In this document: positions 1 through 64,000 of the stretch, one piece after another
How the letters are laid out: each line of letters begins with the position of its first letter
Numbering within the stretch: the stretch's first letter is position 1
NCBI GenBank assembly: GCA_022824025.1
Contig: JAJEBF010000022.1
Coordinates: 62,001 to 126,000, forward strand
Source: Caldilineaceae bacterium
GTDB taxonomy: Bacteria > Chloroflexota > Anaerolineae > Caldilineales > Caldilineaceae
Length of the DNA stretch: 64,000 nt
Direction: 5' to 3'
Translations under genes and position numbers: made by a program
Notes under the pieces: model-generated
Told to the model about the DNA's origin: nothing
Seen by the model: the letters and a program-made list of their open reading frames with translations, nothing else
Database searches by the model: none

Positions 1-2
1 GG

Positions 3-1784
3 AATCCATTCTCGCTTCTTTTCTACTCTCTGATCCCAGGCTTCGACCTGTTTCGCACGCCGGCCCGCTGGATGATGCTGTATACGCTGGGCATGGCTGT
101 GCTGGCAGGCGTCGGCACGGAGCGGATCTTTGGCCGCTTGGCAGCCGCCCGCGCCGCGAAACCGGGCACGCGCCGATTGGCAAGCGCGGTTGGCGCGGCG
201 CTTGTCACGGCGCTGGCGCTGGACCTGCTGCTGGCCGCGCGCGCCTTGCCGCACACACAGCCGACCGCGCCCCAGGCTGTGTACGACGTGCGGACCGCGT
301 CGGCCCATCTGCTGACAGAGCCGCAGCGGACGCTCCACCCGGCGGCTGCGGGGCGGCTGCTGAGCCTCAGCGATATCACGTTCGACCCGGGCGATATGCC
401 CGACTGGCGGCGCATCCTGCGAGGGGGCGCTCGCCCCCAGCTGAGCGAGGCCGCCTTCACCGAGTTTATCATCGCGCTCAAATCCCAGGAGATCCTGGCG
501 CCGAACCTCTCGCTTCTGCGGCGCATTCCCACGGTGGACGGATTCGACGGCGGGGTGCTTCCTCTGCAGCGGTACAACGCGTTTCTGTCGCTGCTGATTC
601 CGCCGGAGGAACTGGTGCCGGACGGCCGCGTGCGCGAGCAGCTGCAGACAGTGCCGCCCGCCAATATCCTCGAACTGATGGACGTTCGCTTTGTAATCAC
701 CGACAAAGTGCGCGATGTGTGGTTCAACGGTGTCTACTACGACCGCCAGTTCGGGGCGTTGCTGGCCGCAGATGGACAGGGCAACGCGGCCGGGGGCGGG
801 GCGGGGCTGGTTGTTGACGCGTGGCAGGATTTCGAGGCGACGGCAGTGGCAATCGTTGGGTTCGCGACATCCGGCGCGGAGGCTTCCCGGGCGGATGCGC
901 CCAATCGTCCCCTGGCCGAAGTGACGGCAGCGGCAAACGGGGACCGTTTCGCCATCGGCCGTTTGCTGACGGGCAGCCGGGCAGGCGCTCTCGTTGTGGA
1001 GGGGCCGGATCCGGTTGCATACACGGGCGCTGACGCGCCTGCCGTTTACCGCGAAGGGGAAGCAGGGCCAGTGGAGTATCTGGCCATTTTTGCGCTGCCG
1101 GAGGCTACCCGCCTGGACGCGCTGGAGATCACGCTGGCCGGGCGTTCCGATTCCGCCGGGTTGGCGGTGCAGGCGGTGACACTCATTGACGAACGCACCC
1201 AAACGTTTGTGCCGCTGCTTCCCAGCGACCGCGGCCGCTTTCGGCGAGTGCACAGCGGCGACGTAAAGATTTACGAGCGGCTCGGAGGCGCTGGGCGGGC
1301 CCAACTGGTCTGGTCGGCGCAGCCGGCGTCATCGGTTGACGAGGCGGCAAGATTGTTGCGCGCCCCCGATGCGACGGGGTCCCTTCGGGATACGGCAGTA
1401 GTGGAGGCCAGCGCCGGGACGGTGGCGGGCTGGGGGCTTGCAAGCCAGGACGACGCGCCTGGCGGCAGGGGGGCGGCGGAGATCGTTTCGTACGCGCCCG
1501 AACGGGTGGTCATCCGCGCGCGCGCTGAACGGCCGGCTTTGCTTGTTCTCAAGGATGCCTACTATCCCGGCTGGCAGGCCGAGGTCAACGGCGCGCCGGT
1601 CGAGATCGTTGCGACCAACGCGCTTTTTCGCGGGGTGCCTGTGCCGGCCGGGGAGAGCGAGACAGTATTTTCGTACGAGCCGGCGACGTGGCGGAACGGT
1701 CTGCGACTCAGCCTCGCGGGGGGCATTTTGTGGCTTCTGCTGGCCTGGTGGACGTTCGGCTCTTTAAGGGCAAGGAGACGTTGA
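3..1784 (+). CDS. Large membrane protein, YfhO-like, C-terminal part (5' end outside window)
   Basis: The reading frame is open from the first bases of the window, so the true start lies upstream; the ATG at 72 is internal. The readable part begins in a membrane segment with the phrase FDLFRTPARWMM, seen in large YfhO-like membrane proteins of Chloroflexota, has further hydrophobic segments at about residues 30-80, a long extracytoplasmic domain, and a final membrane helix (SLAGGILWLLLAWW) followed by a basic tail. The phrase VLKDAYYPGWQAEVNG near the C-terminus is typical of the beta-rich end of this family. YfhO-type proteins are associated with glycosylation of cell-surface polymers, but the substrate here is unknown. 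Family call is by recognition of these phrases, not by a search. Confidence 0.65.
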   Translation, partial: NPFSLLFYSLIPGFDLFRTPARWMMLYTLGMAVLAGVGTERIFGRLAAARAAKPGTRRLASAVGAALVTALALDLLLAARALPHTQPTAPQAVYDVRTASAHLLTEPQRTLHPAAAGRLLSLSDITFDPGDMPDWRRILRGGARPQLSEAAFTEFIIALKSQEILAPNLSLLRRIPTVDGFDGGVLPLQRYNAFLSLLIPPEELVPDGRVREQLQTVPPANILELMDVRFVITDKVRDVWFNGVYYDRQFGALLAADGQGNAAGGGAGLVVDAWQDFEATAVAIVGFATSGAEASRADAPNRPLAEVTAAANGDRFAIGRLLTGSRAGALVVEGPDPVAYTGADAPAVYREGEAGPVEYLAIFALPEATRLDALEITLAGRSDSAGLAVQAVTLIDERTQTFVPLLPSDRGRFRRVHSGDVKIYERLGGAGRAQLVWSAQPASSVDEAARLLRAPDATGSLRDTAVVEASAGTVAGWGLASQDDAPGGRGAAEIVSYAPERVVIRARAERPALLVLKDAYYPGWQAEVNGAPVEIVATNALFRGVPVPAGESETVFSYEPATWRNGLRLSLAGGILWLLLAWWTFGSLRARRR

Positions 1785-1793
1785 GCATTTTGC

Positions 1794-1823
1794 TTCGCGG
1801 GGCTATGCGCTGTGATGTATAAT
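1794..1823 (+). promoter_or_regulatory. Possible promoter for amaP-scpB
   Basis: A perfect TATAAT lies at 1818-1823, 85 bases upstream of the AmaP start. The -35 region (around 1794-1799, TTCGCG) is a poor match, so the call rests on the -10 alone and on its position in the gap after the preceding gene. Confidence 0.3.
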
Positions 1824-1908
1824 CGAAGGACGGGAATCTCCATTGCAGCGCTTGAATTCGGGAGATGGCTGACGCTCATCCGTTGACGGCAATCCGGTAA
1901 ACGGACGG

Positions 1909-2514
1909 ATGGGAACCAGAAGCGGGGTTTCAGGCTCGAGAGCGGACGTGATAAACGTATTCAATCGCATCGTCGTTGTAGCGCTTTGGCTGATATTGCT
2001 GGCAGCCGTAGGCTATACGACGGTCTATCCGGATAGGGCTCTCACTGCGGTCTTGGGAAGTTTGTCAATGGCCCGGGATTTTTTGCGCGTGCAGCAGCAG
2101 GCAAACAGCATGAATTTCCTGATCGGCCAGGTGGCGGCGGGCACGGTCGCGGTGCTCATTTTTGGCAGTCTGCTGTGGTTGGAACTGTGGCCTCACCGGC
2201 AGCGCGGGGTGCGTATGAAGACGATGAAGGGCAGCTCGGTGGAGTTGGATACTGACAGTATCGCGCGCCGGCTGTCGTGGCACCTGGACCAGCTTGCCGA
2301 TGTGATTACGGTGCTGCCGGATGTGAAGTCCCGCGGCAATGCGGTAGACATCGAACTGGAGGTCGAGACCGCGCCCGACATCGACGTGCCGATGAAGACG
2401 GACGAGGTGGTGGAGTCGACTCGGCACATCATAGAAGAGGATATGGGGCTGCGGCTTGGCAAGCTGGATGTGCGAATGCGTCATCTGCCTTTTGAGGATG
2501 AGTGGGAAGCGTGA
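1909..2514 (+). CDS. amaP: AmaP-like alkaline shock response membrane anchor protein
   Basis: A 201-residue protein with two membrane segments (about residues 17-39 and 68-90), a short loop between them, and a cytoplasmic C-terminal domain ending in a beta-alpha pattern ([16 protein letters not shown]). This is the architecture of AmaP (DUF322-associated membrane anchor), which in Gram-positive relatives tethers Asp23-family proteins to the membrane. No Asp23 gene is visible beside it. The first 13 residues are not hydrophobic; a GTG at 1948 ([10 protein letters not shown]) is an equally plausible start. It overlaps scpB by a few bases, so the two are probably co-transcribed. Confidence 0.65.
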
Positions 2515-3047
2515 AGTTGAGCGCCCTTTTGGAGAGCCTGCTATTCGTAGCGGGAGAGCCGGTGTCGCCGGCGCAGCTTGCCCAGGCGTCGGGCTTCCCT
2601 GAGGTTGAGGTGACCAAGGCGCTGGCCGCCTTGCAGGAGGACTATGAGGAGGAGAATCGGGGGCTGCGCCTGCAGCGCCGAGACGGGCGCGTGCTCCTCG
2701 TAACCAACCCCGCGGCCTCTCAGGTGGTGGAGGCGTTCCTCGAACTGGATCTGAGGGTTCAGTTCAGCGCGCCGGCACTTGAGACACTGGCTATCATCGC
2801 CTACCTCCATCCGGTGACGCGGGCGCAGGTGGAAGCGGTGCGCGGGGTCGATTGTTCAGGCGTGCTGCGCACCCTTGTTCAACAGGGCCTGGTGGAGGAG
2901 TTCGACCGCCTTGAAGGGCCAGGCCGGCCAATCCGTTACGCGATCACCGATCAGTTCATGCAGCATTTCGGCCTGACCAGTCTGGACGAGTTGCCGCCCC
3001 TGGAGACTGACGGGGAGGGGGCTCCGGCGGAGCTGGCCGATGCGTAG
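2502..3047 (+). CDS. scpB: Segregation and condensation protein B (ScpB)
   Basis: ScpB is the winged-helix kleisin-associated subunit that, with ScpA and SMC, forms the bacterial condensin acting in chromosome compaction and segregation. The sequence shows the family's N-terminus ([18 protein letters not shown]), the central [18 protein letters not shown] helix and the second winged helix ending in [16 protein letters not shown]. Length (181 residues) is normal. GTG at 2502 gives MGSVKLS; the GTG at 2511, overlapping the amaP stop as GTGA, gives the more usual MKLSALLE start, and either could be used. ScpA is not in the window. Confidence 0.93.
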
Positions 3048-3132
3048 AGCCCCTGTTGACCGGCCAGGCGCGGGCCCTTCGCGGGGTCTGTAGAGCCCCG
3101 GCGCGGCGTGGTCCAACGAGTTCGCAGACACT

Positions 3133-3564
3133 TCACCCGCTTGCGATTCCCATAAGTCGATCCGCAATCCAGTTTGGCACGCGCGTCATGCGGCCGTCGT
3201 CGTCGATGCAGGTGTGCCGCGTGCGGCCGTCGGCGTAGATGGCGCCGGTGCGCGGGTCGCGTATTTCGTACACGAACTCGAGCTGTCGGCTGCGCAGCCA
3301 CGCCAGCCGCGTGAGGACCCGGACGGCGTCGCCGAAGCGGATTGCGTTGCGGTAGCGGCACTGGAGGTCGGTTACGGCGAAGTTGTAGCCGGCGCCGGCG
3401 ATCTCGGTATAGGGCATCCCGGCCGCTTCCATCCACGCGATGCGCCCGGCTTCGAACCAGACGACATACTCGCTGTGGTGGACGACGCCCATCTGATCCG
3501 TTTCAGCGAAGCGGACGGTAATGTCGAGGGGAACAACGGGGTGTTCAGTCTTGTCCATCGGCAT
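3133..3564 (-). CDS. Acyl-CoA thioesterase, 4HBT/YbgC-type hotdog fold
   Basis: A 143-residue single hotdog domain. The motif RFAETDQMGVVHHSEYVVWFE (read as two halves, residues 18-28 and 29-38) contains the catalytic Asp23 and the conserved His pair of the YbgC/4-hydroxybenzoyl-CoA thioesterase family, followed by the family's DLQCRYRNAIRFGD and RTRHTCID strands. It hydrolyses acyl-CoA thioesters in the cytoplasm; the chain specificity cannot be read from sequence. Its start overlaps the 3' end of the neighbouring HepT-like gene by 20 bases, which suggests it is transcribed together with that pair. Confidence 0.88.
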   Translation of the reverse strand: MPMDKTEHPVVPLDITVRFAETDQMGVVHHSEYVVWFEAGRIAWMEAAGMPYTEIAGAGYNFAVTDLQCRYRNAIRFGDAVRVLTRLAWLRSRQLEFVYEIRDPRTGAIYADGRTRHTCIDDDGRMTRVPNWIADRLMGIASG

Positions 3565-4024
3565 CTGTCAGGGGATGGTCGATCCTGTGCGGGTTGGCCC
3601 GGATCCAACGCTGAAAGGCCGAGCGCATGGACGCCAGATCGCCCAAATCTTCGACGCAGACTTGATAAAGTTCTGCCGGGCAGACTTCATGGTAGAGGTG
3701 GGTCAACCGGTCTCGGTAGCCTGCCATCTGCGCTAAGGTTTTTCCTTCGTCTTTGTCAAGGATGTCCCGTTCCGCCAGTCGGGCAGCGGTTTCTCTGTAG
3801 GATGCTGAAGGGATGCCAAACGCCTTGGCCAGAATATGGCGTCCGACATCAAATAGCGCTTCCAGAGCGCGGCGCAGACAGGACTCGGCTGTGTGGACAT
3901 TGCGGTTGTCGGCAAAGAAGGCGCCTTCGTCGTGCAGGGGCAACTGCTCGATCTGTCTGATCATCTGATCGAGCAATGCCAGCCGCTCGACAATGACGCG
4001 CCGGGAGAGAGTGGACGGGGTCAT
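3545..4024 (-). CDS. HepT-like toxin (HEPN domain, DUF86)
   Basis: A 159-residue all-helical protein with the HEPN ribonuclease motif R-x4-H-x-Y (R104, H109, Y111 in YRDRLTHLY), the hallmark of HepT toxins. In the studied HepT/MntA systems the MntA partner AMPylates a tyrosine of this motif to silence the toxin. The gene overlaps the upstream nucleotidyltransferase gene by four bases (ATGA), the classic arrangement of this module with antitoxin first. All key residues are present so it should be active. Confidence 0.85.
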   Translation of the reverse strand: MTPSTLSRRVIVERLALLDQMIRQIEQLPLHDEGAFFADNRNVHTAESCLRRALEALFDVGRHILAKAFGIPSASYRETAARLAERDILDKDEGKTLAQMAGYRDRLTHLYHEVCPAELYQVCVEDLGDLASMRSAFQRWIRANPHRIDHPLTDADGQD

Positions 4025-4488
4025 TTGGGCAGACCGAGGATCAGGCGGGCGCGCGCCTCCTCAAGAAAAGCAAGATCGCCCTCCTGCCGCAGGATGTAGA
4101 GGTCATAGTTATCGGCCGCGTACTGATTTTCGGCGTAGAGCCGTTCGCCGTGAACGGCTTCGGCGGCCAGAAAGGGGCCGGCGTTGTCAAGGTTGACAAG
4201 GTCGACGCGGTTCACGCCGAGCAGATCTTCCAGAGCGTGCCCCAGCGCCACCTCAGTTTTCCAGTTGAAGTCGGCAGCCGGCAGCGGTTTCGCGCCCAGA
4301 TCCACATCGGAGGGCCCGGGGACAAGGACGGCCTCCGGATCGTCCAACCATGCCAGCGTCTCCCTGGCGAGGCTGCCGAAACTGTAGAGGATGGCGACGC
4401 CGTGCCGCCGGCAGATCTCGGCCAGCGCGGCCCGTTTTCGATTCGGGACTGTCGCAAGCGGCGTGTGTTGATCGGATCGGTTACACAT
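4021..4488 (-). CDS. MntA-like minimal nucleotidyltransferase antitoxin
   Basis: A 155-residue protein of the DNA polymerase-beta-like minimal nucleotidyltransferase family. It has the GS motif (G38-S39 in YSFGSLARET) and the catalytic D-x-D (D61, D63 in SDVDLG). Members paired with HepT act as antitoxins by transferring AMP onto the toxin. The distance from GS to DxD is about 21 residues, roughly twice the usual spacing, because of an inserted LDDPEAVLVPGP segment. It is the first gene of the pair. Confidence 0.82.
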   Translation of the reverse strand: MCNRSDQHTPLATVPNRKRAALAEICRRHGVAILYSFGSLARETLAWLDDPEAVLVPGPSDVDLGAKPLPAADFNWKTEVALGHALEDLLGVNRVDLVNLDNAGPFLAAEAVHGERLYAENQYAADNYDLYILRQEGDLAFLEEARARLILGLPK

Positions 4489-4494
4489 CTGCCA

Positions 4495-5925
<1,431 letters not shown>

Positions 5926-6018
5926 GAATTCCTCCGCTTAAGCCAGCAGCCAGTGGCTGGGGAACACTGGTCACTGCAGATTGCTGAATGGTTGACTGAA
6001 TGCTGTTATGCGCCCCAG

Positions 6019-7302
6019 TTATGCGCCCCAGTTTTGCAGCCGGTCCACGATATCGGACAGGAAGGTGTCCGCGGCGAGCCCATCCAGGATACGATGGTCG
6101 AAGGCCAGGCTCAGGTAGCACATGGGGCGGATGGAGATCGAGTCGTCCGGGCTGGGCAGAAGCGGGTCGGCGGGCGCGCCGTCAGTTCTGGCGCCGCTGT
6201 TGACGACTGCGCGTTTGCTGATTTTGCCGACACCCAGGATGGCGGCCTGCGGCTGGTTGATGATCGGCGTGCCAAGGAGGCTGCCGCTCGTCCCATGGTT
6301 GGTGATGGTAAAGGTGCCGCCGCGCACTTCATCGGGTGACAGTTCGCCGCGGCGGGCCCGCTCGGCCAGATCGTTGACCGCGCGCGCCAGCCCAAGCAGA
6401 TTGAGTTCGTCGGCATCGCGGATGACGGGCACGACCAGCCCGTCGGGCACGGCTGCGGCGATGCCGATGTGGATACGCCGGCTCAGCATCAGACCCGCGT
6501 CGGTCCAGCGGCTGTTTACTGTGGGGCTGTCGCGCAGAGCGGCTGCGACCGCGGCCACGAAGTAGGGGGTGAAGGAGAGGCCGATTCCCTTCTGCGCGAG
6601 CGCCGCTTTGCGGGCCGCCCTGTGGCGCACGACAGCGGTCATATCAGCCTCGAAGATGGTCACCACGTGGGGGCTGGCGCGCACGCTGCGGCTCATATGT
6701 TCGGCGATCATGCGCCGCATGTTGGAGAGGGGTTGGAGAATCTCGTCCTCATCGGCAGCGTCGCCGGAAGCGGGACGCGCTGCCGGCGGCTGTCGATTGC
6801 GGGCGTCGATAAAGGCCAGCAAGTCCTTCTTGGTGACGCGGCCCTGGCGGCCGCTGCCCTGAACGTCGGCGAGGTCGATGTTGTGTTCGGCGCTGATGCG
6901 GGCGACGACAGGGCTGACGAAGGCGCGGCCTTCAGGCCTTGGGGCAGGCGCTGCGTCGGTTGGGGCAGAGGCGGCGGGTTCAGGCGAGACTGCTTCACGA
7001 CTCTGCGCGTTTTCCAAAGTCTCGTCAGCATCCTGGGGGAACGCCTGAATGTCTTTCTCTTCTCCCTGATCGCCAATGTAAGCGATGACGGAGCCAACCT
7101 GAACCGTTGTTCCTTCTGCCGCCAGGACTTTCAGCAGGACTCCGGCGGCAGGGGCGGGCACTTCAGTGTCGATTTTGTCGGTGGTGATGTCCAGCAGGGG
7201 TTCCTGCCTCTCCACCGTTTCGCCGGGCTGCTTGAGCCAGCGGGCGACCGTCCCTTCGAACACGGTTTCGCCCAGTTGGGGCATCTTGACTGGGGTTGGC
7301 AT
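6019..7302 (-). CDS. 2-oxoacid dehydrogenase E2 (dihydrolipoyl acyltransferase)
   Basis: A 427-residue E2 core enzyme. In order: one lipoyl domain (residues 3-78, lipoyl-lysine K43 in TDKIDTE), an acidic linker, a peripheral subunit-binding domain (SPVVARISAEHNIDL to KKDLLAFI, about 130-167), and the acyltransferase domain ending with FDHRILDGLAA, the DHRxxDG catalytic motif. Whether the complex uses pyruvate, 2-oxoglutarate or branched-chain acids cannot be decided because no E1 gene is adjacent. The starting ATG gives the canonical MPTPVKMPQLGETV. Confidence 0.92.
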   Translation of the reverse strand: MPTPVKMPQLGETVFEGTVARWLKQPGETVERQEPLLDITTDKIDTEVPAPAAGVLLKVLAAEGTTVQVGSVIAYIGDQGEEKDIQAFPQDADETLENAQSREAVSPEPAASAPTDAAPAPRPEGRAFVSPVVARISAEHNIDLADVQGSGRQGRVTKKDLLAFIDARNRQPPAARPASGDAADEDEILQPLSNMRRMIAEHMSRSVRASPHVVTIFEADMTAVVRHRAARKAALAQKGIGLSFTPYFVAAVAAALRDSPTVNSRWTDAGLMLSRRIHIGIAAAVPDGLVVPVIRDADELNLLGLARAVNDLAERARRGELSPDEVRGGTFTITNHGTSGSLLGTPIINQPQAAILGVGKISKRAVVNSGARTDGAPADPLLPSPDDSISIRPMCYLSLAFDHRILDGLAADTFLSDIVDRLQNWGA

Positions 7303-7377
7303 CTTTGGGGCTCCAGCTGCGGGGGCCAGCGGCCGGCGGCGCGCCGCCGGTTGCCGACACTGGCCACAGGTTGCTGT

Positions 7378-7761
7378 CTAGACCATGGGTGTTTGGCGCT
7401 GGACGAGCTGCACGGTTACCTGCCAGGGATCGCGCAGGAAGCAAAGCTTGTCACCGGAGGGGGTATCGTTGATCTCGCCGTCGGGCGCGGCGCCGGCCTG
7501 GATCAGGCGCTCGCGTTCGGACTCTATATCGTCCACGCTGAAGGCAAAGTGAAGGTTGAAGGCGTTGACCTGGGCGAAGTCGATGTGCTCGAATTCCTCA
7601 TTGCTGTACAGTTCCACCATGCTGCCGTTGTCGTCGTATACAAAGTTCATGTATGGAGGTACATCGCCGGAGGAGACGATACGCATTCCGAGGTGCTCCT
7701 GCCACCACTGCGCCTGTTCGCGGACGTTGGGTACGTTGATTGCAACGTGTTCAAGGTTCAT
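7378..7761 (-). CDS. VOC family protein (glyoxalase/dioxygenase fold)
   Basis: A 127-residue protein with two beta-alpha-beta-beta-beta modules: MNLEHVAINVPNVREQAQWW opens the first with a metal-binding-type His (H5), and NLHFAFSVDDIESERERL opens the second; CFLRDPWQVTVQLVQR closes it. These are the marks of the vicinal oxygen chelate superfamily, which includes glyoxalase I, fosfomycin resistance proteins and extradiol dioxygenases. Specific reaction unknown. It lies between the E2 gene and the sulfatase on the same strand. Confidence 0.85.
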   Translation of the reverse strand: MNLEHVAINVPNVREQAQWWQEHLGMRIVSSGDVPPYMNFVYDDNGSMVELYSNEEFEHIDFAQVNAFNLHFAFSVDDIESERERLIQAGAAPDGEINDTPSGDKLCFLRDPWQVTVQLVQRQTPMV

Positions 7762-7841
7762 TTTTTACTCCGTAAATTGGTGTTTGAGGCGATGGATATG
7801 GGTATGATTGTAACGTAAGTTGCGCCTGGCATTCGCAGGGT

Positions 7842-9398
7842 TCAGGCGCCGGCGATACGTTCGAAACGGGTTGGCTCCCTCTCCATCTCAGCCTGCGCAA
7901 AACGGTGCAGGAGTCTTGCTTTGATGTGGGCGCATGCGGGGTCATCCCATCGGTTGCAACGCTCCTCCGGATCGTCCTGCAGGTCGAACAGCTCGCCGTA
8001 TGAGTGCCCCCGGTAGAGGGTCAGTTTGTAGCGGTCATCGACCAAGGTGCGCAGGTGCAACGCGGTGGGCTGATGGCGGTTCTCGACCAGAACATGGTCG
8101 CGCACGCTGTCTGCCTCACCGGTCCAGACGGGGAGCTGGTCGGCGCCCTGCATCTGGCCGGGGATGTCGATGCCGGCCGCATGAAGAAAGGTGGGCGCGA
8201 GGTCGACAAGAGATTGGAGCGAGTTGTTGACCGCGCCGGCGGCGACGCGACCGGGCCAGCGCACGAGAAATGGCAGGCGGATCAGATCTTCGTAGTGGAA
8301 GGCCCCCTTGGCAATCAGCCCGTGCTGGCCGAGAAAATGGCCGTGGTCCGTGCTGAAGACGATGAGTGTATTGTCGGCGATGCCCAGCTGGTCCAATCTG
8401 TCGAGAATGCGTCCGATCTCGCGGTCCATCAGGCTGACCATGCCGTAGTAGACGGCCATGTTTTTGCGCAAGGCATCCGGCTCGATCAGATGGCTGTTGA
8501 AGCCATGATTGCCGTAGCCCGACTCCTGCCAGGCGGAGAAGTCCGGATTGCGTTGCTGCGTTTTGGCGAAGTGGGGCGGCATCGAGTCGAGCTCGCCCGG
8601 TTCGAGGCTGCCCGGCTGCATGGCAGCGGGATCGTACATGGAGGCCCACGGTTCCGGCACGAGGTAGGGCGGATGTGGATCGTGGAAGCTGCTCCAGAGA
8701 AAGAAGGGCTTGCCGTTCTCGACGCTGCGCTCGATTGCTGCGATAGTGCGTTCAGCGGTCCAGACGGAGTAGTGGCACGCCTCGGGCAGGTCCCAGGCAT
8801 GTTCGCGCTTGGGCGCGCTGGGGTCAGGCGGCCAGGTCTGGAAGTAATCCTGCCAGTTGGGCAGGCCGTTTTCCTCCATCCAGATGCCGTAGTGCTGGCC
8901 GGCGTGGGCTTCGTCGGCGTGGTTGCGGGCGACTTCGACATGTTGAAAGCCGTACCACGGGCCGTGAAATTCTCGCCAGAAGTCGAGGTCGCGCAGGGTG
9001 GGCTGGCATTCGAGGGAGGTTTGCTCCGGGCGCGAGGCAAGAGGCTGGAAGTGGGCCTTGCCGATCAGCGCGGTATCGTAGCCATTGGCGTGCAGCACGT
9101 CGCCGACGGTGGGGACATCTTCCGCCAGCTTGACGCCGATGGTCCAGCAGCCATGCCAGGCTGGGTATTGGCCGGTAATGATCGATGCGCGCGAGGGCGA
9201 GCAAACGGGATTGTTGCAGTAGGCGCGGTCGAAGCGGGCGCCTTCGCGGGCGAGACGGTCCAGGGCGGGCGTCCGGATCTGGGGATTGGTCGCGCCGAGG
9301 GTTGAGAAATGCTGCTGGTCGCTGGTGATCAGCAGAATGTTTGGATGTGCATTCTCTTCGCTGGTCGAGTTCGATTGGCGTGAAGTAGACACGTGCAT
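7842..9398 (-). CDS. Type I sulfatase
   Basis: A 518-residue alkaline-phosphatase-superfamily sulfatase. The N-terminal NILLITSDQQHFSTLG carries the metal-binding aspartate; C66-S-P-S-R in NPVCSPSRASIITGQYP is the signature whose cysteine is oxidised to formylglycine by a sulfatase-modifying enzyme; FSTDHGHFLGQHGL carries the distal metal ligands. It cleaves sulfate esters, perhaps from sulfated glycans or choline sulfate; substrate not readable. No signal peptide is evident, so it appears cytoplasmic. ATG at 9398 sits right next to AAGGTGG; a GTG six bases further in (9392) has better spacing. Confidence 0.93.
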   Translation of the reverse strand: MHVSTSRQSNSTSEENAHPNILLITSDQQHFSTLGATNPQIRTPALDRLAREGARFDRAYCNNPVCSPSRASIITGQYPAWHGCWTIGVKLAEDVPTVGDVLHANGYDTALIGKAHFQPLASRPEQTSLECQPTLRDLDFWREFHGPWYGFQHVEVARNHADEAHAGQHYGIWMEENGLPNWQDYFQTWPPDPSAPKREHAWDLPEACHYSVWTAERTIAAIERSVENGKPFFLWSSFHDPHPPYLVPEPWASMYDPAAMQPGSLEPGELDSMPPHFAKTQQRNPDFSAWQESGYGNHGFNSHLIEPDALRKNMAVYYGMVSLMDREIGRILDRLDQLGIADNTLIVFSTDHGHFLGQHGLIAKGAFHYEDLIRLPFLVRWPGRVAAGAVNNSLQSLVDLAPTFLHAAGIDIPGQMQGADQLPVWTGEADSVRDHVLVENRHQPTALHLRTLVDDRYKLTLYRGHSYGELFDLQDDPEERCNRWDDPACAHIKARLLHRFAQAEMEREPTRFERIAGA

Positions 9399-9717
9399 CC
9401 ACCTTGGAAATGGCTATCGCCTTTTGCTGGGAATCCTATCATAGGCTCCCCACGCGCGCTAGTCAGAGGTGTGTGTGCGTCCACCATGTCGTTGGGCGCA
9501 AAGTCGGTAGATCCGCGGCGCAAACAGTTCTGAAAACCGGGACGCGCCGGTCTGGAGGCCAGTTGCAGCAGGCGCCGCTGTGCTATACTGGTTGAGGTTG
9601 ACCCCCGTGACCGGCGACGAATGTTTCTGGGGCCACCGGGTTGTTGCTCCTGGTTCACGCTCGTTTTTCAACCTAACTCTTGACCATATAGACAGAACGA
9701 TATGGAGCGAGGCGAAG
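9399..9717. other. Intergenic region between divergent sulfatase and dinB
   Basis: About 320 bases with no convincing gene. A TATACT at 9584-9589 with TTGCAG at 9563-9568 could be a promoter toward the DinB gene, but the 15-base spacer is short. Nothing else was recognised. Confidence 0.4.
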
Positions 9718-10203
9718 ATGACACAGACCATTTTGGAAAGTGTGCAAATCCACTGGCAGGATCTGCGCGGGCGCACCTATGATCTGATGGATGTTCTGAC
9801 CGACGCTGATCTGAACGCCCGGCTTCCCTTTTCCGAATCCCAGAATATCCTTTACCAGTTTTACTGTATGCTGGGGACCCAGGAGAGCTGGCCGCCTGTG
9901 CTGTTGGAAGGACGGATGAGGGGTTGGGAGTGCAGCCTGGAACCTGCGCCCGCCGGCGAGGTGCTGCCGGTTGAACGCGTCCGGCTGAAGATGGAGGCGG
10001 CGGACACGGCCTTGCAGGAAGCTTTCGAGCAGGTGGAGTGGTTACGCGTTTTTGAGGATGGCGCGACGCCCCTGGCCGGTTACTACCGGCTGGTCGAACA
10101 TGAGGCGCATCACCACGGCCAGCTGATCAACCTGATTTACGCCAACAACCTGCCCATCCCCGAAAGTTGGGCGGATTCGTGGGCGCTTACGCGTGACGAA
10201 TAG
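9718..10203 (+). CDS. DinB-family protein
   Basis: A 161-residue four-helix protein of the DinB/YfiT-like metal-binding superfamily. The motif HEAHHHGQLINLIYAN near the C-terminus supplies the histidines of the metal site; another conserved region is the N-terminal LRGRTYDLMDVLTDADLNARLP. Many members are thiol transferases or have no known role. The frame is open farther upstream to 9580, but the ATG at 9718 is preceded by GAGCGAGG and begins the conserved domain, so that start was chosen. A strong terminator follows directly. Confidence 0.8.
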   Translation: MTQTILESVQIHWQDLRGRTYDLMDVLTDADLNARLPFSESQNILYQFYCMLGTQESWPPVLLEGRMRGWECSLEPAPAGEVLPVERVRLKMEAADTALQEAFEQVEWLRVFEDGATPLAGYYRLVEHEAHHHGQLINLIYANNLPIPESWADSWALTRDE

Positions 10204-10210
10204 ATTTTTG

Positions 10211-10249
10211 AGAGCGGCGGTTTCAATCGGAAACCGCCGCTCTTTTTTT
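10211..10249 (+). terminator. Rho-independent terminator after dinB
   Basis: A 13-bp perfect stem (AGAGCGGCGGTTT at 10211-10223, complement at 10231-10243) with a 7-base loop, followed by a run of seven T. It lies 8 bases after the DinB stop. There is no matching T run for the opposite strand, so it acts on the plus strand only. Confidence 0.95.
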
Positions 10250-10311
10250 GTGCGCAGCCTTTGTGCGGCGCCGCCTGTGAGCGCATCGTCGCAGTGGGCG
10301 CCAGAGATTCG

Positions 10312-11676
10312 CTACTCGAACAGCAGGAACTCGATTGAGGCCCAGGTGGCGCCCTCCGACCCCGTACCGACCAGAAGGGCCCATTCACCGTCCTCGCTGA
10401 AGCCGAGGGAGTTGTAGGTTTCGCCGTCCGGGACGAATCCGACGATGGGGGCCTCCAGGGAGGGCCCGCCGCGCAGCCGCAGGCGGCCGCCCTGGCCTGT
10501 TTCGATGGTCACCCGGCCCATCTGCACGCTCAACGACGCGATGTCTTGCAACTCCACCAGCGAGGCCGCGATCCAGACGGGTTCATCGATATTGGGGAAG
10601 AAGATGGCCACCCAGTGTTCATCGGAGCTGAAACCGGCCACTGGGTAGGCTTCACCGACAGCGACGCCGGCGAGGACTTCGGCGATGGTTTCGGGCTTGC
10701 TGCGCACGCGCAGGGCGCGGGTTGTGACGATGGCCAGGTGTTCGGTGACGTCGCCCAGAGTAAGGAGCGGCTCATCGGTGGGCGTCGTCTCGGGAACCTC
10801 CTCCCGGGCGGCCGCCGCATCCTCGGAGACGGACATTTCGCCGATGGTTACGGTAAACGCGGGGCTGATCGGTTCGCCGTCCTCCAGAATCGGCATATCG
10901 GTGCCGGGGAACTCGAAGACATCAAAGACGCCGCCGTCGGTATGGAGCATGGCATAGAGCGTTTCGGTGGCGGCATCGACATCGATTGCCACAGCCAGGT
11001 CGGTCGTGGTCCCGGCCTCCAGGTGCGCCTGTCCGATGATCGGTCCAAAAGATCCGGCGTCATCGGCGTGGATGACGACCCAGCCTTCTACAGGGACGAC
11101 AGCTTCCGCGATCGTGACCTGTCCTCGGATAACATCTTGCGAATGGACGGTGACGCTCGGCTCCAGGTCAGCGAAAGCCGACGCATCTTCTTCGGCTGTT
11201 TCCTCGCCGGCGGTTTCGGCAGCTTCCTCGCCGGTCTCTCCTACGGCGGCTATCGCATCTTCGGTCGCAGTGGCGGTCTGCTCGCCTTCGGCCACTGCAA
11301 GTGCGGCGGCGTCGCCATCCACGGCTACATCTTCAGCCCAAATCCAGCCGGCGGTGCCCACATCGGGCACTTCTACTTTCAGCCAGTTGCCGTCCGCGGT
11401 CCTGGCGACCACCGGAATGACATCGTCCTTGAGAAGACCGGCAATAATCGGACTTTCTGCATTGGGTTCCTGGCGCACTCGCAGCGCATTGACAGTTACC
11501 GTTGCTTCCAGGGTCACCATCTCCGGTTCGGCCGGCTCCGCCATTTCTTCTTCAGCAGGGGGCGCGGCGGGAGTCAGGATCATCGTAATGTCTCCCTGGA
11601 AGGGATAACAACTGCTAATCAACAGGGACAGAATCAGGAGTGCCCCAAACATCGGGACGCGAAAGCGATTAGGCAT
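10312..11676 (-). CDS. Lipoprotein with three SH3b domains and a DUF7282-like domain
   Basis: A surface lipoprotein: signal peptide with lipobox LLISSC, a Pro/Glu-rich linker, an SH3b domain (VNALRVRQEPNAESPIIAG), an Ala/Glu-rich linker, a DUF7282-like beta domain (VVIHADDAGSFGPIIGQAHLEAG), then a second (ALRVRSKPETIAEVLAG) and third SH3b-like repeat (RLRLRGGPSLEAPIVG). SH3b domains commonly bind cell-wall or ligand surfaces. The ATG at 11676 was chosen because GGAGG sits 5 bases upstream; an ATG at 11688 lies before that ribosome binding site. Convergent with the DinB gene. Confidence 0.82.
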   Translation of the reverse strand: MPNRFRVPMFGALLILSLLISSCYPFQGDITMILTPAAPPAEEEMAEPAEPEMVTLEATVTVNALRVRQEPNAESPIIAGLLKDDVIPVVARTADGNWLKVEVPDVGTAGWIWAEDVAVDGDAAALAVAEGEQTATATEDAIAAVGETGEEAAETAGEETAEEDASAFADLEPSVTVHSQDVIRGQVTIAEAVVPVEGWVVIHADDAGSFGPIIGQAHLEAGTTTDLAVAIDVDAATETLYAMLHTDGGVFDVFEFPGTDMPILEDGEPISPAFTVTIGEMSVSEDAAAAREEVPETTPTDEPLLTLGDVTEHLAIVTTRALRVRSKPETIAEVLAGVAVGEAYPVAGFSSDEHWVAIFFPNIDEPVWIAASLVELQDIASLSVQMGRVTIETGQGGRLRLRGGPSLEAPIVGFVPDGETYNSLGFSEDGEWALLVGTGSEGATWASIEFLLFE

Positions 11677-12570
11677 AATTCCTCCCATGCTGACAAAGGT
11701 CCGCCGCCCGCTGTCGTGGGTGGAGGCTTCGGGGGCAAAGTTGGGAACAGGCGCATTTTCGACGGCGGAAGAGAAGGTTTGGGGCCGAAGTATTGCGCGT
11801 GAGTCAGGCGCTGAAGCCGCTCCCTTTCAGGCCGCGGCCGGTTAGATAATTATGGCACGGCGAAAGATCGGCTGTCAAATGATTTCGGCCTTTTCCGTGT
11901 CCGAAAACATGCCGGAAAAGGGATGAACGCGCGGCGCGATTGCTACGCTTGGCGCGGTAGCGGCCGTGGCGGGGCAGTGTGTGGTGATGTGAGAATTTCT
12001 TTCAATAATATGTTATTTGACAGACAACGAGCAGTTTTCTATACTTACTGTATTCGCTTCAGCAAGCTTGTTGACGACAGGCATTCTATGTTTGAGGCAG
12101 CGGAGAGGAAAACAGTGAAGTTTTCGACGGTCGACGTCCACAATTATCACGTTAGAGTGCAAATTGGTGACTTGTATCAATCGAGCGAGTCCTTCCAGAG
12201 GTAAGTTCTCCGATGAGCGGCCATCGCTTCAGACCCTGGGAGGGTTAATTCAGTCCATGAACTTCCAGTATGTCGAGAGTAATGCGTATCTTCTTCAATC
12301 CAGTGCGATACCTGATCGCCGTAACAGGGATTGAACTGGCACGCTCGTATCGCGTTTTTCGGTCTAAGAAAGGAGGAATACGAAGCTGTGCAGTCATCCC
12401 CGACAAACATGGGGAATGGCAACTGCTGAGACCGACGACTGTGCAGGAGCAGGCTCCCGCTGAGGAGGCGACAGACGGACTACATGAAAAGTCTTTGTCG
12501 GACCTGACGCGCGGGGAGCTTGGTCTGGAGTTCTATACGGCGATAGCTTATAGAAAAAAGGAGAGCAGCC
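11677..12570. other. 894-base gap ahead of the sugar transport operon
   Basis: No long credible gene. It holds a near-consensus promoter (12017-12045). Downstream of it are two very short possible reading frames: GTG at 12116 after GAGAGG (29 codons, starting MKFSTVDVHNYH) and GTG at 12388 after AAAGGAGG (13 codons, ending in TGA at 12427). They may be leader peptides or chance. The base composition is visibly richer in A+T than the surrounding genes. Confidence 0.45.
12017..12045 (+). promoter_or_regulatory. Strong sigma-70-type promoter for the sugar ABC operon
   Basis: TTGACA (12017-12022), a 17-base spacer and TATACT (12040-12045), a near-consensus housekeeping promoter. Transcription would start near 12052 and give a leader of about 520 bases before the solute-binding protein gene. 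Confidence 0.75.
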
Positions 12571-14079
12571 ATGATGTTAGTGAAACGATTTCGGGTCATA
12601 GGCATTCTTCTGGCGCTTGCGCTGGCGGCAACGGCGTGCGTCGCCGCCCCGGCCGCAGAAACCGGTCAGGACATGACGGCCGACGAGACGATGGATGACG
12701 GAGAGTCAGGCGCCCTGACAGGCATGCTCACCGTCAACCCTGGATCATACTATCCTTCCGAAAGTATGGAATGGAGTGAAACCAACCCCAATCCTCACAA
12801 TATGATCCTTACCCTGATCGACGAGTATCAGGCGTTACATCCCGGCGTGGAGATTGAATTGGTTCAGCCGCCACCCGGTGATGTCAGCAGTCGCGAGTAC
12901 ATTGTCACAAACATGACTGCCGGCACAATACCCCACGTTGTCTATACGTTGACTCGGGACCAAGTAGAGGAGATCGGTAAGGATTGGTGGGTCAACCTTG
13001 ATTCCTACCTCGATACGCCAAATCATTACGTCGAAGCGGGCGAGCCTGGGAGCGACCGCTGGTTGGATCTCTTCTACGAAGTGCCGTTCCAGGCGAACCG
13101 TATTCTGGGTTCGCATTACACACTCAACTACTCAATTGTGACCTCGATGATGTTTTACAACAAAGACATTTTTGAGGAAGTCGGGGTTGAGGTCCCAACG
13201 ACGTTAGCGGAGTTACTCGATGTCTTTCAGGCGTTGGAAGACGCTGGGTTCATTCCTTACGGAGGCATCGGTTCCTGGTTCATGTATGAGACGCTGGGTC
13301 AGCTGGGGGGCAGCATTATGGCGGAGTTAACGCCCCAGGTGAATCCTGACGGCGGTCCGGCCAACTTTGAGGAGGTAGCCTGCGCTATCGACAGGGGCAT
13401 ATTCAGAGCCGAAACACCTGAGTACCGAGAATGGATGCGCCTGATGAAGGAGGTTGCCGCCTATCGTACGCCTGAGTGGACGGACAAGAACGCTAATGCG
13501 ATCACGAGGTGGCTGCAGGGCGATATCGTTGTGGTCGAAGATGGGAGTTGGCGGGTGAAGCAGAACAAACTGAACCCAAACATTGAATTTGAATGGGGGA
13601 TGTTTTATGCGCCCAAGTGCACGGCGGAGAGTTCACAGGTTTGCACAGGGACACCTGCGCCCCCTATAGGTGGAGCGCCGGGGGGGTTTGCGATCACAAA
13701 GACCGCTGTTGAGGACGGAGTTGTCGATATTGCGGCCGATTTTCTAATGTATCTGAGCGCGCCACAGAACGCGGAGCGTCTGATCAACGATCTGGGCAAC
13801 GTACTGCCGCTACAGAAAGGCGCGACACCTGCCGATCCAGATCTGATCTCGATTCTGGAGAATCTCCAGGACCATGAGGGCGAAGCGGCCATGTGGACCT
13901 ATTACGACAAGACCAACCTGGAGTCTCGTCTGGAGATCTGGGATCTCAAGAACGCATATATTCTTGACCAAGTGTCGCTCGACGACGCAGTCGCACAGAT
14001 TGATGAAGTCATGACCTTGTACGCGTCGGATTTCATCAGCGACAATGAAGTGGATTGCGTTGCACTTGGTTTTGAGTAG
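12571..14079 (+). CDS. Sugar ABC transporter solute-binding lipoprotein
   Basis: A 502-residue family 1 extracellular solute-binding protein: signal peptide with lipobox LAATAC, acidic linker, then the periplasmic-binding fold with NMILTLIDEYQALHPGVEIELV, VTSMMFYNKDIFEEVGVEVP and GGAPGGFAITKTA. It captures a carbohydrate at the cell surface and delivers it to the two permeases downstream. AAAAAGGAGAG lies just upstream of the ATG. The ATPase component is not encoded here; such systems often share a common MsmK-type ATPase. Confidence 0.92.
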   Translation: MMLVKRFRVIGILLALALAATACVAAPAAETGQDMTADETMDDGESGALTGMLTVNPGSYYPSESMEWSETNPNPHNMILTLIDEYQALHPGVEIELVQPPPGDVSSREYIVTNMTAGTIPHVVYTLTRDQVEEIGKDWWVNLDSYLDTPNHYVEAGEPGSDRWLDLFYEVPFQANRILGSHYTLNYSIVTSMMFYNKDIFEEVGVEVPTTLAELLDVFQALEDAGFIPYGGIGSWFMYETLGQLGGSIMAELTPQVNPDGGPANFEEVACAIDRGIFRAETPEYREWMRLMKEVAAYRTPEWTDKNANAITRWLQGDIVVVEDGSWRVKQNKLNPNIEFEWGMFYAPKCTAESSQVCTGTPAPPIGGAPGGFAITKTAVEDGVVDIAADFLMYLSAPQNAERLINDLGNVLPLQKGATPADPDLISILENLQDHEGEAAMWTYYDKTNLESRLEIWDLKNAYILDQVSLDDAVAQIDEVMTLYASDFISDNEVDCVALGFE

Positions 14080-14095
14080 GTAGTCCCCACTCAGT

Positions 14096-15073
14096 ATGGG
14101 TCTATTGAAATCTTGGCTTGTTGGCCGGTTCGGAGGTGTAGGGACCGGCCAGCAGGTCGCTAGGCAAAGCGTTGGGGCAAGGAGCGGTCTAAGAACGCGC
14201 ATACGTCATGCTTTGCCCTATTATGCCGTGCTGTTGCCCACGCTGCTCGGTCTATTTGTATTTGACTATTACCCCGCGTTTCTGGCCATCTACCACTCCT
14301 TCTTCGAATGGGACATCGGCTTGCCTGCCACATGGGTTGGTGTGGACAACTTTGTGCGCATGTTTACGCAGGACAGGACCTTTCTGCGCTCGCTGCGCAA
14401 TGTGGGCATTATTACGGTTTGGATTGTGTTTCAGGCCACCGTGATCCCATTGGTCGTGGCCGAACTGATCTTTGCAATCAAGAGCATACGGTGGAAGTAC
14501 TGGTTTCGCATCGGTATGATTTTGCCGGCCATCATTCCAGGCATTGTTGTCTTTCTGCTCTGGCGATTTATCTATGACGGCTCTGTCGGTTTGCTAAATG
14601 CCCTATTGACCGGCATTGGCTTGGAAAGCTGGACACGTGTGTGGCTGGGTGACCCAAGGGTCGCGATTTGGGCGCTCACCTTTTCTGGGTTTCCATGGGT
14701 AAACGGGGTGAACACGCTGATCACGCTGGCCGGGCTGCAGAATATCAATGCTGAGATACTGGAATCGTCGGAGTTGGACGGCGCCAGCAGGTTGCAGAGA
14801 ATCTGGCGTCTGGACATTCCCCTTGTTTTTGGCCAGATCAAGCTTAATCTCGTACGTGCAATCATCGCCAGTATCCAAATCTTCGAGGTTGTATTCGTGA
14901 TGACCGAAGGCGGGCCTATCAAGTCTACGATGGTGCCGGGGCTCTGGCTTTACTACAACGCTTTCAACTATCATCGGATGGGATATGCCTCTGCGATCGG
15001 TGTGTTTATCTTCGTCACGATATTGCTTCTGACCCTGATCAGTATGCGAATTTTTCGAGAGGAACGCGCCTAA
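14096..15073 (+). CDS. Sugar ABC transporter permease (MalF/UgpA type)
   Basis: A 325-residue inner-membrane permease with six predicted membrane segments. The conserved EAA-type loop that contacts the ATPase reads ESSELDGASRLQRIWRLDIPL near residues 221-241. The gene follows the solute-binding protein by 16 bases. With the next permease it forms the heterodimeric channel of a carbohydrate importer. The final residues (SMRIFREERA) are cytoplasmic and basic-acidic. Confidence 0.92.
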   Translation: MGLLKSWLVGRFGGVGTGQQVARQSVGARSGLRTRIRHALPYYAVLLPTLLGLFVFDYYPAFLAIYHSFFEWDIGLPATWVGVDNFVRMFTQDRTFLRSLRNVGIITVWIVFQATVIPLVVAELIFAIKSIRWKYWFRIGMILPAIIPGIVVFLLWRFIYDGSVGLLNALLTGIGLESWTRVWLGDPRVAIWALTFSGFPWVNGVNTLITLAGLQNINAEILESSELDGASRLQRIWRLDIPLVFGQIKLNLVRAIIASIQIFEVVFVMTEGGPIKSTMVPGLWLYYNAFNYHRMGYASAIGVFIFVTILLLTLISMRIFREERA

Positions 15074-15178
15074 GAGACTGCCCGTCTTGACCGATCATTC
15101 GGATCTTTCTAGCCAGGGTATAACTGGGGAAGACAATCCAGGAACGCGCCGCGATATTTGCAACCAGGAGAAACTGTT

Positions 15179-16060
15179 GTGAGGATAGCCCAGACAGCAG
15201 GATATGCGCCAGATGGAGGCAGCAGATGGCGCCGTCTCGGCAGGCATATGAGGCGTCATTGGCCGATCCCGGTTATTTTGACGCTTATCGTGTTGATGAT
15301 GGTGCCGATGCTGCTGGCTCTGTTTATCGCAGGCAAGTCGCGAGCGCAGTTTGACTTTGACCCGTGGGGGCTCACCTTCCCGATATATTATCACCAGACA
15401 TTTCCGGCCGCTTGGCGCGTTGTCTCGCAGTCGATTCTGAACAGTGTGATCGTGAGCGCTGTTTCCTGTATAGGCGTGCTCTTCTTCGGCTCGTTGTCAG
15501 CGTATGTCTTTGCGCGCTTTGACTTTCTGGGCAAGAACACAGTGTTTGTAATCATCCTATCTCTGCTGATGATTCCAGCTATCCTTACGCTGGTGCCGCG
15601 CTTTGTGGTGGTACACAAGCTGGGCCTGTTTCAGACGATGTGGGCGCTGCTGCTGCCATACATCGCGGCGGGACAGGTGATGGCAGTTTTTCTGATGCGT
15701 ACATTTTTTGCGTCGATACCGTCCGAGTATTTCGAGTCGGCCCGTATCGATGGCGCCAGTGAATTCAGGTGCTTCTGGAATATCGCGCTCCCGCTCTCCA
15801 AGCACATCGCGGGGGTGGTTGCGATCTTGCAGGTGCTGGGCACGTGGAACGATATCTTCTGGCCCTATCTGACCATCGGGACGAAGAAAGAGCTGTTTAC
15901 GATTCCGGTTGCGCTACTGATTTTCAACGATCAGCTTGGACAGCAGATAGGAACACAGATGGCGGGTTATATAATTGCTTCGATGCCGCTGGTGCTCCTG
16001 TTTGCTTTTGCCAGCCGTCTGTTCGTGGAAGGTCTGACTGCAGGCGGTCTTAAACTATAG
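15179..16060 (+). CDS. Sugar ABC transporter permease (MalG type)
   Basis: A MalG-type permease of about 293 residues with the EAA motif ESARIDGASEFRCFWNIALPL and the family's C-terminal LFVEGLTAGGLKL. The frame extends to a TTG at 15158, but the GTG at 15179 has AGGAG eight bases upstream and begins MRIAQTAGY, so it was preferred. It is the second channel subunit of the same importer. Confidence 0.9.
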   Translation: MRIAQTAGYAPDGGSRWRRLGRHMRRHWPIPVILTLIVLMMVPMLLALFIAGKSRAQFDFDPWGLTFPIYYHQTFPAAWRVVSQSILNSVIVSAVSCIGVLFFGSLSAYVFARFDFLGKNTVFVIILSLLMIPAILTLVPRFVVVHKLGLFQTMWALLLPYIAAGQVMAVFLMRTFFASIPSEYFESARIDGASEFRCFWNIALPLSKHIAGVVAILQVLGTWNDIFWPYLTIGTKKELFTIPVALLIFNDQLGQQIGTQMAGYIIASMPLVLLFAFASRLFVEGLTAGGLKL

Positions 16061-16094
16061 CTCATCCCTTAACTCTGTTAGGAGAAACGATACC

Positions 16095-16895
16095 ATGGAA
16101 ACAGTACGCGACAGGATGTGGCTTTGGGCCCATGAGGCAGGCAGTCACGACACAGGATGGGATATCATTCGCACATCGCGTATCACGCCGGTGGAGGCTG
16201 CGTTCTATATGGACGTGCCCAATCTGATCATGGTGCGCTACCATGACAAGCCGGAGATGCCCTTTGACCAGTATGCGATCCCTTTCCGGCGGCTGAAGAA
16301 GGTCTTCTGGTCGGTGGTTGGCGGCGCGGGGCGTTCTTCGGAAGAGGAGCGCAGGCACGTGTTGGAGTTGGCGGCGAGTAATCCGAACATCGTTGGCGTC
16401 TTTATGGATGATTTCTTCAGACGAGCGCAGGACGAAGGCGCTCTGGGCGTCTTGTCCGTAGAGGAACTTCAATCGCTGCGCAGCCAGTTCGAGGTTGCCG
16501 GGCGTAGGCTGGGGCTCGGTGTTACTCTCTACACGCATCAACTCGGAATGCCTCTGGCGGCCCATCTTGAACTGTGCGATTGGGTCTCTCTGTGGACGTG
16601 GGAAGCGCCCGACCTTCAGGATTTGGAGGAGAACCTCGCCCGGTGCGAGCAGCTTGCCCCCCGTAGCCGCAAGCTGCTAGGGCTGTACATGTATGACTAT
16701 GGTCTACACATCCCCATGCCCTTAGAGGCAATGCAGATGCAGTGCGAAACGGCTCTGCGCTGGCTTCGCGAGGGGCGCATCGAGGGCATGATCTTCCTGG
16801 CAACCTGTATCTGTGATCTCGAATTTGAGGCTGTGGAATGGAGTCGGGATTGGATTGCCAGGGTGGGAGACGAGGAGCTCGAAGGGAGTGGGTAG
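16095..16895 (+). CDS. Unrecognised protein, TIM-barrel-like, in sugar locus
   Basis: A 266-residue soluble protein with no signal peptide and no family that I recognise. The alternation of hydrophobic strands and helices (AAFYMDVPNLIMVRY, KKVFWSVVGG, NPNIVGVFMDDFF, GLGVTLYTHQLG, CDWVSLWTWEAP, KLLGLYMYDYGL, GMIFLATCICDLEFEAVEW) looks like an eight-strand barrel of a glycoside-hydrolase-like protein. Acidic residues at strand ends (DD of VFMDDFF, E of TWEAP, D of MYDYG) could be catalytic. GGAGAAACGATACC precedes the ATG. It follows the permease by 34 bases, so it should act on the imported sugar. Confidence 0.6.
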   Translation: METVRDRMWLWAHEAGSHDTGWDIIRTSRITPVEAAFYMDVPNLIMVRYHDKPEMPFDQYAIPFRRLKKVFWSVVGGAGRSSEEERRHVLELAASNPNIVGVFMDDFFRRAQDEGALGVLSVEELQSLRSQFEVAGRRLGLGVTLYTHQLGMPLAAHLELCDWVSLWTWEAPDLQDLEENLARCEQLAPRSRKLLGLYMYDYGLHIPMPLEAMQMQCETALRWLREGRIEGMIFLATCICDLEFEAVEWSRDWIARVGDEELEGSG

Positions 16896-17163
16896 TGGTT
16901 TGTAGCCCGCCACTGGGACGGCCTGGGAACGGATTCGCCTGTAGCTGTTCTCAGGATTTTGACGTTCGGTAACGCGTGAATCGTCTCATCTCCGCACGGG
17001 CGTGATATAGTTACACCGTCTGGAAAACTAACGAGCAGTTTCTCTCCGGGATGACGCCTGGAGGGCTGCGCCATGCCCAAGAACGCCCGCCCGACGTCAG
17101 ATGCGCAACGGCTTCACCATCTGCGCACAGTCTGGGACCGAAAGTCAATAATGGAGATAGAAG

Positions 17164-18069
17164 ATGACCACAACAGCTGAATTCCAGGAACACAATGCAC
17201 TGCTCGATGATCCGCAGGCGATGCGGCAGCAGATGGAAAAGGACGGCTTTCTGTTTTTTCGGGGGCTGCTGCCTGCGGAAGAGATTGTGGCTCTGCGGCG
17301 CAAGATTTTGCAGATCTGCGACAACTACGGCTGGATTGCGCCGGGCACAGAGCTGATGGACGGCATCGCCGACCCTTCGGCGGACGGGATGGAGCCATTC
17401 TGCGGCGTGGGCGTGCCGCCGGCAGCCTACGGCGACGTGCAGTGCCTGGAGTCTTTCCATCGCCTCGCGCATAATCCGGCCGTGGTCGATATGTTGGGGA
17501 AGCTGTTTGACGAGACAGTGCTGGTACACGCCCTCAAGATCGCGCGCTTGATGATTCCGGCGAAGGGAAACGCGCCAACGCCGGCGCATCAGGATCACAT
17601 TTTCATTCAAGGTTCGAAGACGGTCTATACCTGCTGGATGCCGCTGGGGGATTGCCCGAGGGAACTGGGCGGGTTGAGCGTGCTGCGCGGTTCGCACAAG
17701 CTGGGCATCCTGCCGGTGCGGGAGGCTGAGGGGGCAGGAGGCCGACACGTTATCTTTGAAGACGGGATGGAGCAGGAGTGGTTCGAGACAGACTTCCGGG
17801 TCGGAGACGTATTGGTATTCCACAGCCTGACTGTTCACAAGTCGATTCCGAATCGGACGGAGAACCAGATCCGGCTATCGACAGATTACCGCTATCAACC
17901 GCCCTCACTGCCGATTGAAGTGAAGTCGATCACACCCCACTGCAACGTGCTCCCCTGGGAAGAGATCTATGCCGGCTGGGAGTCGGAGGATTTGAAGTAC
18001 TATTGGGAGCAGTATGAACTCGACTTCCAGGAGCATGATCCCTCTCTGGTGGCGGTCCAGGAAGGATGA
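17164..18069 (+). CDS. Phytanoyl-CoA dioxygenase (PhyH) family protein
   Basis: A 301-residue Fe(II)/2-oxoglutarate-dependent dioxygenase. The iron ligands H142 and D144 (AHQDHIF) and H225 (TVHKSIPN) form the His-x-Asp...His facial triad, and R237 is the likely 2-oxoglutarate-binding arginine. The region GDCPRELGGLSVLRGSHKLG is the usual PhyH strand-turn. Substrate unknown; in Chloroflexota such genes are often next to sugar or organosulfur catabolic genes. GGAGATAGAAG lies upstream of the ATG. Confidence 0.9.
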   Translation: MTTTAEFQEHNALLDDPQAMRQQMEKDGFLFFRGLLPAEEIVALRRKILQICDNYGWIAPGTELMDGIADPSADGMEPFCGVGVPPAAYGDVQCLESFHRLAHNPAVVDMLGKLFDETVLVHALKIARLMIPAKGNAPTPAHQDHIFIQGSKTVYTCWMPLGDCPRELGGLSVLRGSHKLGILPVREAEGAGGRHVIFEDGMEQEWFETDFRVGDVLVFHSLTVHKSIPNRTENQIRLSTDYRYQPPSLPIEVKSITPHCNVLPWEEIYAGWESEDLKYYWEQYELDFQEHDPSLVAVQEG

Positions 18070-18107
18070 AGGTTTGTAGGCGATAATTGAGAGGTAGGAG
18101 ATAGAGC

Positions 18108-19610
18108 ATGTCGACACCGATCAGGCTGCATCCTGAGAATCCTCGCTATTTTCTCTACCGTGACAAGCCGCTGGCGCTGATCACGGCGACGGAGCATTAC
18201 GGCGCGGTGATTAACCGCAACTTCGACTACATCACCTATCTGGACGACGCGGCGGCGAAGCGGCAAACGCTGAGCCGCTGCTTTCTGCTCTTCCGCGAGC
18301 TGCAGGTGTTCGACCCGGCTACGCAGGTGAAGCCGATCAACCCGCATTCGCCGTGCAAGCCGTTGCCGGGCGAATACGTTTCGCCCTGGCTGCGCAGCGG
18401 GCCGGGCTTTGCCACTGACGGTTACCCCAAATTTGACCTGGACCGGTGGAACCCGGAGTACTTCGAGCGGTTGCACGGTTTCCTGACGGCGGCGCAGGAG
18501 CGGGAAGTGATGGTGGAGCTTACGCTCTTCAGCAGCACGTACACCGATGCGGTGTGGGGGCTGAATCCGCTGAACATTCAGAACAACATCAACGGGGTGG
18601 GTGACATCCCGTGGCAGGACTATATTTCGGGCCGCGATGCGGCGCTGACGGAGCGGCAGATGGCCTACGTCAGCAAGGTGGTGGAGGAGGTGAACGGCTA
18701 CGACTGCTTCTACTTCGAGGTCTGCAATGAGCCGTTCACGACAAGGGCGGGGATGCTGCCCGAGACCGAGTTTGCCACGCAGGCGGAGGTGGACGGCTGG
18801 CAGGAGGCGGTGCGCGACCAGATCCGGGGGACGGAGGCAGATTTGCCCAAGCGGCATCTGATCTTCCAGGTTCCGGTTGAGAACTGGCGCACGGACACGG
18901 CGCTGGAACAGATCCTGGGAGAGGAGTCGGTCGACGCGGTGAACCTGCACGACTATCAGCAGCTGACTTACAAGGGCGCGATCCTGGCGCCGTTGTCGCG
19001 GTTTATGCAGCGCGATTTGCGGCTGGCGCGCATCCAGCAGGTGTGGACGGCGGTTCACGATGCGGGCAAACCGTTTGTTTTCGATGAGGACAACGCGGCG
19101 ACGAGCTCGCTGGATGAGGAGTCGTGGATTGTGCATCGCAAGCGGGCGTGGGCGACGGTCTGCAGCGGCGGCCATTACAACATGATCGATTTTTCGATCC
19201 AGGCCGGTGGGCAGGAGGCGGGCACGCCGGCCTCGCAGGCGATGATCCGCAGCTGGATGAAGCATCTGTCGGCCTTTATCCACGAGGTCGATTTTGTGCA
19301 GATGGCGCCGCAGCCGGACTTCGCCGGCGGGACGCCGGAGAACACGATTGCGATCACGCTGGCGCAGCCGGGGCGGGCCTACGTCGTCTATGTGGCCGAT
19401 CAGCGGGAGGTGGATGATCCCACGCTGGGCCAGCCCTGCCAGGGTCGGCTGGCGTTCGCGCTGCCGGCGGGCAGATACTCGGCGCGGCTCTATTCGCCGG
19501 CGGAGGGAAGGTACACGGGCGACCGGCAGGCGCTTGCCGGCGGCGAGACGGGAATCGACCTGGGCCCGTTCAGCCACGACATCGTCGTTCACATCGAGGC
19601 AGCCGGCTAG
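18108..19610 (+). CDS. Putative clan GH-A-like glycoside hydrolase
   Basis: A 500-residue protein starting with HPENPRYFLYRDKPLALITATEHYG, a form of the N-terminus of cellulase-like hydrolases that act on glycan. The acid/base candidate is E208 in FYFEVCNEPF (the N-E-P motif of clan A), and the nucleophile candidate is E327 in KPFVFDEDNA. A C-terminal beta domain (residues ~415-500, YSARLYSPAEGRYTG) looks like a galactose-binding or immunoglobulin-like sheet. No signal peptide is present, so it seems cytoplasmic and would act on imported oligosaccharide. Confidence 0.75.
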   Translation: MSTPIRLHPENPRYFLYRDKPLALITATEHYGAVINRNFDYITYLDDAAAKRQTLSRCFLLFRELQVFDPATQVKPINPHSPCKPLPGEYVSPWLRSGPGFATDGYPKFDLDRWNPEYFERLHGFLTAAQEREVMVELTLFSSTYTDAVWGLNPLNIQNNINGVGDIPWQDYISGRDAALTERQMAYVSKVVEEVNGYDCFYFEVCNEPFTTRAGMLPETEFATQAEVDGWQEAVRDQIRGTEADLPKRHLIFQVPVENWRTDTALEQILGEESVDAVNLHDYQQLTYKGAILAPLSRFMQRDLRLARIQQVWTAVHDAGKPFVFDEDNAATSSLDEESWIVHRKRAWATVCSGGHYNMIDFSIQAGGQEAGTPASQAMIRSWMKHLSAFIHEVDFVQMAPQPDFAGGTPENTIAITLAQPGRAYVVYVADQREVDDPTLGQPCQGRLAFALPAGRYSARLYSPAEGRYTGDRQALAGGETGIDLGPFSHDIVVHIEAAG

Positions 19611-19651
19611 CGGCCGGCGCGGTTCGCGCCAAGCGCAAAAGGAGTTGCGAT

Positions 19652-20500
19652 ATGGAACTTAAGCTTTCGTGCCCGGATTTCACCTTTCCGCTGTTGCCGC
19701 ACGACGACGTACTGAGCCTGATCGCGATGCTGGGGTTTCAGGGGGTGGATATCGGCCTGTTTGAGGACCGTTCCCATATCTATCCCAGCCACGTTGTGGG
19801 CAATCTGGCGGCTTCGGCGCGTGATCTGACCAGGCGTGTCGAGGACAAGGGGTTGGAGATTGCCGATGTCTATTTCCAGGCGTCGGGACCGGGGCTGCCG
19901 GCGCTGGCGATCAATCATCCTGACGCGGCGGAGCGGCGGCAGGCGCGCGATCTGTTTGCGCGCGTGGTCGAGTTTACGCTGCGCTGCAACGCCTCCCATA
20001 TCACGATCGAGCCGGGGTTGCCGTGGGAGGGCGAAGCCTACGAGACTTCGCTGAAGCGGGCGTGCGAGGAGCTGGCCTGGCGGGTGGAGCTGGCGCAGGC
20101 GGCGGGATGTGTGTGCGCGGTGGAGCCCAACGTCGAGTCATTGACGCGCACGCCGGAGCAGACGCATCGTATGCTGGAGATGACGCCGGGCCTGACGCTG
20201 ACGCTGGATTATTCGCACTTCGCCTACCGGGAGATCAGCGACGACGAAAGTGAAACGCTAATCCCGCACACGTCCCATTTTCACGTACGCGGGGGGCATA
20301 AGAATCGCCTGCAGTCCTTGTTTCAGCACAACGTGATCGATTACCCGCGCGTGGTGCGGGCGCTGCGCGATTCCGGGTACGAGGGCTATGTCTGCGTCGA
20401 ATATGTGTGGGTCGATTGGGAGGGCTGCAACGAGGTGGACACACTGTCGGAAACGATCCAGATGCGCGATCTGCTGCTCTCGGTGGATCTGGACGGGTAG
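19652..20500 (+). CDS. Sugar phosphate isomerase/epimerase family (TIM barrel)
   Basis: A 282-residue xylose-isomerase-like/AP-endonuclease-2 barrel. Metal-binding acidic and His residues are recognisable in ITIEPGLPWEG, CAVEPNVESL, LTLDYSHFAY, SHFHVRGG and YVCVEYVW. Such proteins isomerise or epimerise ketoses or inositols. It is 41 bases after the hydrolase gene and closes the carbohydrate cluster. AAAAGGAGTTG precedes the start. Confidence 0.85.
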   Translation: MELKLSCPDFTFPLLPHDDVLSLIAMLGFQGVDIGLFEDRSHIYPSHVVGNLAASARDLTRRVEDKGLEIADVYFQASGPGLPALAINHPDAAERRQARDLFARVVEFTLRCNASHITIEPGLPWEGEAYETSLKRACEELAWRVELAQAAGCVCAVEPNVESLTRTPEQTHRMLEMTPGLTLTLDYSHFAYREISDDESETLIPHTSHFHVRGGHKNRLQSLFQHNVIDYPRVVRALRDSGYEGYVCVEYVWVDWEGCNEVDTLSETIQMRDLLLSVDLDG

Positions 20501-20540
20501 GCCGTTTTCCGGGCGGCAGGAACGGCCCTCGTAGCGACAC

Positions 20541-21209
20541 GTGAGCACGCCGGAGATTCACCTGCGGACGCTGTACCTGCTCGACGGCGCGGGGCGCATC
20601 CGCGGGACGCGTGAGCCGGACCCGGAGCCGGGACCGAAGTTCACGCTGGTTCGCGGCAGGGCGGGTTGCGTGTGGGCGGCGCGGGCGGACGCGCCGGCGC
20701 AGGTCGCGGCGGAGTTGGACGCTCTCGCCCGCGAAGAGCCGCCGGTTGCAGACTTTCGGCAGGCCCCCGTTCATGCCGAGCGGTACCGGACGCTGGTGGG
20801 TGGAGAGGTCTACTTCGGACCGGCGTTTACTTTCCCTGAGACAATCGAAGAGCCTGATGACACGGTGCGCGTGGACGGGTTGCCGCTTCTTGCGCGCCAT
20901 TTTTCGGGGTGGACGGCCGCCGAGATTGAGGGATGTTCGCCGATTATTGCGGTCATGGCGGACGGCCACGCTGTGAGCGTCTGCTTCTGCGCCCGGCGTA
21001 CGGACGCGGCCGCGGAGGCGGGGCTGGAGACGGCGGCGGCGTTCCGCGGGCGGGGCTATGGCGTGCGGGCAGCGGCGGCGTGGGCGCTGGCGGTGCGGGC
21101 TTCGGGGCGGGCGCCGCTGTACAGTACATCGTGGGAGAACGGGGCTTCCCTGGCCGTGGCGCGGAAGTTGGGGCTGCGCGTGTACGCGTGTGGGTGGAGT
21201 TTGGGGTGA
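20541..21209 (+). CDS. GNAT-family N-acetyltransferase
   Basis: A 222-residue protein whose C-terminal half has the acetyl-CoA-binding pattern of GNAT enzymes: GLETAAAFRGRGYGVRAAAAWA, the Q/RxxGxG/A loop, followed by LYSTSWENGASLAVARKLG. The N-terminal half is not recognised. It starts at GTG (STPEIHLRT). Acceptor unknown. Confidence 0.75.
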   Translation: MSTPEIHLRTLYLLDGAGRIRGTREPDPEPGPKFTLVRGRAGCVWAARADAPAQVAAELDALAREEPPVADFRQAPVHAERYRTLVGGEVYFGPAFTFPETIEEPDDTVRVDGLPLLARHFSGWTAAEIEGCSPIIAVMADGHAVSVCFCARRTDAAAEAGLETAAAFRGRGYGVRAAAAWALAVRASGRAPLYSTSWENGASLAVARKLGLRVYACGWSLG

Positions 21210-21370
21210 GGGGGCGAGGCCTGGTGGGTCGCGCTAAGAGTATGATCGCATACGGATTGCTATTCCATGTGTGCCGAATCTCCAAGAGCGACAGATCCAA
21301 AGTGCCCCGTGCGCGGACTTCTATATGCTATAGTTCAGGTTTCGTCAACCCTCATTGACTACACTTTCCG

Positions 21371-21399
21371 TTGTCAATTGTCGACGCAGAAGGCATAAT
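21371..21399 (+). promoter_or_regulatory. Promoter of the ATPase-DUF4276 module
   Basis: TTGTCA (21371-21376), 17-base spacer, CATAAT (21394-21399). It places the transcription start near 21406, which supports the ATG at 21446 as the ATPase start and excludes the farther upstream start in the same frame. Confidence 0.6.
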
Positions 21400-21445
21400 G
21401 TGCGCAGGCCAGAACATTCGAAGAGAACACGTAACGGGGAAACCG

Positions 21446-22654
21446 ATGTCCGAACCCGTTCTTAGCAAACTGATTCTTAGACGGTTCCGAAGTCTGCCAG
21501 AGGAAGTTGTGGAATTCCACAACCCCACATTTTTGGTGGGGCAGAACGGTTCCGGGAAGAGCAATTTTGCTGATGCCCTTGCGTTTCTGGCCGAGGCGAT
21601 GGCCTCTCCTCTGCAGGCTGTTCTGGCCCGCCGGGGCGGTTTTTCCGCTGTCGCCCACCGTAGTTCGACGCGCGGGCGTCCGTCGAACATGGGTTTGGCT
21701 GTCATTCTGAAACGACCCGATAACCAAACGGCAGAGGCCCGCTACGCATTTGAACTGCGGCCATTGAAAGGATTCGGTTACGAGGTTGTGCGTGAGCAGT
21801 GTGTTGTGAGCCATGCTGATGAAACACGCAGCATGTTTGACCGTTCGGGTCCGAGCGCGGCTTGGCGGAGCAATGTTGGTTCTCTGGATCCTGTTTTAGA
21901 GCCGAACGCTTTGGCTCTTCCCCTGGTAGGCGGCGACAGGCGCTTTCAATCCGTATTGGGATTCCTTTCCCGAATGCAGACCTGTCGTATCGAACCAGCC
22001 GCTCTACGAGATATGCAAGACCCGGACGACGGTGTGAGACTGCAACCCGATGGCAGAAACGCTGCCAGCGTACTGCGTAAAATCAAGCGCGCCGCTCCTG
22101 AAGATTGGGAAACGATTCTCGAGCTTCTTGAGACGATTGTGCCTCGAACCGTAGGCGTTCAGCCCAAGCGACACGGCAATCGACTCACGCTGGAGTTTAT
22201 TCAGGACTGGGCGCAGAGGGAACCTGTAAAGTTTGAGGCTTGTAGCATGTCCGATGGCACTTTGCGCGTGATGGGCCTGCTGGCAGCCGTCTTTCAGTGT
22301 CCTCCGCCCTCGCTTCTCGTGATCGAAGAACCGGAGGCCACCATTCACCCAGGCGCGTTAGGGTCGGTTCTGGACGTATTGCGTCATGCTGGGCGTTCCA
22401 TGCAGGTCATCGTGACCACACACAGCCCGGATATTCTTGATGCCGAGTGGATTGAAGACCGACACCTTCGCATCGCCCAATGGGAAGCAGGAAAGACCAG
22501 GATTGCTTCTGTATCACCCTCGGTGCGTAAGGCATTGGCCGAACATCTGATGGGTGCGGGGGAACTGCTGCGCGCCAATGCCTTGACATCAGCCGAACTC
22601 TTTGTTCACGTTCCGAGTCAGCTTGAACTATTCACAGAAGGCGATCTGACGTGA
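21446..22654 (+). CDS. AAA/ABC-type ATPase (AAA_21 family), defence-associated
   Basis: A 402-residue RecF/OLD-like ATPase. Walker A GQNGSGKS at residues 32-39, an ABC-type signature region CSMSDGTLRVMGLL, Walker B LLVIEEPEATIHP and an H-loop VIVTTHSPDI. The ATG at 21446 has GGGGA upstream. It overlaps the following DUF4276 gene by four bases (GTGA), so the two proteins are probably made in fixed ratio and act as a complex, as in ATPase-plus-nuclease defence modules. The target is unknown. Confidence 0.85.
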   Translation: MSEPVLSKLILRRFRSLPEEVVEFHNPTFLVGQNGSGKSNFADALAFLAEAMASPLQAVLARRGGFSAVAHRSSTRGRPSNMGLAVILKRPDNQTAEARYAFELRPLKGFGYEVVREQCVVSHADETRSMFDRSGPSAAWRSNVGSLDPVLEPNALALPLVGGDRRFQSVLGFLSRMQTCRIEPAALRDMQDPDDGVRLQPDGRNAASVLRKIKRAAPEDWETILELLETIVPRTVGVQPKRHGNRLTLEFIQDWAQREPVKFEACSMSDGTLRVMGLLAAVFQCPPPSLLVIEEPEATIHPGALGSVLDVLRHAGRSMQVIVTTHSPDILDAEWIEDRHLRIAQWEAGKTRIASVSPSVRKALAEHLMGAGELLRANALTSAELFVHVPSQLELFTEGDLT

Positions 22655-23280
22655 AAATCCAGCCGATTGTAGAAGGACACGGTGAAGTGAGCGCCGTCCC
22701 TGTCCTGTTACGTCGCTTGGTCGATCAAGCCGGAGTATGGAGTGTGGGTATAGGACGACCGATCCGTAAACCTCGCAACCAATTGGTCCGTGAGACCGAA
22801 CTGAGGAGGGCAGTGAGGCTGGCCCTCATCCAACCTGAGTGTACCTCTGTTCTAGTGCTGTTCGACGGGGACTCGGACTGTCCCGCCGAGATAGGCCCGG
22901 TCGTCCAGAAGTGGGCAGCAGCGGAAGCCGGAGACGTGCCCTGTGAAGTCGTCATTGCCTGCAGGGAGTATGAGGCCTGGTTTCTAGCCTCAATCGAATC
23001 GATCCAGGGATTTCGCCGTATTCGGGCCGACGCGCAGCCCCACCCGAACCCGGAACAGCCTCGCGGAGCTAAAGGACAGTTGGAAGCCCGAATGGAGGGG
23101 GGCGCAACCTACCTTGAGACAACAGACCAGCCGGCCTTGAGCGCGAGGTTCTCACTGGCGACCGCGTATCGCCGCAGCCGATCATTCCGTAAGCTTGCCA
23201 GCTCGTTCGGTCGACTGGTGCAGTCAATGGGGCAGGAGGTTGACGAATGGCCTCCTGCTTGCTGGGCTGAAGAGCGTTAA
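22651..23280 (+). CDS. DUF4276 protein, Toprim-like
   Basis: A 209-residue DUF4276 protein starting at GTG. The N-terminal IVEGHGEVSAVPVLLRRL holds the conserved Glu of the Toprim-type E motif, and SVLVLFDGDSDCPAE holds the D-x-D motif. The family phrase CREYEAWFLASIESI is present. Toprim domains cut or bind DNA or RNA with Mg2+, so the protein is a plausible nuclease effector controlled by the ATPase. Family identity is sure; function is inferred from fold and gene pairing. Confidence 0.85.
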   Translation: MKIQPIVEGHGEVSAVPVLLRRLVDQAGVWSVGIGRPIRKPRNQLVRETELRRAVRLALIQPECTSVLVLFDGDSDCPAEIGPVVQKWAAAEAGDVPCEVVIACREYEAWFLASIESIQGFRRIRADAQPHPNPEQPRGAKGQLEARMEGGATYLETTDQPALSARFSLATAYRRSRSFRKLASSFGRLVQSMGQEVDEWPPACWAEER

Positions 23281-23416
23281 GGGTTATTCGTTCAAACATG
23301 GCAAGGGCAATAAAAAAAAGCGATTGTCCGAAGTGCGATAGAATCCTCAGGTTAACGCGGTCAGCACGCAGCGTTCAATGGATGATATGCCCTCTTCAGG
23401 ACGCAGGAGAATCCAT

Positions 23417-24349
23417 ATGCTATTGGACGAATTGATTGAAGTCATTGAAACGGTGAAACAGCGAATCAACGACCACGGCTCCGCTCTGCGAGAAAACGAA
23501 ATACGAACTCGCATGGCGCTTATCGATCCACTGCTTCAGATCCTCGGATGGGATACATCAGATCCTTCTCTGGTGATGCCGGAGTATAACGTCAGTGGAG
23601 GAAAGGCTGATTACGCACTCCTGAGCCAAAAGGGTCACCCGACCGCTGCCATTGAAGCAAAGCGATTGGAAGAACCATTGCAATCGCACTTGTTGCAAAT
23701 GGTCAGTTACTCGGCAATGGCGGGCATCAAGTACGCTGGGATCACCGACGGCAACCAATGGGAACTTTACGATGTCTTACGCCCAGCAGCTTTGGAAGAC
23801 AGACGAATACTGGAGTTGAAGATTTCCGACACTTCTCCCTACTTATGCGCACTAAAACTGTTGTTACTTTGGCGGCCCAACCTTTCTTCAGGGCGGGCCG
23901 AGAAAGCATACACACCGATTGCTTTTCCCCCGCCTAAGGTCCAGCCTGATCCCCCCTTTTTTGATCCGGTGAAATGGGTGCCACTGTCGGAATTTGAAGC
24001 TCATAGGGCAAAAAAACCTCCAGAATTCATTCGGTTTCCAGATGGCAGTGAACATCTATTGCAAAATTGGTATGAATTAGTGGTGCATACGATTGGATGG
24101 CTTTGGTCCATAGGGGCTATAACTATGGCCGACATTTCGGATTTTTCGAGCAAGAGTCGCTATCTATTCCATACTGAGACGGTCCATCCTTCTGGAAAAC
24201 CATTTATTAGCCCGAAACCTGTTGCGGGAACGCCTTTGATTGTTGAAGCCAATCTCAGTAAAGTTGAGTCCGTGAAGAGAACAAACGCCTTACTGACTCA
24301 TTGCAAACAAGATCTGACGCGTATTCAATTGAAGATCAAGCCTAAGTAG
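23417..24349 (+). CDS. HsdR_N-like PD-(D/E)XK nuclease-domain protein
   Basis: A 310-residue protein. Its first 130 residues match the N-terminal nuclease domain of type I restriction HsdR subunits: D65 in GGKADYALL, E80 and K82 in AAIEAKRLEEPL, and Q at LQMVSYSAMAG, followed by GITDGNQWELYDV. There is no helicase domain. The C-terminal ~120 residues (FPDGSEHLLQNWYELVVHTIGWLW) are unrecognised and could bind DNA. The ATG at 23417 with AGGAG upstream was preferred to 23378. It follows the DUF4276 gene by 137 bases, so membership in the same module is probable but not proved. Confidence 0.75.
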   Translation: MLLDELIEVIETVKQRINDHGSALRENEIRTRMALIDPLLQILGWDTSDPSLVMPEYNVSGGKADYALLSQKGHPTAAIEAKRLEEPLQSHLLQMVSYSAMAGIKYAGITDGNQWELYDVLRPAALEDRRILELKISDTSPYLCALKLLLLWRPNLSSGRAEKAYTPIAFPPPKVQPDPPFFDPVKWVPLSEFEAHRAKKPPEFIRFPDGSEHLLQNWYELVVHTIGWLWSIGAITMADISDFSSKSRYLFHTETVHPSGKPFISPKPVAGTPLIVEANLSKVESVKRTNALLTHCKQDLTRIQLKIKPK

Positions 24350-24577
24350 GCTAGTTCCGCTACGCCCATTTGCCCGGCGCCCTCACCGCAGCAGTTTCGA
24401 CCTCTACAACTCTCCTCACGCTACCTTGACAGTGGTACCCGCAATGCGCATAGCATAAGACCCTTCTTCGCAGGTGATCCTGCAACTCGGCTGGCGAATG
24501 TGGTCGGGCTGGGTTGCGTGAACATCCGTGATTTGCTACAGGTAGTCTGTGGGTTCACAGGTCCTGCACGCACGCTC
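24350..24577. other. Gap between defence module and glycosyltransferases
   Basis: About 230 bases without a supported gene; no terminator was recognised. A promoter begins at 24578. Confidence 0.4.
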
Positions 24578-24606
24578 TTGAGCGGCGCGCGCGCCTCCGC
24601 TATAAT
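24578..24606 (+). promoter_or_regulatory. Promoter for the exopolysaccharide genes
   Basis: TTGAGC (24578-24583), 17-base spacer, perfect TATAAT (24601-24606), 54 bases before the first glycosyltransferase start. Confidence 0.7.
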
Positions 24607-24659
24607 CGGTGGAGGCATGCTGGGAGAATTTATATGCCAACAGATAGAGGGGGAACCTG

Positions 24660-25787
24660 TTGCGCGTTGTCATGATCAGCAAGGCGCTCGTTGTGGGCGC
24701 GTATCAGAGGAAGGCGGAGGAGATCGCCCGCCTGGGCGTGGATCTGACGGTGCTGACGCCGCGGCGCTGGCGAGACCGGCGCGGGACGCAGGAGGCCGAG
24801 CGGCTGCATACGGATGGCTACGAACTGCGTACGATTCCTGTCCTATTCAACGGCGCGTATCATCTGCACTTTTATCCTACTCTGGTGAAGGCGCTGCGGG
24901 AGCTGCGACCGGAGGTTGTGCATGTGGATGAGGAGCCATACAATCTGGCTACGATTCTCGGTGTGCGGGCGGCGCGGGCGGTGGGCGCGAAGCCGCTCTT
25001 CTTTACCTGGCAGAACCTGATGCGGCGCTACCCGCCGCCGTTCAACTGGTTCGAGCGCACTGTATACCGCGCCTGCGCGGTTGCGCTCGCGGGGAATGCC
25101 GAGGCCCGCGACGTTCTTGTGGGCAAGGGCTACGCGGGCGCGATCACGGTGCTGCCGCAGTTTGGCGTCGATCCGGATATCTTCCGGCCAGGGACGGAGG
25201 CGGCGGAGGGGAAAGCGGAGCCGGCTGAGAAGGATGACGCTTTTCACATTGGCTATGCCGGGGGCCTGCTGCCGGAGAAGGGGTTGGATCTGCTGCTGCG
25301 GGCGTGCTCTGGGCTGGAGGGCGACTGGCGGCTGACCCTGGCGGGAAGCGGCGAGGAGCTGGATGCGCTGCGCGAGCTGGCCTCCGCATGCGGGATCGGG
25401 GAGCGGGTTTCGCTGGGGGTCCGACTGCCGAGCGGCGAGATGCCCGACTTCTACCGTTCGCTGGATCTCCTGGCGCTGCCAAGCCGGACGCGTCCAAACT
25501 GGAAGGAGCAGTTCGGACGTGTGCTGATCGAGGCGATGGCCTGCGGGGTCCCGGTGGTAGGCAGCAGCAGCGGCGAGATTCCCAATGTTATCGGCGACGC
25601 GGGCGCGGTCTTCCCTGAAGGGGATATCGGCGCGTTGCGGGCACAGATGCAGCGGCTGATGGAGGACCGGGCGGCGCGCAACCGGCTGGCGGCGGCGGGC
25701 AGGCAGAGGGTGCTGGCCCGCTTCACGATGGCGGAGATTGCCCGGCGGACAGTCGCCGTCTACAGCGCGGCAACCAATGGTCACTAG
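24660..25787 (+). CDS. Glycosyltransferase family 4 (group 1)
   Basis: A 375-residue GT-B enzyme. The N-terminal domain starts MRVVMISKALVVGAYQRKAEEIA; the C-terminal nucleotide-sugar-binding domain has HIGYAGGLLPEKGLDLLLRA and the E-x7-E loop FGRVLIEAMACGVPVVGSSSGEIP. It starts at TTG, which has GAGGGGG upstream. It transfers a sugar from an activated donor in extracellular polysaccharide synthesis. It overlaps the next gene. Confidence 0.88.
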   Translation: MRVVMISKALVVGAYQRKAEEIARLGVDLTVLTPRRWRDRRGTQEAERLHTDGYELRTIPVLFNGAYHLHFYPTLVKALRELRPEVVHVDEEPYNLATILGVRAARAVGAKPLFFTWQNLMRRYPPPFNWFERTVYRACAVALAGNAEARDVLVGKGYAGAITVLPQFGVDPDIFRPGTEAAEGKAEPAEKDDAFHIGYAGGLLPEKGLDLLLRACSGLEGDWRLTLAGSGEELDALRELASACGIGERVSLGVRLPSGEMPDFYRSLDLLALPSRTRPNWKEQFGRVLIEAMACGVPVVGSSSGEIPNVIGDAGAVFPEGDIGALRAQMQRLMEDRAARNRLAAAGRQRVLARFTMAEIARRTVAVYSAATNGH

Positions 25788-26988
25788 CGAATACACCTTG
25801 CAAACTGCTGTGAAAGTCGTAGTGAATGCGCAACTCTTGCATACAGGAGGCGGCTACCGGGGGGCCGGTGTCAGCAACTATTGCCGCAGTCTACTGACGG
25901 CTCTGGCTGCCGAGACCGGCGGGAACCAGGTGACGGCCTATGTGAACGACCGGGACTTCCGCTTTCCGCAGGCGGGCCAGGGGTTGGAGCTGCGTTATAC
26001 GCGCTGGCCGGCCGCGGACCCGGTGCCCCGTATCATCTGGGAGCAGACGGCGCTGCCGCTGGCCGTGTGGACGGAGCGGGGGAACCTGGTGCATGGGCTG
26101 GTGAATACGTTGCCGCTGGCGACGAGGGCGCCGGGCGTGGTGACTGTCCACGACCTCAGCTTTGTGCGGATGCCGGAGCGCTTTCCCCGCGCCAAGCGGA
26201 TCTATCTTACCCATCTGTGCCGTGCGAGCGCCCGCCGAGCCAAGCGGGTCATCGCGGTTAGCGGGCAGACTGCGGCGGACGTGCGGACGGAGTTTGGCGT
26301 GGACAGCCGCCGCGTGGAGGTGGTATACAATGGGGTCGGCGAGCAGTTCCGGCCTTTGCCTCCGGCTGAGGTGACCGATTTTCGGGTATCCATGGGGTTG
26401 CCGGAGCGGTTTCTGCTCTACGTTGGCACGCTGGAGCCGCGCAAGAATCTGCCGCATCTGCTGCGGACGTTTGCCAAGTGGCGGGCCGAGAGTGAGACCG
26501 GGCGCGAGGTCGGTCTGGTGATGGCGGGTGGGAAGGGCTGGCATTATCAGGAGATTTTCAGCCTGGCAGAGGAGTTGGGCCTGATGGGAGGCGGTGGAGG
26601 GGAACCGGCGGCGGGAGAGTCGATCATACAGTTTCCCGGTTTCCTGCCGGAGCGGGAACTGTGCCTGTGGTACAACGCGGCCAGCGGGTTTGTTTATCCC
26701 AGCCTGTTTGAGGGTTTTGGATTGCCGGTGTTGGAGGCGATGGCATCGGGGACGCCGGTCATTTGCAGCGACACACCGAGCTTGCAGGAGGTGGCCGGGG
26801 ATGCGGCGTTGATCGTGCCGGCGCAGGAGCAGGCGGCATTGCAGGACGCATTTGAGCGGCTGTTTAAGGAGCAGGGCGTCGCGACTGCATTGCGGAAACG
26901 AGGCCTACGGCAGGCGAGGCGGTTTTCCTGGGAGAAGGCGGCCAAAGAGACGCTAGAGGTATATGAAAGCGCAGTGAGTGAAGGTTAG
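25777..26988 (+). CDS. Glycosyltransferase family 4 (mannosyltransferase-like)
   Basis: A GT4 enzyme of about 400 residues: GAGVSNYCRSLLTAL near the N-terminus, a donor-binding region FLLYVGTLEPRKNLPHLLRTFAKW, and the C-terminal SLFEGFGLPVLEAMASGTPVI with the catalytic E-x7-E. The ATG at 25777 overlaps the previous stop; a GTG at 25810 giving MKVVVNAQLLHTGGG may be the real start. It belongs to the same exopolysaccharide cluster. Confidence 0.87.
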   Translation: MVTSEYTLQTAVKVVVNAQLLHTGGGYRGAGVSNYCRSLLTALAAETGGNQVTAYVNDRDFRFPQAGQGLELRYTRWPAADPVPRIIWEQTALPLAVWTERGNLVHGLVNTLPLATRAPGVVTVHDLSFVRMPERFPRAKRIYLTHLCRASARRAKRVIAVSGQTAADVRTEFGVDSRRVEVVYNGVGEQFRPLPPAEVTDFRVSMGLPERFLLYVGTLEPRKNLPHLLRTFAKWRAESETGREVGLVMAGGKGWHYQEIFSLAEELGLMGGGGGEPAAGESIIQFPGFLPERELCLWYNAASGFVYPSLFEGFGLPVLEAMASGTPVICSDTPSLQEVAGDAALIVPAQEQAALQDAFERLFKEQGVATALRKRGLRQARRFSWEKAAKETLEVYESAVSEG

Positions 26989-27047
26989 CGCGCAGGACAG
27001 ACCGCGGGCGATATGTCGCGCAATGCGGGCCACTGGCCCCTGAGTGG

Positions 27048-28601
27048 ATGCTGATGACGACAGCAGATATGAAACAGCGCCAAGGCCGCCGGACATCCCA
27101 ACAGACTGTGAACGGGCGGCGAACAAACGGGGCTTCGCCAGGCTCTTCGGAGATAAACTGGCTGGCAGCCCTGCTGATACGGGTTCCCGCGCGGTGGTGG
27201 CCGGCGTTGCTGCGCATCAGTGATATGATCCTGATCCTAGTGGCCTTTGTGATGGCCTATTGGGTACGCTACCGGCTGCAGTGGTTCCTCACAGTCGATC
27301 CGGCGAACCAGGCTGAACTGGTGACCTATTTGCCGTTCGCGCTGGCGCTGGTTTTTCTCCTGTTCTGTTCCTTTCAGTTCTCCAAAGTGTACGTTTACCG
27401 CCGCGATCGCACATGGCTGGAGGAGGTGTACGCGATCGCGAGCGCCACTACAATTGGCGTCGTCGTCCTGATCATTCTGAACCTGGCGTTCGGGCAGCTT
27501 TCCTTCAGCCGCCTGATCTTCCTCTACACAGCCGTGCTTGTCGCGCTGTTACTGGGCATCAGCCGTGCGGTGATCTATACGGTGCGGGGCTATTTGCGCA
27601 ACCGGGGGATGGGGTTGGAGCATGTAGTCCTGGTGGGTGTGGGGGAGGTGGGGCTGATGGTGATGCGCACGATCGCGGCCCGCCCCAGCCTGGGATACAA
27701 ACTGGTCGGTTTTCTGGATGATGATCCGGCTGTCAATCAGACCGATATTGGCCGATTTCAGGCGCTGGGCCCACTCAACAATTTTTATGACATTTTGCAG
27801 AACCAGGACATCGACACGGCGATCATCTGCCTGCCCTGGCGGAGCCACCGCACGGTGGCGCGGCTGCTCGACCTGTGTGAGCAGAACGGCACCAAGGCAC
27901 AGATTGTGCCGGACTTTTTCCAGTTGACGAAGAACCAGATGCAGATGGAGCAGCTGAGCGGGATTCCCTTGATCACGACGCGCGCGTTATCGATTGCGGG
28001 TTGGAATTTGTTCGTGAAGCGGGCGCTGGATGTGACGCTGGCCACGGCGATGTTGGTGGTGGGGCTGCCGCTGGCCGCGCTGATCGCGCTGGCCGTGCGC
28101 TTCAATTCATCGGGGCCGGTCATCTACGCCCAGACGCGGGTGGGGCGCAGTGGGCGGCCTTTCAAGATTTTCAAGTTCCGTTCAATGATTGCGGACGCCG
28201 ATGCGCAACGCGATGAGATGGCCGAACTCAATGAGGCGTCGGGCCCGCTGTTCAAGATGCGCGACGACCCGCGCCGCACGCCGGTTGGGCGGATTTTGCG
28301 GCGCCTGAGCCTGGACGAGCTGCCGAATCTGGTCAATGTGTTGCGCGGGGAAATGAGCCTTGTCGGGCCGCGGCCCAACACGCCGGAGGAGGTCTCGCAG
28401 TATAAGGACTGGCACCGCAAACGGCTGTCGGTCAGCCCGGGGATGACCGGGCTCTGGCAGGTCAGCGGCCGCAGCGATCTGACCTTTGATGAGATGGTCC
28501 TGCTCGACATTTACTATGCCGAGAACTGGAGTTTGGCATTGGACCTGGGCATCATGCTGCGCACCGTCCCGAAGGTGTTGGGCGGGGAAGGGGCGTATTG
28601 A
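27048..28601 (+). CDS. Polyprenyl glycosylphosphotransferase (exopolysaccharide initiating enzyme)
   Basis: A 517-residue membrane protein. It has four or five N-terminal membrane helices (about residues 50-175), a CoA-binding-like Rossmann domain (LEHVVLVGVGEVGLMVMRTI), and a C-terminal bacterial sugar transferase domain (KRALDVTLATAMLVVG, YAQTRVGRSGRPFKIFKFRSM, LSLDELPNLVNVLRGEMSLVGPRP). It adds the first sugar-1-phosphate to undecaprenyl phosphate at the inner membrane and so starts the repeating unit that the two GT4 enzymes extend. Confidence 0.93.
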   Translation: MLMTTADMKQRQGRRTSQQTVNGRRTNGASPGSSEINWLAALLIRVPARWWPALLRISDMILILVAFVMAYWVRYRLQWFLTVDPANQAELVTYLPFALALVFLLFCSFQFSKVYVYRRDRTWLEEVYAIASATTIGVVVLIILNLAFGQLSFSRLIFLYTAVLVALLLGISRAVIYTVRGYLRNRGMGLEHVVLVGVGEVGLMVMRTIAARPSLGYKLVGFLDDDPAVNQTDIGRFQALGPLNNFYDILQNQDIDTAIICLPWRSHRTVARLLDLCEQNGTKAQIVPDFFQLTKNQMQMEQLSGIPLITTRALSIAGWNLFVKRALDVTLATAMLVVGLPLAALIALAVRFNSSGPVIYAQTRVGRSGRPFKIFKFRSMIADADAQRDEMAELNEASGPLFKMRDDPRRTPVGRILRRLSLDELPNLVNVLRGEMSLVGPRPNTPEEVSQYKDWHRKRLSVSPGMTGLWQVSGRSDLTFDEMVLLDIYYAENWSLALDLGIMLRTVPKVLGGEGAY

Positions 28602-29114
28602 GCTCTTCGTTTCCGGTTTTTCTGTAGACCCTCACGTTGGCGGCGGGATAGTAGTTCGACGTTCTTCGTTACGCCGCTGAAGTCGATCCTTTATTCCTAG
28701 CGCAATGTCATAATGGCCGCTGAATGGCGGCGCGGGTTTTCGGCGCGCGATGGGGCGCCGAGGGCGTCCGGTGGCTGGTGGTGAGGACCGGTCCGCGGGC
28801 GGGTGGCGTCGGGGGCGGCTGGACGGGCGGCGAGCGGGCGGCGCAGTGGGGGTCCGGGGGTGTCCCCCGGCCCGGCGGCGGGTGTTTGCCGCCGGGGATC
28901 TGCGCCAGGCTACCCGGTCCATGCACTGCCCCGCCCCCTTGAGGGGAGACGTGGCGGCTGGCGGCGCCTGGTTGGACTGGCGCGGGGCGCGGGAAGGGCG
29001 GGGTGCGGAGGGGCCGCCGACACGGGGCAGGGCTTCCAGGTGGAAGGGTGGGGGTTGGGGGAGGCCCCGAACTGCAGGGAGTAGGGGCTAGAGATCAGGG
29101 GTTTGGGGGGAAAG
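28602..29114. other. 513-base G-rich gap, no gene seen
   Basis: The plus strand is strongly G-rich with runs of five G (28856-28860; 29049-29060). Hairpins such as CCGGGGG-TGT-CCCCCGG at 28854-28870 occur. Open frames here are short and lack ribosome binding sites or recognisable families. Confidence 0.45.
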
Positions 29115-30704
29115 TCAGGCGTCGTTTGTTGGGAGCTGGAGACCCATGTGCTCGGGGCGGAAGAGGCGGGGATCCATTTCGCGGAGGTTGGGCGAGACGG
29201 CGAGGGGGAATTCGCATTGGGCGAGGACGTCCTCTTCGAGGTTGGCGCCGGGCGCGATTTCGGTGACGGCCCAGCCGTCGGGGTCGAGGCGGAGGACGCA
29301 GCGTTCGGTGACGGCGAGGACGTTTTGGCCGGTCTGGCGGGCGCGGCGGCCGCTGAAGGTGACGTGCTCCACCTCATTGACGAATTTGCGCACTCGGCCC
29401 TCGCGCTCGATGCGCAGACGGCCGCCGGCAACGTCGAGGCGTGCGCCGGCGGTGTAAGTGCCGCTGATGACGAGGTTTCTTGCATTGGCGGTGATGTCGA
29501 CAAAGCCGCCGACACCGGCGGTGACGTGGGGACGGGCTGCCAGCCTGGAGACGTTGATGTTGCCTTCGTGGTCGATCTGCATGAAGGAGAGGAAGCAGCG
29601 GTCGAAGCCGCCGCCCTGGAAGTAGCTGAACTGGTCGGGTGAGGGGATGATGGCCTGGGTGTTGGCGGCGCAGCCGAACTGGAAGCCCTGCAGGGGCATG
29701 CCGCCGACGGCGCCCTGCTCGATTACCCAGGTGACGGCGCCGTCCAGCCCCTCTTCCAGGAGAACCAGAGGCACGAGCGAGGAGATGCCGAAGCCTAGAT
29801 TGACGGCTTCGCCGTCGCGGAGCTCGAGCGCGGCGCGGCGGGCGATCACCTTTTGCAGGCCCCACTCGGCAAGTTCGAATGTCTCGGAGGGGACGCGCAC
29901 CTCGCCGCTGATGGCGGGGTCGTAGTCGGTCTGGGTGGTCTGCATGGATTCGGGGACGACCACGACCGCGTCGACGAGTACGCCGGGCACGCGCACGTTC
30001 TGGGGCGGCAGGGTGTTGGCGGCAACTCGGCGTTCGACCTGGGCGATGACGACGCCGCCACTGTTGTGGGCGGCCAGCGCGACGTCGTAGGCTCCGAGGA
30101 ATGCCCCTTCCCGCTCGAAGGAAAGGTTGCCCAACTCGTCGGCCGTAGTCGCCCGGATCAGGGCGACGTCCGGGTGCAGGGCGCGCAGGTAGAGCCACTC
30201 CTGGCCGTCAAAGTCCACCCGTTGCACGAAACCGGCGGGCGTGCGCTCGTTCATGCGGCCGCCCTGGCGGCGGGGGTCGAGGAAGGTGTCCATGCCCAGC
30301 TGGGTGAGGACGCCGGGGCGTTTGGCCGCGGCTTCGCGCAGCTGATGGAAGATAAGGCCGCTGGGGATGTTGTAGGCCTCGACTTCGTTCTCGTAGATCA
30401 TGCGCCAGATGGCCGGCGACTCCATCGAAGATGGACCAGATGGGAGCGAACCGGCGATGATGCGCGCCAGCAGGCCGGGGCGGGCGATGTGGTCGATGCC
30501 GTCGATGCCGTACATGTCGCCGGCGGCGATGGGATGGATGGTGGTCAGGTTCTGCGGATGGCCGTGCTGGGCGAAGCGCTCGCCGATGGCGCGCAGGAGC
30601 GCGTCGGGGCAGAGCAGGCCGCTGGATGCGTTGACGGCTACGGTCGCGTGGTCGGGGATGAGTTCGGCGGCATCGGCGAGATTCAGAAAGCGGGTGCGCG
30701 GCAT
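29115..30704 (-). CDS. Acetate/acyl CoA-transferase (family I, YdiF-type)
   Basis: A 529-residue fused alpha-beta CoA-transferase. The alpha half contains VAVNASSGLLCPDALLRAI and ends near residue 280; the beta half carries the active-site glutamate E329 in WVIEQGAVGG, which forms the glutamyl-CoA thioester, and GNINVSRLAARPHVTAGVGGFVDI. It moves CoA between acids such as acetate and 3-oxoacids or 4-hydroxybutyrate. It has a single-gene arrangement with 164 bases between it and the next gene. Confidence 0.9.
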   Translation of the reverse strand: MPRTRFLNLADAAELIPDHATVAVNASSGLLCPDALLRAIGERFAQHGHPQNLTTIHPIAAGDMYGIDGIDHIARPGLLARIIAGSLPSGPSSMESPAIWRMIYENEVEAYNIPSGLIFHQLREAAAKRPGVLTQLGMDTFLDPRRQGGRMNERTPAGFVQRVDFDGQEWLYLRALHPDVALIRATTADELGNLSFEREGAFLGAYDVALAAHNSGGVVIAQVERRVAANTLPPQNVRVPGVLVDAVVVVPESMQTTQTDYDPAISGEVRVPSETFELAEWGLQKVIARRAALELRDGEAVNLGFGISSLVPLVLLEEGLDGAVTWVIEQGAVGGMPLQGFQFGCAANTQAIIPSPDQFSYFQGGGFDRCFLSFMQIDHEGNINVSRLAARPHVTAGVGGFVDITANARNLVISGTYTAGARLDVAGGRLRIEREGRVRKFVNEVEHVTFSGRRARQTGQNVLAVTERCVLRLDPDGWAVTEIAPGANLEEDVLAQCEFPLAVSPNLREMDPRLFRPEHMGLQLPTNDA

Positions 30705-30868
30705 CGGTCGGTTTCACCTTTGCGGGAGAGGCGGGCAGGCGCATTCGTGCGAAAGCGCCGCGCACGCCTTCGGTGTAAAGATGGATTCATTATAGCGGCA
30801 GGGGCGATGCGCGCAAGGAGTTGCGGGCCTGCGCCGGCCCAAAAGAGACGCGCCGGCGCGCGACCGGG

Positions 30869-32077
30869 CTATGCGTGCAGGCGGCGGTAGGCTTGATCGC
30901 CGAGGGCCGCGGTGGCGGCGCGGCCGATTTCGTCGGCTTGCAGGAGCGCGGTCCAGGTGTTCTCGGGGGTGACGTCGAAGGGTTCGTTGTCCATCAGCGG
31001 TGTCGCGGCGCTATGGGCCATGGCCTCTTGGAGAGCGGGGCCGTCGGCTGCGGCGTCGAGGGAGAGCTGGGCGAGGTGGGTGGGCAGGCCGACTTCGGCG
31101 CAGAAGCGAGCGACCTGGGCGCACTCGTCGGGGGACTGCTCCAGGGCCAGCTGCGTGAGCAGGCCCATCGCGACCATTTCGCCGTGCAGGAATTTTGCGC
31201 GGGCGGCGGGCAGGCGGGTGAAGCCCATGGCAACGGCGTGGGCCGCGGTGACGCCGCCGCTTTCGAATCCGATGCCGCTCAGGAGGGTATTGGCTTCGAT
31301 CACGCGCTCGAGGGCGGGGTTAACCTCGCCGCGATCGTTGGCTTGAGCGGCGGCGAGGCCGTCATCGAAGACGGTCTGCGCGCACAGTTCGGCGATGGCC
31401 TGGGCCGCGATGGTAGGGCGCCCGCCGATGACCGCGCGGCCGGCGGGGTTGCGGTAGCAGGTGCGGGCCTCGTAGCGGGTGGCGAGGGCATCGCCCATAC
31501 CGGCCACGAGGTAGCGAACGGGCGCGTTTGCGATCAGCTGGGAGTCGACGAGCACGAGCGCAGGGCTGTCCGGGAATGATTCACCGCCGTGGGCGATGCC
31601 TTCGTCGGTATAGATGACCGAGAGGGCGGAACAGGGCGCGTCGGTGGAGGCGATGGTGGGGCAGATGACGACGGGGATCTCAAGGCGCGCGGCGACGCAT
31701 TTGCCGGCGTCGAGGCATTTGCCGCCGCCGACCGCGATGAGGCTGTCGAAGGGCGTGCTCCGGGCTCGGAGGCTGGCGGCGGCGCGTTCAATTTCGGATA
31801 AGGAGCACTCGCCTTCGAAGATTTCGACCTGCCCTTCGATCTGGATGGCGCGCAGTCCGGCGAGCAGCTTCTCGCCGTGGCGGCGCAGGCCGCCGGCGCT
31901 GATGTAGACGGCGGGCCGGGCGCTGGGGACCAGGGGCAGGAAGCGGCCGAGATGGTCGAGCAGGTCGGGCCCTTGCACATAGCGCGCCGGCGCGATGAGC
32001 CCGGTGGGCGGCGCCTCCCGTCCAGCGTCGGCGAGTGAAAAGATCGGCTTGGGGGAGAAATCGATGTTGGTGGTCAT
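30869..32077 (-). CDS. Glycerol dehydrogenase family (GldA-like)
   Basis: A 402-residue iron-containing alcohol dehydrogenase family protein of the GldA subgroup: nucleotide-binding IAVGGGKCLDAGK, the CPTIASTDAPCSALSVIY segment, GMGDALATRYEARTC with the metal Asp, and the two metal histidines (AAHAVAMGFT and KFLHGEMVAMG). It oxidises glycerol or a related polyol with NAD+, producing a ketone such as dihydroxyacetone. Substrate cannot be fixed from sequence. Confidence 0.88.
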   Translation of the reverse strand: MTTNIDFSPKPIFSLADAGREAPPTGLIAPARYVQGPDLLDHLGRFLPLVPSARPAVYISAGGLRRHGEKLLAGLRAIQIEGQVEIFEGECSLSEIERAAASLRARSTPFDSLIAVGGGKCLDAGKCVAARLEIPVVICPTIASTDAPCSALSVIYTDEGIAHGGESFPDSPALVLVDSQLIANAPVRYLVAGMGDALATRYEARTCYRNPAGRAVIGGRPTIAAQAIAELCAQTVFDDGLAAAQANDRGEVNPALERVIEANTLLSGIGFESGGVTAAHAVAMGFTRLPAARAKFLHGEMVAMGLLTQLALEQSPDECAQVARFCAEVGLPTHLAQLSLDAAADGPALQEAMAHSAATPLMDNEPFDVTPENTWTALLQADEIGRAATAALGDQAYRRLHA

Positions 32078-32112
32078 GGTGTCGTGGTCGGAACTGCAGT
32101 GGTAAGTGGTTC

Positions 32113-32127
32113 GTGGTCAGTGGTCAG
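32113..32127. repeat. Dispersed intergenic phrase GTGGTCAGTGG, copy 1
   Basis: GTGGTCAGTGGTCAG between the gldA-like gene and cbiX. Similar phrases recur at 45347-45381, 48204-48230 and 52098-52112, always between genes. Confidence 0.65.
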
Positions 32128-32191
32128 AACTGCAGTCGTGTGGTGTTATTGTCGTCGGGTTCGCCTCTTTGCGCAAGAGGGGATGCCGGTG

Positions 32192-32944
32192 TCAGAGGCT
32201 TGACTCGTTTAGTCGGTCGGTGATGACGTCGGCGAGGCGGAGGTCGTAGTCGAGATGGGGGGCTTCAAGGAGGGTAAGGGCGGCGTGGCGGCGGCGGGCG
32301 GCGGCGAGGATGTTGGGCAGGTCCTGGCGGAGGTGGCGGCCGCGGTGGAGGAAGTAGGGGAGGGCGACGATTCTGTTGGCGCCGTGTGCGGCGAGGTCGT
32401 CGATGGCGTCGGCGATGCGGGGCGTGTTGCAGTCGAGGTAGGCGGTTGCGGCGAAGGGAAAGGGGGCCTCTTGCTGAAGCCAGGCGGTCAGCCGTGAGAC
32501 GGGCTGGTTGGCGTGTTCCAGGGGCGTGCCGTGGGCCATGACGAGGAGGGCGTCATGGGCGCCATTGGATGCGTTCGGCTCGGGGTCGACGGCGCGAATG
32601 CGGTCGAGGGCGATGGCGGCGAGTTTTTCGTGGAAGCCGAAACAGGGGGCGATTCGGATGGGAAGGTCGGGGAACTGGGCGGCGATATGGGTGATATCGC
32701 GCGGCAGGTCCTGCTGGACGTAGACGCCGTCGATGAGGAAGTAGGGTTGGACGGTGACGGAGGTTGCGCCGGCGTCGACGCATTTGGCGACGGCTTCGGC
32801 GATGGTGGGGCGGCTGAAGTTGAGGAAGCCGGCCTCGGCGATGGGCGCGACACCGCGCTGGCGGAGGCGGGCGGCGAGCCGGATCATGGAGGCGCCGCTG
32901 TCGCTATGCAGGCTGCCGTGGCCGATGAGGACGATGCTGTTCAT
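32192..32944 (-). CDS. cbiX: Sirohydrochlorin chelatase, CbiX type
   Basis: A 250-residue tandem CbiX protein with two halves. The N-terminal half has IVLIGHGSLHSDSG and VQPYFLIDGVYVQQDLP; the C-terminal half has LLVMAHGTPLEHANQP and VALPYFLHRGRHLRQDLP. The histidines of the GHGS and AHGT motifs bind metal. It inserts Co or Fe into sirohydrochlorin, and next to cysH a role in siroheme supply for sulfite reduction is likely. The frame is open to 32986, but the ATG at 32944 gives the conserved MNSIVLIGHGS start. Confidence 0.9.
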   Translation of the reverse strand: MNSIVLIGHGSLHSDSGASMIRLAARLRQRGVAPIAEAGFLNFSRPTIAEAVAKCVDAGATSVTVQPYFLIDGVYVQQDLPRDITHIAAQFPDLPIRIAPCFGFHEKLAAIALDRIRAVDPEPNASNGAHDALLVMAHGTPLEHANQPVSRLTAWLQQEAPFPFAATAYLDCNTPRIADAIDDLAAHGANRIVALPYFLHRGRHLRQDLPNILAAARRRHAALTLLEAPHLDYDLRLADVITDRLNESSL

Positions 32945-32998
32945 TGGTTCGCGGTTGGCCGCCGCTGGCCGCCGGAACCCGACCAACGAAAGCTGACT

Positions 32999-33724
32999 CT
33001 AGGTAAGATGGAGGCCGCACTCGAGCTTGTCGAGCCCGACCCAGCGGCCGGCGCGCAGGTCGTCGTCGGGTTGGACGGCCTGTGTGCAGGGCCAGCAGCC
33101 GATGCTGGGGTAGTTGCGCTCGTGCAGCTCGTTGTAGGGGACATCGTGGGTATGGATGTAGGCCCAGACGTCCGCTTCGGTCCATTTTACCAGAGGAGCG
33201 ACTTTGACGACATTGTACTTGTCGTTCCAGCGCAGGATGGGTGTTCCGGCCCGTGTGGGCGACTGGTCGCGGCGCAGGGCGGAGACCCAGGCGGCGCTGC
33301 CGTGCAGGGCCTTGCCCATGGGGACGACCTTGCGGATGTTGCAGCATGTATCCGGGTTGCTGCGGTAGAGGTCCGGGCCGTGGGCGCGTTCCTGTTCGGC
33401 GACGCTCATATCGGACGTTACGCGGCGGAAGGGGCGGTTGTAGTGGCGCTGGGCGCGGTCGATCAGGGCGAGTGTTTCGGGGAAGAAGTAGTCGGTGTCG
33501 ATGTAGAAGATATCGACATCGGGGTTGATACGCATGGCCATATCGATCAGGGCCATGCCGCTGGCGCCGAAGGCTGAGCCGATCGAGAAGCCCGCGCCGA
33601 ACTGTTCAATGGCCCACGCCAGGATTTCCTGCGCGGAGTTCTGTTCCAGGCGGCGGTTGAACTGGTTGATAGAGTCCAGTTGCCAGGTGTCTAGGGAGAA
33701 AGTCTCCTGCGCGATGGCGCTCAC
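32999..33724 (-). CDS. cysH: APS/PAPS reductase (CysH)
   Basis: A 241-residue reductase of assimilatory sulfate reduction. It has the PP-loop-like SIGSAFGASGMALIDM and two cysteine pairs, DTCCNIRKV and IGCWPCT, that bind a [4Fe-4S] cluster and mark APS reductases, plus the C-terminal ECGLH catalytic cysteine that forms the thiosulfonate. It therefore probably reduces adenylyl sulfate directly to sulfite. The gene is 54 bases upstream of cbiX on the same strand. Confidence 0.93.
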   Translation of the reverse strand: MSAIAQETFSLDTWQLDSINQFNRRLEQNSAQEILAWAIEQFGAGFSIGSAFGASGMALIDMAMRINPDVDIFYIDTDYFFPETLALIDRAQRHYNRPFRRVTSDMSVAEQERAHGPDLYRSNPDTCCNIRKVVPMGKALHGSAAWVSALRRDQSPTRAGTPILRWNDKYNVVKVAPLVKWTEADVWAYIHTHDVPYNELHERNYPSIGCWPCTQAVQPDDDLRAGRWVGLDKLECGLHLT

Positions 33725-34944
33725 AGTGTGTTCCTCTATATTTTCCTATCCGCAGACTGGGTGGCCGTCAGCGCTGGTTGCATGGGCAAGCTAAAGGTTG
33801 CAACGCATTCGCAGGGGACGCCGCGACAGTCGGGCTGCGGATATGGGGTTGTTTCAGTTGTAAAAAAAGGTTAGCGGGCGCTCATCGCGTCTATTGTGCG
33901 TCCGGAATTTTGTTTGCCTGTCCACGCAGGGTGGACGCACGTTTTGGTTGGATGAGCTGGTCAGGGAATCAACAACAACAGGAGGAGGTCGTACACAAGC
34001 AGCGAGAGGAGGAGGAGAGGACAATCTTGCCGGAGAGGGTCAGATAGGATTGTCTGCCGGGCGAGGCCGCCCGACTCGGTTGGTCATACGTTTGGATACG
34101 CATTTCCTTGTGCTCCTTCTCAGCCTGCCATGTCTGGGCATGGTTCAGGCTTCGACAACTGCTTGCCAACGGATAAGGGGCCGGCAGGCCGTTTGGGCGG
34201 GTTCTGCCGCGCCGCTTTGCCCCACTTTTGTGAGGTTATGGGACAGTATACACATGGGTGGGGGAGGTGTCAACATTTGGAAAAAGTTGGATCTGGGGCG
34301 AAGTCGCCTGAATCAGAATTTGCAGGACTTGGGTAGATTTTCGGGATGACTGGACGCCGAGAACTCGTGGGCGTTTGCGTGAGAGCCGTAGGAGAGTTGC
34401 CGAGCATTGGACGGTTGACTGCGGTGGTGTTCGCCCGTTGCTGAATGTTCGAACTGCTGGAATCAGCAACGGGCGAATCGGGGGACTCATGGACGGAAGG
34501 CGATTGAGGCCCTTGCGTGATGTTCAGGTGCTGGGCTCGGTCTGACATACGTCGTGGGTAGGCCCTCTGCGAACGCCCCAATTCTGGGAGCCTTCTGACG
34601 ATGGGTATTGTTCGCCCCCCACCTTGTACGGGGACGGGTCGGTGTCGGGGCCGACCTTTGCCCCCGCACAAGAAGGGTTCGGTCACAGCCGCCTGCACGG
34701 TATTCGGTAAGAAACCGAGTGGATATATGAATATCACCCGCTTACGCCATCGTTACTGCTGGATGGAGCTTGTTTCCCGGTCATCGCGTGCGTGGTGCGG
34801 ACAAGAATAAAGTTTAGCAGAATTTAGCGGCGGAGGCTTGCAAAAAGAGACCGATTTGGGGAACTTAAGTTGCCAATATTGGAAGATCGGGTGTGGCGGG
34901 GCTTGTCAGAATTGGGATTTTGGGGGTTTGAGGGGATTCGCAGG
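33725..34944. other. 1.2-kb gap, no supported gene
   Basis: No gene could be supported in any frame. It contains a 15-bp perfect inverted repeat at 34430-34477 and purine-rich stretches around 33978-34022. A long frame on the minus strand at 34270-34737 has low-complexity content and no ribosome binding site, so it was not called. Confidence 0.4.
34430..34477. repeat. 15-bp perfect inverted repeat, 18-base loop
   Basis: TTCGCCCGTTGCTGA at 34430-34444 is the exact reverse complement of 34463-34477. No T run follows on either strand, so it is not a standard terminator. Confidence 0.85.
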
Positions 34945-35145
34945 TCAGGCTGTGACGAGTTCCAGGGTGGAGAGGTTCAGATCAGGGGAGCGTTTGGAGA
35001 GGTGGAGCATTTCAATGCCGACGACCTGGTTGGCTTCGTTGTAGTCGAGGACGACACCGGGCGCGACCTCTTCGGATTCGACGATGTTTGAGTCGTCAAG
35101 GCGCAGGTAGAGGGCATCGGCCTCTTTGTCTATGTGTAGTTTCAT
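34945..35145 (-). CDS. DUF2283 protein (antitoxin-like), copy 1
   Basis: A 66-residue DUF2283 protein: DKEADALYLRLDDS, then SEEVAPGVVLDYNEANQVVGIEML. DUF2283 proteins are small and often lie next to DUF4258 proteins in toxin-antitoxin-like pairs. It overlaps the upstream DUF4258 gene by four bases. It is the most intact of five DUF2283 loci in the window, together with the one at 42608. Confidence 0.88.
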   Translation of the reverse strand: MKLHIDKEADALYLRLDDSNIVESEEVAPGVVLDYNEANQVVGIEMLHLSKRSPDLNLSTLELVTA

Positions 35146-35408
35146 AGTTTTCCTCTCATGTTCCGATCAAAGAATACACTCACTACCCGCCAGGGTGCAA
35201 CATTGACGTTTACGGCTACGCGCAGAACGCGATCATCCTTTTCGGGTATTGAGCCATAGAATCGATCTACTTCTGGGTCAATTGGATCGGGTACACGCAA
35301 TGTTGGCAGAGCCACGACACTTTGAACCCATTCCGCAGGGATCATTCGTTCAGCCATTGCATCAATCGCGTGTTTGGTGAAGTTCAGTGGTGGGGGTTTG
35401 ACTTCCAT
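35142..35408 (-). CDS. DUF4258 protein (toxin-like), copy 1
   Basis: An 88-residue DUF4258 protein: FTKHAIDAMAERMIPAEWVQSVV is the family's helix with the conserved His, and LRVAVNVNVAPWRVVSVFFD is the terminal beta hairpin, a RelE-like fold expectation. The ATGA overlap with the DUF2283 gene indicates a two-gene unit, toxin-like gene first. Activity of the family is inferred rather than established. Confidence 0.82.
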   Translation of the reverse strand: MEVKPPPLNFTKHAIDAMAERMIPAEWVQSVVALPTLRVPDPIDPEVDRFYGSIPEKDDRVLRVAVNVNVAPWRVVSVFFDRNMRGKL

Positions 35409-35469
35409 ATTGTGATGACGAATCTGCTCACGCTTACTGGTCGAAGTTTATGGGGACAGGGTTCGCAAC

Positions 35470-36401
35470 TTATGTGCAAGAGATCTGAACTCGTCGCATG
35501 TACAATGCTTGCTGAACTTTTGCTTCAAAGTAATCTTGTTTCCGAACGCTGGGAGCGAGTCGCGGGATGTTTACCCGCAGGTTCCACCGAGAGATGAGCG
35601 GACCATTTGAAGGGCCGCTGGGGTCGAGCTGGCTCGGACCTTTCGTGATTCGGTTATGGCAGGCCTCAACGAATTCAGGCTTGGCAAGTGATGCCCGTTC
35701 CGCCAAGTAACCCAGCCGCTTGAACACGGTTCCCCTGCCTAATTGGTCTCCGTATTGCAGTAGTTTCGCCTGATCAGCGTGTTCGCTCTCGAAGTATGCT
35801 TGTAGGACTTCGGACGCATGCAGCGCACCCCCTGCCGCCGTCGGGACATCCAGAATGTCGATTATTGTTCGATGAGGATCTGACACATTTACGGGTGCCC
35901 GCTGGCGCCACACGCGGCGCGTCCCGAACAGGGTTCGCTCGGGCACAGTTCGGATGAGGAAGTCAGTCCCTTGAATTGTCTGTCGGGCCGGCCTTACTTT
36001 TCTTCCTACAAAAACGTAGATCACGGTAAAGATTTGGTCGGTCAGACCCCAATGTTCGAGGGCACTCCAGCCGCCGATATACCCTGGAGAAAAAAGTGCA
36101 GCAGCCACTACCCAAGGGTCTTCTCGCCATTCCTTAGGCTCCGACGCTTCAAGGGGCACACACACATATACCAACCCTTGCGGACGCGCGCAAGCCAGCC
36201 ACCATTAGCGAGATTTGCAAGCAGACGACGTGTGTGACCGAGGTCTGTGCGGAGCACCGTAGCTGCCTGCGCAGCGTCAAAAGGGCTGGAAAACGCTCGG
36301 TGGAGCATCATGAGCTGCTCCCGCCGCCGCTTGGTCACGCCGGCGAAAGGATTACTCTCGTGATTGACCGAAGGCAAGGGTTCTTCAGAGATACTCGTCA
36401 T
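35470..36401 (-). pseudogene. AbiEi-like antitoxin/regulator, frameshifted in a TG repeat
   Basis: Two reading frames together make one AbiEi-type protein. The first (36401 down to about 36165) has a winged-helix N-terminus ending GGWLARVRKGWYM; the second continues VPLEASEPKEWREDPWVVAAALFSPGYIGGWSALEHWGL. The switch falls exactly in a run of five TG units (36157-36166 as CA on the plus strand); one unit fewer would restore one frame reading GWYMCVPLEAS. AbiEi proteins repress or neutralise AbiEii nucleotidyltransferase toxins, but no AbiEii gene is present here. Confidence 0.8.
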
Positions 36402-36596
36402 AGAATACTTTCAGTAAACCAGATCGTATATCCAAAGGCGTTTATTCCCAATGACACTGGGAATTATCGACCTGCGATATATGTGGGTGGCACGATTCGC
36501 CTGACCAAACGATAGAAAATCGGGCTGCCATTGGGGACGTGATGCGTGTGCATGGCATGTTCTGGATTTTGGGACTCGCTCGGGTAGGATTGCGGG

Positions 36597-36682
36597 TCAG
36601 GCGGCGGCAAGTTCCAGGGTGGTAATGTTCAGGTTGAGGGAGCGTTTGGAGAGGTGAAGCATTTCGACGCCGACAACCTGGT
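36597..36682 (-). pseudogene. DUF2283 remnant, copy 2 (C-terminal end only)
   Basis: The minus strand reads QVVGVEMLHLSKRSLNLN and ends LELAAA-stop, which matches the last 27 residues of the intact DUF2283 protein at 34945. The N-terminal half is gone. Confidence 0.8.
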
Positions 36683-36700
36683 CGGGTAGTGAAGCCTCGC

Positions 36701-37186
36701 TCACGGAACAACCAAGCAGGAAATGGAAGTCTGAACGGCGGGCAGAATGCTGGTTCCGGGCAGAATCCCGCTGGTTCGAAGTCGCTCTTTACCCCGACCG
36801 ACGGGGCCTGAGGTTGCGGCAAATCGGATAAGGCCGGTGGGCAGAAACTTCATAGCGAGAATGCCCTCGCCGCGGCCCCAATAGGGCTCGTTGGGGGTGG
36901 CGCTCCCTTCCTCACCGGAGGGAATACGCCACTCGGCCTCTACGAACCCCTCCGGGCCAGCGCCGATTTCCGGGACAGGGAGGTGGGTCTCCTGCAAGAA
37001 AAAGTCGACGAATGAACGAAGTGATTCGATCGCGATGTCCGGCTCATCCGGGTCCTCGTCAAGCAGTATTCTCAGCTGGACAAGCCTGACGGCCACTTCG
37101 TCGAGACCGTGTGATCGCAGGGCGTCCAGGATATCGTTTTCTTCTGCAACATCCATGCGCGGCGTTTGGATCAACTCGGGGGCCAT
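36701..37186 (-). CDS. Unrecognised acidic protein, repeat copy A
   Basis: A 161-residue acidic protein (VAEENDILDALRSHGLDEVAV, ESLRSFVDFFLQETHLPVPE) with no family that I recognise and no membrane segment. It is about 88% identical to the protein at 41567-42052; the two genes are direct repeats 4.9 kb apart. A DUF2283 remnant lies just downstream, and 115 bases upstream is the conserved element GAACAATTGTCTCATA shared with the other copy. Confidence 0.6.
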   Translation of the reverse strand: MAPELIQTPRMDVAEENDILDALRSHGLDEVAVRLVQLRILLDEDPDEPDIAIESLRSFVDFFLQETHLPVPEIGAGPEGFVEAEWRIPSGEEGSATPNEPYWGRGEGILAMKFLPTGLIRFAATSGPVGRGKERLRTSGILPGTSILPAVQTSISCLVVP

Positions 37187-37300
37187 GGCAAGTGCTCGCG
37201 GCAGGGTAGTCGAAGCGCTTCTTTGGAGATAGGCCTAAGAGACACCATCCGCCAGACACAAAGATACGATTGAGTAGCGCGGAATTTTGCGCTGATCTTC

Positions 37301-37316
37301 GAACAATTGTCTCATA
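37301..37316. repeat. Conserved upstream element, copy A
   Basis: GAACAATTGTCTCATA, also present at 42169-42184. Both lie at the same distance (about 115 bases) upstream of the paralogous acidic-protein genes and contain the palindrome ACAATTGT. It may be an operator or just residual identity of the duplication. Confidence 0.6.
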
Positions 37317-37328
37317 TTTCGCCGTGTT

Positions 37329-37364
37329 TTTGAACTTTGAAGTTTGGAAGGGGCAAAGTTCAAA
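37329..37364. repeat. 11-bp inverted repeat beside IS3 end
   Basis: TTTGAACTTTG (37329-37339) is the exact complement of 37354-37364, with a 14-base loop. No T run follows. The phrase CAAAATGGGGGCGAG overlapping its right arm (37361-37375) recurs at 40151-40165 in the MITE-like element. Confidence 0.6.
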
Positions 37365-37376
37365 ATGGGGGCGAGG

Positions 37377-38575
37377 TGAGCTTGGTCCCAAAAACCGGAC
37401 CACAAGCAAAGGCGAAAAATAGAGCAAGTCACCATGCGTGTGGAGGGACAGAACGATGGCCAAGAAACGACGGCGGCACTTGGCGGAGTTCAAGTTTCAG
37501 ATTGCGCTGGAAGCGCTTGAAGGCAGCAAGACGATGAGCCAGACATCCAGTGAACATTCGCTTCATTCCAACGTGATACGGTCCTGGAAGCAGAAGTTGC
37601 TGGAAAGCGGGCCGAGCGTTTTTGCCAGAAATGGTGAACGCAAGCAACGGGAGCAGGAGGCGCAGGAAGCAGAACTTTATGAACAGATCGGGCGGCTCAA
37701 GATGGAACTGGAGTGGGGGAAAAAGTTGCCCGCTTCGGTTCGTGAGAAACGGCGTATGGTAGATGGCCAACATGCGACTTTGAGCATACGAAGGCGGTGC
37801 GAACTGCTGGAGCTGAATCGGGCCTCCTTCTACTATCAGGCGGCTTCTGAGTCAGCACTGAATCAGCACCTGATGCGCCTGATAGACGAACAGTTTCAGT
37901 GCACGCCCTTCTATGGCTGGCCCAAGATGACCGCGCATCTGCGTTGAATCGGCTACGCCGTCAATAGCAAACGGGTCAGACGGTTGATGCGGCTGATGGA
38001 CATTCAAGCGATCTACCCCAGGAGAAGCAGCAGTGCGCCAGGCAAAGGACACACGCGCTATCCCTATCTCTTGCGCAACCTGCCGATTAAGCATGTCAAC
38101 CAAGTCTGGAGCGCAGACATCACCTATGTGCTCGCCTGGCGGCTCTCCAATACCTTGGAGGGCATCGTCTGTCTCGAGGCTCTGCGTCAGGCGCTCAGCA
38201 AGGGTCGGCCCAAGATTTTCAACACCGACCAGGGCGCACAGTTCACGGCCGATGCCTTCACCGCCTGCCTGCTCACAGGCGGGATTCAAGTCATCAGGGA
38301 TGGCGCGGCCGCGCCGTCGACAACGTCTTCAGCGAACGACTGTGGCGCAGCGTCCAATATGAGGAAATCTATCTTCAACAGTATGAAATAGCGCGCCAGC
38401 TGCGGGACGGCTTAAGCGAATACTTCGATTTCTACGACTATGAACGACCGCACCAAAGTCTCAGCTATCGCACGCCGGCGGAAGAGCGCTTTGTGCTCTG
38501 ATTTCAGCCGGTCCTACTCACCGAAATACACCCTATTTTTCCCATTCCGTGGTCTAGCCATTGGGGCCAACCTCA
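37377..38575 (+). mobile_element. IS3-family insertion sequence, 1199 bp, inactivated
   Basis: Imperfect terminal inverted repeats of about 44 bases define the ends: the left end begins TGAGCTTGGTCCC at 37377 and the right end, read inward, begins TGAGGTTGGCCCC at 38575. Between them is a damaged IS3-type transposase. No clear target duplication is visible (flanks GCGAGG and CAGGTG). The right terminal repeat forms the 3' end of the neighbouring LRR gene. Confidence 0.88.
37455..38501 (+). pseudogene. IS3-family transposase, disrupted
   Basis: The orfA part has a helix-turn-helix (HLAEFKFQIALEALEG) and coiled coil; the orfB part carries the rve integrase domain with VWSADITYV (first Asp), FNTDQGAQF (second Asp) and FSERLWRS (Glu). 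Three lesions are visible: an in-frame TGA at 37945-37947 where Arg is expected (LR-stop-IGYAVN), a deletion between SADITYV and LAWRLSNT that removes the loop after the first catalytic Asp, and a frameshift near 38300-38320 after GGIQV. The last frame ends RPHQSLSYRTPAEERFVL. It cannot make active transposase. Confidence 0.88.
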
Positions 38576-39735
38576 CAGGTGGGCAGATTGAGGCTTTCCA
38601 AGTGGGTGGCAACAACGTCGCTTAACACAGACAAGTCGGTACCTTCCGATAGGCATAGCTCGTTGTTTTTGAGATCCAAGTGTGTCAGGTTGGAGAGTGC
38701 GCTCAGGTCCGGAACTGAACCGCTCAACTCGTTGTTGTTGAGACCCAGGATGTTCAGGTTGGCGAGTGCGCTCAGGTCCGGAACCGAACCGCTCAGCTGG
38801 TTGTTGTTGAGGTCCAACCATGTCAGGTTGGTGAGTGCGCTCAAATCCGGTATCGAACCGCTCAACTCGTTACCTGAGAGGCGCAGTTCGACCACGAAAC
38901 CACTCCTGTCCGTGGCAACACCGTACCAGTCAGAGAGCGGCGCATCAGTCAGCCAATTGTCATTGTTGCCCCAGTTGGCGCCGCCTGTCTCCTCGTAGAA
39001 TGCCACCAACGCCTCCCTCTCCGCGGTCGTCTCTGTTGGCGTGGCAGCGGATGTCGCGACCGCAGACGCATAGTCCAACAGCCATGCGCTCGTCCCGCCC
39101 GCTGCGTTCACCGCGCGAATTGAATAGTAGTATCTCGTTCCGGCCGTTATGTCTGAGTGCGTGTACGTTGTGGCGGTCAGGTTGTCCCCGCCTATCCATT
39201 GCCAGCCGGTCTCTGCATCCCACCACACCGCCAGTTCGTAGCGCACCGCATCCGGCACAGCTTCCCAACTCAACGCCACGCCGCGCGCCGTCGCCGCCGC
39301 CGTCAACGTTGGCGCCACCAACGCGGACCCGGTTGCGGTCGCAGACGCATAGTCCAACAGCCATGCGCTCGTCCCGCCCGCTGCGTTCACCGCGCGAATT
39401 GAATAGTAGTATCGCGTGCCGGCCGTTATGTCTGAGTGCGTGTACGTTGTGCCGGTCAGGTTGTCCCCGCCTATCCATTGCCAGCCGGTCTCTACATCCC
39501 ACCACACCGCCAGCTCGTAGCGCACCGCGTCCGGCACGGCTTCCCATCTCAACGCCACGCCGCCCGCCGTCGCCTCCGCCACTAACGCCGGCACGGTCAG
39601 ACCTGTTCCAGACTCGGTCTGAGCGTATGTTACGCGATCTGTGTGTAGGAAGAGAGGAGTCAGCGCTGCTGCAATGATCAACAGGACAGAGAAGCTCAAA
39701 GGCCTCACCAACAGGTTGCGTATCCGGGATTTCAT
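38554..39735 (-). CDS. Secreted FN3-LRR protein, 3' end inside IS3 terminal repeat
   Basis: A 393-residue predicted extracellular protein. In order: signal peptide (about residues 1-32), two nearly identical fibronectin type III domains (AVWWDVETGWQWIGGD and AVWWDAETGWQWIGGD), then a capping region REALVAFYEETGGANW and leucine-rich repeats of the plant-like SGSIP type (LSGSVPDLSALANLNIL). The last six codons and the stop (EVGPNG-stop) lie in the IS3 right terminal repeat (38554-38575), so the native C-terminus was probably lost. ATG at 39735 has AGGAAGG upstream. It may bind carbohydrate or protein surfaces. Confidence 0.75.
   Translation of the reverse strand: MKSRIRNLLVRPLSFSVLLIIAAALTPLFLHTDRVTYAQTESGTGLTVPALVAEATAGGVALRWEAVPDAVRYELAVWWDVETGWQWIGGDNLTGTTYTHSDITAGTRYYYSIRAVNAAGGTSAWLLDYASATATGSALVAPTLTAAATARGVALSWEAVPDAVRYELAVWWDAETGWQWIGGDNLTATTYTHSDITAGTRYYYSIRAVNAAGGTSAWLLDYASAVATSAATPTETTAEREALVAFYEETGGANWGNNDNWLTDAPLSDWYGVATDRSGFVVELRLSGNELSGSIPDLSALTNLTWLDLNNNQLSGSVPDLSALANLNILGLNNNELSGSVPDLSALSNLTHLDLKNNELCLSEGTDLSVLSDVVATHLESLNLPTCEVGPNG
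39056..39583. repeat. Tandem FN3 repeat, 279-bp period
   Basis: The DNA at 39056-39304 recurs at 39335-39583 almost unchanged (offset 279 bases, 93 codons), so the duplication of the FN3 domain is recent or kept uniform by recombination. Confidence 0.85.
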
Positions 39736-40132
39736 GAGGGTGACCTTCCTGGCATTTCTGATGAGTACTTGGAGAGATGCGACGATACAAAAAGAACTGC
39801 ATCCTTGAATAAGCAGGAGTTTCGAACGTATTGTAGCCTTAGGAGGTAGAACACGGCGGCCTGCCGTTCCACAAGGGCGGCCGTTCACGATGGACTTCCC
39901 AGCAGTCATTCCCCCCGGTACGCGCTTCGCGTTGCGCACAGCGGGCTGGCCGGAATGAGGATTCGGGGCGGCAATACAGTTCGGTTTTTGGATTCGGGTG
40001 TGGCAGGATCGAGGTCAGGCAAGTAGCCTGCGTGGCCCACGGGCCGGATCTGCTTTCGTAGCGCCCAGTCCGTTCTGTCATTAGGGCAGTCCTCCAGCGT
40101 AACACAAGGCCGGTCCGATCTGCAATTGAGGC
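39736..40132. other. Gap of about 400 bases, no gene seen
   Basis: No supported gene. It is the upstream region of the FN3-LRR protein on one side and the flank of a MITE-like element on the other. Confidence 0.4.
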
Positions 40133-40140
40133 TACGATTC

Positions 40141-40242
40141 GGGTGCAGTCCAAAATGGGGGCGAGTTTCAGGCTACCTCTGGGAATTAACACTGAAATCT
40201 GCCACCCGCTTCTCCTGATAACCCCAAATCCGGACTGCACCC
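40141..40242. mobile_element. 102-bp MITE-like element with 8-bp target duplication
   Basis: The ends are GGGTGCAGTCC at 40141-40151 and its exact complement at 40232-40242. The 8 bases TACGATTC flank it on both sides (40133-40140 and 40243-40250), as expected for a target duplication. It has no coding capacity, so a transposase in trans must have moved it. The family was not identified. Confidence 0.85.
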
Positions 40243-40250
40243 TACGATTC

Positions 40251-40916
40251 GTCTGAATTTGGCGTTGAATGGTGGCTGGCAGTCGAGCCATCTCTTTTTC
40301 AGAGAGATTGAGCGATGGCTTTTTGAGTTGCCAGATGTAAGCAATCAGACCGGCGATGAGATTGACGAGGAAGTTGGTCGGGCTGCGGTGGCGGGTGTGT
40401 TGAATCTGGGAGATCTTCTTGAGTTGGTCAACGATGGTCTCAATGATGAAACGTCTGCGCGTCAGCAGCTTGTCTTCGAGAACGACGAGTCAGTTTTTCA
40501 TGTTTTTGCGAATCGGCTTAATCGGCAACGGGCGGTCTGCCGCCATCCGTTGCAGTCCCCGTGCGAAGGGCTGTTCAAAGAACGTTGTAGAGAGACCGCC
40601 GCGGTCGCCGACCAGCTTCCCCCACAGTTCTTTGATCATCTGTGGGACCGGTTTGCGGTCATCGGTGTTGGCGGGTGTGAGGTGAACCGCCAGCAAGTCA
40701 TCCTGGTCATTGACAATCAGATGGCGTTTGAAGCCAGGTAACCATCCCATGCCTCTCTTGCCGCACGCGGCTAACCCGGAGAAGACTCGGTGGCGACCGA
40801 TGCGCCGACTATGGCAGACAGCCAGCGGCGTTGAATCTATGAATGCCACCCCTGTCCCCTGACCAAAGCAGGGAATTCACTGCGCATGCGCTCATTTGCT
40901 TCGAATTCAGGTTAGT
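40251..40916 (-). pseudogene. IS982-family transposase relic
   Basis: The minus strand encodes characteristic IS982 blocks: ERMRSEFPALV (from about 40900), then after a deletion AFIDSTPLAVCHSRRIGRHRVF with the first catalytic Asp, LTPANTDDRKPVPQMIKELWGK, RKNMKN, and [23 protein letters not shown] to [19 protein letters not shown]. There is an in-frame TGA after KNMKN where Arg is usual, a deletion of roughly 30 codons before FIDST, and the N-terminal part is missing. The MITE-like element interrupts the sequence just past its 3' end. Confidence 0.85.
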
Positions 40917-40985
40917 CTGATATTTTTGGGGCAGCTGTCTGGCCTGTGATCTTGGGGATTGGGGAGGAGCGGGATGGTTGGCCAG

Positions 40986-41073
40986 TCATGCTGTGACGGG
41001 TTCAAGGGCGGGGTATATCGACCCCGATGGCCTGGTTGGTTTTGGTTGTAGGCGAGGACGACGGCGGGTGAGG
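40986..41073 (-). pseudogene. DUF2283 remnant, copy 3
   Basis: The minus strand reads SPAVVLAYNQNQPGH and, after a small indel, ends LEPVTA-stop, aligning to APGVVLDYNEANQVVG and LELVTA-stop of the intact copy at 34945. The middle is altered and the N-terminus missing. Confidence 0.72.
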
Positions 41074-41153
41074 CTTTTTGAGGTCTGGCGAGGAGAGGAT
41101 TCATATATGCGCGGGTTGTTTCGGTATAGGGCGGCGGCGCATGTGCGCGTCGT

Positions 41154-41510
41154 TCAGACGCGGGAAGGATAGACGTCCTTATGATCGACAAGAGCTTTCA
41201 GTTCTACTGCTACGTCAAAGTCATCGATTGTGTAGCCGCTGATTGAAGCATGGGAGGGGTCATCTCTATGTGGACTTGAGAACACGTCCGGCGAACTGCC
41301 GCCTCCTGCGATGACCGCTTCCTTTGCAGCTGCAACGCCGAGTACGGCGAACCGGTCGTTGGGTCGGAGGTTTATCTGGATAACCAGCCGAATTTCCCGG
41401 ACCGAGGATTCCCGATCCTCTCCGAAGTACTCTATTCAGTTTACTGACAGTGAAGAGTCCCGCATTCTGCGTTCAAAAGCTGCGACTTTGGGGAGGCCAT
41501 CTGAACCCAT
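41154..41510 (-). pseudogene. Unrecognised gene with one in-frame TGA
   Basis: Starting from an ATG at 41510 the minus strand gives MGSDGLPKVAAFERRMRDSS, reaches a TGA at 41436-41438, and then continues in the same frame without interruption for 93 more codons (IEYFGEDRESSVREIRLVIQ ... VELKALVDHKDVYPSRV). The uninterrupted continuation and codon choice suggest a real gene of about 118 residues broken by a single point change, most likely from CGA. It lies 56 bases downstream of the acidic-protein gene at 41567, perhaps as a second gene of that operon. No family recognised. Confidence 0.55.
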
Positions 41511-41566
41511 GGCACTGGGCTTGCAGTAGCGGGCAACTTGATCCTGATCAGGTCATGGCGGCCCGC

Positions 41567-42052
41567 TCATGAACCGACCAGGCGGGAAACAGACGTCCGA
41601 ACGGCGGGCAGAATGCTGGTCCTGGGTAGAATCCCGCTGGTTCGAAGTCGCTCTCTACCCCGACCGACGGGGCCTGAGGTTGCGGCAAATCGGATAAGGC
41701 CGGTAGGCAAGAACTTCATTGCGAGGATGCCGTCGCCGCGGCCCCAATAGCGCTCGTTGGGATTGGCCCTCCCGTTCCCACTGGGGGTAATACGCCACTC
41801 GGCCTCCACGAACCCCTCCGGGCCAGCGCCGATTTCCGGGACAGGAAGGTGGGTCTCCTGCAAGAAAAAGTCGGCGAATGAACGCAGTGATTCGATCGCG
41901 ATGTCCGGCTCATCCGGGTCCTCGTCAAGCCGTATTCTCAGCTGGACAAGCCTGACGGCCACTTCGTCGAGACCGTGTGACCGCAGGGCGTCCAGGACAT
42001 CGTTTTCTTCTGCGACTTCCATGCTGGGAGTTTGGGTCAATTCAGTGGCCAT
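41567..42052 (-). CDS. Unrecognised acidic protein, repeat copy B
   Basis: Close paralogue of the protein at 36701-37186. It starts MATELTQTPSMEVAEENDVL and ends RTSVSRLVGS; the frame is open farther upstream to 42136, but the ATG at 42052 matches the start of copy A. The conserved middle (DEPDIAIESLRSFADFFLQE, PEIGAGPEGFVEAEWRI, YWGRGDGILAMKFLPTGLIR) has no recognised domain. Conservation of the protein with mostly silent or mild changes suggests that it was under selection after duplication. Confidence 0.65.
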   Translation of the reverse strand: MATELTQTPSMEVAEENDVLDALRSHGLDEVAVRLVQLRIRLDEDPDEPDIAIESLRSFADFFLQETHLPVPEIGAGPEGFVEAEWRITPSGNGRANPNERYWGRGDGILAMKFLPTGLIRFAATSGPVGRGRERLRTSGILPRTSILPAVRTSVSRLVGS

Positions 42053-42168
42053 GATGTTTTCTCGCAGCGGGTCCGCCGGAGCGTTGCTTGCGTGGTGAAT
42101 CTCTCTTGACGCTCTCAGATAGACGCAAAGGCACAAGTGGGTACTCCGAAACTCTACTCTGGTATTAG

Positions 42169-42184
42169 AACAATTGTCTCATAA
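42169..42184. repeat. Conserved upstream element, copy B
   Basis: GAACAATTGTCTCATA, identical to 37301-37316, about 117 bases upstream of the acidic-protein gene at 42052. Confidence 0.6.
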
Positions 42185-42377
42185 TCTGTTGCTTTTGTGA
42201 ACTTTGGAGCCTGAATAGGATTCTCGTCAGCTTCTTGGGCACACTTTGTTTGAACTGCGATTTTTGGGATATTGGGGATGGGCTGTGATTTGCATTGCGG
42301 AGATGTTGGGTGAGGGCGGTGGGAAGGTTGTTAGGAGTGGGATTTGAGGCGAACCGGAAAGGAATTGCGGGGCAGGC

Positions 42378-42594
42378 TGTGACGAGTTTCAGGGTGGAGA
42401 GGTCCGGATCCGAGGAGCGACTTGAGAGGTAGAGCATTTCGAGGCCGACGACTTGGTTGGTCTCGTTGTAGTCGAGAACGACGCCGGGCTCGGCTTCTTC
42501 GGATTCGATTGGGGGAGTCATTGAGGCGGCGGTAGAGGGCGCGGGAATGATTGTAGACGTGGAGTCTATAGTTGTCCGGGGCGTGCCTCAGCAA
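42378..42594 (-). pseudogene. DUF2283 remnant, copy 4 (frameshifted)
   Basis: The N-terminal part reads NYRLHVYNHSRALYRRLNDS in one frame and the continuation SEEAEPGVVLDYNETNQVVG in another, together equivalent to the intact DUF2283 protein at 34945. The native stop has been lost (TGA changed to TGC after LKLVTA), so the frame reads on. Confidence 0.75.
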
Positions 42595-42607
42595 CGAGAT
42601 ATGCGCA

Positions 42608-42844
42608 CTATCCGGCTACAATCTGGTTTTCGACCTCGCGGGCGGACACCTTTGCAAACACGACCTGATTGAGAGTGTCTGGGTCTTCTACGCGCCGGGA
42701 GGCGTCGAGTATTTCGATACCGGCGAGGAGGTTGGACGCGTCGTAGTCGAAGGCAATGCCTTCTTCCAAGTGTTTTGTAGTCACGGTTGTCTTTTTGAAG
42801 CAGATGTATAGGGCATCTACTTCGGGATCGTAGGTGATTTTCAT
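42608..42844 (-). CDS. DUF2283 protein (antitoxin-like), copy 5
   Basis: A 78-residue DUF2283 protein: MKITYDPEVDALYICFKKT, EEGIAFDYDASNLLAGIEILDAS. It is more divergent from copy 1 than the remnants are, so it belongs to a different lineage. It starts 9 bases after a DUF4258 gene on the same strand. Confidence 0.87.
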   Translation of the reverse strand: MKITYDPEVDALYICFKKTTVTTKHLEEGIAFDYDASNLLAGIEILDASRRVEDPDTLNQVVFAKVSAREVENQIVAG

Positions 42845-42853
42845 TTTCTTACC

Positions 42854-43108
42854 TCAGAAATAATACGTGTAGACGGTAATCACCACGAGTTCATCTGGTT
42901 CGTCTACGAATACAGGCCGGACTTGCTTGGTTTCGTACATCTTGCCGTTCCACTCGTTATGATATGGGAAATCCATGCTGCAGGCAAGCCTTCCTCTTTT
43001 GGCTGATTCCCACTGGGATGACTGAATTGTTTCGACTACCTCCTCTTCAGTGCCACCACGGCGATGGAGTTGCTCTTGGGCATGAAAGGAAAGACGAATT
43101 GCTTTCAA
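42854..43108 (-). CDS. DUF4258 protein (toxin-like), copy 2
   Basis: An 84-residue DUF4258 protein: LSFHAQEQLHRRGGTEEEVVETI with the family His-x-x-E/Q pattern, then RPVFVDEPDELVVITVYTYYF as the terminal hairpin. Order and spacing with the DUF2283 gene match the pair at 34945-35408. The partner genes are intact, so this is a plausible working pair. Confidence 0.82.
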   Translation of the reverse strand: MKAIRLSFHAQEQLHRRGGTEEEVVETIQSSQWESAKRGRLACSMDFPYHNEWNGKMYETKQVRPVFVDEPDELVVITVYTYYF

Positions 43109-43617
43109 GATTGCTGTTCCGTTTGTTTCGACTGTTGAATAAACGGGAGGCCACCTACTGACTTGGACGACCTCAATACCGTAGACGGCACTGGATTATC
43201 ACAGTTGATTCACTCAGAAGTAAATTTCACAAGGGGTTCTGGTTTCGAAAACGCTCAGGTTACGACTCTTCGGGGCGGCTGGTTTTGGATGGGGCGTCGA
43301 GGAATTCGATGCTTGCGAAGCGATTGGCAGCGTTGTTTTGGAGAGGGATGGCATCCTCAAAGTATGTCGCTGACCATGAAACTCTCCCACAATGTGCTAG
43401 GTTAATCGCTCCACTTCATACTTTAGCTTGCAGCACAATTTCTTTGGGACCAAGCTCAGTATTTGGGGCCAAGCTCAGACTTCCTTGGCATCTGACTTCC
43501 CGTCAATCTACCACCTTGCGCGGATCAGACCAAAATGTCTGAATCTGCGACCGCTTTGCTTGTCAATCCACGCTATGCTATCGTTGACCGCGAAAATTCA
43601 TGCAATGAAAGGATGGG
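43109..43617. other. 509-base gap with IS3-end fragments
   Basis: No gene supported. It contains two fragments that match the IS3 terminal repeat at 43443-43458 and 43463-43477. Confidence 0.5.
43443..43477. repeat. Two partial copies of the IS3 left terminal repeat
   Basis: TTTGGGACCAAGCTCA at 43443-43458 is the exact complement of the first 16 bases of the IS3 left end at 37377. A second, GGGGCCAAGCTCA, follows at 43465-43477. No transposase is near. Confidence 0.65.
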
Positions 43618-44691
43618 ATGATGACAACCCTTTTTGGACGCGAGTATAGCCGGCGGGAGCTGTTGGACAAGGTCGGGGATATGTCGCAGCTGGCGGGGGC
43701 GCGGAAGGCGGAGCTAGTGGAGGGGATTGAGCGCGGGTCGGATTTGATTGAGGTGTTTAACGCGTCGGGGCTGTGCTTTTCGGTGTTGCCGGGGCGGGCG
43801 CTGGATATCGCGTCGGCGCACTATAAGGGGATGTCGCTGTGTTTCCGCAGCAGCACGGGCGATGTGGGGCCGGCGTTCTATGAGCCGGAGGGCAACGGCT
43901 GGCTGCGGGGCTTTTTCGGCGGGCTCACTGTTAGCTGCGGGATGACGTTTACAGGGCATCCGGAGGTGGACCCGGAGGAGGAGAACGAGGAGCTGGGGCT
44001 GCACGGGCGGCTGGCTTTTCTGCCGGCGAAGAATGTGGTGGCGAACGCGGGCTGGGAGGGGGAGCAGTACGTGGTGCGCGTTCACGGGAAGATGCGGGAG
44101 GCGGTGTTCTTCGGCACGAACCTGGAGCTGACGCGGGAGATCTCGACGGTGCTGGGCGAAAAGTCGATTCGCATTTATGACCGGATCGAGAATCTGAGCG
44201 TGGACCCGTCGCCGCTGATGTTTGTGTATCACTGCAACCCCGGCTTTCCGGTGCTGGACAGCGGGACGCGGCTGCTGATCAACAGCGAGAAGACGACGGA
44301 ATGGCTGGAAGATAAGGAGGTCGGGCCGGAGGTTTACCAGGTGGCGAAGCCGCCGCAGGAGGAGGCGCACGACGATGTGTTCGTACACCGGCCGGTCGCG
44401 GATGCGGACGGGAATGTGCATGTAGGGCTGGTGAATGATGGGTTGGGGCTGGGCCTGTACTGGAAGTTCCCGATCGCGGAGATCCCGCTGGTGAACCAGT
44501 GGCAGCACTTCCATCGCGGGACGTATGTGACGGGTGTGGAGCCGGGCAATGTGAGTATGCTGGGCCGGGCATGGAACCGCCGGGAAGGGTATCTGACGCA
44601 TATTCAGCCGGGTGAGATTAGGGAGTTTCATCTGGAGATTGGCGTGTTGGATGGTGCGGAGGAGATTGGGGAGTTTGAAGAGCAGTTTTGA
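43618..44691 (+). CDS. DUF4432 family protein (aldose-1-epimerase-like)
   Basis: A 357-residue DUF4432 protein, related to galactose mutarotase. It has the family phrases GLCFSVLPGRALDIASAHYKG, FFGGLTVSCGMTFTG, ELGLHGRLAFLPAKNV, FVYHCNPGFPVLDSGTRLL and LYWKFPIAEIPLVNQWQHF. Histidines in LHGR and FVYHCN are candidates for catalysis. It presumably acts on a sugar in the cytoplasm; substrate unknown. AAAGGATGGG precedes the ATG. Confidence 0.88.
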   Translation: MMTTLFGREYSRRELLDKVGDMSQLAGARKAELVEGIERGSDLIEVFNASGLCFSVLPGRALDIASAHYKGMSLCFRSSTGDVGPAFYEPEGNGWLRGFFGGLTVSCGMTFTGHPEVDPEEENEELGLHGRLAFLPAKNVVANAGWEGEQYVVRVHGKMREAVFFGTNLELTREISTVLGEKSIRIYDRIENLSVDPSPLMFVYHCNPGFPVLDSGTRLLINSEKTTEWLEDKEVGPEVYQVAKPPQEEAHDDVFVHRPVADADGNVHVGLVNDGLGLGLYWKFPIAEIPLVNQWQHFHRGTYVTGVEPGNVSMLGRAWNRREGYLTHIQPGEIREFHLEIGVLDGAEEIGEFEEQF

Positions 44692-44721
44692 GTTTCCAGT
44701 TTTTCGGGGGTGGCTTCGGTG

Positions 44722-44925
44722 ATGAAATATAGGGGGTATGATGCCTTCATTGAATATAGTGCGGAGGACGGCTGCTTTATTGGTCATATCGCAGGGATCA
44801 ATGACATCGTCGGTTTCCATGGTGAATCCGTTGAAGAACTCAGTGTCGCTTTTGTAGAAGCGGTGGATGATTACCTTGAGACCTGTGAAGTGCTGGATCG
44901 TTCCCCGCAAAAGTCCTTTTCCTGA
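44722..44925 (+). CDS. Truncated HicB-like antitoxin
   Basis: A 67-residue HicB-type partial RNase-H-fold domain: KYRGYDAFIEYSAEDGCFIGHIAGINDIVGFHG, then EELSVAFVEAVDDYLETC. HicB proteins normally continue after PQK with a DNA-binding tail of 40-60 residues; here the frame stops at SPQKSFS. No HicA toxin gene is next to it. It could still fold, but lacks the usual operator-binding part. ATG at 44722 chosen over the GTG at 44710. Confidence 0.7.
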   Translation: MKYRGYDAFIEYSAEDGCFIGHIAGINDIVGFHGESVEELSVAFVEAVDDYLETCEVLDRSPQKSFS

Positions 44926-45001
44926 GGAGTCAGCTCATAGTGGTCTTTGGTGGCCAAGCTTTCTCCGCGGTTCGCACGGTATGCAGTCTGAAGCGGACGA
45001 G

Positions 45002-45120
45002 TTAGAGGCAGAAGGCGAGGCGGAGAAAGGCCTTGAAGGAGTTGATGCCTAGGACGGTCCGGGACCTCCAAAGGGAGTAGAAGACACCGGCCCAAGTGGG
45101 AAGAGAGTTTTTCGTTGGCG
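45002..45120 (-). pseudogene. Duplicated 3' fragment of the MFS transporter gene
   Basis: The minus strand reads LPTWAGVFYSLWRSRTVLGI and FKAFLRLAFCL-stop, matching LPPLWTAVFSDLWSFQTALGI and MALLLLAVCLYLA at the C-terminus of the MFS protein encoded at 45374. Identity is partial, so the duplication is old or the copy came from a paralogue. Confidence 0.65.
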
Positions 45121-45167
45121 GTGTCTGTGAAGCCATAAGGTAATCTGCTCGAATCGAATATAGCGAC

Positions 45168-45198
45168 CAAAGGGGCAACCACAAGGGTTGCCCCTTTG
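45168..45198. repeat. 13-bp stem hairpin, dispersed-repeat type
   Basis: CAAAGGGGCAACC (45168-45180) pairs with 45186-45198 around a 5-base loop. Similar GGGGCAACC...GGTTGCCCC phrases are dispersed in Chloroflexota-like genomes (from general knowledge). It could serve as a terminator on either side, but no long T run follows. Confidence 0.6.
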
Positions 45199-45346
45199 TC
45201 ATAGCCATCGAAATCAGGGCACGTGGCGTCGGGTTGACGGGGGAAGCAACGGGTCGTCCTGAGCAACTGGAGGACGCCCACAAGGGGCGCCCCTACGATG
45301 GGGAGCGCGGCGGGGATGGAGTGCCGAAGGCCCGACCGCACAACGG

Positions 45347-45381
45347 CAGTGGTCGGTGGTTAGGGTTCAGTGGTCAGTTGG
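45347..45381. repeat. Dispersed intergenic phrase GTGGTCAGTGG, copy 2
   Basis: CAGTGGTCGGTGGTTAGG followed by TTCAGTGGTCAGTTGG; the end runs into the last codon of the MFS gene. Confidence 0.6.
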
Positions 45382-46687
45382 CGCGGCGGGGTTCGATGCG
45401 GGCGAGGTAGAGGCAGACGGCGAGGAGGAGGAGGGCCATTGAATAGTTGATGCCGAGGGCGGTCTGGAAGCTCCAGAGGTCGGAGAAGACGGCGGTCCAG
45501 AGGGGCGGGAGCATGGTGCCGATGGTCATGGCGACGTTGAGGACGCCGGTGACGGAACCGCTGTGCTGGGGGTAGAGGCGGGAGCCGTATGCGAGAGCGG
45601 TGGGGAAGAGGCCGGAGAGGGTGAGGCCGGTGAGGAAGATGCCGATGACGAGGGGCGCGGCCGTCGTGCTGAAGACGACGAGGGGATAGGTGAGGACGAG
45701 GCCGGCGGAGAGGATGAGGAGGGTAGCTCCGTAGCCGAGGCGTTCGGCGTAGGCGGCGCAGAGAAAGCGGCCGGCGGTGAGTGCGACATAGAAGACGGAG
45801 ATCATGGAGATGGAGTAGAAGGTGGAGAGGCCGGCGGACTCCTGCATGAAGAGTGCTACCCAGCCGAGCAGGCTGAAGGCGACGCCGTTGTAGATGAAGG
45901 CGATGAGGAAGAGGGCGAGAAAACCGGCGTTACGCAGCATGCCCCAGTTGGAAGCCAGGATATCGCGCAGCGTGTCCCAAGCAGAAGAGAGAATTGATGT
46001 GCCGGCCTCGCCTTGCGAGGTCTTTTGATGTTGTGGGTCGCGGCCCGGTTCGTCCTGGTCCGGCGCGGGCGCGGCGGGCTGTGGCGGCGGGTTGATCCTG
46101 CGGTAGAGCAGGAGTGAGCCGGCGCCATAGATGAGCCAGATGATGCCGGTGGCGGCGATTGTCCAGCGCCAGGGGACGCCCTGTTCGAGGACGACGCCGA
46201 AAACGAGGGGGGAGAATGTTGCGCCGACGGCGTAGACGCCGTGGAGAACGTTGAGGGCGCGGGCGCGGCTGTCGCGGTTCGCGTCGGCGACCATGGCGTT
46301 GATGCCGGTGGTGAGGGAGGCCTGGACGATGCTGATCAGGGCAAAGCCGGCGAGGAACAGGAGCCAGAGGCCGGCGCCGGCGACCAGCACCATGGAGGCG
46401 GCGAGCGCGAGCGCGGCGATCCAGACGAGCTTGCTGTAGCCGAGGTGGTCGGAGGCGATGCCGGCGAGGAGGTTGCCGAGAATGCCGCCGACGGCGCGGG
46501 CCGGGAAGATGAGGCCGATTGCGGTCAGGGTCAGGCCGGTGGCCATGTACTCGTCGGTGATGAAGGGCATCACGGACGGGATGAGGACCGCGGCGGTACC
46601 GATGAAGAAATAGCCGGTCAGGCCGAGTGCGGTGACGGGCAGGGCGGTCGCGGCCGGCGCGAGGGTGGCGCGATTCAGTTTTGCCAT
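45374..46687 (-). CDS. Major facilitator superfamily transporter
   Basis: A 437-residue protein with about twelve membrane helices and a central cytoplasmic loop (residues ~205-250, rich in Pro, Glu and Gln). The MFS cytoplasmic motif appears as GILGNLLAGIASDHLGYSKL in the first half; the second half has AGRFLCAAYAERLGYG. The frame runs on upstream, but ATG at 46687 (MAKLNRATLAP) is the sensible start and overlaps the preceding permease stop by 13 bases, so it probably belongs to the metal transport operon. Substrate not readable. Confidence 0.85.
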   Translation of the reverse strand: MAKLNRATLAPAATALPVTALGLTGYFFIGTAAVLIPSVMPFITDEYMATGLTLTAIGLIFPARAVGGILGNLLAGIASDHLGYSKLVWIAALALAASMVLVAGAGLWLLFLAGFALISIVQASLTTGINAMVADANRDSRARALNVLHGVYAVGATFSPLVFGVVLEQGVPWRWTIAATGIIWLIYGAGSLLLYRRINPPPQPAAPAPDQDEPGRDPQHQKTSQGEAGTSILSSAWDTLRDILASNWGMLRNAGFLALFLIAFIYNGVAFSLLGWVALFMQESAGLSTFYSISMISVFYVALTAGRFLCAAYAERLGYGATLLILSAGLVLTYPLVVFSTTAAPLVIGIFLTGLTLSGLFPTALAYGSRLYPQHSGSVTGVLNVAMTIGTMLPPLWTAVFSDLWSFQTALGINYSMALLLLAVCLYLARIEPRRAN

Positions 46688-48192
46688 GTAGATGGTTCTC
46701 CCACGCTTTCGTTGGTGAGCTGTGTCTGTCTGAAGCGGTTGGCGTAGGTCTCGCCGCGGTCGGTGAGGGAGACGAGATCGGCCTCGATGCGCACGAGACT
46801 GCGCGCACGCAGTTGGCGTAGTGTACGCTGCATTTTCTGCGGTGTCCAACGGAAGTGGCGGTAGAGGGTCGAGACGGCCAACTCCTCGCCGGCGGCGGGG
46901 CTGCCCTGGTGGTGGTGGATGTGGCCGAGGACGACCTGGTGATCGAAGCTGCGGCGCTGCCTGCGGCGGCGCAGCATGGTTGAGACCAGTCCGTATTTGG
47001 GCGAAAAGACCCAGGCGGCGAGAAAGAAGATGAAGGTCATCAGCACCATGGAGGCGGAGATGGATGAATCCCACTGTTCACTGAGGCCGAGGTCGAAGAG
47101 GTCGTTCAGCATGGCAAGAGTGCCGCTAATGTTCACCACGCCCAGCAGGTTGCCGCGGGCGAGGTCGTAGCCGGTGTAGGCGCTGAGCGCGCCGATGAGC
47201 GAGCTGTAGGCCAGAATGCGGGGCAGGCGGTCGGTGAGGAGGTAGGCGGCGGCGGGCGGGATGATAAAGAAGGCGACGACGAGAATGGAGCCGACAGCGT
47301 CGAACGCGCCGACGGCCACGAGGCTGACAAGGACCATGAGGCCGTAGTGGAGGAGGGAGGGGCGGAAGCCGAGCGCGGCCGCGAGGGTCGGGTCGAAGGT
47401 CGAGAGTTTGAGCTCTTTGTAGAAGAGAATGATGGCGAGAAGGGTGAGCAGTGTCAGCACGGCCATGACGGTGATCGACTTGGGCCAGAAGACGAGGACG
47501 GGCTCCAGCCGGGTGAAGCCGGCCTGCCAGGCCTGGGCCGGGCTGTAATCGCCGCAGTTGGTGCAGATCTCGGTGAACTCGGCTTTGTCGTCCCGGGGGC
47601 TGATGCCCAGATCGCGGCAGTTCGTGCACTGGCGCGTCGTCTCTGCGCGGGGGTCGTCGGGGGTGATGGTGACGGATTCGCAGCCGCTGAGGCAGTGGCT
47701 GTTGGTGTTGGCCCAGGCGACGCCGATTTCGCCGACCATGACGGAGTCTTCGTCGAGATGCACGTCGCTGACGACGCGGGAGACGAGGATGACGGCGATG
47801 GCGAAGAGAAGGGGGAAGGCGAGGCCGAGGGCGGCATCCTGTTTGACGAGCCCGGAGCGGTAGATGAGCTCGGTGAGGAGGACGGTGGCCACGCCGGCGG
47901 CGGCCGCGCCGACGATGAGCCAGACGGAGGAGAGATCTGGCCGCTGGCCGAAGACAGAGCCCATAAGGATGAAGGCGACGACGATGCCGAGGAGCACGGT
48001 GTGGCTGATGGCGTCGCTGGTAAGGGACATGCCGCGCAGGAGCAGGAATGTGCCCAGCAGCGAGCCGGATACGGCGATGAGGCTGCCGACGATAGTGGCG
48101 GTATGCTGGGGGTTGCGCAGAAAGGCGTTGAGCTCTTCGCGGGCGACGAAGTTCAGGAGTAGCTGGATGATGAGTTCTTCGAGTTGAAACAT
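46675..48192 (-). CDS. Metal ABC permease with Cys-rich insert and C-terminal winged helix
   Basis: A 505-residue ABC-3 family permease for Mn, Zn or Fe (RGMSLTSDAISHTVLLGIV, GLVKQDAALGLAFP, ELKLSTFDPTLAAALGF). Two features are unusual. First, a hydrophilic insert at about residues 160-225 has C167, C171, C189, C192, C210 and C213 (CLSGC, CTNC, CTNC), a possible metal site. Second, about 80 extra residues at the C-terminus (VVLGHIHHHQGSPAAGEELA to LVSLTDRGETYANRF) form a predicted winged helix. It is the distal permease of the operon. Confidence 0.88.
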   Translation of the reverse strand: MFQLEELIIQLLLNFVAREELNAFLRNPQHTATIVGSLIAVSGSLLGTFLLLRGMSLTSDAISHTVLLGIVVAFILMGSVFGQRPDLSSVWLIVGAAAAGVATVLLTELIYRSGLVKQDAALGLAFPLLFAIAVILVSRVVSDVHLDEDSVMVGEIGVAWANTNSHCLSGCESVTITPDDPRAETTRQCTNCRDLGISPRDDKAEFTEICTNCGDYSPAQAWQAGFTRLEPVLVFWPKSITVMAVLTLLTLLAIILFYKELKLSTFDPTLAAALGFRPSLLHYGLMVLVSLVAVGAFDAVGSILVVAFFIIPPAAAYLLTDRLPRILAYSSLIGALSAYTGYDLARGNLLGVVNISGTLAMLNDLFDLGLSEQWDSSISASMVLMTFIFFLAAWVFSPKYGLVSTMLRRRRQRRSFDHQVVLGHIHHHQGSPAAGEELAVSTLYRHFRWTPQKMQRTLRQLRARSLVRIEADLVSLTDRGETYANRFRQTQLTNESVGEPSTWQN

Positions 48193-48203
48193 TGAAGGGC
48201 AGA

Positions 48204-48230
48204 GGTCAGTGGTTAGTGGTCAGTGGTCAG
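48204..48230. repeat. Dispersed intergenic phrase GTGGTCAGTGG, copy 3
   Basis: GGTCAGTGGTTAGTGGTCAG then TGGTCAG, between the two metal permease genes. Confidence 0.65.
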
Positions 48231-48252
48231 TAACTTCGCCGGCTTGCCGCGG

Positions 48253-49623
48253 TTAGGATGTTGGTGGGGTGGCGGCGTTGCGGATGGTGTCGAGTTTGTA
48301 TTCGAGTTTGGCGACGGCCTCGGGGGGGAGGAGGTTGGCGATGGGCTGCTGGCGGTCTTCGGCGATGATGGGCAGGGAGAGGTCGTCGGCGTACTGGCGG
48401 TAGAGGGCCCAGAGCTGGTGGTTGCGGTCGTCCTGGGCGGCGGCTTCGATGCCGGCGCGGGTGAGCATCCAGGCTCCGTTGCGGCGCTGTGCCTGGCCGC
48501 GGGTCTGGAGCTGGCGGAGGCCCTCTCTGGCGGTGGCGCCGCGCACGCCCAAGAGGAAGGATTCGGGGGCGGGCGAGTCGGCGCGGCCGTGGTCGAGGGC
48601 GTAGTGGTAGAGATCCTGCAACATGGTCTGGGCGGCGAAGCGGCGGCTGTCGCTGCGCTGGCGCAGGAGCGTCCAGAGGAGGCCGCGGCCGGGTGCGAAG
48701 CCGAGGGATACGGCCACCAGGAGGAAGGCGACCACCACGATGAGCGGGCCTGTGGGAATATCGGCGTCGACGGCGCTGGTGATTGCGCCGACGCCGCCGG
48801 CGAATGCGCCGAATACGGCGGCGAGGATGACCATCTGGCCGAGCTGGTTGGTCCACTGGCGGGCGGCGATGCCGGATGCGATCAGCATGCCGACCATGAG
48901 GATGACACCGGCCAGCTGCAGGCCGAGCACGATGGCGACGACGATGAGGGTGGAGAGGAGCATGTTGAGGAGGTTGACGCGGAAACCGCTGGCTCCGGCG
49001 AACTCGGGGTCGAAGGTGATGAGTTTGAGCTCTTTCCAGAAGAGGGCGAGCACAGTGAAGGAGACGGCGCCGACGACCGCGATGAGGCGGACGTCGCGTT
49101 CAATGATGGCGGCGGCCTGGCCAAAGATAAAGGTGTCGAGGCCGGCCTGGCTGGCGTCCGGGCGGGCCTGGATGTAGACGAGGAGGGCGATGCCGGCGGC
49201 GAACCAGGCGGCGAGGACGATGCCCATGGCGGCGTCCTGCTTGATGCGGGTGGTGGCGGTGACGAGGCGGATGAAGAGGACGCCGAGCCAGCTGGTGACG
49301 CCGGCGCCGATCAGGAGCAGGCCGAGGTCGCGTCCAGCGAGGAGAAAGGCGATGGCAACGCCGGGCAGGGCGGCGTGGGATAGAGCGTCGCCGAGGAGGC
49401 TCTGGCGGCGCAGGACGGCGAAACAGCCGAGGACGCCGCTGACGATGCCGAGCAGCGCGCCGCCGAGGGCGACGGTACGCAGCGTGTAGTCGTATTCGAC
49501 ATGGAGGAAGAGCTGGCTGAAGGGAATAAACAGCGCGGCGACGAGAGCGGTGGCTGCGATGAGGAGCCAGATGCGCTGGTCGGAACTGCGGTTTTTTGTG
49601 GTGAGCGCGTCGGTTTTGGTCAT
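48253..49623 (-). CDS. Metal ABC permease with C-terminal DtxR-like domain
   Basis: A 456-residue ABC-3 permease (RRQSLLGDALSHAALPGVAIA, KELKLITFDPEFAGASGF, GVILMVGMLIASGIAARQW) whose C-terminal ~140 residues read as a winged helix plus a helical dimerisation-type segment (GATAREGLRQLQTRG, DDRNHQLWALYRQYADDLSL) reminiscent of DtxR/MntR regulators. It may sense metal in the cytoplasm or be a fusion remnant. With the next gene it forms the channel of the importer. Confidence 0.88.
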   Translation of the reverse strand: MTKTDALTTKNRSSDQRIWLLIAATALVAALFIPFSQLFLHVEYDYTLRTVALGGALLGIVSGVLGCFAVLRRQSLLGDALSHAALPGVAIAFLLAGRDLGLLLIGAGVTSWLGVLFIRLVTATTRIKQDAAMGIVLAAWFAAGIALLVYIQARPDASQAGLDTFIFGQAAAIIERDVRLIAVVGAVSFTVLALFWKELKLITFDPEFAGASGFRVNLLNMLLSTLIVVAIVLGLQLAGVILMVGMLIASGIAARQWTNQLGQMVILAAVFGAFAGGVGAITSAVDADIPTGPLIVVVAFLLVAVSLGFAPGRGLLWTLLRQRSDSRRFAAQTMLQDLYHYALDHGRADSPAPESFLLGVRGATAREGLRQLQTRGQAQRRNGAWMLTRAGIEAAAQDDRNHQLWALYRQYADDLSLPIIAEDRQQPIANLLPPEAVAKLEYKLDTIRNAATPPTS

Positions 49624-49684
49624 GTTGGTTGAAGTGTTTAGTAGTCAGTTATTCGTTTTTAGTGAACTGCTGAGTAGGCGGAGA

Positions 49685-49721
49685 ACACCTTTTTGTCCAC
49701 GGAGGGCCACGGAGAAAGACC
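49685..49721. repeat. Dispersed intergenic phrase TTTGTCCACGAAGGG, copy 1
   Basis: CACCTTTTTGTCCACGGAGG and GCCACGGAGAAAGACC in the gap upstream of the second permease. Related phrases occur at 56716-56780 and 57900-57975. Confidence 0.6.
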
Positions 49722-49762
49722 ATTCTTGATTGGCTGGGGGTCATAAGGAGTGCCGGTCATCT

Positions 49763-50557
49763 TTATTCTTCTTCGAGGCCGGCGATGCGCTGGCCTTCCT
49801 GGAGGTAGGCGACGCGGCCGCCGTAGGTGCGGCGCAGGTTGTCGGGCGTGTAGGTTTCGGCGATGGGGCCGGTTGCGACGATTTCGACGTTGAGCAGGGT
49901 GACCCAGTCGAAGTATTCGGGGGCGGTTTGCAGGTCGTGGTGGACGACGACGACGGTTTTGCCGCGGGCGCGCAGCTCGCGCAGGATGGCGATGATGGCG
50001 CGTTCGGTGACGGCGTCGACGGCGGCGAAGGGCTCGTCCATGAGATAGATGCGGGCGTCCTGGACGAGGGCGCGGGCGAGGAAGGTGCGCTGTTGCTGGC
50101 CGCCGGAGAGCTGGCTGATCTGGCGGTCGGCGAAATCCTGCATGCCGACCTGCTCAAGGGCGTGCATAGCTGTGTTGAGTTCGCTCTGGCCGGGCCGCCG
50201 GATCCAGCCCAAACGGCCATAGAGGCCCATGGTGACGACGTCGAGCACGGTGGTGGGGAAGTCCCAGTCGACGCTGCCGCGCTGGGGGACGTAGCCGACG
50301 AGGCCGCGCACCTGTTCGTAGGGCTGGCCGTAGAACTGGACCGTGCCGGCGGCGCGGGGGATGAGCTTGAGGGCCGCTTTGATGAGCGTGCTCTTGCCTG
50401 CTCCGTTGGGGCCGATGATGGCCATGAGGACGCCTTCGGGCACATGCAGATCGATATCCCAGATAGCGGGTTTGCCGCTGTAGGCGACGGTCAGGTCGTC
50501 GATCTCCATGGCCGGATTCGAGTCGTTACGCGGGCCGTTTCCGCTGAGGGCGCTCAC
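49763..50557 (-). CDS. Metal ABC transporter ATPase (ZnuC/MntA type)
   Basis: A 264-residue ABC ATPase: Walker [10 protein letters not shown] at about residues 43-51, signature [15 protein letters not shown], Walker [13 protein letters not shown] and switch histidine VVVHHDL. Length and motifs fit manganese/zinc/iron import ATPases. It lies between the solute-binding protein gene upstream and the two permease genes downstream, all on one strand. Confidence 0.95.
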
Positions 50558-50739
50558 TTCAGTTTACTCCTTACAGGGGCGCGGGTTGTTGCCGGGCATC
50601 GCCGGTTTCGCGGGTTCACGCCGCGCAGCGGCGGCAGGACGAGCGGGCTCTGGCGCGCTGGCGGCGGATAGGGACCGGTCGCGCTCCCGGGGGAATGAGC
50701 GCGACCTTGACGAACAAGGGATTCACCGCTGTCCGGCCG

Positions 50740-51900
50740 TCAGTTCTCTTCAGTTTCACAGTCGACCATGAGCAACGTCTCTGGCGGCGCCGTGGCGATG
50801 GCAGCCGGCCATTCGGGGATGGAGGCGGGCGCGCCGGCGCACTGGTAGGACTGCAGGATGGTGTAGACATTTGCGGCGATCATGCCGATGTAGGCGCCGG
50901 GGAAAGTTCCGGGTCTGCCCATGGCGTCGGAGTAGAGTTCGCGCACGCCGACGCGGACGGCTCCGCCTTCGGCTTCAATGGCGGCCTGGACCGCTTCGAT
51001 CGTATCGGGCGAGATGCTGCTCTCGACGAAAAGGACGGGGATCCCCTGCTCGACGACGAACTGGGCGGTGCGCTGGATGTCGCCGACGCCGGTCTCGTCC
51101 TCGGTGCTGATGCCCTGGATGCCGGCCATGCGCCAGCCGAAGGCCGCGCCAAAGTATTGGAAGGCGTCATGGGAAGTGACGAGGTAGCGTTGGGCTTCGG
51201 GCACGGAACGCATGCCTTCGCTGGCCCAGGCGAAGAGCGCGCGCAGCTGCTCGTTGTAAACCTGGGCATGGGCGGTGTAGGCGGCGGCATTGTCCGGATC
51301 GAGTTCGGCCAGAGTTTGTGCCAGGTCGGCGGCGGTGATCTCCCAGTTGCGGGGGTCGAACCAGAAGTGGGGGTCGTCGGCTCCGGATTGGGTCTGGTCG
51401 GCGCCATAGCCGCCGATGATGAAGCCGCCGTCTTTGACCGGTTTGGAGAGGCTGTAGATCGGTGTGCCCTGTTCGCGCAGGGCTTCGAAGACGGCGTCGA
51501 ATTGGCCCTCGAGATGGAGGCCGCTGTAGATGACCATATCGGCGGCGTTCATGGCGCGAATGTCGGATTCGGTGGGCTGGTAGAGATGGGGGTCGACGCC
51601 GGCGCCCATGAGGGGCGTGATTTCGATGCCGGCGACGCCGTCGGTGAGGACCCTGGAGAGGTCGCTGGCCTGGGTGGTGGTGGCGACGATGCGGAAGGTT
51701 CCGTCGGCGCGCACGGAGGCGGATGCGGAGGGATCCGGTTGGGTCTGTTGTACGGCGGCGGCTTCGACGACGGCGGGCTCCCGGTTACGGTTGCAGGCTG
51801 TGACGAGGAGCGCGGCGAGCAGGAGCAGGAAGACGACGGGCGCCTTTCTGACGTGCGCTATGGATGGCTGGAATGATTGCGAAGGTGTGATTGTGTTCAA
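50740..51900 (-). CDS. Metal ABC solute-binding lipoprotein (TroA/MntC/ZnuA family)
   Basis: A 386-residue cluster A-I binding protein. Signal peptide with lipobox LLVTAC (C36). Likely metal ligands: H in MGAGVDPHLYQPTESDI, H in DDPHFWFDPRNW, then VTSHDAFQYFGAAFGW and a Glu/Asp in GISTEDETGVGD or LFVESSISPD. The set His-His-Glu-Asp is typical for manganese or iron binders, while zinc binders carry a His-rich loop, which is absent here. First gene of the operon, behind a DtxR-type operator. Confidence 0.93.
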   Translation of the reverse strand: MNTITPSQSFQPSIAHVRKAPVVFLLLLAALLVTACNRNREPAVVEAAAVQQTQPDPSASASVRADGTFRIVATTTQASDLSRVLTDGVAGIEITPLMGAGVDPHLYQPTESDIRAMNAADMVIYSGLHLEGQFDAVFEALREQGTPIYSLSKPVKDGGFIIGGYGADQTQSGADDPHFWFDPRNWEITAADLAQTLAELDPDNAAAYTAHAQVYNEQLRALFAWASEGMRSVPEAQRYLVTSHDAFQYFGAAFGWRMAGIQGISTEDETGVGDIQRTAQFVVEQGIPVLFVESSISPDTIEAVQAAIEAEGGAVRVGVRELYSDAMGRPGTFPGAYIGMIAANVYTILQSYQCAGAPASIPEWPAAIATAPPETLLMVDCETEEN

Positions 51901-51970
51901 CTTGATGGGACCCCGGGGGACGTAAATTCAAATGTCTAAAAAATATTTTTATTCGCAACTAAATCTTTAA

Positions 51971-51984
51971 TAAGGATAGCCTAA
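51971..51984. promoter_or_regulatory. DtxR-family operator (iron/manganese box)
   Basis: TAAGGATAGCCTAA (complement TTAGGCTATCCTTA) is a near-match to the DtxR/IdeR consensus TTAGGnTAGCCTAA, and is imperfectly palindromic. It overlaps the -10 of the promoter on the minus strand, so a metal-loaded repressor would block it. Confidence 0.7.
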
Positions 51985-52001
51985 TAATCTGTTGTTGTCA
52001 A
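51973..52001 (-). promoter_or_regulatory. Promoter of the metal importer operon
   Basis: On the minus strand TTGACA (51996-52001), a 17-base spacer and TATCCT (51973-51978). It lies about 75 bases before the solute-binding protein start, in an A+T-rich stretch. Confidence 0.7.
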
Positions 52002-52097
52002 GGGGTTAAGGAAGTTTTGGTGTCCGATGGCTGTATGGACGGGGATTTGGGGGGATGGGTTCTGATTTGTGGGCGAGCGGCGGGGGGACTGCGGGGG

Positions 52098-52112
52098 TTA
52101 GTGGTCAGTTGG
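52098..52112. repeat. Dispersed intergenic phrase GTGGTCAG, copy 4
   Basis: TTAGTGGTCAGTTGG, matching the phrase at 45347-45381 and 48204-48230. Confidence 0.55.
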
Positions 52113-52189
52113 TGGCGGGACGGGGCATTGCGTATGGGCGGCTATTTTGCGGAGCGTTGGCGTAGGCGCGATCCGGCAGGTCGGGGGCG

Positions 52190-52588
52190 TCAGCCTTTGG
52201 CGGTCTTGCTATCGGCCTCCACCTCGGCGAGACGCATGCGCAGGGCTTCTTCCAGCAGCGGCGCCGGCAGGTCGGCGCCCGGTTTGAGATGAAGGGTAGC
52301 GCCTGAAGTCCGGATGCCAGCTGCCTTGAGCTGGTCCTTCAGGACGGCCGGTATGTCATAGCTTATGGTATGCAGGGCGCAGTGGCGCTTGGCGGCCGAC
52401 ATGGCAACGAATTCCGTCTTGAGGCGGAAGATCGGCATCTTGTAGTTGACGCGTTCGGTGCAGTCGGGCGCGACGGACTTGATGATGGCCCGCAGCTGCG
52501 CGAGCGTTTTCCGGAATTCGGGGGCTTGCTCTGCCAGGTATTGGTCTATTTCGTGGGGGGCGTGTCGGTTTGGGTTGGGCTTACTCAT
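52190..52588 (-). CDS. DUF1801-like (YdhG/YjbR-type) protein
   Basis: A 132-residue protein: HEIDQYLAEQAPEFRKTLAQLRAIIKSVAPDCTERVNYKMPIFR (as three phrases) and HCALHTISYDIPAVL, typical of DUF1801 proteins. Function unknown. The ATG at 52588 overlaps the upstream gene by 8 bases, so the two are co-transcribed. Confidence 0.8.
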   Translation of the reverse strand: MSKPNPNRHAPHEIDQYLAEQAPEFRKTLAQLRAIIKSVAPDCTERVNYKMPIFRLKTEFVAMSAAKRHCALHTISYDIPAVLKDQLKAAGIRTSGATLHLKPGADLPAPLLEEALRMRLAEVEADSKTAKG

Positions 52589-53057
52589 TTCGGAACGCTT
52601 TCTCCAATTCGGCGATATTGAGTTTTTGCATTTTGAGAAGAGCGGCGGTGACCCGTTCCACGGCCTCGGTGTCGTCGCTGGCCAGCATTGGGCCGAGGGC
52701 TGCCGGCACAACTTGCCAGGAGACGCCGAAGCGGTCGGTAAGCCAGCCGCACTGGCTTTCCTGGCCGCCGTCGGAGGTGAGGCGCTGCCAAAGGGTGTCG
52801 ACTTCGCGCTGGTCGGCGCAGTTGATTTGGAGCGACATGGCGGGGCTGTGGGTGAAGTGGGGGCCGCCGTTGATGATGCAGAATGTCTGGCCGGCCAGTT
52901 CGAACTCGGCGGTCATGATGTCGCCGGGCTTGCCCATACCGGTTTTCGTGTAGCGGGTGATGCGGGTGACGCGGGCGTCTTCGAAGCAGGAGGTGTAGAG
53001 GTCGAGCGCTTCTTCGACGCGTCCGTCGAACCAGAGGTTGGTGACGATTTTCTGCAT
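52581..53057 (-). CDS. PhnB-like VOC family protein
   Basis: A 158-residue PhnB-type 3-demethylubiquinone-like VOC protein: MQKIVTNLWFDGRVEEALDLYTSCFEDARV, MTAEFELAGQTFCIINGGPHF and CGWLTDRFGVSWQVVP. It is the most common signature of this enzyme-like family whose natural substrates are mostly unknown. It precedes the DUF1801 gene. Confidence 0.85.
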   Translation of the reverse strand: MQKIVTNLWFDGRVEEALDLYTSCFEDARVTRITRYTKTGMGKPGDIMTAEFELAGQTFCIINGGPHFTHSPAMSLQINCADQREVDTLWQRLTSDGGQESQCGWLTDRFGVSWQVVPAALGPMLASDDTEAVERVTAALLKMQKLNIAELEKAFRNE

Positions 53058-53061
53058 TTGG

Positions 53062-53103
53062 CTATGTTCCGCCGGGCAGGTTGATGACGTAGGAGGTCAG
53101 TGA
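53062..53103 (-). pseudogene. 3'-end fragment of a SnoaL-like gene, next to truncated DUF4276
   Basis: The minus strand reads SLTSYVINLPGGT-stop. It matches NTMTSYVISLTGGE at the C-terminus of the SnoaL-like gene at 54551-54940, and the DNA phrase TGATGACGTAGGAGGTCA is shared (53081-53098 region and 54571-54588 region). It follows directly on the TGA that ends the shortened DUF4276 gene, marking a recombination joint. Confidence 0.7.
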
Positions 53104-53268
53104 TCAGGTGGTGAGGCCGCCTCTATACTTGGCGCCGCGCTTCGTTCGCGTTGTAACGACACGGGCACTCACGCCGATTGAAAAATAGCTCAGGTGTGGC
53201 TTCAATGTTTGATTTACAAAGGTCTCTTCGGTCTGTCCTTCCACAATGATGTTCAGCCTCACGTACAT
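53104..53268 (-). pseudogene. DUF4276 protein, truncated to 54 residues
   Basis: MYVRLNIIVEGQTEETFVNQ keeps the Toprim-like Glu of DUF4276, followed by VSARVVTTRTKRGAKYRGGL, then TGA. Normal DUF4276 proteins have about 200 residues and a D-x-D motif, both missing here. The ATG overlaps the stop of the ATPase gene (TGATG), the same order and coupling as the pair at 21446-23280. The effector of this second module is therefore broken. Confidence 0.8.
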
Positions 53269-54377
53269 CAGGGCCGGCCCCCGATGACGTTCTTCTCCCA
53301 CAGTTCGGAAAGAGAGTACTCCTTAAGCCACTCTCGCAACTCCTCGGTATTCTCCAGTCGCCGGAAGGTCGATTCGCGGCCCTTGCGTTCGACCACGACA
53401 ATGTCCTCTGGCTCGAAGCAGTCGACGAAGGCGGTGGACTGGGTGGCGACAATGACCTGGGTCTTTGTGGATACGGCCCGGATCAGTCCGCCGATTATGT
53501 TTATGGCGTAGGGATGGAGGCCCAGTTCCGGTTCGTCGAGGATAAGCAGGTCGGGCAGTGTCTTGTCCGGTTGCAGGAGCAGAGTGACGAGGGCGATGGT
53601 CCGCAGCATCCCGTCCGCGGCCTGCGATGCGGTGAATATCTGGTCGCTTCCGGTCTCGCGCCAGGCGAGTAACAGGTGACCGCTATCGGGTTCGAGGTAA
53701 AAGTCGAGGAAGAAGGGGAGGATCAGGCGCAGGGTTTCGACGATGCGTTGATAGGATTTGCCTTCTTTTCTCTGTAGGCGGTAAAGGAATGGCGTGAGAT
53801 TGGAACCGCTATAGTGAAGGTGTCCGTCACTCGTGACCTCGGCCTTTCTGCGAAAATGGGATGTCACTGACGTGTCGTGAAAGTGAAAGGTAAACATATT
53901 GCGCAGGGCGTCGGCGATGACGGCTGTCGCATCGTTGTAAGTTTCGTAGTCCGCGAGCATCGATGGGCGATGGCCCGCCCCCACAATTTGCCAGGAGGCC
54001 TCTCCGGTCTGGTCTCCATTTGCCAGTCGATAGCGCTCATCGGCATAAATGAGCGTATCGTCGGCGGCATAGGCGAGTCGAAAACGGTAATCGGTCTCGC
54101 CGGCATCGAAATGGAGTCTGAGCCGGGCATCGATTTCGGGCGTGATCGCCGGGCCGTCGTGCAGGAGTTTGCTGGCGCCGCCATGGGCCCCCACATAGGT
54201 TTGCAAAGCGGCGGCTCCGTACGACACAGGATAGAGCATGTGAAAGAAGGATAGGAAGTTGGACTTGCCCGCGCCGTTGGGGCCGATGAGAACGGTCAGG
54301 GGGCCGGGCCGGAAGTCGACCAGCTCGCGTATGGTTTTGAACCCTTTGAGGGTGATGGCGTCAAGCCTGGTTCTCAT
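53268..54377 (-). CDS. AAA/ABC-type ATPase (AAA_21 family), partner of truncated DUF4276
   Basis: A 369-residue ATPase starting MRTRLDAITLKGFKTIREL, with Walker A GPNGAGKS (residues 32-39), an ABC-like signature region SQAADGMLRTIALV, Walker B LLILDEPELGLHP and VIVATQSTAFVDCF. All ATPase motifs are intact. Its neighbour downstream is a cut DUF4276 gene, so it probably lacks an effector. The frame is open to 54434 but the ATG at 54377 begins the conserved fold. Confidence 0.85.
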   Translation of the reverse strand: MRTRLDAITLKGFKTIRELVDFRPGPLTVLIGPNGAGKSNFLSFFHMLYPVSYGAAALQTYVGAHGGASKLLHDGPAITPEIDARLRLHFDAGETDYRFRLAYAADDTLIYADERYRLANGDQTGEASWQIVGAGHRPSMLADYETYNDATAVIADALRNMFTFHFHDTSVTSHFRRKAEVTSDGHLHYSGSNLTPFLYRLQRKEGKSYQRIVETLRLILPFFLDFYLEPDSGHLLLAWRETGSDQIFTASQAADGMLRTIALVTLLLQPDKTLPDLLILDEPELGLHPYAINIIGGLIRAVSTKTQVIVATQSTAFVDCFEPEDIVVVERKGRESTFRRLENTEELREWLKEYSLSELWEKNVIGGRP

Positions 54378-54550
54378 GTCGATCGGGCCCCCAGCTCGGT
54401 TTTTCTCTGGGATGCTTTTGGCTGCGCTCCGCATCCGCGTTCCTTACAGTATACCTTACGTTGGAACAGTTTCGGCGGCGGCTTGGGGCAGAGACTCACG
54501 GAGATCATGCCGGTGTCAGGCCACAATTGGCGACAGATTTTTGCGCAGGT

Positions 54551-54940
54551 TTATTCTCCGCCGGTCAGGCTGATGACGTAGGAGGTCATTGTATTGATCT
54601 TCTTGCCGGATGCTGAGGTGAAGCGGTAGATGTCGCAGAAGGCGAAGGCGCCGCCCTGCTCGGTGGTGATGACGCCGTTGACGGCGGCGTCGGGCCCGTG
54701 GGTGATGATGGAATCGATGCGCAGCTCGGTGGTGACGGTCTCTTTCATGGCCTCCAGGGCGGCGCGGACGGCCTCTTTGCCGCGCAGGTCGGCTTCGCCG
54801 ATGATCTGCCAGTGGATGTCGTCGCTGAAATGGTCGAGGATGGCCTCGACGTCGCTATGGGCGAAGGCGATGTTGACGTCTCTGAGGGCAAGTTTCCTGG
54901 GGGCGGTGCCGCAGTCGGCGTGGATGGTGAGCTTGGTCAT
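54551..54940 (-). CDS. SnoaL-like/NTF2-fold protein
   Basis: A 129-residue NTF2-like protein: NIAFAHSDVEAILDHFSDDIHWQIIGEADLRGKEAVRAAL and GGAFAFCDIYRFTSASGKKI. Such alpha+beta barrels include polyketide cyclases, isomerases and many proteins with no known reaction. Its start overlaps the XRE regulator gene by four bases (ATGA). Confidence 0.82.
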   Translation of the reverse strand: MTKLTIHADCGTAPRKLALRDVNIAFAHSDVEAILDHFSDDIHWQIIGEADLRGKEAVRAALEAMKETVTTELRIDSIITHGPDAAVNGVITTEQGGAFAFCDIYRFTSASGKKINTMTSYVISLTGGE

Positions 54941-55209
54941 GGTGAATTGTCGCTGTGCGCGGTCAACAGAGGCTGAAGCCGCTCGACGGAGTATTCACGG
55001 AAGTTTCCGCGCAGGAGACGCGACAGGTCAGGTTGGGAGAGGCCAAACAGCGCCGCGGCTTGGGCATGTGTGAGCTTGCGCTGGCGAATGATCGTGTCGA
55101 TGCGGGTAACGATTTGCGCTTTGAGCAGGTGGTTCTCGGCGCTGGGCCGGCACAGGTCGGCGAAGACGTTGCCGCTGCCGCGTTGGATTGTCGCTTTGTC
55201 TCTTTGCAT
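54937..55209 (-). CDS. XRE-family helix-turn-helix regulator
   Basis: A 90-residue HigA2/HTH_37-type protein: GNVFADLCRPSAENHLLKAQIVTRIDTII and the helix-turn-helix TQAQ-like KLTHAQAAALFGLSQPDLSRLLRG. It resembles antitoxin regulators, but no RelE/HigB toxin gene is adjacent. It precedes and overlaps the SnoaL-like gene, so the pair may form an operon under its own control. Confidence 0.82.
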   Translation of the reverse strand: MQRDKATIQRGSGNVFADLCRPSAENHLLKAQIVTRIDTIIRQRKLTHAQAAALFGLSQPDLSRLLRGNFREYSVERLQPLLTAHSDNSP

Positions 55210-55256
55210 GGCGCATTCCTGTCTTTCGAGCTATCGGATCCTGCCACAGGGATGAA

Positions 55257-56675
55257 TCATTCCCCAAGATCGGGGGCGCGCCTGGGGCCGAACCAGATGA
55301 GGGCGGCGCCGAGGAAGGGGAGGCCGAGGGCCAGGAGGTTGATGCCGGGCCAGGTTGCCGTGGGGATGCCGCGCAGGGTGAGGACGGACAGGCTGGCGCA
55401 GACGAGGGCGCAGCCGAGCAGAAGGCGCCAGGCGGGGGGCGCAGCGCGACTGTGGGGCTGGCCGATGCGTTCGAAGCGGGTGAAGGCGGCGACGAACGGG
55501 ATCAAAACGACGGTGAGGGCTGCTATCCAGAGGGGGCGGGTGAGCCACCACGCGGCTGTGCCGGGCATGAGGGAGAGCCAGGCGTTCTCGTCAATGCCGC
55601 CTATCAGGAGGATAAGCGCGGACACTGTTTCCAACGCGGTGACGTGCCACAGGAAAATGGTCATGATGATGCCGTTGATCAGCACGGTCGCGGTCCAGAG
55701 GGGGCCGCGTTCGAGGAGGCGCCGCGCCGGTTTTTCGAGGGCCAGGAGCAGGCCGGCCTGGCCGACGCCCAGCGCCAGCAGGGTTATTTTGGGCGGCAGG
55801 CTGTTGCTGATGCCCTCGGCGCCCACCGATACCATGCTGGCCGGGTAGGGGCCGAAGGCGACGAGCGCGATCAGCGCGGCCAGCCCGCCGGCGGCCCATA
55901 GCAGACAGCGGCGCGGCCCTCCGATGCGGCCGGCCTGCCAGGCGAAGCCGAGCTGGTGGACGGCGAACCAGACGAACAGATAGTTGAGCCAGCCGAGCAG
56001 CTCCCAGCCTATGCCAAGCGCGAGCAGGTCTGTGAGCGCGGCCGCGGCCGCCGGCGCCCAGAAGGAGGCGAGACCGTAGCGCTGCCAGGCCCGGTGGGAG
56101 AGGGGGACGAGCAGGACCATGAGGATGTAGACGACGAGGAACCAGGCGGGCAGGAACGCGAACTGGGAGGCCACCTTGACCATCCAGGGATCGACTTCGG
56201 GGATCCCAAAGCTGGAGACGCCGGGCAAGGCAGCCCCAAACAGCAAGGAAACGGCGTAGAACCCGGAGAGCCCATTGCCGACCATGCCGGTAAAGGCGGC
56301 CCCGAGGAGAGTCCAGACGGCCAGGAAGGGCAGGAGCGGGACGATCAGGCGTTGCAGCCGGCGGGCCAGCCAGGAGGCGTAACCCTGCTGCCCGCGCTGG
56401 GCCGATTGCCAGCCGAGAGCGTTGACGTAGCCGCCGACGAGGAAGAAGACTGGCATGACCTGGAAGAGCCAGGTGAGCCAGCGGGTCCAGCGGATCTGGG
56501 AGATAGCGTCGGTGGCGATTACTTTCCCGTCCATGATGAATAGGGCGACAACGAGCCAGTGGCCGAGAACGACGATGCAGATGGAGGCGGCGCGCAGGAG
56601 ATCTACGTAGCGGTTGCGTTCGGGTGGGGTTTGGGCGGCGAGACGGGCGGCTTGGGTCCAGACGGGGAGGTGCAT
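55257..56675 (-). CDS. Acyltransferase family 3 membrane protein
   Basis: A 472-residue integral membrane acyltransferase with about ten to twelve helices. It begins near RNRYVDLLRAASICIVVLGHWLVVAL, the family's first helix with the catalytic His, and contains VMPVFFLVGGYVNALGW and FLWHVTALETVSALILLIGG. Members O-acetylate sugars of surface polysaccharide, peptidoglycan or lipids. ATG at 56675 chosen; the frame is open farther upstream. The predicted role agrees with the surface-polysaccharide genes elsewhere in the window. Confidence 0.87.
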   Translation of the reverse strand: MHLPVWTQAARLAAQTPPERNRYVDLLRAASICIVVLGHWLVVALFIMDGKVIATDAISQIRWTRWLTWLFQVMPVFFLVGGYVNALGWQSAQRGQQGYASWLARRLQRLIVPLLPFLAVWTLLGAAFTGMVGNGLSGFYAVSLLFGAALPGVSSFGIPEVDPWMVKVASQFAFLPAWFLVVYILMVLLVPLSHRAWQRYGLASFWAPAAAAALTDLLALGIGWELLGWLNYLFVWFAVHQLGFAWQAGRIGGPRRCLLWAAGGLAALIALVAFGPYPASMVSVGAEGISNSLPPKITLLALGVGQAGLLLALEKPARRLLERGPLWTATVLINGIIMTIFLWHVTALETVSALILLIGGIDENAWLSLMPGTAAWWLTRPLWIAALTVVLIPFVAAFTRFERIGQPHSRAAPPAWRLLLGCALVCASLSVLTLRGIPTATWPGINLLALGLPFLGAALIWFGPRRAPDLGE

Positions 56676-56715
56676 TTTTGAGTTTCCAGTGCACTGCGGT
56701 GGTTGCGGGGGACGC

Positions 56716-56780
56716 CTTTCTTTGTCCACGAAGGGCGACTAAGAACACCGTTTTGTCCGCGAAGGGTCGCGAAGAACGAT
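56716..56780. repeat. Dispersed intergenic phrase TTTGTCCACGAAGGG, copy 2
   Basis: TTTGTCCACGAAGGGCGACT and TTTTGTCCGCGAAGGGTCGC, two tandem related phrases upstream of the acyltransferase gene. Confidence 0.65.
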
Positions 56781-56940
56781 TTGAACTTTGTGCGATGGCT
56801 TATGATTGGCGCATTGCGGTATTGGCGCGGGTTTGTGGACGCCTGCGCGGGGCGCCCCTGCGGGGGCTGGCGGTGAGCCTTGTCATGCTATAACTTAGCC
56901 ACAGGCGGGGCGTGAATGCAAGGAGGGAAAGAGAGCCGTG

Positions 56941-57843
56941 TCAGTCCTGGCGGCCGCGGAGGCGGGGGTCGTAGATGTCGCGGAGCCAGTCGCCAAGAAG
57001 GTTGGCGCCAAGGACGACGAGCATGATGGCGAGGGCGGGGAAGACGCTGGGATACCATGCGGTGGTGATGAAGTCGCGGGCGTCGGCGACCATTTTCCCC
57101 CAGGTGGGGATCAGGGTGGATACGCCGAAACCGAGAAAGCTGAGGGCGGACTCGGTGAGGATCATGCCGCCGAAGGAAAGTGTGCAGGCGACGATGACGG
57201 GGGCGACGGCATTGGGGAGGATGTGGCGGAACATGATGCGGGTGTCGTCTGCGCCGATGGCGCGTGCGGCTTCGACAAAGTCGCGCTCGCGGATGCTGAG
57301 AACCTCCCCGCGGATGAGGCGGGCGTAGCCGACCCAGGCGCCGATACCAAGGAAGAGGATGATGTTGAGGAGGCCGCCGCCAATGAAGGCGACGGCGGCG
57401 ATGAGGAGGACGAGAAAGGGGATGGCGGTCTGGGTATCGGCGACGCGCATGATGATGTCGCCGGCGAGGCCGCCGCGATAGCCGGCGATGAGACCCAAGA
57501 CGATGCCGATCGCGAGTCCGACGACTGTGGCGGATGTGCCGACCAGGAGAGAGATGCGGGAGCCGACGAGAACGCGGCTGAAGACATCGCGGCCGAGGTT
57601 GTCCGTGCCCATGATGCCTTTGCCGTTTTCGAAATCGAGCCAGACGGGTTTGGCGAAGGTATTGGAGAAGTCGATGGCGATGGGGTCGTTGGGCGCGAGG
57701 AGTGGGCCGAAGATGGCCATGAAGGCGAACAGGATCAGGAGGAGACCGCCGACGATGCCTTGTCGGTGCGTCCAGGCTTCGCCCCACCAGCTGCGGTGCG
57801 GGTTGCGGGGGAGGATGTGTCGTTGTTCCAGAACAGTTGACAT
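56941..57843 (-). CDS. Oligopeptide/dipeptide ABC permease (DppC/OppC type)
   Basis: A 300-residue permease: N-terminal region before the first helix (GIVGGLLLILFAFMAIFGPLLAPNDP), then GTDNLGRDVFSRVLVGSRISL, and the ATPase-contact EAA loop EAARAIGADDTRIMFRHILPN. It is the C-type permease of a peptide/nickel/opine importer. A 295-base gap with repeats separates it from the B-type permease gene, longer than usual. Confidence 0.93.
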   Translation of the reverse strand: MSTVLEQRHILPRNPHRSWWGEAWTHRQGIVGGLLLILFAFMAIFGPLLAPNDPIAIDFSNTFAKPVWLDFENGKGIMGTDNLGRDVFSRVLVGSRISLLVGTSATVVGLAIGIVLGLIAGYRGGLAGDIIMRVADTQTAIPFLVLLIAAVAFIGGGLLNIILFLGIGAWVGYARLIRGEVLSIRERDFVEAARAIGADDTRIMFRHILPNAVAPVIVACTLSFGGMILTESALSFLGFGVSTLIPTWGKMVADARDFITTAWYPSVFPALAIMLVVLGANLLGDWLRDIYDPRLRGRQD

Positions 57844-57899
57844 CTGATTTTTTAGGCTTATGCGCTTATGTCCGAACTGAGATTTACAAGGTCAAATCC

Positions 57900-57975
57900 T
57901 TCTTCGTCCACGGAAAACACATTCTTGTCCGCGAAGGGCCGCTAAGGAGCGCGAAGAACACCTTTCCCTGTCCAT
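57900..57975. repeat. Dispersed intergenic phrase TTTGTCCACGAAGGG, copy 3
   Basis: Repeats of CTTCGTCCACGGAAAACAC, TTGTCCGCGAAGGGCCGC and GCGCGAAGAACACC in the gap between the two dipeptide permease genes. Confidence 0.65.
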
Positions 57976-58138
57976 AAATGGTCGATGCGTGGTCCGGCCC
58001 GGATTGGGCGCGAGTGCGAGGGCAGCCGCAAGGGAACTGGGGATAGGATGAAACCCCTACATTTGTCTGGCTCAGAATTCGGGAACTGGCGGCGGCGGAA
58101 ATGCCGATGCTCCCAGGTTGACTGTGGACGGGCGGCCA

Positions 58139-59074
58139 TTAACTGTGCCTGACACGCGGATCAACCATTACGTAGACGATGTCCATGATGAGGAACGTGA
58201 CGACTGTCAGAACGGAGAACAGGATGACGTCGAGGAAGACGACGGGATAGTCGCGGGCCATGACGGACTGGGCCATGAGGTTGCCGACGCCGGGCCAGGA
58301 GAAGACGACTTCGACGACGACGACAGTGCCGATGAGATGGGGGAGCGATGAGAGCGTGACGGTGATGACGGATAGGCTGCCGTTGCGGAGGGCGTGGCCG
58401 AAGATGACGGCGCGTTCGGCGAGGCCTTTGGCGCGAGCGGTGCGTATGTAGTCCTGGCCGAGGGCTTCGAGCATGCCGGAGCGGGCGATGCGCGCGACGG
58501 TGGCGATGAGGCCGGTGGAGAGGGTGACGGCGGGCAGGATTAGGTGTTTCCAGGTGCCGACGCCGGAGGTGGGCAAGAGTCTGAGCTGGACGGAAAAAAT
58601 GATGATAAGGACGATTGCGAGAAAGAACTGCGGCGTGACGATGCCAAGAACGGCGCCCATGGTTGCAGCGGTGTCTATGATGGTGCCGCGGCGCAGCGCG
58701 GCGATGATGCCGAGGGGCAGGCCGAGGGCGATGCCGAGGATGAGGGCGGCGGCGCCGAGGCGCAGGCTGTTGGGCAGACGCTCGAAAATGACGGTGGTGG
58801 TGGGCACGCCGTAGCGGAAGGAGTTGCCGAAGTCGAGCTGGAGCGTCTTTTGCCAGAAGACGATGTACTGGACGTAGAGCGGTTTGTCCAGCCCCATTTT
58901 GCGGCGGACCTCCTGGTATTCCTCCTGGATTTCTTCGGGGTCGCGGTTGGGGTCGAGGTTGACGCCGAGGCTCGCGGGGTCGCCGGAGACGCGGATCAGA
59001 AAGAAGACCAGCGTGACGACCATCAGTATGACAAGGAGCGCCTGGAGCAGGCGGCGGATGACGAAAGCGCGCAT
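58139..59074 (-). CDS. Oligopeptide/dipeptide ABC permease (DppB/OppB type)
   Basis: A 311-residue permease: MRAFVIRRLLQALLVILMVVTLVFFL is the first helix, followed by GDPASLGVNLDPNRDPEEIQEEY and the EAA loop ALGQDYIRTARAKGLAERAVIFGHALRN. It is the B-type permease and lies 80 bases after the solute-binding protein gene. Confidence 0.93.
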   Translation of the reverse strand: MRAFVIRRLLQALLVILMVVTLVFFLIRVSGDPASLGVNLDPNRDPEEIQEEYQEVRRKMGLDKPLYVQYIVFWQKTLQLDFGNSFRYGVPTTTVIFERLPNSLRLGAAALILGIALGLPLGIIAALRRGTIIDTAATMGAVLGIVTPQFFLAIVLIIIFSVQLRLLPTSGVGTWKHLILPAVTLSTGLIATVARIARSGMLEALGQDYIRTARAKGLAERAVIFGHALRNGSLSVITVTLSSLPHLIGTVVVVEVVFSWPGVGNLMAQSVMARDYPVVFLDVILFSVLTVVTFLIMDIVYVMVDPRVRHS

Positions 59075-59154
59075 GGGGAGGGATCAGGAGAGAGTAGAGA
59101 GGAGTGAGGAGAACGTTTTCTCCCCACTCCGGATCTGGTATCGGTTGATATGCC

Positions 59155-60723
59155 TTATTCAGTCGGGATGATGATCTCGAACGATTTGCTGAAGCTCAGT
59201 TCCGGCAGGCCGGGGCTGAGCGCGTAGAGGGCCGGAATGGTGTAGGCGTGCAGCGCCTGTGCGTTGTCGCAGATGTAGGCGGCGATGTCCTGGACCACGG
59301 CTTCGCGTTCGACGGGGTCTGCGATGACGCTCTTGGCGTCTCTCATTTCAAGGAATCCGGGATCGGGCGAGGTGTCGCCGACGGGGCCCCACATGGAGGT
59401 CGTGTTGTCTGCCAGGTACCAGTTGAGGCCGATGTTCATGATGGGCGGCAGGGTCTGGTCGATCAGCTCCTGCAGCCAGACGGAGGATTCAGGGTATTCC
59501 ATTTCGACGACGATGCCGACCTGGGCCCACTGGGCTGCGAGGGCCTCCATGAAGGTGCGGTCGCGGAAATAGCGGCCGCTGGTGGCGGAGCCTGTGATGG
59601 TGAAGCCATCGGGGTAGCCGGCCTCGGCGAGCAGCTCTTTGGCCTTTTCAGGGTCGTAGGGATAGGTCTGAACGTCCGGGTTGTAGCCGAAGCCGCCGGG
59701 GGCGACGATCTGGCAGTCGAGCTTGGTGCCGAAGCCGCCGGCGATGGTGTTCCACATGCCGTCGAGGTCGACGGAGTAGAGCATGGCCTGGCGGACGCGC
59801 ACGTCGTTGAGGATTTCGTTGCGGCCGTAGATGTTGATGCCGACGTACATGCTCTGCATGCTGTCGCCGGCGTAGAGCTCAAACCCTTCGGCGGTGAGGC
59901 TGTCGATCTGGTCGGGCGGCACGTGGGCGGCGATGTGAATTTCACCGCTCTGGAGGGCGGCGACGCGCACGGCGGCTTCCGGCATGTGACGGAAGGTCAC
60001 TTTTTCGATGACGGCGGGGCCGTCGGGATGGTCTTCCCAGCGCTCGAGGGTGATGTAGCTGTCGCGCTGCCAGGATGAGAATTTGTAGGGGCCTGTGCCG
60101 ACGGGCTCTTCGATGTAGCCGTCAAGACCGACCGCTTCGAGGTGGTCGGGCGCGAGCGGCATGTGGTTGGCGAAGAGGTTGGCCCAGCGATCGATGGGTT
60201 CTTTCAGCGTGAACTCCATGGTGTAGTCATCGATGACTTCGTAGGACTCGTAGTCGTTAAGCTGGCGGAAGGACCAGGTGAATTTCTGCGGGTCGGCGTC
60301 GAGGAGCAGCTCGAAGCTCTTGGCAAGGCCGGGCGCGGTGAGGATTTCGCCGTTGTGGAATTCGATGCCTTGCTTGATGACGATACGGACGGTGACGTCG
60401 TCGACCAGCTCCATGGAATCGAGCAGGACGGGGTCGATTGCGCCGGTTTCTTCATTGAGTTCGGCGAGGGTCTCGTAGAGCAGTTTGGAGAAGATGCGTG
60501 ATTGAAGCGATGGGACGGTGTTGCCCACGAGCGTGACGGGCAGGGCGCCCATGCCGATAATCATCTCTTCCGGGTAGCCTTGTTCGGCCGGCTCGGCCAT
60601 TTCGTCGGCGGCCATGTCGTCGGACTGGGCGCCGCCGGTATCGGCGGCGACACAGCCGGTCATGACGAGCAGGGCGAGGAGCGCGACGAGGAAGGAGAGG
60701 GTGCGGATACGTGGTGCAGGCAT
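59155..60723 (-). CDS. Peptide/nickel ABC solute-binding lipoprotein (family 5)
   Basis: A 522-residue family 5 extracellular solute-binding protein: signal peptide with lipobox LLVMTGC, acidic linker, LYETLAELNEETGAIDPVLLDSMELV, GTGPYKFSSWQRDSYITLERWED, VRQAMLYSVDLDGMWNTIA and YPYDPEKAKELLAEAGYPDGF. It binds oligopeptides or related ligands at the cell surface. AGGAGCAAAGA lies upstream of the ATG. No DppD/DppF ATPases are in the window, so these must be encoded elsewhere. Confidence 0.93.
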   Translation of the reverse strand: MPAPRIRTLSFLVALLALLVMTGCVAADTGGAQSDDMAADEMAEPAEQGYPEEMIIGMGALPVTLVGNTVPSLQSRIFSKLLYETLAELNEETGAIDPVLLDSMELVDDVTVRIVIKQGIEFHNGEILTAPGLAKSFELLLDADPQKFTWSFRQLNDYESYEVIDDYTMEFTLKEPIDRWANLFANHMPLAPDHLEAVGLDGYIEEPVGTGPYKFSSWQRDSYITLERWEDHPDGPAVIEKVTFRHMPEAAVRVAALQSGEIHIAAHVPPDQIDSLTAEGFELYAGDSMQSMYVGINIYGRNEILNDVRVRQAMLYSVDLDGMWNTIAGGFGTKLDCQIVAPGGFGYNPDVQTYPYDPEKAKELLAEAGYPDGFTITGSATSGRYFRDRTFMEALAAQWAQVGIVVEMEYPESSVWLQELIDQTLPPIMNIGLNWYLADNTTSMWGPVGDTSPDPGFLEMRDAKSVIADPVEREAVVQDIAAYICDNAQALHAYTIPALYALSPGLPELSFSKSFEIIIPTE

Positions 60724-61202
60724 TCTTTGCTCCTGTGCGGGTGTGAGGGTTAAGGGTCGTTTACAGCACAGTTCAAGTGGCGTGTATGACGCTGTCTGGT
60801 GGAATCGTGCAAGGTGTACACGCCAAGTGGGGATTATACGATTGTTTCGTTTGTGGATAACAGGGAAAGCGCGTTGGGATTTTGCTGACAGGGGGTGGGG
60901 AAGGCGGGTCTATTGGCAGTGAAATGGCGGCGCGTTCGTTGGGGGGAACCAGGCGGGCAGAAGGGGGTCTCTTTTATGAACTATTTCACAAATATGTCCG
61001 CTTTGTCCGCTCAAAGGCATGTTTTTCGGGTGATTATGGGAGTGCAGGGGCCAGGGAATAGGGATTAGGGGGCAGCCACCGCGGGCGCAAACGACGTCTC
61101 CAGTGTATATTCCGGGGCAGGAGTTCGGAGCGCCTTACTTGGAGACTACGTGTTAGTGATATCTCACCCAGTCATGGGCGGACGCTTGCTTAGGCGTGTT
61201 AT

Positions 61203-61229
61203 ACGCTCGTACGAGAGATGTACGAGCGT
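61203..61229. repeat. 10-bp perfect inverted repeat, 7-base loop
   Basis: ACGCTCGTAC (61203-61212) and GTACGAGCGT (61220-61229) around GAGAGAT. Related ACGAGCGTT phrases follow at 61222-61241. Confidence 0.8.
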
Positions 61230-61439
61230 TCCACGAGCGTTCACGAGAGATCGGGGCAAAAAATCCCGGACCCCAACTATCCAGTTACCGACGCCCTTTG
61301 ACTGAAATGGCGCAGGCATTACAGGGTGTGGCCCGGGGAGAGACCGTTCGAGAGGCAGGTCTTGTCGTTGAGGCCTTTGCACCGTCTCTCCAGAGGAGGA
61401 AGGACCGGGGTTCCTGTAGAGAGAAAATTATAATATATT

Positions 61440-61456
61440 ATTTATTTGAAATAAAT
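61440..61456. repeat. A+T-rich hairpin, 7-bp stem
   Basis: ATTTATT-TGA-AATAAAT, in a 45-base A+T island (61424-61468) unlike its surroundings. Confidence 0.6.
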
Positions 61457-61527
61457 GTATTGGAAGACCCTTATCCGGATGGGACCAGGTTGGAAGTGCA
61501 TCCACGCTGCGGCAGGCTTGCCGAAAT

Positions 61528-62472
61528 TCAGTCCAAATCTTCATTTGCCAACTCGTCTTGTAAATCAGGCGGATGTCCGAACTCCTTCTCGAAGATGAGT
61601 TCGGTCTCAGAAGTCAACGCGTTCGCCTGCCGGAGTAGCTCCCGCATGTCTTTGGCGGCTCGGTCCGACTCCTCAGGACCGGCGACTGGTACGGTGGCGG
61701 GTTTCACGCTGTCCGGCAGCTGTCTGAGGGGCTCTCCAGACAGGGGATCGAGCGCGGGCGGGGCGTCCGGCGCGTAGTCGGTCAGGAGCTCCTCCAGGGT
61801 TATGCGCATTTTGTACAGGTCGTCGAGCACGGCGGGCAGCTGACCTTCTTCAGGATTGGTGTCTTCTGCCAGTTCCCTCATCATGTCTATATTTCTCGGT
61901 GTGTACTTAGTAAGTCGCTGGTAGCGGAAGCGCTGCCGGCCGGCGGTGGTCAGGACGTAGACCGGGGGATCATCGGCATTTTGAGTTGCTTCCCGGTCCA
62001 GCGTTACCAGACCCTGCTTGATCAAGGCGTCGAGCATGTACTGTCTCCGCCACGCGGCGATTTCCTCGGCTTGCTCAAGAAGCTCCGGGTCGCCAAAACC
62101 GCCGGCGACCTGGGCGACGGCTTTCGCGGTTTCCTCTGCCCGAATCAGTTCCATGTCTTCATCTGCGAGGCGGTAGAGGTTGACCAACTCCTTTGCGGCG
62201 CGGCTCATTGCTGAGAGGGCGGCGGGCTCGGTCTCCCCTGCGGCCAGTTCCTCCATGCCCTTGGTGAGCATTTCGATGGCGCCGCGCAGTCGATCGGGTA
62301 TGCGTTTGTCGGCCCGGGCGACGGCCGACGACGCCTTGCCGCCTTTCGAGCGCCACTCCCATGCTTTTTCGGCGGGGGCGTGGGCAAGGCAGTAGCCGCC
62401 GAACTGCTCCTGTCCGAGGCCCTGGCAGGGCTCTCCATCTTTTCTGAGGGCTTTGCAGCGTGTCTTGGGCAT
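61528..62472 (-). CDS. Cys/His-motif protein of phage-like type
   Basis: A 314-residue protein. The N-terminus has C6, C16, C28 and H31 (TRCKALRKDGEPC, GGYCLAHAP), a small zinc-binding motif often seen at the N-terminus of phage or plasmid proteins. The rest is largely helical and acidic with coiled-coil-like stretches (RADKRIPDRLRGAIEMLTKG, AEETAKAVAQVAG) and a predicted DNA-binding winged helix (YMLDALIKQGLVTLDREA). Not recognised as a specific family; could be a small terminase-like or regulatory protein. Confidence 0.6.
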   Translation of the reverse strand: MPKTRCKALRKDGEPCQGLGQEQFGGYCLAHAPAEKAWEWRSKGGKASSAVARADKRIPDRLRGAIEMLTKGMEELAAGETEPAALSAMSRAAKELVNLYRLADEDMELIRAEETAKAVAQVAGGFGDPELLEQAEEIAAWRRQYMLDALIKQGLVTLDREATQNADDPPVYVLTTAGRQRFRYQRLTKYTPRNIDMMRELAEDTNPEEGQLPAVLDDLYKMRITLEELLTDYAPDAPPALDPLSGEPLRQLPDSVKPATVPVAGPEESDRAAKDMRELLRQANALTSETELIFEKEFGHPPDLQDELANEDLD

Positions 62473-63577
62473 TATATGCTCCTTTCGTTTTTGTGAATTC
62501 GCGGCGCGCTCAAGCGGAGCCAGTGTTTCGAGGCCGCGATCACCGGTTCTGGTTACCTGGTGACAGATATTTCAACTGTTGTCGCCGTGCTCTGCCTGCG
62601 TACGGGGCTTCGGGGGCTCGACTGCGGAGATGCAGAGAGGGCCTTGAGGAAAGCCTGCGAATAGGCATGAAGAGCATTGGAACTATTGTGCTTTATATTG
62701 CCCGAACTGGCAAGTCGCACGGGGGCGATTCCGTCCAAGAAAATGCCCAATTCTTCCTGATTTTGCCTCCTGCGAGAGTTCGTATGCTTTGCGTACAGGA
62801 TGCGTAGCAAACTACACAGTTTGCAGTCGTCGAATCCTGACCTGTCACTAGATGGCGGCAGAGGAGGAAGAGGGATGCGGCAGCTGTCTGCAACCGGTCG
62901 CATCAAACGGATTAGGGTTGTCAGTTTAGGTTCCGGGGGCAGGATTAGAGGACTGCGTGCGTAAGTGTGCAGAGACACAGGTGCGTGTAGAGGTGGTACG
63001 GAGGCAAAGTGAGGTTGGTCCCAATGGTTAAACCACGGAACGGGAAAAATAAGGTGCAATTATGCGGAATCGGTCGGCTCTAAACGAAGCTCGTCATGTT
63101 GCTCGACTTGGGAAGTGATCGTCGGATCATCGGGACTGCCTCCCAGGCTTGTGGTCGACCCGTGCCCTTCATACAGCGGGGACTGTTTCCAGGCCCGTAT
63201 CAGGAAAGCGTGAAGCTCGCGTTCGCTGGGCAACTGGCTTATCGCCCTGCTGTCTTCGGGCGCTTCCAGCTTAAACCAACTGCCTGGTCAGTGGAACTGA
63301 CTTGGCCACTCTCGATACAACGGGCACCCAGTCAATCGACACGAATATGACACAAAATGTGGATGAACTACACTGTAATGCCACGCAAAATCTGCTATAC
63401 TTAATGGTGGGTTGTGGTGGCAATGATGCAGGGTGGAGCGCACTCCTGTCAATCGTCAGGCCAAGGCAGTCTCCGCCAGCCGTCCCTACGTCGTTTGGGC
63501 ATCCTTGCCCTTGACGGTGCAACGACCACGACAACGGTTTCGTCCGGGTGAAGGGAATGATCGGGAGGTAAACGCGT
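62473..63577. other. 1.1-kb gap with a solo IS3 end
   Basis: No gene supported. The only recognised feature is the IS3-type terminal repeat at 63010-63053. Confidence 0.5.
63010..63053. repeat. Solo IS3-family terminal inverted repeat
   Basis: TGAGGTTGGTCCCAATGG, then TTAAACCACGGAACGGGAAA and AATAAGG. It matches the terminal repeats of the IS3 element at 37377-38575 over 44 bases. No transposase or second end is near. Confidence 0.8.
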
Positions 63578-64000
63578 ATGGCATCCACAGCGATTTTCTA
63601 TAGAGGAATGTATATGGACCAGCTGAAACGAATGCGCCATATTCAAGAACGGGATAAGAGCATACGGCTTTTCTTGCAGCCATATTCGAGATCGGCGATA
63701 GCCGAATTAAGAGATGATCCCCCCACATCGATAAGTCCGGTCACCCTCTATCTCTCGACGAACGAAGAGTTTGCGAAGGTCGCCTGGCGGGCGGAGATCA
63801 TTGACTGGAGAGACAAGCGGAAACTCAGCGAGGAAGAACGGCAGCAGATCGATAAAGAGATACGGCATTACGATTCTGACCTTTATGGCATTGAAGAAGG
63901 AATGGTCAACCTGATCCAGCTTCGCAATTTGGTCGAGCTCGCTCCCGGATTTTCCGTGACCGAATTGACGAAGATTAAGGACGGGGGGCCGGTCTCAGAA
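63578..64000 (+). CDS. Unrecognised protein, start of gene, runs off window
   Basis: An open frame with 141 codons to the window end, with GGGAGGT eight bases upstream of the ATG. It begins MASTAIFYRGMYMDQLKRMR and contains SPVTLYLSTNEEFAKVAWRA and EIIDWRDKRKLSEEERQQID. The strand pattern in LYLSTNEEFAKVAWRAEIID is reminiscent of PUA/EVE/ASCH-like domains used in some modification-dependent restriction enzymes, but this is weak. The C-terminal part, which would identify it, is outside the window. Confidence 0.7.
   Translation, partial: MASTAIFYRGMYMDQLKRMRHIQERDKSIRLFLQPYSRSAIAELRDDPPTSISPVTLYLSTNEEFAKVAWRAEIIDWRDKRKLSEEERQQIDKEIRHYDSDLYGIEEGMVNLIQLRNLVELAPGFSVTELTKIKDGGPVSE

Follow-up and report, generated by a model that had tools for sequence, protein, structure and literature searches.

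Winged-helix tails on both permeases, and a six-cysteine insert predicted to face outside in one of them, in a putative metal importer of a Caldilineaceae bacterium

Fusions of a metal permease with a regulator domain are usually read as transcription factors, after the model of Chlamydia, in which the C-terminal DtxR domain of the permease YtgC keeps the DtxR metal ligands, is released as YtgR and represses its own operon (PMC5599777). Permease-repressor fusions of this kind have been reported from 11 phyla (PMC5599777), and YtgC-YtgR is the nearest described case to the locus analyzed here, so that the fusion architecture itself is already known. In each of the two loci, a metal importer operon of four genes (in Chlamydia YtgABCD, which is TroABCD-like) encodes an ABC-3 permease that ends in a winged helix of the DtxR type. 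In the present locus, however, both permeases are tailed, the DtxR ligands are absent, stand-alone DtxR genes coexist with the fusion, and the second permease has a conserved set of His and Glu residues. The Streptococcus PsaBC and Bacillus MntBC importers (cluster 9, ABC-3) share the permease core fold and the gene content, and have one permease gene where this operon has two. Treponema TroABCDR resembles it in having two permeases and a tie to a DtxR-type regulator. In the open-licence literature we found no description of two tailed permeases accompanied by separate DtxR genes, of the His/Glu set or of the outer cysteine insert.

The window, by which we mean the whole 64,000-nucleotide stretch of DNA that was analyzed, contains on its minus strand an operon of four genes for an ABC-3 metal importer (46675-51900), in the order binding protein, ATPase, permease 1 and permease 2. 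The first gene (50740-51900, minus strand) encodes a substrate-binding lipoprotein of the ZnuA/TroA/MntC type (PF01297, E 3.3e-67), and the second (49763-50557, minus strand) an importer ABC ATPase (PF00005, E 5.3e-29). Both permease reading frames listed in the earlier note were recovered: permease 1 (48253-49623, minus strand, 456 aa; PF00950, E 9.4e-68; PsaC fold, Z 23) and permease 2 (46675-48192, minus strand, 505 aa; PF00950, E 2.5e-37; PsaC fold, Z 29.2 over 266 residues), the PF00950 match of the latter being split into two stretches by an insert. The matched PsaC chains, of 258-290 residues, cover the core only, with nothing corresponding to the tail or the cysteine insert. The permeases thus adjoin an ATPase and a ZnuA-type binding protein, as in other ABC-3 importers; this gene order is kept across phyla, and the nearest relatives are Caldilineaceae metagenome-assembled genomes (MAGs; Chloroflexota). 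NCBIfam gave no specific name to the operon proteins, the best model for the ATPase being the manganese family MntA (E 1.7e-69) and the nearest for the binding protein the zinc family AztC, and because all of these matches lie below cut-off the family models do not settle the metal of the importer. Judged from its link to DtxR-type regulation, the substrate is probably a divalent metal, manganese or iron. In permease 2, D60 and H64 are invariant, which we take to be compatible with a metal site in the channel. The genome also encodes two more ABC-3 permeases, each lying no more than a few kb from a Fur gene, suggesting that these are zinc systems. A separate system was seen in locus L118, where a Fur-family gene is directly followed by a gene for a His-rich ZnuA-like binding protein, and this pair too is probably a zinc system. 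Downstream of the operon, an MFS transporter gene (45374-46687, minus strand) starts inside the end of the permease 2 gene, with a 13-base overlap; it is conserved at this position in part of the genus only, and in more distant relatives it does not stay with the operon.

Starting from the anatomy of these proteins, their fold matches, their conservation and clade distribution, and the DtxR genes linked to relatives of the operon, we favor with modest confidence a model in which the importer would be a heterodimer of two ABC-3 permeases, each half carrying a C-terminal winged helix of the DtxR/MarR fold. The tails would lie in the cytosol beside the ATPases and most likely act on the transporter, as regulatory or assembly domains; transcription of the operon would most likely fall to stand-alone DtxR proteins; and a six-cysteine insert, gained separately on the outer face in one clade, would probably help the binding protein to dock. 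Topology, substrate, regulatory role and docking role are the deduced parts of this model.

As the earlier note had claimed, both permeases continue past the last helix, by ~140 residues in permease 1 and ~105 in permease 2, and the extra residues fold as winged helices related to DtxR/MntR. The permease 1 tail (residues 315-456; 48256-48681, minus strand) comprises a winged helix and a probable remnant of DtxR domain 2 (~residues 400-451), while the permease 2 tail (residues 401-505; 46678-46992, minus strand), predicted to be cytoplasmic, ends after the winged helix without a domain 2, as do the permease 1 tails of other phyla. In AlphaFold models (pLDDT 88.7 and 90.7, resting on 43-53 sequences), each tail opens with a long helix directly after the last transmembrane segment. 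Fold comparison of the permease 2 tail model gave E. coli MntR (2h09) at Z 11.6 over 97 residues and MarR proteins at Z 10-11. The permease 1 tail aligned with DtxR, IdeR and MntR at Z 8-8.7 over ~110 residues spanning 325-451, that is, over both DtxR domains; MarR proteins scored alike on the winged helix, and most of their matches ended near residue 400-416. Since a Z of 8 is near background for such searches, sequence comparison was added: a profile of permease 1 tails found the DtxR-type protein DR2539 (E 0.0048), and hhalign paired the two tails with each other at 95% (E 2.6e-8) and with stand-alone DtxR of the same genome at 71% and 88%. As a control, Fur was rejected as an origin of the tails (hhalign 0.1%). 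Neither tail is named by Pfam or NCBIfam, which gave only weak winged-helix matches below cut-off, and Pfam DtxR-family models matched none of the 43 and 53 members searched at E 0.01. The winged-helix reading of both tails holds, and the profile comparisons argue that the two are homologous to each other and to stand-alone DtxR. Two side observations concern permease 1: in the relative L077 (2303-2734) the wing of the tail holds a Cys-rich insertion of its own (CEECELFQSGHCPGC), which is different from the outer insert that permease 2 carries, and permease 1 tails of other phyla (e.g. L087, residues 314, 319 and 321) conserve a QH-x4-HxH motif that is lost in the insert clade.

The tails share their fold with the DtxR, MntR and IdeR repressors, but differ from them in being fused to a membrane protein and in their ligands. 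Alignment with two stand-alone DtxR proteins encoded elsewhere in this genome showed that the permease 1 tail is without the primary DtxR metal ligands, and the metal-binding domain 2 is missing from the permease 2 tail; the DtxR metal site is therefore absent from the tails, and the idea in the earlier note that they might sense metal through such a site loses its footing. This absence also weighs on the reading by analogy with Chlamydia, according to which the tail is a transcription factor, cleaved or membrane-bound, that represses the operon when metal is plentiful. That reading has the YtgR precedent and the other reported fusions behind it, and could draw on the fold match of the permease 1 tail to two-domain DtxR and on the recognition helix of the permease 2 tail, which is basic in sequence. 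YtgR, however, conserves the ligands that are missing here, intact DtxR genes accompany tailed operons and two occur in this genome, a single repressor would have no need of tails on both permeases, and several permease 1 relatives in the insert clade have no tail. We consider it quite improbable that the tails act in this way.

Separate regulators are common beside tailed permeases. Of 37 insert-free tailed operons, 22 had an intact DtxR gene in the retrieved flanking sequence, in many cases immediately upstream of the gene for the binding protein or immediately downstream of that for permease 2, and in one genome of the same family the genes for DtxR, binding protein, ATPase, tailed permease 1 and tailed permease 2 stand in a row. 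The layout of troABCD with troR resembles these DtxR-linked operons of insert-free relatives. The genome of the window differs from the Treponema arrangement in that its two stand-alone DtxR genes both lie away from the operon, none having been found beside it. Comparison of nine same-genus loci revealed an operator-like site, TTAGGCTATCCTTA (51971-51984, minus strand), which is present in all nine, a single locus differing at one base, and which overlaps the -10 box of a sigma-70-type operon promoter (TTGACA-17-TATCCT; 51973-52001, minus strand) that is itself conserved in the same-genus alignment. A repeat search upstream of the operon returned no inverted repeat at the settings used. The site follows the pattern TTAGG-N4-CCT(A/T)A, a relaxed form of which occurs once in the 5.0 Mb genome. 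Six copies of the exact form TTAGGN4CCTAA were counted in the 405,541 bases that make up the insert-free tailed loci, against 0.28 expected after shuffling, and all six sites lie 32-139 bases upstream of a DtxR match, in other phyla. Other Chloroflexota operons of the insert clade did not show the pattern; as a putative DtxR-type operator it is supported for the genus of the window and for other phyla, and not for the whole insert clade.

Because DtxR genes are linked to tailed operons and the operator-like site lies at the promoter, control of the operon probably rests with stand-alone DtxR proteins acting at that site. These observations weaken the suggestion in the earlier note that the tails regulate the operon directly, although a tail could bind the same operator. 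Ordinary DtxR control, with the tails serving another role, is the simplest reading. The survey separates two kinds of case: in many tailed importers the operon has an intact DtxR gene of its own and the tail is without DtxR metal ligands, lost or never present, so that these tails need another explanation. The design is widespread and has received little study, and it probably serves to tune or assemble the pump and not to switch genes.

If the tails act on the transporter, the permease 2 tail offers candidate residues. H424, H428, E437, H446 and W449 are conserved at 93-100% in ~80 proteins from many phyla; the set is kept in 41-42 of the 44 proteins from the insert clade, of which two are gapped there in the alignment, and in 36-37 of 37 insert-free proteins, which come from Clostridia, Bacteroidota, Gemmatimonadota, Poribacteria, Planctomycetota, an archaeal MAG and others. 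None of the eleven most conserved positions of this tail falls in the recognition helix. These five residues are a candidate cytosolic metal site, or a docking or contact site, inside the pump, and because of the His/His/Glu/His set the permease 2 tail is a serious candidate for regulation of the channel, the other possibility raised in the earlier note. Acting through His424, His428, Glu437 and His446, it may read cytosolic metal and slow import. In its most general form, which we put forward only tentatively, the proposal would be that importers across the bacteria sense cytosolic metal in the permease itself, by means of a repurposed winged helix whose new metal site (H424/H428/E437/H446 in permease 2) would turn the pump off once metal is abundant, while DtxR separately controls the genes. 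The near-invariance of the set allows a direct test of such post-translational control of metal import.

The same residues could instead be structural or contact the ATPase. The tails might grip the ATPases or each other, with His, Glu and Trp serving in contact or folding and no metal being sensed, as would suit both the long helix that begins each tail right after the membrane and the conservation of the tails in many phyla whatever the arrangement of the regulator. A near-invariant HxxxH-x8-E-x8-H is, however, a pattern that characterizes metal ligands more than ordinary packing residues, and we regard a purely structural role as doubtful. That the tails are functionless remnants of a captured DtxR gene is very improbable: a permease 1 tail that is without ligands, and missing in several clade members, would fit decay, but the permease 2 tail keeps near-invariant residues across phyla and averages 61% conservation in the insert clade.

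The second feature of permease 2 is an insert of 71 residues between TM4 and TM5 (residues 158-228; 47509-47721, minus strand). Counting helix by helix in the AlphaFold model from the ATPase-facing helix pair 258-273 places residues 1-26, 141-237 and 346-377 outside, and 397 onward inside. The positive-inside rule agrees, with 6 basic and 16 acidic residues in 141-237 and 7 basic and 1 acidic in the linker 397-418, and in published MntBC models, too, the N-terminal helix lies outside and the C-terminal one in the cytosol (PMC8487065). With the topology inferred in this way, by parity and homology, the insert would be extracytoplasmic and the tails cytoplasmic, so that they cannot form one sensor and the insert cannot directly serve the cytosolic tails.

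The six cysteines of permease 2 (167, 171, 189, 192, 210 and 213) all lie in the insert, with no others in the protein. The earlier note was right about their number and location; of the three pairs it named, CLSGC is C-x3-C and the other two are C-x2-C. The cysteines also proved to be conserved in relatives, the condition on which the earlier note had made its reading depend: of 44 proteins with the insert, 43 retain all six. The pairs C189-x-N-C192 and C210-x-N-C213 are present in all 44, and these CxNC knuckles sit in a 21-residue internal repeat (identity 0.37 at offset 21, against 0.13 or less at other offsets; p 0.0005 when the CxNC columns are left out). The first pair is more variable: in L071, the sole exception among the 44, C167 and C171 are lost together, and in L042 the spacing between them has widened from 3 to 19 residues. 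As in zinc ribbons, two CxxC knuckles stand at strand ends on predicted beta-hairpins (CxNC-x17-CxNC; strands 185-189, 206-210 and 214-216, model pLDDT ~90). The insert differs from known zinc ribbons in its extra C-x3-C pair and its predicted extracytoplasmic position, and a sequence search against solved structures gave no match (best E 0.34). It is probably a small zinc-ribbon-like or disulfide-held module.

Chance is a poor explanation of the insert, since in 13 of 14 same-genus genomes its reading frame stays open and its sequence is conserved, and it recurs in further families. In one same-genus genome (G009, 99% complete) neither permease 2 nor the insert was found, although the other same-genus genomes searched have both. 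Across the class, 36 of 396 genomes including the window matched the insert, one of them a weak match (E 4e-4) that we discounted, and the positive genomes belong to the genus of the window, to family f20 and to one more family. Among the loci taken from public genomes, proteins more than ~53% identical to permease 2 over the full length have the insert, and more distant ones do not. A tree built after the insert columns had been taken out still grouped the carriers in one branch (support 1.0), which suggests, from the sequences compared, that the insert is a gain of one Chloroflexota clade. The insert-free form predominates in the other genera of the family to which the window belongs, and one genus (g15) has a genome with the insert and another without it, so that transfer or loss is likely to be part of its history.

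Permease 2 has two further clade-specific additions, an N-terminal extension (residues 1-26; 48115-48192, minus strand) with modeled helices at 2-13 and 18-26, and a second insertion at residues 346-374 (47071-47157, minus strand). Both are absent in insert-free relatives, and by topology all clade-specific additions of permease 2 face outside. For MntBC, a contact between the outer N-terminus and the binding protein has been proposed (PMC11779740). These outer additions co-occur with a C-terminal extension of the binding protein beyond a conserved Y-I-G-M, which was found in every insert-clade binding protein whose C-terminus is intact (38 of 38, one more being truncated there) and in none of 34 insert-free ones; a Cys pair in this extension (354 and 381 in the window) is present in 33 of 39. 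We infer a joint remodeling of the docking face by the permease 2 additions and the binding-protein extension, with co-occurrence within one clade counting as one event, and the pair would be an example of an outer docking face remodeled in a single lineage. The insert might alternatively capture metal from the binding protein and relay it into the channel, and not be a structural docking module. Three conserved Cys pairs on the face at which metal arrives from the binding protein, two of them CxNC knuckles within the repeat, would be in keeping with a relay, but exposed extracellular thiols tend to oxidize or to hold structural zinc, and the loss of the first pair as a unit in L071 and its widened spacing in L042 would fit a disulfide; we therefore consider a relay unlikely and retain docking as the probable role. 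L071 is a MAG labelled Spirochaetales, and its insert-bearing operon of Chloroflexota type reflects either mis-binning or transfer.
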